Assembly (NCBI GenBank): GCA_020847555.1 | Contig: JADLBT010000511.1 | Coordinates: 1 to 27,946 of the forward strand | Reading direction: 5' to 3' | Source: Gemmataceae bacterium | Lineage (GTDB): Bacteria > Planctomycetota > Planctomycetia > Gemmatales > Gemmataceae | Length of the DNA: 27,946 bases | Shown: piece by piece, positions 1 to 27,946 of the stretch | Position numbering within the stretch: position 1 is the stretch's first letter | Layout of the letters: each line of letters opens with the position of its first letter | Position numbers and translations under genes: made by a program | The notes under the pieces: generated by a model | Told to the model about the DNA's origin: nothing | The model's database searches: none | What the model saw: the letters and a program-made list of their open reading frames with translations, nothing else

Positions 1-789
1 AACTGGCATACCGGCAAGAGCGAAAAATGCCTGCTGTGCTTCCCGCGACTGGAGACCGGCCAGGCTCCCGCCTGTTTCCACTCCTGTGTCGGGCGCATCC
101 GCTACCTGGGCGTGCTGCTCTACGACGCCAGCCGCATCGAGGAGGTCGCCAAACAACCCGACGAGGAGCTGGTCGAGGCACACCGCTCGCTCATCCTCGA
201 TCCGAACGACCCACTGGTGGTCGATGCGGCAATCATGAACGGCATCCACTGGTCGGTGATCGAGGCGGCCCAGCGCTCGCCCGTCTACCAGTTCGTCAAG
301 GTGTGGAAGCTGGCCCTGCCGCCGCACATCGAGTACCGCACGCTGCCGATGCTCTTCTACGTCCCGCCCCTGTCGCCGGTGATGGCGCGGCAGGAGGGCG
401 GAACCGTGCAGCACGTCTCGCAGGATCTGTTCCACGACATCGACGAGGCGCGGGTGCCGATGAAGTTCCTCGCCAATCTGTTCGGCGCCGGCCACGAGGG
501 CAAGGTGCGCTACGCCCTGGCCAAGCAGAAGGCGGTGCGCTGGTATCGGCGGGCGCTGACGGTGGGCGACATCGACATGGCGGCGGCCGAGAAGATGCTG
601 CGCGAGGCCGATTGCACGCCGGAGGAGGCCGAGGAGATCTACAAGCTGACCTCGCTCTGCACCTTCGAGGACCGCTTCGTCATCCCGCCGGCGCACCGCG
701 AGGAGGCGCTGGAGATGATGAAGGATCCGCACGAACACAAGCAAGAGGCGGGCTTCGGATTCCTGTCCGGTCCGCGGAGGGGGCTGTAA
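1..789 (+). CDS. narH: Respiratory nitrate reductase beta subunit (3' part)
   Basis: This is the C-terminal 262 residues of the iron-sulfur subunit that carries electrons from NarI haems to the molybdenum subunit NarG. The reading frame is open from base 1, so the start and the first iron-sulfur motifs lie upstream of the window. Visible residues include C10 and C13, then C25 and C29 followed by VGRIRYLGVLLYDA, which is the classic NarH cluster-binding segment. The tail through PPAHREEA and a Gly/Phe-rich end is also NarH-like. The stop codon overlaps the narJ start by one base, so translation is probably coupled. A narG gene is expected immediately upstream but cannot be seen. Family assignment is certain; a nitrite oxidoreductase beta subunit is the closest alternative, but the following narJ-narI pair argues for nitrate reductase. 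Confidence 0.95.
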   Translation, partial: NWHTGKSEKCLLCFPRLETGQAPACFHSCVGRIRYLGVLLYDASRIEEVAKQPDEELVEAHRSLILDPNDPLVVDAAIMNGIHWSVIEAAQRSPVYQFVKVWKLALPPHIEYRTLPMLFYVPPLSPVMARQEGGTVQHVSQDLFHDIDEARVPMKFLANLFGAGHEGKVRYALAKQKAVRWYRRALTVGDIDMAAAEKMLREADCTPEEAEEIYKLTSLCTFEDRFVIPPAHREEALEMMKDPHEHKQEAGFGFLSGPRRGL

Positions 790-1331
790 TGGAGACGACC
801 TGCGATCTGTACGACGCCCTCGCGGGCCTGCTCGCCTATCCCGACGGCGACTTCGCCGTGCGGCTGCAGCGCTGTCGCGAACGGCTGGCCGGCCGATTCC
901 CCGAGGCGGCCGGACTGCTCGCCCGGTTCGCCGAGCGCATGGGCGGTCTGAACATCGGGGAACTGGAAGAGCTGTACACGCGCACGTTCGACCTGGACCC
1001 GGTCGCGTCGCTGGAGGTGGGCTGGCACCTGTTCGGGGAGAACTACAGCCGCGGCGAGTTCCTGGTCACGATGCGGCAGCTGCTGCGGAAGTACGGACTG
1101 CCCGAAGCGACCGAGTTGCCCGACCACCTGACCCAGGTGCTGCCGACCGTCGCCCGCATGGATCAGGCGGAGGCGGACCGTTTCACGACCGCTCATGTAC
1201 TGCCCGCCCTGGGGAAGATGCTGGCGGGGCTCGGGCAAAAAGAGAGTCCCTACGCCGACGTGCTCGAGACGGTGCGCACCGTGCTTACCAGCCCGTATGC
1301 CGTCGCGCTGCAAGGGGTAGATCATGACTGA
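789..1331 (+). CDS. narJ: Nitrate reductase molybdenum cofactor assembly chaperone
   Basis: NarJ-family chaperones of the TorD/DmsD fold bind the immature NarG subunit in the cytoplasm and hold it until the molybdenum cofactor and iron-sulfur clusters are in. The product is 180 residues, somewhat shorter than E. coli NarJ. The family core is clear: ELEELYTRTFDLDP, then SLEVGWHLFGENYSRGEFL and ELPDHLTQVLP. The chosen ATG overlaps the narH stop (TAATG) and has a GGAGGGGG ribosome site just upstream, so the longer open frame that begins near base 27 is only a shadow of narH. The 3' end overlaps narI by 8 bases, as expected for translationally coupled nar genes. Confidence 0.95.
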   Translation: METTCDLYDALAGLLAYPDGDFAVRLQRCRERLAGRFPEAAGLLARFAERMGGLNIGELEELYTRTFDLDPVASLEVGWHLFGENYSRGEFLVTMRQLLRKYGLPEATELPDHLTQVLPTVARMDQAEADRFTTAHVLPALGKMLAGLGQKESPYADVLETVRTVLTSPYAVALQGVDHD

Positions 1332-2040
1332 CTGGACGAATTATCTGGACACGCTGCTGTTCGCGGTGCTGCCCTACGTGGCCCTGGTCACGCTGGTGCT
1401 GGTCACCATCCAGCGCTACCGGGCGCAGCGCTTCACCTACTCCAGCCTGTCGTCGCAGTTCCTGGAGAACCAGCAGCACTTCTGGGGGCTGGTGCCGTTC
1501 CACTACGGCATCCTGGCGGTGGCCGCCGGGCACGTTATCGCCTTCCTGATCCCGCGCGAGGTTCTGTTCTGGAACAGTCAGCCGCTGCGCCTCTACATCC
1601 TCGAGGTGTCGGCGCTGATATTCGGTCTGCTGACCCTGATCGGGCTGCTGGCGATGATCGGCCGGCGGCTGGGCAACAGCAAGCTCCAGGTGGTGACGAC
1701 TCCGTCGGACTGGGTGCTGTACGGGTTGCTGCTGCTGCAGGTGGCGACGGGCGTGGCGGTGGCGGTGTTCTACCCGTGGGGTTCGTCGTGGTTCGCGACG
1801 TCGGCGGCGCCTTACCTGTGGTCGCTGGTGAAGCTGAACCCGGACGTCAGCTACATCGCGGCGATGCCCCACCTGGTGAAACTGCACGTGGTCGGCGCAT
1901 ACGCCCTGATTGCCTTCTTCCCGTTCACGCGGCTGGTCCACATCCTCGTGGTCCCGAACCCGTACCTGTGGCGCAAGCCGCAGGTGGTGCGCTGGTATCG
2001 CAAGGGGGGACACCGCAGTGAGGCGGAGGTCGAGTCATGA
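1324..2040 (+). CDS. narI: Respiratory nitrate reductase gamma subunit (cytochrome b)
   Basis: NarI is the di-haem b membrane anchor that oxidises quinol and passes electrons to NarH. The 238-residue product has about five hydrophobic segments. All four axial haem histidines can be placed by comparison with E. coli NarI: H60 in FHYGIL, H70 in AAGHVIAF, H188 in KLHVVGAY and H206 in RLVHILV. The 18-residue spacing of the last pair equals that of the E. coli pair H187/H205. This predicts a fully functional quinol-oxidising subunit, which matters because a second quinol-oxidising complex follows directly. The start overlaps narJ by 8 bases and the end overlaps the next cytochrome gene by 4 (ATGA). 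Confidence 0.95.
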   Translation: MTDWTNYLDTLLFAVLPYVALVTLVLVTIQRYRAQRFTYSSLSSQFLENQQHFWGLVPFHYGILAVAAGHVIAFLIPREVLFWNSQPLRLYILEVSALIFGLLTLIGLLAMIGRRLGNSKLQVVTTPSDWVLYGLLLLQVATGVAVAVFYPWGSSWFATSAAPYLWSLVKLNPDVSYIAAMPHLVKLHVVGAYALIAFFPFTRLVHILVVPNPYLWRKPQVVRWYRKGGHRSEAEVES

Positions 2041-2690
2041 AAAGTCGCGTCGTGACAATCGTCCTGCTCGTCGGGGTGGCGTTTAGCGGGCTGGCGCTGG
2101 CGGGGCGGCTGAGCGGCTACCGTCTGCCGGGCAACCAGCAGGGGTACGAGCCCAACCAGCCGATCGCCTTCTCGCACCGGCTGCATGCGGGCGAACTGCA
2201 GATTTCCTGTCAATATTGCCACGGCGGCTCCGAGAAGAGCCGCCACGCGGGCATCCCGGCGGCGAACGTGTGCATGAACTGTCACAAGTCTGTCACTGCC
2301 ACGATGGAGGCGGTGCGGGCCGAGGACAAGCATGCGAAGCACGAGCACCGCCAGCCGAAGCCTGTCGTCTCGCCGGAACTGAAGAAGCTGTACGACGCGC
2401 TGGCGCTGGACGACAAGCTGCAGCCCATCCCGGGCAAGTCGCCGCGCTCGATTGAGTGGGTGAAGGTCCACAACCTGCCGGACCACGCCTCCTTCGACCA
2501 CCGTGCTCACGTCGCGGCGGGGGTGGCGTGCCAGAAGTGCCACGGGCCGGTCGAGACGATGGAGCGGGTGCGCCAGGTCGAGAGCCTGTCGATGGGTTGG
2601 TGCGTGAACTGTCACCGCGAAGCCAACATCACCGGCGTCGCGGGCAAGAAGGTGCGGGCCTCGACCGACTGCTCGACGTGCCACTATTGA
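2037..2690 (+). CDS. actA: Alternative complex III pentahaem cytochrome c subunit
   Basis: ActA is the periplasm-facing multihaem cytochrome c of alternative complex III, a quinol:electron-acceptor oxidoreductase. The 217-residue product has an N-terminal hydrophobic signal or anchor (residues 4-22) and exactly five CXXCH haem sites: CQYCH at 58, CMNCH at 79, CQKCH at 165, CVNCH at 189 and CSTCH at 212. The size and haem number match the pentahaem ActA family, and additional histidines such as H48 and H157 could serve as distal ligands. The ATG overlaps the narI stop by 4 bases, so the gene is part of the nar transcript. A 48-base gap with a hairpin separates it from actB. A stand-alone cytochrome c7/c3-type electron carrier is possible, but the actB-F genes that follow decide the assignment. 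Confidence 0.93.
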   Translation: MKSRVVTIVLLVGVAFSGLALAGRLSGYRLPGNQQGYEPNQPIAFSHRLHAGELQISCQYCHGGSEKSRHAGIPAANVCMNCHKSVTATMEAVRAEDKHAKHEHRQPKPVVSPELKKLYDALALDDKLQPIPGKSPRSIEWVKVHNLPDHASFDHRAHVAAGVACQKCHGPVETMERVRQVESLSMGWCVNCHREANITGVAGKKVRASTDCSTCHY

Positions 2691-2700
2691 CGGCCGGCAA

Positions 2701-2724
2701 GCCCACGAATTGCAATCCGTGGGC
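2701..2724. repeat. Palindrome of the GCCCACGG/CCGTGGGC type between actA and actB
   Basis: Arms GCCCACG (2701-2707) and CGTGGGC (2718-2724) enclose a core that itself contains the 8-bp palindrome ATTGCAAT. Only one opposed base pair in the full 24 bases does not match. It occupies most of the only real gap inside the nar-act block. Related elements occur at about 16641-16704, 18434-18471 and 22937-22986. It has no T-tract, so it is more likely a dispersed repeat or mRNA-processing/stability structure than a terminator. Confidence 0.8.
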
Positions 2725-2738
2725 CTTGGAGAGGTTAA

Positions 2739-5700
2739 ATGTCTGGAGAAACTACCAAGCGCTACTGGGTGAGCCTCGGGCAACGGGACGACGATGCCAA
2801 CTTCCTGCGCGCCGCCGAGAACGAGTTTCCCGAAACTCCCGGACCCGATGCCGGCCCCAACCGGCGCGACTTCCTGCGCGCCGCCGGCTTCGCCTTCGCG
2901 GGGACGATGATCGCCGGCTGCGGCGAGGGGCCGCTGCCCCGCGCGCCGGTGCAGCACGCCCTACCCTACGCCACCCAGCCCGAGGAGATCACGCCCGGCC
3001 GCGCCACCTACTACGCCTCGACCTGCGCCGCCTGCAGCGCGGGCTGTGGGCTGCTGGTCAAGACGCGCGACGGCCGCCCGATCAAGCTGGAGGGGAGCCC
3101 GGAACACCCGCTGTCGCACGGCGGGCTGTGCGCCGTCGGCCAGGCGTCGGTGCTGGGCCTGTACGATCGCCACCGCTTGCAGCACCCGCTGCGCGACGGT
3201 CAGCGGGCCACCTGGGCGGAGGTCGATCGTGACATCCGCGCCCATCTCCAGGAAGTGCGCCGCCTGGGCAAGGCGGTGCGCGTCCTCTCCACCACGGTCA
3301 CCAGTCCGACCCTGCGGGCCGCGATCGGCCGCCTGCTCGGCGATTCGCGGGACGCGCGTCACGTCGTTTACGACCCGCTCTCCTGCTCGGCGATCCTCGA
3401 CGCCCACGAGCGCACCCACGGCGCCCGCGTCCTGCCGCACTACCACTTTGACCGGGCGGAAGTCATCGTTAGCTTCGACGCCGATTTCCTCGGGACGTGG
3501 ATTTCGCCTGTCGAGTTCGCCGCCGCCTACCGCCAGGGGCGCAGCCTGGCGGGCAGCCCGCCGCGTCTGTCGTATCACGCCCAGTTCGAGTCGCGTCTGT
3601 CTCTCACCGGAGCGAAGGCCGACCGGCGCGTGCGCGTCGCGCCCGGCGAGGTGGGCCTGATTGTGACCCATCTCGCCCGCCGCCTCGCGGAGCGCGCCGG
3701 CGCCGCCTTCGACATCACCGGCATCACGCCTTCGCCCGTCCCGGCGGAGTTGCTCGACCAGCTGGCCGCGCGGCTGTGGGCGGCGCGCGGCCGCAGCCTC
3801 GTCGTGTGCGGCAGCCAGGACGTACCGGCGCAGGTGGCGTGCAACTTCCTCAACCACCTGCTCGGCACCTACGGGAGTACGGTGGACATCGCCGCTCCCT
3901 CTTATCAGAGGCAAGGAAGTGACAGGGACGTGGCGGCGCTGCTGCGCGAGTTGCGTCAGGGGCGGGTCGGGGCGCTGTTCATCCTCGACGGCAACCCAGT
4001 GTACGACTTGCCCGGCGGCGATGAGCTGACGAACCTGCTGCGGCGCGTGCCGCTCGTGGTGAGTTGCGCCGAGCGGGCCGACGAGACGGCGGCGGTCGCG
4101 AAGTACGTCTGCCCGCGGCCGCACTACCTCGCATCGTGGAGCGACGCCGAGCCGGTCGCGGGGTTGCTGACCTTGACGCAGCCGACTCTCCGCCCGCTGG
4201 GCGAGGCGCGGCCGGTCCTGGAAAGTCTCGCGGCGTGGGTGGGGGCACCGCGGCCGGCGCTGGCGCTGCTGCAAGATCACTGGCGCGAGCGCGTTCTGCC
4301 GCGCCAGTCCTCGGGCCGCAGTTTCCAGGCGTCCTGGGACCAGGCGGTCCACGATGGCTTCACGCGCGTTACCCCCCCAGCGGTACAGACCAGGGCGTTT
4401 GCGCTCAACGCGGTCCGGCCCATCCTCAGGGCAGACCAGCCCGCGGCCGAGGGCTTCGCTCTGGTCCTGTACCCCAAGGTCGGCATGCTCGACGGCAGTC
4501 AGGCGTACAACCCGTGGCTGCAGGAACTGCCCGATCCGATCACGAAAAGTACCTGGGACAACTACGCCTGCCTCTCGCCCGCGGTTGCGTCCCGCCTCGG
4601 CCTCGCCGAGGGCGACGTGGTGCGCCTGGAGGCGCAGGGCAGTCCGGCCGTCGAGTTGCCCGTGCTGCTCCAACCGGGGCAGCATGACGGAACGGTCGCC
4701 GTGGCGCTGGGCTACGGCAACCGCGCCAGTGCCCGCTTCGCCGAGGTCGGGCCGCAGTGGCTCGAAGCGCGGCCGACGCTCGGCCCCAACGGCCTGGTCG
4801 GCGTCAATGCGGCGCCGCTGCTGGCCTGGGACGGCGACACGCTCCGCCAGGTGCGCGGCACGGTGCGACTGACACGGACGAATCGCCGGCACACGCTGGC
4901 GCTGACACAGGCGCATCACACGATTACGGTGCCGCCGCTCCTGGCTCCGCACGGGCAGCAGCGGCGGCCGATGATCCAGGAGACAACTCGCGATGGCCTG
5001 GCGGCCGGCTGGCGTGCGGAACCACCCTCCCCACACGGGCAGCAGGAAGATCTCTGGCCGAACGACCATCCGGTCACGGGGTCGCGCTGGGGCATGGTCA
5101 TTGACCTGACCGCCTGCACCGGCTGCAGCGCCTGCGTGGTTGCCTGCCAGGTCGAGAACAACATCCCGGTCGTCGGCAAGGACGAGGTGCAGCGTCAGCG
5201 CGAGATGCACTGGCTGCGCATCGATCGCTACTACTCCGGCGACGGCGGTGACGTGGACGTGGCGTTCCAGCCGATGCTGTGCCAGCACTGCGGCAACGCC
5301 CCGTGCGAGACGGTCTGCCCGGTGCTCGCGACCGTCCACAGCTCCGAGGGGCTCAACCAGCAGATCTACAACCGCTGCGTCGGCACCCGCTACTGCGCCA
5401 ACAACTGCCCGTACAAGGTCCGCCGATTTAACTGGTTCAACTACGCGCACGAGGACGCGCTGCAGAACCTCGTCCTGAACCCCGATGTGACGGTGCGGTC
5501 GCGCGGCGTGATGGAGAAGTGCAGCTTCTGCGTCCAGCGCATCCAGAATGCCAGGGCCGAGGCCCGCCGGCGCGGCGAGCCGATGGCGGACGGCGCCATC
5601 CAGACCGCCTGCCAGCAGTCGTGCCCGGCGCACGCCCTCGTCTTCGGCGATTTGAACGACCCCAGAAGTGAAGTGAGCCGGTTGATGCGCGACCAGCGCC

Positions 5701-5793
5701 GCTACCGCGTGCTGGCCGAACTGAACGTGCAGCCGTCGATCGGTTATCTCGGGGTGGTGCGCAACCGCCCGGCTGGGGGAGGGGAGGAGCACC

Positions 5794-5801
<8 letters not shown>
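2739..5801 (+). CDS. actB: Alternative complex III molybdopterin-oxidoreductase-like / iron-sulfur subunit
   Basis: ActB is the large catalytic-core-like subunit of ACIII. It joins a molybdopterin-oxidoreductase-like domain (about residues 88-760) to a ferredoxin-type domain (about 785-1000). The N-terminus has a Tat motif RRDFLR (R42, R43) and a possible lipobox ending at C61, so it is exported and may be lipid-anchored. The C-terminal domain has the cysteine series starting C793, C796, C799, C803, then C848, C851, C856, C860 and two later groups, consistent with four iron-sulfur clusters. A further quartet, C96, C99, C103 and C131, sits where molybdoenzymes bind an extra cluster. The length of 1020 residues is normal for ActB. 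The ATG has GGAGAGG four bases upstream. The stop overlaps actC by 8 bases. ActB homologues studied so far are reported to lack a molybdenum cofactor. Confidence 0.94.
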
Positions 5802-7265
<1,464 letters not shown>

Positions 7266-7269
<4 letters not shown>

Positions 7270-8396
7270 ACCGGCGACTCTTTCTCGGCACCTTTGAACG
7301 CGAGGAGGATCTGCTGGGCGCGACCGCGGAGGCCCGGCAGCAGGGGCTTCGTATCGTCGATGTCTACACGCCCTACGCCGTCCACGGGCTCGACCACGCC
7401 ATGGGCCTGGCCCCGTCGCGCCTGGGCCGCGCCTGCTTCGTTTTCGGGTTGCTCGGCGTCGGGTTCGCGCTGTGGTTCCAGTTCTGGGCGTCGGCGGTGG
7501 ACTGGCCGATCAACGTCGGCGGGCGGCCGTGGAACTCGCTGCCGGCGTTCGTGCCGGTGGCGTTCGAGGTCATGGTGCTGTTCGCCGGGGTGGGCGTCGT
7601 CCTGTCGTTCCTGCTCGTCAGCCGGCTCTATCCGGGCAAGCGAGCGGTCGTGCCGGTCGCCGAGGTGACCGACGATCGCTTCGCCCTGGTGCTCGAAGAG
7701 AATGACGCGGCGTTCGACGTGGACACCGTCCGCCGGCTGTTCGCAGCGCACCACGCGGTCGCGACCGAGGAGCGCGAGGAGCAGGATCCCCCGCCTCCAC
7801 CGGCGCCGGCCCCGCGGTCGCGTGTGCGAATAAACGCGGCGCTGCTCGTACTGCTGGTGGTGCTGGTGGCGCTCAACTGGTTCCTCACTCCTGACCCGGG
7901 CCAGCCGAACCGGGAGTTCCTGCCGGACATGGCGCGGTCGGTGCCGTATGACGCCTTCGCGCCGAACCCGAACTTCCCCAACGGCCAAACGCTCCAGACG
8001 CCTCCGCCCGGAACAATCCCGCGCGGTCAGCTACCGCTGCACTACGCCGCGACGCCGGAGGATGCCCTCCGGGCCGGGCGCGAGCTGATCAACCCGCTCG
8101 ACGGCAAGTCGGCCCAGATCCGCGAGCGCGGCGCCCTGGTCTACGCCAACTACTGCCTGCTGTGCCACGGTCCGGCGGGCAAGGGCGACGGCCCGGTGGC
8201 AGTGCGCGGCGTGCCGCCCCCGCCGTCGTTGCTGGCGGACCACGCCCTGCAGATGAAGGACGGGCAACTCTTCCATGTGCTGACCTACGGGCAGGGCAAC
8301 ATGGCGTCGTATGCGTCGCAGCTGTCGCGCGAGGATCGCTGGAGCGCCATCCTGCACATTCGGGCTCTGCAGCAGGCGGGAAAGGGGCAACCATGA
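7266..8396 (+). CDS. ActD-ActE fusion: DUF3341 membrane domain plus monohaem cytochrome c
   Basis: In ACIII loci described so far ActD (DUF3341, two helices) and ActE (exported monohaem cytochrome c) are normally separate genes; here they are one 376-residue chain. Residues 1-165 are DUF3341, with helices at about 54-74 and 99-119. A proline-rich linker (173-184) leads to a third helix at about 190-208, which takes the place of the ActE signal peptide. The rest is a cytochrome c domain with CLLCH at 297-301 and a likely sixth ligand M346 in GNMASY. Three helices put the N-terminal domain and the haem domain on opposite sides of the membrane, as the subunits require. The start overlaps actC by 4 bases and the stop overlaps actF by 4. 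Confidence 0.9.
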
Positions 8397-9679
8397 ATCG
8401 CGACGACTTCACCTTCCGCGCCCCACGGCAAGCGGTGCGCGCCTGCACGGTACTGGCCGCGATCGGGGCCGTGGCAGTGGCGGCCGGGCTGGCTGTTGCG
8501 CCGACGGAAACCTGGGCCAGCCTGCTGCTGGTGAGCTATGCGCTGGTTGGCCTGAGCCTGGGGAGCGCCGTGCTGATCGCGCTGCAATACGTCACCGGCG
8601 CCGGCTGGGGCGTCGCCCTGCGGCGCGTGCCGGAAGCGATGGCCCTGGCCCTGCCGGTCGGCGCGGTTGGGATCCTGCTGGTTCTGGTGTGCGCCCCGAG
8701 CCTCTACCCCTGGACGTCCCACACCGACGCCCACACCGGCCACGTCTCCGAGCTGAAACACCTGTGGCTGAGCCGGCCCTTCTTCCTGGTCCGGGCGGTG
8801 GTCTACCTCGCCTGCTGGTACGCCTTCATTCTCGCTCTGGTGCGCAACTCGCGCCGCCAGGATCGTGACGGGGCGGTGTCACACACCCGCCGCAATGTGG
8901 CCCTCTCGGCGGCGTTCCTGGTCGTTTTCGGCGTGACATGCTGGCTGGCGAGCTACGACTGGGTGATGTCGCTGGAGCCGGAGTGGTACAGCACGATCTT
9001 CGGGCTGTACGCCTTCGCCGGGCTTTTCCTCGGCGGGTTGGCGGCGCTGACACTGCTGGTGCTCTGGCTGCGGCGCGCCGGCCCGCTGCGCCGCGTCGTC
9101 AGCGTGGACCACCTGCACGACCTGGGCAAGCTGGTGTTCGCCTTCAGCACGTTCTGGGTGTACATCTGGTTCTGCCAGTACATGCTGATCTGGTACGTCA
9201 ACAATCCGGAGGAGACGGCTTACTACATCCGGCGCCAGGACGGGGCGTGGCAGTCGCTGCTGGTTCTCTCGGTGGTGCTCAACTGGGGCGTGCCGTTCCT
9301 GGCGTTGCTGTCGCGGGCGGCCAAGCGTAACGCGGTCTGGCTGGGACGGGTCTGCGCGGTGGTACTGCTCGGCCAGTGGCTCGACCTGTACGTGCTGATC
9401 GGCCCGCCCTTCGGCCAGCCGACGGTGCAGGAACTGGCGCTGCAGGCGGTCCTGCTGCTCGGGGCCGGAGGGGTCTTCTGCCTGGCGGTGTTCCGTGCGC
9501 TGGGCCAGGCGCCGCTCGTCCCGGTGGGCGATCCCTTCCTGGTGGAGAGTCTGCCCGCCAGCAGCACCGCGTTCGCAGGAAGGCTGGCCCATAATCCGGG
9601 TGAGGATGTCTGCTTCCCTGTCACCCACGAGGGCAGAGGGGGGCAGCAAATCGGCCAGGCTCACCCGGACCGTGTCTAA
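8393..9679 (+). CDS. actF: Alternative complex III NrfD-like membrane subunit, second copy
   Basis: ActF is the second quinone-site membrane subunit of ACIII, a divergent relative of ActC. The 428-residue product has about ten hydrophobic helices. Typical ActF segments are visible: YPWTS, LSRPFFLVRAVVYLACW, ASYDWVMSLEPEWYSTIFG, LGKLVFAFSTFWVYIWFCQYM and NPEETAYYIRR. The ATG overlaps the stop of the preceding gene (ATGA), and the longer open frame upstream is only shadow. The last 35 residues, after LVESLPAS, are hydrophilic and have no family counterpart that I recognise. It is the last act gene; a 189-base gap with a long palindrome follows before narK. Confidence 0.92.
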   Translation: MNRDDFTFRAPRQAVRACTVLAAIGAVAVAAGLAVAPTETWASLLLVSYALVGLSLGSAVLIALQYVTGAGWGVALRRVPEAMALALPVGAVGILLVLVCAPSLYPWTSHTDAHTGHVSELKHLWLSRPFFLVRAVVYLACWYAFILALVRNSRRQDRDGAVSHTRRNVALSAAFLVVFGVTCWLASYDWVMSLEPEWYSTIFGLYAFAGLFLGGLAALTLLVLWLRRAGPLRRVVSVDHLHDLGKLVFAFSTFWVYIWFCQYMLIWYVNNPEETAYYIRRQDGAWQSLLVLSVVLNWGVPFLALLSRAAKRNAVWLGRVCAVVLLGQWLDLYVLIGPPFGQPTVQELALQAVLLLGAGGVFCLAVFRALGQAPLVPVGDPFLVESLPASSTAFAGRLAHNPGEDVCFPVTHEGRGGQQIGQAHPDRV

Positions 9680-9699
9680 TTCGCGATCCGGTTATTACC

Positions 9700-9810
9700 G
9701 TCCGAGCCGCGCCCGCAGTGCAGCGGCGTAAGCGGACTGGCGCTGCCGCTTGGAGAGCGGGAGGAAGCGGCCTGGCGCTTACGCCGCTGCGCTGCGGGCG
9801 CGGCTCGGAC
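9700..9810. repeat. Long imperfect palindrome between actF and narK
   Basis: Two 35-base arms (9700-9734 and 9776-9810) are reverse complements with a single mismatch. They flank a 41-base centre that contains a further CCGCTT/AAGCGG pairing. No run of T follows on either strand. It could act as an mRNA-processing or attenuation structure between the act genes and narK, or be a dispersed planctomycete palindrome built around GAGCCGCG. No coding potential was seen in the rest of the gap apart from the narK ribosome site. Confidence 0.85.
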
Positions 9811-9868
9811 ATTATCACGGCGGCGTGAAGGAACCCTGCGAGGCTACCCCGCGTCAAGGAGCGAGGTC

Positions 9869-11095
9869 ATGACCGCACTCACCGCACCGGCCACCTCTCC
9901 CGCGGCGCCGCCCACCGTGCGCCCCTCGGGCAACGCCCTGCAGCTGGCGCTCGGGACGGGGGCGTTCGCCTGCTGCTTTGCCATCTTTGGCTCGGTCTCG
10001 GCCCTGATGCCGGTGCTGCGCGACCGCCTCGGTCTGGACCCGGTGCAGGTCAGTATCGCGCTGGCGATCCCGGTCCTGCTCGGCAGCCTCGGCCGCATCC
10101 CGCTCGGCATCCTGACCGACCGCTACGGCGGCCGGGTGGTGTTCCTCGTGGTGATGGCCTGCTCGATCCTGCCGGCGGTGCTCATGGGCTGGGTGAGCGA
10201 TTACCAGCAACTCCTGGTGTGCGGTTTCTTCATCGGCGTGGCGCTGGCGAGCTTCTCGGTTGGGGTCGGGTTTGTCAGCGGGTGGTATCCGCCGCAGCGG
10301 CAGGGGATGGCGCTGGGGGTGTACGGGGCCGGGAACATCGGCCAGTCACTGGCCGCATTCGGGGGACCGCTGCTGGCGGCGGCGTTCGGCTCAGCCGCGT
10401 GGGGCTTCTGGTCGTTCGCGATCCTGACGTTCGCCTGGCTGGTGCTGTTCGCCCTGCTCGCCCGCAACGCCCCCCTGGCCGGGCCGACGCGATCCCTCGC
10501 CGACTTCCTGCGCCCGCTGGGCGACCCGATGGGCTGGGTGCTGAGCCTGTACTACTTCCTCACCTTCGGCGGGTTCGTCGCGATGGCGATCTACCTGCCG
10601 ATCCTCCTGACGGAGATGTTCAGCCTGACGCCAGCGGACGCCGGGCTGCGCACCGCCGGGTTCGTCGTGCTGGCAACGGCACTGCGGCCGCTCGGCGGGA
10701 TCCTGGCCGACCGAGTCGGCGGGCGGCGCATCCTGCTGTGGGTATTTCCGGTGACGGCGGTCATGGCGATCTTCCTGGCGTGCCCGCTGATGATCACGTT
10801 CACGATCGGGGCGCTGGGAATGGCGGCAGCGATCGGGCTGGGCAACGGGGCGGTGTTCAAGCTGGTGCCCGATTACTTCCCGCGCGCGGTCGGCACGGTG
10901 ACGGGACTGGTCGGGGCGGCCGGTGGTCTTGGTGGGTTCTTCCCTCCGCTCGTCCTCGGCCTGATCCGGACCACGACCGGCTCGTACACCGTGGGTTTCG
11001 TCCTCCTGGCGCTTTTCTGCGCTGCGTGTTTTCTGGTGTGTGCCCGGGTTGGACGGCCGGCACCATCGGTCCGGCCCCCCGCCTCGGCGGTTTAA
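9869..11095 (+). CDS. narK: Nitrate/nitrite transporter, NNP family of the MFS
   Basis: NarK-type proteins move nitrate in and nitrite out across the inner membrane. The 408-residue product has about twelve helices and the two nitrate-binding arginines expected in this family: R76 in [10 protein letters not shown] (helix 2) and R273 in TALRPLGG (helix 8). NNP glycine-rich signatures are also present: [27 protein letters not shown] and [15 protein letters not shown]. The ATG follows an AAGGAG-GAGG ribosome site at 9856-9865. It is the last gene of the respiratory block and uses the same strand as narHJI, so substrate supply is probably made with the enzyme. Whether it is a nitrate/proton symporter (NarK1-like) or nitrate/nitrite antiporter (NarK2-like) cannot be told from sequence alone. 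Confidence 0.93.
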
Positions 11096-11331
11096 GGCGG
11101 GGACAGGCGCCCTGGTGTTCACAGCTTTTTACGAAGCCCACGGGCCGTTGCCGCAGGAGCCGGCTCCGTCCGACGATGGCGTTACTAACGGTCGAACAGG
11201 TTGTATTTGCGAGGGAGTGCCGCCGAGGGGTAGCACGAGGGCAACCGCGCTGGCGTCCGCAGAGGCCGATCGTTACCGTGAAGGGGGTGCGGTGTGCTGG
11301 ACGGCGACGATGAACCTGAGAGGGGTATGCG

Positions 11332-12216
11332 GTGGTGCCGGCGCTCGATACCATCCACCTGGGCGATTGTGTCGCCCAGCTGCAGCAACTCCCGACCGGG
11401 GCGATCGATCTCGCCTTCGCCGATCCCCCGTTCAACATCGGCTACGAGTACGATGTCTACGACGACCGGCGCGATTGCCGCGCCTACGCGGACTGGACGC
11501 GGCGCTGGATGAGTGAGGTGAGCCGCGCCCTCAAGCCGGACGGGACGTTCTGGATCGCCATCGGCGACGAATACGCGGCCGAGGTGAAGCTGATCGCCCA
11601 GAACGACCTGAGACTGACCTGCCGCAGCTGGGTCATCTGGTATTACACGTTCGGCGTCAACTGCACGAAGAAGTTCAGCCGATCGCACGCCCACCTGTTC
11701 CACTTCGTCAAGGATCCGCAGCGGTTCACGTTCAACGACGCCGAAATCCGCGTCCCGTCCGCACGGCAACTCGTCTACGCCGACACGCGCGCCAACCCGG
11801 CCGGACGGTTGCCCGACGACACCTGGATCCTGCGCCCGCAGGACGTCCCGAATGGGTTCGCGCCGGACCACGACACATGGTACTTCCCGCGCGTCGCGGG
11901 CACGTTCAAGGAGCGAGCTGGCTTCCACGGCTGCCAGATGCCCGAGCGGCTGCTGGGGCGCATCATCGCGTGCTGCTCGAACCGCGGCGAGGTCGTGCTG
12001 GATCCGTTTGCCGGGAGCGGGACGACGCTGGCGGTTGCGAAGAAACTGGGGCGGCGCTGGCTGGGGTTCGAGTTGTCGGAGAACTACGCGGCCCAGGCGA
12101 CGGCGCGCATCGCGAAGGCCGAGGTCGGGCAGTCGCTCGAAGGGGCTGCCGAACCGCTGCAGAGCGCGCCCGCGACGCCGCCGAACGGCAACGGGCGTCG
12201 CAAACGCGCGTACTAA
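11332..12216 (+). CDS. Site-specific adenine or cytosine-N4 DNA methyltransferase, beta class
   Basis: The 294-residue product belongs to the COG0863 family, which transfers a methyl group from S-adenosylmethionine to an exocyclic amino group in DNA. The catalytic motif IV, DPPF, is at residues 31-34, and the AdoMet-binding motif [10 protein letters not shown], comes later at 224-232. This IV-before-I order is the beta class, as in M.HinfI and CcrM. The start is a GTG (a second GTG follows directly) with GAGAGGGG seven bases upstream; no in-frame ATG is available after the previous stop. No restriction gene is next to it, so it looks like an orphan methyltransferase. The last 35 residues are a basic, alanine-rich tail. 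The target sequence cannot be predicted. A palindrome follows directly. Confidence 0.9.
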
Positions 12217-12239
12217 TGGTTCCTTGCAGCTGATGGGTT

Positions 12240-12301
12240 ACCAGCCTGGAGCGCCAGCGCCGGACGCTTTCAAGCGTCCGGCGCTGGCGCTCCAGGCTGG
12301 T
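12240..12301. terminator. Perfect 30-bp-arm palindrome between convergent genes
   Basis: Bases 12240-12269 and 12272-12301 are exact reverse complements around a 2-base centre (TC). It begins 24 bases after the methyltransferase stop and ends 45 bases before the stop of the opposing lipoprotein gene, so a bidirectional terminator or transcription-collision barrier is the simplest role. There is no T-tract, so classical intrinsic termination is uncertain, and a mobile palindromic repeat is the main alternative. Confidence 0.7.
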
Positions 12302-12345
12302 GGCGCACGCTGGGACGCACGCCGCCATGCCTCGGGATGCGGGCA

Positions 12346-12672
12346 TCACTTCATGGGCGGCTGGAGCTTACTCTGAAGATCCTTCGCCAGCGCGGCCCGG
12401 CTGGCGGCCGGCGCCTTCTGCAGATCCTTGAATCCCTTGTCCAGGATGTCGGCCTGGGCCGGATCCACCTTCCGGACGTTCGCGACCAGCGTCGGGAAGG
12501 AAGTCGCCTCGCTCCCCATCGGCTGCCCGGAGGCGTAGCGCTGCAGGATGGCCCGCGGCTCCGCGAGCGGATCGCTCGGCACCTTGATCTGAATATCCTG
12601 CTCCCGCTGACCGCACCCAGCCACGAACCCGGCTAGAAGGAGCCCCGTCAGGATCGCGTATTTCCGGATCAT
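12346..12672 (-). CDS. Small exported lipoprotein downstream of the DUF1559 gene
   Basis: The 108-residue product has a lipoprotein signal: a basic start (MIRKYAIL), a hydrophobic core, and a lipobox VAGC with the modified cysteine at C20. The mature part is short, charged, probably helical, and without a domain I recognise; it contains the repeated pattern of Ala/Asp/Lys expected for a soluble helical bundle. An AGGAGAA ribosome site precedes the ATG. It lies only 15 bases after the DUF1559 prepilin gene on the same strand, an arrangement often seen in planctomycetes, so the two are likely co-transcribed. Function is unknown; a role with its prepilin-like partner at the cell surface is only inferred from the pairing. 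Confidence 0.85.
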   Translation of the reverse strand: MIRKYAILTGLLLAGFVAGCGQREQDIQIKVPSDPLAEPRAILQRYASGQPMGSEATSFPTLVANVRKVDPAQADILDKGFKDLQKAPAASRAALAKDLQSKLQPPMK

Positions 12673-12687
12673 GTCGGTTTCTCCTGG

Positions 12688-13731
<1,044 letters not shown>

Positions 13732-13860
13732 AAGACCTCCGTAACGGGATGAGAATGGAGGACCCCTGGGCGGGATGGAACGTAGCAGTTTCTTCCTGGT
13801 GGCCGGTGGGGCGGAGAGGAATTCGGCGCCGCAACTCACCAAATTCCTTGCATCCAGGCG

Positions 13861-13889
13861 ATTGTACCCTTCCTGCCGGGAGCCGACAA
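13861..13889 (-). promoter_or_regulatory. Sigma70-like promoter for the DUF1559 gene
   Basis: On the minus strand TTGTCG (13889-13884) is followed after exactly 17 bases by TACAAT (13866-13861). Both hexamers are near consensus and the spacing is ideal. Transcription would begin near 13854, giving a leader of about 120 bases before the DUF1559 start. This placement also supports the short start at 13731, because the longer frame would be partly outside the transcript. Confidence 0.6.
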
Positions 13890-13938
13890 CAGAATTGTTC
13901 AGGTTTTTTTCATAAGAGCGCGGGGGCGTTTCAAACCC

Positions 13939-13959
13939 GCGCTGACGCTTCGGGCTCGG
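13939..13959. repeat. Dispersed GAGCCCGAAGCGTCAGCG-type repeat
   Basis: The minus-strand reading contains GAGCCCGAAGCGTCAGCG. A related GAGCCGGAAGCG lies at 22088-22099 in another intergenic gap (11 of 12 bases in the core agree). Read in frame it yields the SPKRQRG peptide seen in the false N-terminal extension of the DUF1559 frame. It looks like one copy of a genome-wide repeat. The rest of the 280-base gap (13732-14011) holds the DUF1559 promoter and no gene that I can see. Confidence 0.5.
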
Positions 13960-14011
13960 ACCGCGTCGGGTCTTTTGCTCCCGGCGCCACTTCAAAGAGC
14001 GTCAGCAAAAG

Positions 14012-14716
14012 TCAGGCGGAGGCGCCAACGGGGCCGCCGCGCCCCGGGAGCGCTCGCTGCAAGGGACAGGCGGTTGCGTTGACCTCGTCGCCCCTGCGAT
14101 ACGCGCCGAGCAGGGCGCGCGACTGGACCGCCAGCTGGCGCCGGACCTCGCGCCGCCTGCCGCGCACCCGCAGGATGGTCATGTCATCGTAGGCGGTCGT
14201 CTGGTGTCGCAGCCACGCGAGGACCGCCGCCTCGGCCCGCTGCTCGACTGGGATGCGCTCCGTGCGCGCCACGGTCCCACTTCCGACCGGGGTGGCGTGG
14301 GCGGTCACGGCGTCGGCGAGGCGATTCGCCAGGTCGGCGTGGCGCGGGGCGAAGGCCAGGAACGCCAGCACCGCCGCGCGAAAATCCTCGACATACTCCG
14401 CCTGCTTCACCGCCCGTCGGCGCGTGTCCGCGGCGCGCCGACGGGCATAGGCCGGGGCCGCACGTTCGGCCGCCAGTTCGGCGCGCACCGCCTCGACGGC
14501 GTCGGCAGCCGCCCACACTCCGAGCGAGAAGACCTTGCGCCCGCGCCGCTGCTGGACCGTCCACGTCGGCCCCGCCGCCTTCACCCGGCGTGTCAGGCCG
14601 GCGTCACCGGGCGGGACCAGCACCCAGTTGACGGGCACCCGTAGAATGGCACCGTCGGCGGCCCGGACGGATCGGTCATCCGGGCCGGGGGCCACCACGC
14701 GAGTCTGGTCGGGCAT
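14012..14716 (-). CDS. DUF2293 domain protein
   Basis: The 234-residue product is soluble, with no signal peptide or membrane helix. Its C-terminal half, from about residue 140, matches the DUF2293 pattern: ARTERIPVEQRAEAAVLAWLRHQTTAYDDM followed by a basic helix with RGRRREVRRQL. The N-terminal half contains WVLVPPGDAGLTRRVKAAG and a long Arg/Ala-rich helix (about 75-110). The strongly basic character would suit nucleic acid binding, but no function is established for the family. The ATG has a GGAGGAAGG ribosome site. The gene is divergent from the small ORF at 14922 and downstream of nothing on its own strand within 400 bases, so it is probably a single-gene unit. Confidence 0.8.
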   Translation of the reverse strand: MPDQTRVVAPGPDDRSVRAADGAILRVPVNWVLVPPGDAGLTRRVKAAGPTWTVQQRRGRKVFSLGVWAAADAVEAVRAELAAERAAPAYARRRAADTRRRAVKQAEYVEDFRAAVLAFLAFAPRHADLANRLADAVTAHATPVGSGTVARTERIPVEQRAEAAVLAWLRHQTTAYDDMTILRVRGRRREVRRQLAVQSRALLGAYRRGDEVNATACPLQRALPGRGGPVGASA

Positions 14717-14921
14717 TTTCCTTCCTCCAGATCAGCACAACCGGCACCGCTGTAATGGTTCGGCGGGGGAGGGTAGGGACTTTAGAAAAGTACCCCGCGG
14801 CCCGTCCTGCCGGGCGGGAGAGGTGGGGGCCGGATCGCTCGGGATTTGTCACGGCTCTCGAATTCTCGGCGCAAGTTCGCCACGGAGATGCGTCATGCGG
14901 GTAGTGGAAAGGAGGCTCACC

Positions 14922-15095
14922 ATGTGCGAGACCAGGCCGGAACCCGTGCGGGAGTCGGAGGGTCTACCCGACTGGGCAGCCCGGGAGAACCCGGAGACAC
15001 CGGAGGGCCGCCCATCCGTTGACGTCCTCCGCCTGCCCAGACCGCGGCCCGCGCCGATTCACGACCTGCAGCGCTGGCTCGACCTGTGCGGCTGA
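14922..15095 (+). CDS. Small ORF, 57 residues, unknown function
   Basis: The ORF is preceded by AAAGGAGG with seven bases of spacing, one of the best ribosome sites in the window, and reads MCETRPEPVRESEG to IHDLQRWLDLCG. The product is acidic and proline-rich with a short amphipathic end and cysteines at positions 2 and 56. It has no membrane segment and resembles no family that I know. An in-frame ATG at 14895 would add nine residues but lacks a ribosome site. The stop is followed at once by a small CAGGCA/TGCCTG hairpin (15101-15116). It faces the DUF362 gene convergently and is divergent from the DUF2293 gene. Confidence 0.5.
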   Translation: MCETRPEPVRESEGLPDWAARENPETPEGRPSVDVLRLPRPRPAPIHDLQRWLDLCG

Positions 15096-15131
15096 GCCGC
15101 CAGGCATTCTTGCCTGCTCCACCTCCGGGCG

Positions 15132-16538
15132 TCATCCGTTCAACTCGATCTGCCGGTACTGAATGCGGTCCGGCTGCCACACCCCCAACCCGAGCACGCC
15201 AGCGAGGACGACATGCTCCGGCTGGCGGCGGTCGAAGACCTCCGAGGCGCGCGCCTGGCGGGAGCGCAGGTGTTCCAGCGCGCTGCGCGTGGCGCTCGCG
15301 ACGTCCAGCGCAACCGGCGCCAGCGCCTGCGGAGCACGGTTGAGCAGCCCCATTTGCGCGACCGGCTGCCACCCCTCCAGCAACCGCCTGGCGTCGAGGA
15401 TCTGCCAGCCGATCAGATCCAGCGCGACCGGATCCGTCGCGAAGAACAGTCCCTTGTGCCGCCACGTTCCCCACGACCGATTCCACGGTCCCGGACCGCC
15501 CTCGTACACGCCGATCAGCCCGTCCATGATGTGCAGCGTTGCCTTCTCGATCAGCGGCCCCTGGGCAACGGCGGTCGGGATGAACGTGTTGCACTGGTTC
15601 GGCCCGCTCGTCGCCCCGCCCGGCCGGTAGATGCCGCTGATGTGGCTGCGGGCCACATTGCTGTTCATCCCATGCGACAGATTCTTCAGCGCCAGCGTCA
15701 CGCCCGCCGATCGATGGTCCTTCAGGCACGGCAGGGTAACGACCTTGTTCACCAGGCGCGTGACGATCATCGACAGGTGGGTGCGGAAGCGCCGGTCGTC
15801 CTTCGGATCGTGGTCGGGGGCGCAGAACCCCATCGAGACGAACACGTCGCGATCGTACCCGACCACGTGCGGATCGCGCTCGCGGCGGCGCCCCTCCAGC
15901 CCGTCGAGCGCCAGCTGCGTGTCGCTGTAGTTCGTTGCCGACGCGAACCACCGGACCCCTTCCATGCCGCGCTCGCGCAGGACGCGCTCGTACCCGGCGT
16001 CGCGGAACTCGTTGGCGTAGCGCTCGAAGACGAGGATGTTGCGGGCCGGAACGCCGGCGCTCTTGAGCCCCGCAACGACTTCCAGCAGGACGGCTGGGCT
16101 GGAGATGCACGGGACGACGGATCTGCCCTGGCCGGGCTGACGCTTGCCGACCGGGTTGACCTTGATGCCGACAAGGTCGTCGCGCTCGAAGAAGGTGCGC
16201 CAGGCATCGGGCGGGCCGTCGGCGCCGGTCAGCTCGCACATGCCGCGGTCCATCATGCACCGGACGGCGTCGGGATTGATGACGTTGTCGTTGCTGACGG
16301 ACCCAGGGTGGCGCACCTCGACGACCTTGCCGGGGTACAGGCCAGGCATGGCGAAGCGCGACCGCTGCGCGGCGACGACCGCCGGAGCAGGGGGGGGATT
16401 CCGGGTCGCCAACTCCTGCCACCCGCGCAGTCCGAGCCAGCCGAGCGGAAGGCCGGCGGCCAGGCCGGCGCCCGCCCCGACGAGGAAGCCGCGGCGCGTG
16501 ACGCTCCCGGCCGCTGGTTCCTCGGGTGTCGTACTCAT
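15132..16538 (-). CDS. Tat-exported DUF362 domain protein
   Basis: The 468-residue product begins with a Tat signal: TRRGFLVGAGAGLAAGLPLG, with the twin arginines at R15 and R16. The mature protein matches DUF362 (COG2006), with GKVVEVRHPGS, DLVGIKVNPVGK, LPCLKDHRSAGVTLALKNLSHGM and IMDGLIGVYEGGPG as recognisable blocks. Members are often linked to iron-sulfur or redox proteins, but this one lacks the ferredoxin-type CxxCxxC motifs, so no cofactor can be assigned. An AGGAGAG ribosome site precedes the ATG. A tandem palindrome separates it from the ABC ATPase gene on the same strand, so it may be its own unit. Exact function is unknown; a periplasmic location is well supported. Confidence 0.85.
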   Translation of the reverse strand: MSTTPEEPAAGSVTRRGFLVGAGAGLAAGLPLGWLGLRGWQELATRNPPPAPAVVAAQRSRFAMPGLYPGKVVEVRHPGSVSNDNVINPDAVRCMMDRGMCELTGADGPPDAWRTFFERDDLVGIKVNPVGKRQPGQGRSVVPCISSPAVLLEVVAGLKSAGVPARNILVFERYANEFRDAGYERVLRERGMEGVRWFASATNYSDTQLALDGLEGRRRERDPHVVGYDRDVFVSMGFCAPDHDPKDDRRFRTHLSMIVTRLVNKVVTLPCLKDHRSAGVTLALKNLSHGMNSNVARSHISGIYRPGGATSGPNQCNTFIPTAVAQGPLIEKATLHIMDGLIGVYEGGPGPWNRSWGTWRHKGLFFATDPVALDLIGWQILDARRLLEGWQPVAQMGLLNRAPQALAPVALDVASATRSALEHLRSRQARASEVFDRRQPEHVVLAGVLGLGVWQPDRIQYRQIELNG

Positions 16539-16640
16539 GGTGTCTCTCCTGCGGTGGGTTCGCGCCGGGCGTCAGCCATCGATGGTAACGCAGGCGAGAA
16601 GAGAAAGCCAGGGAGTGAGGCGTGAGGAGGAAGTTTGCAA

Positions 16641-16704
16641 GCCCACGGGCTGCGCCCCGCGGGAAGTCTCCGGCGCTTCGCCCACGGGCCGCAAACCCGT
16701 GGGC
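16641..16704. repeat. Tandem GCCCACGGG palindromes
   Basis: Two adjacent hairpins are present. The first pairs CCCACGGG (16642-16649) with CCCGCGGG (16656-16663) with one mismatch. The second is perfect: GCCCACGGG (16680-16688) with CCCGTGGGC (16696-16704) around a 7-base loop. They lie between the ABC ATPase stop and the DUF362 start and belong to the same family as the elements near 2701, 18434 and 22965. The remainder of this 185-base gap shows nothing else. Confidence 0.8.
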
Positions 16705-16723
16705 TTTGGCTCCTCACTTCCAC

Positions 16724-17473
16724 TCACGCGGATACCTTCTTCTCCTCCTCGATCAGCGCGAGGAACACCTCTTCCAGCGACCCGTCGTTGGCGGCCTGCC
16801 TGCGCAGGTCGGCCAGCGTACCGCAGGCGACAAGCCGGCCGTGGTTGACGACGCCGATCCGGCCCGCCAGTTCCTGGGCCACGTCGAGCGAGTGCGTCGA
16901 GAGGAAGATGGTCGCCCCGCGCCGGGCCTCCTGGCGCAGCAGATCCTTGAGCAGGCGGACGCTCGGCGGGTCGAGGCCGACCGTCGGCTCGTCCACGATC
17001 AGCACCTGCGGCTCGTGCAGCAGAGCGGCCGCGAAGACTGTCCGCTGACGCATGCCGTGCGAGTAGTTCTGCGTCAGGTCGTCCACGAAATCGTGGAGCC
17101 GGAACACCTCGATCAGCTGGGCGGTGCGCGCTCGGGCGCGCTCCGGCTCCATCCCGTACATGCCGGCGATGAACTGGAGGAATTCGCGGCCGGTGAGACG
17201 CTCGTAGACGAACGGCTGATCGGGGACGTAGCTAATTAGCCGGCGGGCCTGCTCCCCGTCCGACTGCAGGTCGAACCCGCCGATACGGACGGTCCCGGCG
17301 GACGGAAACAGCAGCCCGCACATCATCTTGATCGTGGTCGTCTTCCCGGCCCCGTTCGGACCGAGGAAGGCGAACAGCTCGCCGCGCTCGATGTGCAGGG
17401 ACAGACGGTCCACGGCGAGCTTGTTGCCATACGACTTGGACACCTGGTCCAGCTCGATCATGGGGTCCGGCAT
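16724..17473 (-). CDS. ABC transporter ATP-binding protein
   Basis: The product (249 residues from the chosen ATG) is a single ABC ATPase that would power a membrane permease. Visible motifs are Walker A GPNGAGKTT (38-46), the signature NYSHGMRQR, Walker B VLIVDEPT, the D-loop VGLDP and the switch histidine in STHS. The sequence is closest to the ABC-2 / CcmA-like export group (COG1131). Start choice is uncertain: a GTG at 17485 and a later ATG at 17461 are also possible and none has a clear ribosome site. The preceding gene on this strand ends at 17492, so the two are probably co-transcribed. No ABC-2 permease is adjacent, which is unusual; the partner must be elsewhere or be divergent. Confidence 0.9.
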   Translation of the reverse strand: MPDPMIELDQVSKSYGNKLAVDRLSLHIERGELFAFLGPNGAGKTTTIKMMCGLLFPSAGTVRIGGFDLQSDGEQARRLISYVPDQPFVYERLTGREFLQFIAGMYGMEPERARARTAQLIEVFRLHDFVDDLTQNYSHGMRQRTVFAAALLHEPQVLIVDEPTVGLDPPSVRLLKDLLRQEARRGATIFLSTHSLDVAQELAGRIGVVNHGRLVACGTLADLRRQAANDGSLEEVFLALIEEEKKVSA

Positions 17474-17491
17474 GTGCCCGCCCACGTTCGG

Positions 17492-18364
17492 TTACTTGAA
17501 CACCGCGCGCTGCACCACCACATCGCCGTCCGGGTAGAGGATCTCCTGCCGCAGGACGGCCCCATCGTCCGCCCGCGCCCAGAGCCGGGCGACGACCCGC
17601 CCGGCCGTGCGGTACTCGACGCGCCAGCACGGCAGGTCGGCGTTCTGCCAGGGCAGGGTCGCGAGGGTGACGGCCGCATCGGCGATGCGAACCGTCAAGC
17701 GCGGTCCGCCGTCGGCGGCCGTGTCGGCCAGCGGGTCGAGCAGCGGCACGCGCCACGCCATCCCCTCGTGCAGCCCGGTGAGGCGGTGCAGGGGGTGGAG
17801 GACGTTCAGCACCTTGCCGTTCGCCGCGACCTCGACCGGCGGCGCGTGCTGGTCCATGCCGTCGGCCACCAGGCGGACCCGGCACATCGTCCCGTCCACC
17901 GTCGCGCTGACCTCCGCCTGTCGCAGCGCCTTCCGCGGACCGAGCGCCACGCGGCAGATGAGGTTGCGCAACACCCCCCTGGGGGTAATCCGGTAGGCGC
18001 CCGTCAGCTCGCGGACACGCAACTTGCCGGCGCGGAACGCCGGTTGGGGCTGGAAGGCGAAGCGGATCTCGTAGATTCGGTCCGGCCGGCGGTTCACCCA
18101 GGTGAGGGCGTTACCGGCCAGCTGCCCGCGGTATTCCACGTCCCAGACGACGGCCGTGGCACCCGCCTCCTGGTTGGTGATCCCGTCCCCGGCGCCGCCA
18201 GCCCCCCCGCGGGGCGGAGCGATCGGCAGGCCCGCCTCGTCCGCCAGGTCGAGCGCGAACGGGGGCGGCTGCCCGGCCGGCTGCCACACCTCGCGGTAGA
18301 ACAGCCACGCGGTAACCGCCAGCCAGAAGGCGACGATCAGCACGCTCACCAGCCGCGACGGCAT
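17492..18364 (-). CDS. Membrane-anchored protein of unknown function, upstream of ABC ATPase
   Basis: The 290-residue product has one N-terminal anchor (LVSVLIVAFWLAVTAWLFY, about residues 5-23) and then a soluble domain rich in beta-forming segments, probably outside the cytoplasm. The end of the protein reads CWRVEYRTAG, ARLWARADDG and VLRQEILYPDGDVV, a pattern that resembles DUF3108 or lipoprotein-carrier-like beta sheets, but this is weak. The ATG at 18364 was preferred to the upstream one at 18427 because the extension has no membrane or family features and CTGGGGA lies seven bases before 18364. It sits just upstream of the ABC ATPase (short gap), so a link to that transporter is plausible. 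Confidence 0.75.
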   Translation of the reverse strand: MPSRLVSVLIVAFWLAVTAWLFYREVWQPAGQPPPFALDLADEAGLPIAPPRGGAGGAGDGITNQEAGATAVVWDVEYRGQLAGNALTWVNRRPDRIYEIRFAFQPQPAFRAGKLRVRELTGAYRITPRGVLRNLICRVALGPRKALRQAEVSATVDGTMCRVRLVADGMDQHAPPVEVAANGKVLNVLHPLHRLTGLHEGMAWRVPLLDPLADTAADGGPRLTVRIADAAVTLATLPWQNADLPCWRVEYRTAGRVVARLWARADDGAVLRQEILYPDGDVVVQRAVFK

Positions 18365-18433
18365 GAGAATCCCCAGAGTTCGGTGCCGGCCGACAGCTAG
18401 CGCAGAGACAGGCGACCTGGTGTGCAAGGGGCT

Positions 18434-18471
18434 CTGGAAAGCCCACGGGTCACCACCCGCGGGCTTTCCAG
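18434..18471. repeat. Strong hairpin of the GCCCACGGG type
   Basis: A 17-base arm CTGGAAAGCCCACGGGT (18434-18450) pairs with 18455-18471 at 16 of 17 positions around the loop CACC. It lies downstream of the aminotransferase stop and upstream of the anchored-protein start on the same strand. It could end or stabilise the aminotransferase mRNA, though no T-tract follows. It is the longest-armed member of this repeat family in the window. Confidence 0.85.
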
Positions 18472-18514
18472 GAACCCGACGAGCCGGGCGGCCGAGCAGG
18501 GCAGGGCAGCAGGA

Positions 18515-19930
18515 TCAGCCGGCGGCCGTCCCGGCGAGCTGCCTGGTCGGCGCCTGGCCCGGGACGAGATCCGCGAGCAGCCGGTGCATGAGGGCCATCG
18601 CCGCGCGCGCCTCCTGCTCGGTGATGACGAGCGGCGGGGCGACGCGCAGCACCTTCTTCGCGAGCGCTCCGAGCAGGTGGATGCCGTCGCCGCCGTCGCC
18701 GCGGTAGCACGCCAGCACCGCCGCGTTCGCCCAGTCCGCCGCCGACTTCCCGCCGTGGTCGCCGAACTCGACGCCCCAGACCATCCCACCGCGCTCGCCG
18801 CGCACCGCCGTCACGAACGGCAGCTCCTTCAGACGTACCAGTCCCTCCTCCAGCACCGCCGACGCGCGACGGCACGGCCCGAGGACGTCGCGAGCGGCGA
18901 ACTCGTCGAGCGTCGCCAGCACGCCGGCGCAGCACAGCGGGTTGGCGCTCCACGTATCTGAGCCCTCGCCGTAATCGAGGCTCGCGAACAGGTCCGCCCG
19001 ACCGACCGCCGCGGCGACCGGCACACCGTTACCGAGCCCCTTGCCCAGCACCACGATGTCTGGCTCGATGCCGTAGGTCTCGTAGGCGAACAGATCGCCG
19101 GTCCGACCGAAGTTCGACTGCACCTCGTCGAGGATGAATACCAGGTCGTTCTCGCGGCAGAACTCCTGCACCATCTGCAGGTACGCCTTCGGCGGGTGGT
19201 ACGATCCGCCGCCGCCGAGGTACGGCTCGGTGATGAACACGCCCAGGCGCCGCCCGAACTGGTGCTTGAGGGCGTCCAGCTCACGGCGGTACGGGGCCGG
19301 GTCGAAGGGCCGCTCGCGCAGGCTGACGTCGGCACACTCGGCCGTCGGGAAGGAGACGAAGCGCACGCGCGGATCGCGGTCGCGGTCCGTCTCGGACCCG
19401 GTGACGGCGCCGGCGATCCCCTTCTTGCCGTGGAAGCCGTTGCGCGTCGCGACGATCACCTCGCGCGTCCGGTCGCGCGCCAGGGCCGCCCACAGCGCCT
19501 TCTGGATCGCCTCGGATCCGGACGCGGCCCACATCACCTGTTCGAGCCGCCGGCCGCCGGGGCGTCCCTGGCACACCTCGGCCAGGCGCCGGCTCGCCTC
19601 CGTTTCGAGCGGGGTGACGGCGTTGTAGGCGGTCATCGGCAGGGCCGCGAAGTACGGTTCCGCCGACGGGTCTGCCCCGTCCCACCCCAGGTAGCCGGTG
19701 AAGCGCTTCAGCCAGGCGGTCGGGTTGTGGCCGAGGTTAGCGACGAGCACGCCCGAGGTGAAGTCGTAAAGGCGTCGCCCCTCCGGCGTCCAGTGGTAGA
19801 TGCCGGCGCTCTTCGCGAGGACCGCCTGCGTCGGCGGGTAAGTGCGCAGGGCGCGGGGCTCGTAGCGCGCGACCTGATCGCGGGCGGCATTCGATGCGGT
19901 TTCGTGCGGATGGTGGAGCGGTGTGGTCAT
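18515..19930 (-). CDS. Class III pyridoxal-phosphate aminotransferase
   Basis: The 471-residue product is a fold-type I, class III aminotransferase (ornithine, acetylornithine, 4-aminobutyrate family), which moves an amino group from an amine or omega-amino acid to a keto acid. The key elements are present: SGSEAIQKALWAA for cofactor phosphate binding, FHGKKGIAGAVTG, the cofactor-contacting aspartate D268 in FILDEVQSNFGRTG, and the Schiff-base lysine K297 in VLGKGLGNGVP. Length is normal. The substrate cannot be decided by sequence; the neighbours (Gfo/Idh/MocA oxidoreductase upstream on the strand, RidA beyond it) do not form a known pathway. A 112-base gap (19931-20042) to the upstream gene contains nothing that I recognise. 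A hairpin follows the gene. Confidence 0.92.
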   Translation of the reverse strand: MTTPLHHPHETASNAARDQVARYEPRALRTYPPTQAVLAKSAGIYHWTPEGRRLYDFTSGVLVANLGHNPTAWLKRFTGYLGWDGADPSAEPYFAALPMTAYNAVTPLETEASRRLAEVCQGRPGGRRLEQVMWAASGSEAIQKALWAALARDRTREVIVATRNGFHGKKGIAGAVTGSETDRDRDPRVRFVSFPTAECADVSLRERPFDPAPYRRELDALKHQFGRRLGVFITEPYLGGGGSYHPPKAYLQMVQEFCRENDLVFILDEVQSNFGRTGDLFAYETYGIEPDIVVLGKGLGNGVPVAAAVGRADLFASLDYGEGSDTWSANPLCCAGVLATLDEFAARDVLGPCRRASAVLEEGLVRLKELPFVTAVRGERGGMVWGVEFGDHGGKSAADWANAAVLACYRGDGGDGIHLLGALAKKVLRVAPPLVITEQEARAAMALMHRLLADLVPGQAPTRQLAGTAAG

Positions 19931-20042
19931 CGTGCGCGGTCCAGATAGGTTGGGGTCGGCGCGGCGGGCTGCGCCGCCCGCTCACCCTGGCAATTTACCC
20001 TCGCCCGGCGGGTTTTCAATGCGGCTGCGGGGCGAGCGCAGC

Positions 20043-21413
20043 TCACACCCGGTTCGGGTAGAGTACCGTCGGTTCGGCGCGGCCGGGGCTGTGGAGTACC
20101 AGTCCGCCGTCGGGGCCGTTCACCTCGACCATGCTGCCCGGCCGGCCGGCGACGTGCGCCTGCAACAGCGCCTCCAGTGCCTGCACGACTGCCACCGTGT
20201 TGCGGTCCGCAGACAGGTCATTGTACGTCAGCCCGCGCATCGCTTCGAGCCGCTGCGTCCGCTGTGCGGCGGGGCCGCCGAACTCGACGAACGCGACCTC
20301 CTCGAAGAACTTCTGCAGGATCTCGATGCCGTAGCCGCGCTGGCTGCGCTCGCCCCACGGCTCGACGAACGTGCCGTTGTAATGGTGGTTCGGCGTGTTC
20401 TTCATCTCCAGCGGCGTGCGCCCCTCGATCGCCACCTCGACGCCGCGCTTGCGCTGGTGGGCGTTCCACACGCCGTTGTCGAACCGGAACTGCACCTCCT
20501 GCTCGACGTACCCGGGGAAGTTGTCCGGCGTCACCCAGCTGGTGTGAATGTCGAACGCCGCCTCGCGCCCGTCCGGGTGGGTGTAGACCATCTGCAGCTG
20601 GACCGAGTCCCACGTCGAGCCGTCCGCCGGACCGACCAGGCCACGCTGTCCGGGGGCCGTGATCCGCGCCAGCCGCCACGCCTCCCTCTCACCTCCAACC
20701 TCTCTTTCACGAGGGGAGAGGGAAGAACTGCTTTCTCCCCTCTCTCCCCTCGCGGGAGAGGGGGAGAACGTGAAGTCGATCAGCTTGATGTAGTGGCAGG
20801 CGACGTAGGTGCCGGGATTGCGGCCGGTGATCCACTCGGCGAACTGGCTGCCGCTGATCTGCTTCGGCTCCAGCAGCGAGCAGTAGCCGTTGTTGACGTG
20901 GTTCAGCACCCCATCGACGACGTGGGTGCGGAGTTTCTTGTGATCCGGGTCGCCGAGCTTGTGGTACACGACCTTCGCCAGCACACCCTTCTTGCGAGCG
21001 AGGACGTCCAGCTCGTCGAGTTGCTGCAGGCTCAGGACGGACGGCTTCTCGATCAGGACGTGCTTGCCGGCCTCCAGGGCGAGCCGGGCCGGCTCGAAGT
21101 GGCGGTTGTCGGGCGTGGCAATGCAAACCGCATCGACGCCGTGGCCTGTTAACTGCGTCACCGCGTCCGACCCGGCGAAGCTGGCGAAGTCGGCGACGCG
21201 GCCCGCCGACGCCTGCTTGTAGCGCTCGGCGCGCGTCCCGGTACGGCTGGCGACGGCGGCCAACTCGACCTCGACCAGGCCGAAGTCGCGGCGGTACAGG
21301 CCGGCGGCGTGCAGGTGCTCGAACAGCGGCCGGTAGGTGTCGTCGAAGATCATGCCCAGGCCGACCATGCCGGCCCGGAGACGGTTGCGGGTGAGGTTCG
21401 CGGTCGGTTGCAT
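20043..21413 (-). CDS. Gfo/Idh/MocA family NAD(P)-dependent oxidoreductase with in-frame repeat insertion
   Basis: The 456-residue product is a Gfo/Idh/MocA dehydrogenase, a family that oxidises or reduces hydroxyl groups of sugars and cyclitols. The N-terminal Rossmann domain shows GMVGLGMIFDDTYRP, AVCIATPDNRHFEPA and the EKP motif (LIEKPSVLSL). The C-terminal domain carries HYIKLIDFT, GQRGLVGPADGSTWDSVQLQ and SWVTPDNFPGYVEQE. Between IDFT and WRLARI there is a 28-residue low-complexity segment (SPSPARGERG...GGERE) encoded by two palindromes at about 20683-20768; it keeps the frame and is probably a surface loop. The chosen ATG has no good ribosome site and is preceded by a GCGGAC/GTCCGC hairpin (21414-21434); a GTG at 21437 would add eight residues. 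Substrate unknown. Confidence 0.88.
   Translation of the reverse strand: MQPTANLTRNRLRAGMVGLGMIFDDTYRPLFEHLHAAGLYRRDFGLVEVELAAVASRTGTRAERYKQASAGRVADFASFAGSDAVTQLTGHGVDAVCIATPDNRHFEPARLALEAGKHVLIEKPSVLSLQQLDELDVLARKKGVLAKVVYHKLGDPDHKKLRTHVVDGVLNHVNNGYCSLLEPKQISGSQFAEWITGRNPGTYVACHYIKLIDFTFSPSPARGERGESSSSLSPREREVGGEREAWRLARITAPGQRGLVGPADGSTWDSVQLQMVYTHPDGREAAFDIHTSWVTPDNFPGYVEQEVQFRFDNGVWNAHQRKRGVEVAIEGRTPLEMKNTPNHHYNGTFVEPWGERSQRGYGIEILQKFFEEVAFVEFGGPAAQRTQRLEAMRGLTYNDLSADRNTVAVVQALEALLQAHVAGRPGSMVEVNGPDGGLVLHSPGRAEPTVLYPNRV
20683..20768. repeat. SPARGEG-type palindromic repeat inserted in frame in a gene
   Basis: Two palindromes lie side by side inside the oxidoreductase gene. One pairs TCCCTCTC (20683-20690) with GAGAGGGA (20715-20722). 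The other pairs TTCTCCCC-T-CTCTCCC (20733-20748) with GGGAGAG-GGGGAGAA (20754-20768), with one bulged base. The insert adds about 84 bases, a multiple of three, and has no stop in the gene frame. Elements of this sort are usually intergenic. Confidence 0.8.
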
Positions 21414-21647
21414 GCGGACATGATATGCGTCCGCCACAGTTCGTCAGTGGGACCGGCGGTGGAAGGGAGGATGGCTGGGGAAGGAGCTTCCGGCCCGACC
21501 GTGCGGCCGAGCCTGTCCGGCAGACCCGAAGTACCACGTCACCGAGGAACGGGTTGCCAGACAGGGTTCCGCAAGGTAGCATCAGCCGGTTCCTGGCGAG
21601 AGAGGTTCCTTCGCCACCCCAGCAGACTTCCGCGCGAGAGCACAACC

Positions 21648-22049
21648 ATGCAGACCCAGTTCCTCAACCCGCCGACTCTCTGTCCGACGCACGGCTGGAC
21701 CCACGTCGTCACGGCAACCGGCGGCAAGATGGCGTACATCTCCGGCCAGGTGAGCGTGAACGAACGCGGCGAGGTCGTCGGCAAGGGCGACTTACAAGCC
21801 CAAACCCAGCAGACCTTCGAGAACCTCAAACATGCCCTGGCCGCGGTGGGGGCTACCTTCCGTGACGTGGTGAAGACCAACCTCTACGTGGTCGGCCTGA
21901 AGCCCGAGCACGTGCCCGTCCTCCGCGAGGTGCGCAGCCGCTACGTCAACGCCGAGCAACCGCCCGCGAGCACCCTCGTGGGGGTGTCGGCCCTGGTAGG
22001 AACTGACTGGCTGATCGAGATCGAAGCCGTCGCCGTCCTGACGGGCTGA
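21648..22049 (+). CDS. RidA family (YjgF/YER057c/UK114) imine/enamine deaminase
   Basis: The 133-residue product is a typical RidA-family protein, which as a trimer hydrolyses reactive enamine/imine intermediates released by pyridoxal-phosphate enzymes. Visible family blocks are YISGQVSVNERGEVVGKGDLQAQ, NLKHALAAVGATFRDVVKTNLYV and PPASTLVGVSALVGTDWLIEIEAVAV. R105, expected to bind the substrate carboxylate in true RidA, is not clearly present: the block reads PASTLVGV where archetypal RidA has PARSxV, so it may belong to a subgroup with a different substrate. The ATG is the first with full family alignment; the longer open frame overlaps the divergent gene and is not used. A 234-base gap upstream faces the oxidoreductase gene and may hold both promoters. 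Confidence 0.9.
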   Translation: MQTQFLNPPTLCPTHGWTHVVTATGGKMAYISGQVSVNERGEVVGKGDLQAQTQQTFENLKHALAAVGATFRDVVKTNLYVVGLKPEHVPVLREVRSRYVNAEQPPASTLVGVSALVGTDWLIEIEAVAVLTG

Positions 22050-22064
22050 ACTGTTAAGACTGGC

Positions 22065-22114
22065 GGACCAAACGCCATGACGCTGACGAGCCGGAAGCGA
22101 CTGGAGTTTGGTCC
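22065..22114. repeat. Palindrome with an embedded GAGCCGGAAGCG repeat after the ridA-like gene
   Basis: Arms GGACCAAAC (22065-22073) and GTTTGGTCC (22106-22114) are exact reverse complements. The loop contains GACGAGCCGGAAGCGACT, which is related to the repeat at 13939-13959. It begins 16 bases after the RidA stop, so it may end that transcript. The rest of the gap to 22284 is GC-rich and shows no gene. Confidence 0.6.
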
Positions 22115-22284
22115 GGTAGCCCTGGGAAAGCCGTCGTGCGGCCCCGGTCGGGTACAGCGGATTGTTCGCTGGCCCGCGTGCGGGTCGCCGTTCGAGGTGC
22201 GCGCCCCCACCTGACTGTCTTTCCCACCGCCACTCCGACCCGCCCACCGCTGCCGACCCAAAGTTCCCTGGGCGGCGGCTTCTC

Positions 22285-22608
22285 TTACGGCTCGAACATT
22301 TCTTGGAGCACATCGAGCACGGCCGCCGCCGGCTTGTCGTCTATTCTCCCCAGTTTCTTGATCAATCGTGCCCGATCCACGGCCCGGATCTGGTCGAGCA
22401 CGACTTGGCCGTCCTTGCCCTTGAACCGGCAGGGCACCCGCGTCGGGTAGGACTGTCCCCTGGTCGTCAACGGCGCGACGATCACCGTGCGGATATGGTG
22501 GTTGATTTCGTCCGGGGACACGACAAGGCAAGGTCGCGTCTTCTTGATCTCGCTGCCGACCGTCGGATCCAGGTTGACCAGGTAGACTTCAAAACGGCTT
22601 ATCGCCAT
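22285..22608 (-). CDS. mazF: MazF/PemK family toxin (mRNA interferase)
   Basis: The 107-residue product is a MazF/PemK toxin, a sequence-specific endoribonuclease that stops translation when its antitoxin is degraded. The family pattern is clear from the N-terminus: RFEVYLVNLDPTVGSEIKKTRPCLVVSPDEIN, then RTVIVAPLTTRG and the C-terminal VVLDQIRAVDRARLIKKLG. The active-site Arg and Thr of the family fit R in KKTRP and T in LTTRG. The chosen ATG overlaps the antitoxin stop by 10 bases; ATGs at 22614 and 22629 are possible. No sign of decay is seen, so the toxin should be active. The RNA target cannot be deduced. The length is normal. Confidence 0.93.
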   Translation of the reverse strand: MAISRFEVYLVNLDPTVGSEIKKTRPCLVVSPDEINHHIRTVIVAPLTTRGQSYPTRVPCRFKGKDGQVVLDQIRAVDRARLIKKLGRIDDKPAAAVLDVLQEMFEP

Positions 22609-22856
22609 TCCCATTCGCCCTCGTCCCACTCGGACAGGCTCGGCGCCACGTCGTCAAGGAGGGCGTCGTCGCCGCGCTGCGCCATCTTCTGGAAGGCCGT
22701 CGCCCAGCTGGCCCGCGGCTTCTTGACAGGCCGTATCACCAAGGCGTCGTCCTCCGCGCTGATCTCGACCTCCCCGGACAGGCCCGTCTGTTGGAGCAGC
22801 GCCTTCGGGATACGAATGCCCTGCGAGTTTCCGATCGGTACAATGCGCGTCTTCAT
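22599..22856 (-). CDS. mazE: MazE-type antitoxin, AbrB/SpoVT DNA-binding family
   Basis: The 85-residue product has the swapped-hairpin AbrB fold at the N-terminus: MKTRIVPIGNSQGIRIPKALL, then SGEVEISAEDDALVIRPV. The C-terminal half is acidic and tryptophan-containing (LSEWDEGEWEWR), as expected for the flexible tail that wraps and blocks the toxin. The ATG has GGGGAGA eight bases upstream. The last 10 bases overlap the toxin start, so the antitoxin is made first and the two are coupled. The protein should repress its own promoter; a perfect 8-bp palindrome, GTAGCTAC at 22883-22890, lies next to the -10 element and could be part of the operator. Confidence 0.92.
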   Translation of the reverse strand: MKTRIVPIGNSQGIRIPKALLQQTGLSGEVEISAEDDALVIRPVKKPRASWATAFQKMAQRGDDALLDDVAPSLSEWDEGEWEWR

Positions 22857-22879
22857 GGCTGAGATCTCCCCGTGCTTAC

Positions 22880-22909
22880 AGTGTAGCTACCTGGGAAGAC
22901 CTTTGACAA
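22880..22909 (-). promoter_or_regulatory. Likely promoter and operator of mazEF
   Basis: On the minus strand TTGTCA (22909-22904) is followed after 18 bases by TACACT (22885-22880), a reasonable sigma70-type promoter about 24 bases before the mazE start. The perfect palindrome GTAGCTAC (22883-22890) overlaps the -10 hexamer, where binding of MazE or MazEF would block RNA polymerase. The operator role is inferred from the position and from autoregulation known for the family. Confidence 0.5.
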
Positions 22910-22936
22910 CCCCAACCCGAGATGAGAGAGTTCCGT

Positions 22937-22986
22937 TCCCGTGGGGGAAGCGCTGGGGACTGGCCCCACGGGACGCCATCCGTGGG
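22937..22986. repeat. Overlapping hairpins upstream of the CHAT-STAND-WD40 gene
   Basis: TCCCGTGGGG (22937-22946) pairs perfectly with CCCCACGGGA (22964-22973). The same middle strand, CCCACGG (22965-22971), also pairs with CCGTGGG (22980-22986). The two stems cannot form together. This is another copy of the GCCCACGG family, here about 100 bases before the start at 23081. Whether it is regulatory or only nested repeats is open. Confidence 0.65.
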
Positions 22987-23080
22987 CTTTACCCATCCTG
23001 CGGCGAACCGTGCCTTTTTCTCGTTACCTCATATCGTTAGCCGCGTACCTCCGAACGCTTCCCCCGAGGATGAGACTCCG

Positions 23081-26000
23081 ATGGCTCGTGTCGTCTGTCA
23101 GGTGTTGTTCCGGCCCGGCCGCCTCACGTTCGTCTGGTCCAACGGGACTGCCTCCTTCGAGCCCTACCACAAGACCGGCACCGCGTTGGAGGAGTTTCAC
23201 GCCCTGCTTCGGCAGACCGACGAGCGCCTGCACGTCCTCGCCGGTGCAGCCGCGGGACACGACGCGGCGGCCGCTCTCGCCCAGGCCGGACACCAGCTCT
23301 ACCGCAGCCTTTTCCGCAGCGACACGGTCAGCGCCGACGCCGCTCAGGAGGCGCAGCGCTGGTTCGAGGAGATGTCGGAGCGCGAGGGGATCGAACGCCT
23401 GGAAATCCTGACCGACTCCCCCACCCCGCTGCCCTGGGCCGCCGTCACCGCCCGCCCGCCCGACGAGGGGGCGTTTCGCGCTGGTGGCGACGCCTGGCAG
23501 TCGTTCTGGGGCGCGCGTTTCCTTCTGGGCGTGGACCGCCGCCTGAACCCGCTGACGCGCCGCCCGGTCCTGCACGAACCAAACGTCCTTCTCGTCATCG
23601 ACCCGGCTGCCCGCGCTGCCCTGTCCGGCGCGCAGCAGGACCGCCTCCGCGCGTTCACCCAGTCCGGCGGGTTCCGCGTGGCTGAGTCCGTGCGCGACCT
23701 GGACGACGCGGTCCGCGCCGGCCGGCCCGACATGCTGTACATCTTTGCCCGCATGCGGGGGGCGTTCGTGCTGCTCGGCGAGGACACCGTCTCCGGCGCT
23801 GAGCTGCGCGAGTTGCTGGACGCCGAGGGACCGATCGGCGGCGATATCGTGGCGATCCTGAATGCGTGCCGGGTCGGTGACGAAGGCGGCGCCGCGGATC
23901 CATTTGCGTTCCTGCGCGAGCTGGGGCCGCGGGCGTTCGTCGCTCCTTCCGCCCCGCCGCCCGCCGAAGCGGCCGGGCGTTTCGGTCTGGATCTGCTGGG
24001 CGGCCTCCTGACGCGCGGCGAGGCGCTGGGGCGATTGCTCCAGCAGCTGCGTCCGGACCACGGTCCGCTCGGGGTTCTTTATGCGGTCTGTGGCCCGGCC
24101 GACCTGTGCGTCACCGGCCTGCCGGGACAGCCCGCGAGCAACCAACCCGAAGTGCCGGGCGCCGGTGCTGGCGCGGCGCCCGCCTCGCTGCCCGACTTCC
24201 CGTACTTCCCGCTGCTTCCTTACGATGTCGATGACAGCGCACTGTTCATCGGCCGCGAAACCGACACGGAACTGTTCGCGGAGCTGCTCGACGAGCCCGG
24301 GGCGCGGTTGGCGGTACTCCACGGAGGCGCCGGGGCCGGCAAGGGGTCGTTGCTCCGGAGTGGGCTGATCCCCTACCTGGAAGGAGCGACCGGCTACGGC
24401 GTGCTGCTGGACCGCACCGAGGCGCCGGCGGAGGGAACGACCGAGGCGGACTGTCTGGCCCTGGTGGTGCGCGCGACGAACGACCTGGCCGGCCAGCTGG
24501 CCCTCGCGCTGACCGCCTACTGTGCCCGGCCGTGGATCTACGCCACGCCCGCCGGCCGCACCGTCACCGTCGATCTGCCCGGACTCCTGCGGCGTTGCGT
24601 CAGCGAGGGGCTGGCCGCCGGCCAGGAGACGGCCATCCGCGCGGCCGGGGAGGGGAGCAGGCCGCCCGCCCTGCCCGACGCCGCGCCTCCGGGCGCCGGC
24701 ACAGACGCCATCGACACCGAGGCGCTTCGCCGCGCTCTCCGCAGCGACAACGCCCTCCTGGGCCGCGTTCTGACGGCGCTGACCGAGCGCTTGCCGCACG
24801 ATCTGGTGGTGCTGATCGAGCAGGGCGAGGAGTTGCTCACGCTCAGTCGCCAGCCCGGGGGCATGCGGCCGGCCCTGCGGGGAGCGGCGCTCCTGCGCGG
24901 CGTGGCCGAGTCTCCGGCCGGCGCCCGGCTGGTCGTGTCGGTGCGGACCGATTATCACGGGCAATTCCTGGCCGCGTTCGGCGAGGTGCGCGGGGACCGC
25001 AAGGTCATCCGCGACTACCTGCTCACGCTGCCGGACGAGGAGGCGCTGGTCGAGGCCGTCCTCGGCCCGACCGTCACCGAGCCTCCCCCAGGTGGAACGG
25101 AGGCCCCCTTTGCGAAGTACAACTTCCGCTTCGAGGAGGGGTTGCCGGAAGCGGTGGTCCGCGAGGCGCACGAGGCCGGGCGGCGCGACGGGCACGCCGT
25201 CCTGCCAATGCTGCAGATTATCTGCGCCCAGCTGTACCGGACGCTGGAAGGTCGGGCGAACCGGGTGGTGCGGGCCGACGACCTGCGCGAGGTGACGACA
25301 CCGCTGAAAAGGTATTCGCGGGGGCTGGTGGGCAGCGCGGCCGGGCTCGCCAACTATCTCGACTTCCTGCTCCGGCGAACATTCCCGAGCAGCGGCCGAG
25401 ATCGGGAGGCCATGCTGCGGCTGCTGGCGGATCTGCAAACGCGGCAGCCCGATGGGGCTGTCACCCGCGACCTGGTCACCGCCGAGGAAGCCGCGAAGCG
25501 CTGGCAAGGCGTCACGCCGTTCGACGCGGCCCTGGAAGCCGTGTCCGCCCCCGACGTCCACCTGCTCGAGGAGAGCTGGCTGAACGTCGGCGGGCAGGAG
25601 GAACGCTACATCAGCCTCGGTCACGACGTACTGGCGCCGGTGGTGGCGCGGCGCGGCGAGGAGGCCGAGCGCCGGCAGCACGGTCGGGCAAAGGTGGTGG
25701 ACACTCTCTGGATCATGGTCCCGCTGCTGATCCTGGCGGCGGTGGTGGCCTGGCGGTTCGGGATGGCGAGGCGGGCGGCGGAAGAGGGCGAATCGGGTGG
25801 CCAGACACTCAAGGAGGAACTCAAGAAGCTGCAAACGTTCAAGATCGAGGCCATCGCCTCACGCTGGCCGCTGTACCTCGGCAGCCTCGCCAGGGCCGAG
25901 ACGGCCATTCGGTCGGGAGACCTGGTGCGGGCGCGGCAGTTCCTCGTCATGGCGCGGCCGCGATCATTCAACGAGGAGGATCTGCGCGGGTTCGAGTGGT

Positions 26001-27919
26001 TCTACCTGTGGGGTCGGCTGCATCAGGAGCGACAGACCCTGAGCGGCCACCGGGGGCCGGTGAACGCGGTCGCCCTCACTCCGGATGGCAAGCTGCTCGC
26101 GACCGCCGACGAGGGCGGCACGGTCCGGCTGTGGGACGGGGCGAGCGGCCAGATCCGCGCCGCCCTCGTCGGCCACAAGGGGGCCGTCCACGCCCTCGCC
26201 CTCGCGCCCGACGGCAAGACCGTCGCCTCCGGCGGGGCGGACGGCTCCATCCTGCTCTGGGACGCCACGGCCGGGGAGAAGGAATACGCCGAGGTCGCCA
26301 AACCGCAGGCGACCCTCGCGCGGCAGAAGGGCGCCGTCCGCGTGCTCGCCTTCGCCCCCGACGGCAAGACACTCGCAGCGACCGGGGCCGACGGAACCGT
26401 ACAGTTGTGGGACGTGCCGGCGAAGGACGGGGCGAAGCCGCGGGCTAGCCTGGCGGAGCACAAGGGTGCTGTCGAGGCGCTCGCCTTCGCGCCCGACGGC
26501 AAGACGCTGGCTACCGGCGGCACGGATGAGGTCGTGCGGTTGTGGGACGTTTCGGCCGCCGGCAAGGAGAAGGTGAGTCGCAAGCTTGAAGGGCACGGCG
26601 GGCCGGTGCACGCGGTGGCGTTCGGGCCGGGCGGGAAGTACCTGGCCAGCGCCGCGCCGGAGAAGCGGAACGGGGCCGAGGTGGCGACGGTGCGCGTCTG
26701 GGATCCGGCGAGCGGCAAGGAACTGGCGGCCCTCGATCCGGCCCCGGTCCGCGTGTTCGCGCTGGCGTTCCTGGACGGGAAAACGCTGGCGACCGGGGGT
26801 AGCGGCGACGCGGTCCGACTGTGGGACGCGGCGACCGGCCGGCCGCGCGGGCAGCTGAAGGGGCATCTCGGCTGGGTGCGTGCTCTGGCGGCGGCGCCTG
26901 GCGGCAAGAGCCTGCTCTCCGGCAGCGTGGACGGGACGGCGCGGCTGTGGGGCGCGGACGGCCGGAGTGGGTCGAACGTGCTCGGTAGCCACAAGGGGTG
27001 GGCGAACGCGGTGGCCTTCTCACCCGACGACAGGCAACTTGTCTCGGGCGGGGCCGACGGCGCGATCAAGCTGTGGGATCCGGCGACCGGCAAGGAGGAG
27101 AAGACGCTGACCGGCCACAAGGGGGCGGTCCTGGCGCTGGCGTACGCGCCGGACGGGAAGCTGCTGGCGTCCGGCGGCGCGGACGGTACGCTGCGTCTGT
27201 GGGACACCGACCCCAGCTCGAAGACGTTCGGGTCGGAGCGGCACGTGCTGAAGGGACACCAGGGAGCGGTGACCTGCCTGTCCTACGCGCCCACGGGCAA
27301 GGGTATCCTCTCCGGCGGAGAGGACGGTGCGCTCCAGCTATGGATAATCAACCCGGAGGAACAGAAGGACGTCCCGGCCGCGACCTTCAAGGGCCACGCC
27401 GGGGCGGTCCGCGGCGTCGCCTTTCTGGTGGGGACGAGCCTGGTGGCGAGCGGTGGCGACGATCGAATGCTCCTGGTCTGGGATCTCAAAACGGGCCAGC
27501 AGAAGGGCCAGCCGTTGCAGGGACAGACAGCGGAGATCCGGGCGCTCACCTACTGGCCGAAGACCAACAGATATGTGATCGCCGCCGGCGCCGACCGAAC
27601 GCTGCGGATGTGGGACGTGGTGGACGGCAAGGAGGAAACGGCCCTGCGCGGCCACACGGACACCGTCAATGCCGTGGCGATCAGCGGAGGGGGGAAGCCG
27701 GTCCTGGTTTCGGGCGGGTGGGACGGCATGGTGAAGCTCTGGGATCCGGCGCGCGGGTGGACCCGCTTCACGCTGACCGGCCACAGCGGGCCGGTGCAGG
27801 CAGTCGCTGTCTCGACTGATCGGCATGTTCTCGCCTCTGCGGGCCGCGACGGCACGGTGCGTCTCTGGCGTGCCGCCCTCGAACCGTTCCCTGCTGTCCG
27901 GCCCCACGCTCAGGAGTGA
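23081..27919 (+). CDS. CHAT-like - STAND NTPase - transmembrane - 14x WD40 protein
   Basis: The 1612-residue product is a multidomain signalling protein. Residues about 130-370 resemble a CHAT (caspase-like) domain: NVLLVIDPAA, DMLYIFARM, AILNACRVG with C263, and the closing GVLYAVCGPADLCV. The position that normally holds the catalytic His reads R224. Residues about 395-860 are a STAND/AAA NTPase: FIGRETDTELF, Walker A GGAGAGKGS (415-423, K421), a Walker B-like VVLIEQGEELL (E580 where Asp is usual) and SVRTDYHGQF. One transmembrane helix spans about 875-893, then a helical linker with LRGFEWFYLWGRLH. From about 986 to the end are 14 WD40 repeats (count of LWD-type ends), enough for two seven-bladed propellers. 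The ATG at 23081 has GAGG about 11 bases upstream; the longer open frame crosses a hairpin repeat and is not used. The domain order suggests a sensor-activated NTPase of the prokaryotic conflict or signalling type. Confidence 0.9.
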   Translation: MARVVCQVLFRPGRLTFVWSNGTASFEPYHKTGTALEEFHALLRQTDERLHVLAGAAAGHDAAAALAQAGHQLYRSLFRSDTVSADAAQEAQRWFEEMSEREGIERLEILTDSPTPLPWAAVTARPPDEGAFRAGGDAWQSFWGARFLLGVDRRLNPLTRRPVLHEPNVLLVIDPAARAALSGAQQDRLRAFTQSGGFRVAESVRDLDDAVRAGRPDMLYIFARMRGAFVLLGEDTVSGAELRELLDAEGPIGGDIVAILNACRVGDEGGAADPFAFLRELGPRAFVAPSAPPPAEAAGRFGLDLLGGLLTRGEALGRLLQQLRPDHGPLGVLYAVCGPADLCVTGLPGQPASNQPEVPGAGAGAAPASLPDFPYFPLLPYDVDDSALFIGRETDTELFAELLDEPGARLAVLHGGAGAGKGSLLRSGLIPYLEGATGYGVLLDRTEAPAEGTTEADCLALVVRATNDLAGQLALALTAYCARPWIYATPAGRTVTVDLPGLLRRCVSEGLAAGQETAIRAAGEGSRPPALPDAAPPGAGTDAIDTEALRRALRSDNALLGRVLTALTERLPHDLVVLIEQGEELLTLSRQPGGMRPALRGAALLRGVAESPAGARLVVSVRTDYHGQFLAAFGEVRGDRKVIRDYLLTLPDEEALVEAVLGPTVTEPPPGGTEAPFAKYNFRFEEGLPEAVVREAHEAGRRDGHAVLPMLQIICAQLYRTLEGRANRVVRADDLREVTTPLKRYSRGLVGSAAGLANYLDFLLRRTFPSSGRDREAMLRLLADLQTRQPDGAVTRDLVTAEEAAKRWQGVTPFDAALEAVSAPDVHLLEESWLNVGGQEERYISLGHDVLAPVVARRGEEAERRQHGRAKVVDTLWIMVPLLILAAVVAWRFGMARRAAEEGESGGQTLKEELKKLQTFKIEAIASRWPLYLGSLARAETAIRSGDLVRARQFLVMARPRSFNEEDLRGFEWFYLWGRLHQERQTLSGHRGPVNAVALTPDGKLLATADEGGTVRLWDGASGQIRAALVGHKGAVHALALAPDGKTVASGGADGSILLWDATAGEKEYAEVAKPQATLARQKGAVRVLAFAPDGKTLAATGADGTVQLWDVPAKDGAKPRASLAEHKGAVEALAFAPDGKTLATGGTDEVVRLWDVSAAGKEKVSRKLEGHGGPVHAVAFGPGGKYLASAAPEKRNGAEVATVRVWDPASGKELAALDPAPVRVFALAFLDGKTLATGGSGDAVRLWDAATGRPRGQLKGHLGWVRALAAAPGGKSLLSGSVDGTARLWGADGRSGSNVLGSHKGWANAVAFSPDDRQLVSGGADGAIKLWDPATGKEEKTLTGHKGAVLALAYAPDGKLLASGGADGTLRLWDTDPSSKTFGSERHVLKGHQGAVTCLSYAPTGKGILSGGEDGALQLWIINPEEQKDVPAATFKGHAGAVRGVAFLVGTSLVASGGDDRMLLVWDLKTGQQKGQPLQGQTAEIRALTYWPKTNRYVIAAGADRTLRMWDVVDGKEETALRGHTDTVNAVAISGGGKPVLVSGGWDGMVKLWDPARGWTRFTLTGHSGPVQAVAVSTDRHVLASAGRDGTVRLWRAALEPFPAVRPHAQE

Positions 27920-27946
27920 GGCTCCGAGCCGTCACGGGCGCTCCGG

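Follow-up and report, generated by a model that had tools for sequence, protein, structure and literature searches.

A nitrate reductase operon encoding a complete alternative complex III with a candidate extra iron-sulfur site

By its gene content, a nitrate reductase operon from a Gemmataceae bacterium (assembly GCA_020847555.1) encodes a complete alternative complex III (ACIII). The window analysed is positions 1 to 27,946 of the forward strand of contig JADLBT010000511.1. The favoured interpretation, held tentatively and at slightly less than an even chance, is that this operon serves nitrate respiration with a separate, anaerobic class of ACIII that passes electrons to NarC and NarI.

The nar-act linkage itself is already in print. 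In the accessible text of PMC10732223, a six-gene cluster with the gene content and the place after nar of the window's act block is described downstream of nar in metagenome-assembled genomes (MAGs; 13 instances). That cluster matched no described complex and was proposed to be an NrfAH-like nitrite reductase or a respiratory-chain protein. Five MAGs of that study are in the present sample (OFTM5 as L029, OFTM177 as L059, OFTM250 as L035, OFTM341 as L023 and OFTM389 as L054) and may or may not be among its 13. Its section on the cluster, which covers that study's MAGs, mentions no extra iron-sulfur cluster. What the sequence comparisons add here is the probable identity of each subunit as ACIII, the ActC branch, a four-Cys motif in ActB, a NarC-like gene upstream of narG and units that lack narGH.

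On re-reading the sequence, the gene order given in the initial annotation, from part of narH through narJ, narI, actA, actB, actC, actDE and actF to narK on one strand, was recovered, and all six of its overlaps (1, 8, 4, 8, 4 and 4 bases) are present (Table 1). The window starts inside narH, and the positions of narC and narG in the source organism lie outside it.

Table 1. Features of the nar-act operon in the window and the junction of each gene with the next.
Feature	Positions	Strand	Basis	Junction with next gene
narH 3' part, nitrate reductase beta subunit	1..789	+	PF14711; TIGR01660 partial, positions 234-483; window start cuts gene	1-base overlap (narH end 789, narJ start 789)
narJ, chaperone	789..1331	+	TIGR00684 above cut-off; PF02613; start codon from sequence	8-base overlap, 1324-1331
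narI, dihaem cytochrome b	1324..2040	+	TIGR00351 above cut-off; aligned to E. coli NarI	4-base overlap, 2037-2040
actA, pentahaem cytochrome c	2037..2690	+	5 CxxCH; matches 6btm_A, 6f0k_A	48-base gap, no overlap
actB, molybdopterin-like/Fe-S fusion	2739..5801	+	matches 6f0k_B, E 3e-194	8-base overlap, 5794-5801
DNA encoding ActB C96-C131, FS0-type [4Fe-4S] motif	3024..3131	+	position computed from actB start 2739	
actC, NrfD-type quinol-binding subunit	5794..7269	+	match to solved ACIII ActC; residues kept	4-base overlap, 7266-7269
actD fused to actE (monohaem cytochrome c)	7266..8396	+	PF11821, PF13442; 6f0k_D and 6f0k_E	4-base overlap, 8393-8396
actF, second NrfD-type subunit	8393..9679	+	6f0k_F, E 2e-59; no Pfam or NCBIfam match	189-base gap containing a long inverted repeat
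inverted repeat, actF-narK gap	9700..9810		arms 9700-9733 and 9777-9810, one mismatch in 34	
narK, nitrate/nitrite transporter family	9869..11095	+	PF07690; TIGR00886 210 bits, under its cut-off 311.7	

The proposal that a complete ACIII lies within a nitrate reductase operon is borne out subunit by subunit, as each of ActA, ActB, ActC, ActD, ActE and ActF matches its counterpart in solved ACIIIs, and all are encoded in one cluster. ActA contains five CxxCH haem motifs and ActDE contains one. The B2 half of ActB has 15 Cys (793-962) that offer sites for one 3Fe-4S and three 4Fe-4S clusters, and these Cys are kept in 57-59 of the 59 nar-linked ActB rows (the remainder being gaps) and in all 27 other copies. 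The ActB N-terminus is Tat-type (RRDFL) as judged by eye. In ActC, 23 of the 23 quinol-site and ion-channel residues listed in Table 2 of PMC8076601 are kept, and the quinol and redox sites of the complex look intact. The solved ACIIIs (6f0k, 6btm, 6lod and 8k9e), which include oxygen-type and photosynthetic members, have the same six subunits, five-haem ActA, four B2 cluster sites, and ActC quinol-site and channel residues, while the window's complex differs in being encoded with nitrate reductase. The ActD-ActE fusion was rejected as a mark of the class: by a rough frame test, 6 of 52 nar-linked ORFs carry it, as do 6 of 31 other copies, and Melioribacter has it too (PMC5492636).

A second difference lies in the B1 half of ActB, where the window's protein has a four-Cys motif at C96, C99, C103 and C131. 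This [4Fe-4S]-type motif occurs in 57 of 59 nar-linked ActB rows, as opposed to one of 27 other copies (among which L088 is gapped at the motif) and none of the four solved ActBs. The 59 rows leave out L033 and L064, which are mis-framed with the motif present in another frame, and the fragment L074; in L061 and L069, one of the four Cys is missing. The motif is also found in ActB of L121-L126 and L128-L130, and in L111 (genome G026), whose stretch has neither nar nor a CuA motif. Among molybdenum enzymes, the nar-type B1 profile scores best with the respiratory arsenate reductase ArrA (6cz7_A, E 2e-26), a Mo-bisPGD enzyme, and in the profile alignment the four ActB Cys line up with the FS0 Cys of ArrA. 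The two proteins differ at the candidate molybdenum-ligand position, where ActB has no conserved Cys. An intact molybdenum site in ActB is disfavoured, as position 216 is S, A or C depending on the row, and the column adjoining the ArrA Cys that is presumably the molybdenum ligand is mostly I. According to the accessible text of the R. marinus structure paper (PMC5928083), the B1 half is without a prosthetic group. The nar-linked proteins depart from that statement through their motif, and the empty B1 half is regarded as a feature of the solved complexes, not as family-defining. Nar-type ActB appears to carry one extra iron-sulfur cluster, a putative fifth.

Nar-linked ActC lies on a branch apart from the second ACIII copies, which are mostly oxidase-linked. 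In a quick tree of 91 ActC rows (frames above 380 aa, picked by shared words; no bootstrap), the 55 nar-linked rows formed one side of a branch with an SH-aLRT support of 95.6. When 15 more loci were added as aligned pieces, 70 nar-linked and kindred rows formed one side with a support of 97. The nar-linked rows alone are not one group in the enlarged tree, where stand-alone and hybrid loci are interspersed with them; six changes are needed, at least two of them imposed by starred branches. Treated as a trait on the ActC tree, the four-Cys motif is present in 66 rows and absent from 25 with a single change, in a count that scores L112 and L113 on a shorter C-x2-C-x3-C and wrongly scores L117 on the ferredoxin motif of the other half, a row whose removal cannot raise the number. 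The second act locus by oxidase genes, for which the initial annotation proposed a search, was found as a separate copy in many of these genomes, with oxidase linkage defined as a CuA motif in a frame of at least 120 aa; on the tree, these copies occupy the other branch.

The search for narI-act neighbourhoods showed that the linkage recurs widely. Of 337 confirmed NarI loci the 80 best were compared, and act genes lie downstream of narI in 67 of these 80, including 60 of the 63 loci with at least 5 kb downstream, and by record title the linked loci span about ten phyla. The linkage is more than chance. In 55 of the 67 linked loci, narK-like matches lie between narI and act. Three of the same 80 loci (L038, L049 and L066) have nar without act despite ample sequence. 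In a Planctomycetota sample of 246 genomes, 39 have NarI and 26 of these have linked ActC. In the other 13, no ActC lies within 12 kb of NarI on its own contig and strand: the downstream contig is shorter than 5.4 kb in four, two (G242 and G277) have NarI on long contigs with ample sequence, and seven are on plus strands of contigs of unread length.

On the nitrate reductase side, alignment to E. coli NarI agrees with the earlier claim that all four haem ligands are kept, as two pairs formed by H60, H70, H188 and H206. R89 stands where E. coli NarI has K86; the aligned E. coli residues are those that we take to be the haem ligands and, for K86, the quinol site. As NarI retains its two haem pairs and is basic at that position, it can probably oxidise quinol without ACIII. 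The initial annotation had also pointed to narG and its possible Tat signal, and this could be followed in relatives, the source narG being outside the window: no Tat-type motif was present in any of 58 narG frames from related loci (three of them truncated 5'), pointing to a nitrate site that probably lies in the cytoplasm. A Tat-exported Nar is unsupported in these relatives.

Upstream of narG, 54 of the best 80 of the 337 loci have a gene for a NarC-like dihaem cytochrome, each with two CxxCH. The copy from L001, the only one scanned, matches PF00034 and by eye has an apparent membrane helix at its end. Judging from these relatives, the source organism may encode a NarC as well. The NarC of Thermus, a dihaem cytochrome held at the membrane on its periplasmic side, interacts with NarI in two-hybrid assays, and the narCGHJIKT operon likewise places the dihaem narC upstream of narG, followed by narGHJI and transporters (PMC7694296). 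The Thermus operon, however, is adjoined by the Nrc dehydrogenase instead of ACIII genes, and the term "alternative complex" does not occur in the accessible text of that review. Another planctomycete arrangement is that of Thermogutta terrifontis, which like the nar-act pairing has Complex III genes next to narGHI; according to the accessible text of PMC5673643, though, that complex is a cytochrome bc1 and not ACIII, and there is no NarC.

Nine Planctomycetota loci encode a dihaem cytochrome, a NarI-like protein and ActA-F in stretches from which narGH is absent. Their NarI-like protein keeps only the H70/H188 pair, and three of the nine genomes (G231, G253 and G242) have NarI on another contig. 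These units suggest that a NarC/NarI-type partnership with ACIII occurs without an adjacent nitrate site.

In its full form in relatives, the operon would read narC-narG-narH-narJ-narI-(narK)-actA-B-C-D-E-F and would encode a cytoplasm-facing NarGHI, a dihaem NarC on the periplasmic side and an anaerobic-class ACIII. Menaquinol would be oxidised by ACIII at ActC, probably with proton pumping, and electrons would pass via ActB FeS1 to the ActA/ActE haems. From there, the most likely route would lead to NarC, sitting on NarI, and through NarI, NarH and NarG to nitrate. If nitrate were scarce, electrons could be diverted to other acceptors in the periplasm. With its added [4Fe-4S]-type site, the iron-sulfur branch of ActB would be longer; in oxygen-type complexes no acceptor for this branch is known. 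The direct ACIII-Nar assembly offered in the initial annotation gains from the NarC-like gene and the units without narGH. Several observations weigh against this reading. NarI can probably oxidise quinol unaided, some loci and genomes have nar or NarI with ample sequence but no act, the nar-linked ActC rows are mixed with stand-alone and hybrid loci, and three of the stand-alone genomes have NarI on another contig. A shared gene order is proof of neither contact nor the direction of electron flow, and since cytochrome b (PF00033) was found in 34 of 40 genomes, other quinol:cytochrome c routes may exist. Extended further, the second, anaerobic ACIII class may be joined with NarC and NarI into a single "nitrate respirasome", where ACIII pumps protons and electrons recross the membrane via NarC-NarI to cytoplasmic nitrate. 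The fifth ActB [4Fe-4S] would then be a working second outlet, the NarI/NarC-type pair a permanent part of ACIII in some Planctomycetota, and the nar-type the older cofactor state, its cluster lost in oxygen-type complexes. This extension is possible, if doubtful.

Should ACIII have an anaerobic form, as is probable from an act block that recurs in several phyla, its separate branch and its apparent extra cluster, several views would be affected. In a 2023 survey the ActB family is said to be known only from aerobic respiration, and oxygen is used to date its rise (PMC10100899, accessible text); a widespread nitrate-operon ACIII with one more cluster motif bears on that view. The role of clusters FeS2-4 was called elusive in the R. 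marinus structure paper (PMC5928083), and the extra motif, probably located at the end of the FeS2-4 wire, hints at where the wire may lead. Nar-type ActB is a possible older state in ActB evolution, and genomes holding both ACIII classes, with and without the motif, provide a natural comparison. In the literature searched, consulted in part and with the 2010-2013 ACIII gene-context papers and most subscription work outside its scope, no nar-linked cluster was named ACIII and no fifth cluster was reported, so a prior mention is possible.

The initial annotation had ACIII supplying later denitrification steps. In a broader form, ACIII and NarC would supply periplasmic reductases (for nitrite, NO or N2O, NrfA or further multihaem enzymes), NarI would handle nitrate alone, and the genes would be together since all are needed under nitrate. 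Thermus strains that lack NarC are unable to use nitrite or NO for growth (PMC7694296), NrfA was found in 18 of 40 genomes and the nosZ propeller in 4 of 40, and Rrf2-type (35 loci) and iron-sulfur-repair (9 loci) frames recur near the operon. Against this, Cu-nitrite reductase NirK above its curated cut-off was absent from all 79 genomes (0/40 and 0/39, with a single match below cut-off in G305, one of the 39), and cd1 nitrite reductase NirS was absent from 40 in a search without a positive control; genomes beyond G040 were searched for NirK, NarI and ActC only. The linkage also holds in G001, where NirK, NrfA and NosZ searches were all negative. Given NirK in none of 79 genomes and NosZ in only four of 40, the denitrification reading is weakened though not struck out, and the broader form is rather doubtful. 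It is unlikely that co-regulation is the whole story, with ACIII an anaerobic quinol:cytochrome c reductase of general use that is expressed along with Nar but has no direct partnership with it. In its favour, the window ties the two together directly by gene order only, and NarI probably needs no partner. Co-regulation would leave unexplained, however, the single branch of nar-linked ActC across about ten phyla, set apart from separate copies in the same genomes, and the cytochrome/NarI-like/act units without narGH beside them.

If the system ran in reverse, Nar would be a nitrite oxidoreductase passing electrons from NarI to NarC, with ACIII pushing them to quinone or the cytochrome feeding an oxidase. 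A similar narC-type cluster in Nitrobacter does work as a nitrite oxidoreductase (PMC7694296), and the NarG clade holds nitrate reducers and some nitrite oxidisers (PMC10732223). The L001 NarG, however, scores well above the TIGR01580 cut-off, and narK-like matches sit between narI and act as noted; neither fixes direction, and reversal is quite improbable. The NrfAH-like nitrite reductase guessed in PMC10732223 would fit the NrfD-type subunits, the multihaem cytochrome and the place after nar, but it is scarcely credible: solved ACIII provides a match for every subunit, the ACIII quinol and channel residues are retained in ActC, and no protein of the block has an NrfA-type PF02335 match. The cluster published as an unknown and possibly nitrite-reducing complex would accordingly be reassigned to ACIII. 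As a minor observation on the operon's surroundings, the Rrf2-type and iron-sulfur-repair frames form one cluster each, named from one scanned member.

On the forward strand of the window, narH (cut at the window start) is followed by narJ, narI, actA, actB, actC, a fused actDE, actF and narK. This order, together with six junctions overlapping by 1, 8, 4, 8, 4 and 4 bases, had been put forward in the initial annotation and was borne out by reading the sequence; gaps of 48 and 189 bases precede actB and narK, respectively. The partial NarH, NarJ, NarI, ActD and the cytochromes were assigned by family scans, with NarK scoring under the curated cut-off of its family. Also as claimed earlier, NarI keeps its four haem-ligand histidines. 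An arginine occupies the position of K86 in E. coli NarI, a quinol-site residue there. When compared with solved structures, each of the Act proteins, from A to F, matched its own counterpart in alternative complex III (ACIII). ActA contains five CxxCH motifs and ActDE one, and ActC conserves 23 of the 23 quinol-site or channel residues taken from Table 2 of PMC8076601.

Nitrate reductase genes upstream of a six-gene cluster have been described before. Section 10 of PMC10732223 gives 13 instances in its MAGs; the cluster matched no described complex, and its product was proposed to be either a nitrite reductase resembling NrfAH or a protein of the respiratory chain. The nar-act linkage is therefore already published. 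No earlier report was found of the ACIII identity of the cluster, its spread and separate branch, or of three features discussed below (the extra cluster motif in ActB, NarC at the head of the operon and stand-alone units with a NarI-like protein) in the literature searched, which left many ACIII papers outside its coverage. The initial annotation had proposed mapping narI followed by actA across genomes, and a NarI alignment scanned against GTDB species genomes gave 337 related loci. Among the best 80 of these, act genes lie downstream of narI in 67, and in 60 of the 63 whose downstream sequence extends for 5 kb or more; they are absent from L038, L049 and L066 despite enough sequence. Within the same best 80, A, B, C, D and F are all visible in the available stretch at 39 loci, and a window-like narI-actA spacing of less than 150 bases occurs at eight. 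A narK-like match sits between narI and act in 55 of the 67 act-bearing loci. By record title, these span about ten phyla (Planctomycetota, Acidobacteria, Ignavibacteria/Chlorobi/Bacteroidetes, Hydrogenedentota, Zixibacteria, KSB1, Marinimicrobia, Krumholzibacteriota, Deltaproteobacteria and one Ectothiorhodospiraceae bin), with the proviso that bins can be misassigned. Two of the 120 listed relatives of NarI carry an organism name, one being a Gemmataceae MAG and the other a Planctomycetes MAG. In an evenly drawn sample of 246 Planctomycetota genomes, window-type NarI was found in 39 and ActC in 131, and ActC lies 3.8-7.4 kb downstream of NarI on the same strand in 26 of the 39.

The ActC sequences place this ACIII in a separate branch. 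A search of 40 of the genomes gave matches in 37; in 35 of them the closest copy shares 69-85% identity with the window ActC, and this is the nar-linked copy wherever the locus is long enough to include actC. The 31 second copies retrieved (L081-L111) are 51-65% identical. A second act locus beside cox genes had been suggested as something to look for; in these genomes, a CuA subunit II motif lies near 23 of the 31 second copies. An ActC tree built from 91 rows by a quick method has a branch (SH-aLRT 95.6) that separates the 55 nar-linked rows from the others; 29 second copies form a second group and seven more distant NrfD-type rows, including L111, a third. Once 15 further loci were included, one side comprised 70 rows, nar-linked or kindred (support 97), and the 29 second copies (94) and seven distant rows (99) were again grouped. 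The nar-linked rows alone are then not one group (six changes, at least two forced) because stand-alone and hybrid loci fall among them.

The B1 half of nar-linked ActB carries an extra, putative [4Fe-4S]-type cluster motif of four cysteines, C-x2-C-x3-C-x27-C (C96, C99, C103 and C131 in the window). All four cysteines are aligned in 57 of 59 nar-linked ActB rows, window included, and the remaining two, both Marinimicrobia, have three; the ActBs of loci L033 and L064 stand outside these rows because of frame and also contain the motif. Among 27 other rows, only L111 has all four, and L088 is gapped at the motif. Wherever both ActB kinds were readable (17 of 17 genomes), the nar-linked copy has four cysteines and the others none at these positions. 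The motif is absent from all four solved ActBs. PMC5928083 describes B1 of the R. marinus ACIII as without cofactor and regards what the FeS2-4 wire of that complex does as elusive. L111 (genome G026) is an act cluster whose ActB has the four cysteines and whose ActC groups with distant NrfD rows; neither a nar gene nor a CuA motif was found in its stretch. For a nar-type B1 profile (32 rows), the best molybdenum enzyme is ArrA (E 2e-26), in agreement with the ActB-ArrA kinship reported in PMC10100899, and in the profile alignment ArrA has cysteines in the same columns. The candidate Mo-ligand position shows no conservation across the nar-type ActB alignment. Mapped on an ActC tree, the motif needs one change over 91 scored rows; L112 and L113 were scored on the shorter C-x2-C-x3-C and L117 wrongly, on a ferredoxin motif of the other half, and removing a faulty row cannot increase the count. 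L112-L117 are more distant ActC-like/ActB-like clusters, and L112, L113, L115 and L116 have at least the first three motif cysteines in the large subunit. Since ArrA carries the motif and these four rows at least its first three cysteines, loss in oxidase-type ACIII would be the simpler story on the unrooted tree.

Turning to the other end of the operon, clustering of neighbouring frames in the best 80 of 337 loci revealed a gene with two CxxCH motifs upstream of narG in 54 of 80, many of the remaining loci starting too far downstream to include that region. In one relative, L001, the dihaem protein has a cytochrome c domain by scan and, by eye, an apparent C-terminal membrane helix, and NarG exceeds the TIGR01580 cut-off. 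This layout is shared with Thermus NarC. According to PMC7694296, that dihaem cytochrome is periplasmic and bound to the membrane, it interacts with NarI, and growth on nitrite and NO is blocked when it is lost. The Tat signal that the initial annotation had proposed seeking on NarG did not appear in relatives, where 58 narG frames, three cut at the 5' end, contain no Tat-type motif.

In ten sampled genomes, ActC at 64% or above occurs without NarI, and in a few others the two are unlinked; stretches were examined from 15 genomes of these two kinds. In nine Planctomycetota loci (L121-L126, L128-L130), a two-CxxCH frame and a NarI-like protein precede actA-F, and no match to narG or narH was found in their stretches. 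The NarI-like proteins exceed the PF02665 cut-off in 9/9 cases; of the two-CxxCH frames scanned for cytochrome c, L122 and L123 are above cut-off and L128 is marginally below. Three of the nine genomes (G231, G253 and G242) have NarI on another contig. H70 and H188 are conserved in all nine NarI-like proteins and H60 and H206 are missing from all nine; in E. coli numbering, we take the conserved pair to bind the periplasmic-side haem and the missing pair the haem towards NarGH. All nine stand-alone ActBs have the four cysteines. Cytochrome, NarI-like protein and ACIII thus occur together as a unit that has no nitrate site next to it. Six CxxCH motifs are present in the actA frames of L119 and L120, where actA is apparently merged with a narC-like stretch; at L119 the frame is preceded by Fer4_5, YHS-domain and Fer4 proteins.

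Among the 40 genomes, NirK was found in none, NrfA in 18 and PF00033 cytochrome b in 34, all with positive controls; NirS was found in none and the nosZ propeller in four, both without any positive control match. In 39 further genomes, NirK was never above cut-off, with one sub-threshold case. Electrons may pass from quinol to ACIII, then through NarC to NarI, and from NarI to nitrate or another periplasmic acceptor. This would be the simplest scheme to use every conserved part; the sequences show the parts themselves, whereas direction and contact are inferred.

Rrf2-type regulator (35 loci) and iron-sulfur repair (RIC; 9 loci) clusters recur near the operon, each assigned from one scanned member, and hint at NO or Fe-S sensing.

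Coordinates of additional features in the window and in two related loci
Sequence	Coordinates	Strand	Feature	Remarks
Window	9700-9810		Inverted repeat between actF and narK	34-base arms, one mismatch, 43-base spacer; no second copy in the window, allowing up to 9 mismatches
Window	11332-12216	+	DNA N6/N4 methylase gene (PF01555)	Downstream of narK, same strand
Window	22922-27919		Frame of 1665 aa	C-terminal part resembles WD40 repeats (by eye only)
L005	3007-3459		Rrf2-type frame	Example upstream of narC/narG
L003	392-1120		RIC frame	Example upstream of narC/narG
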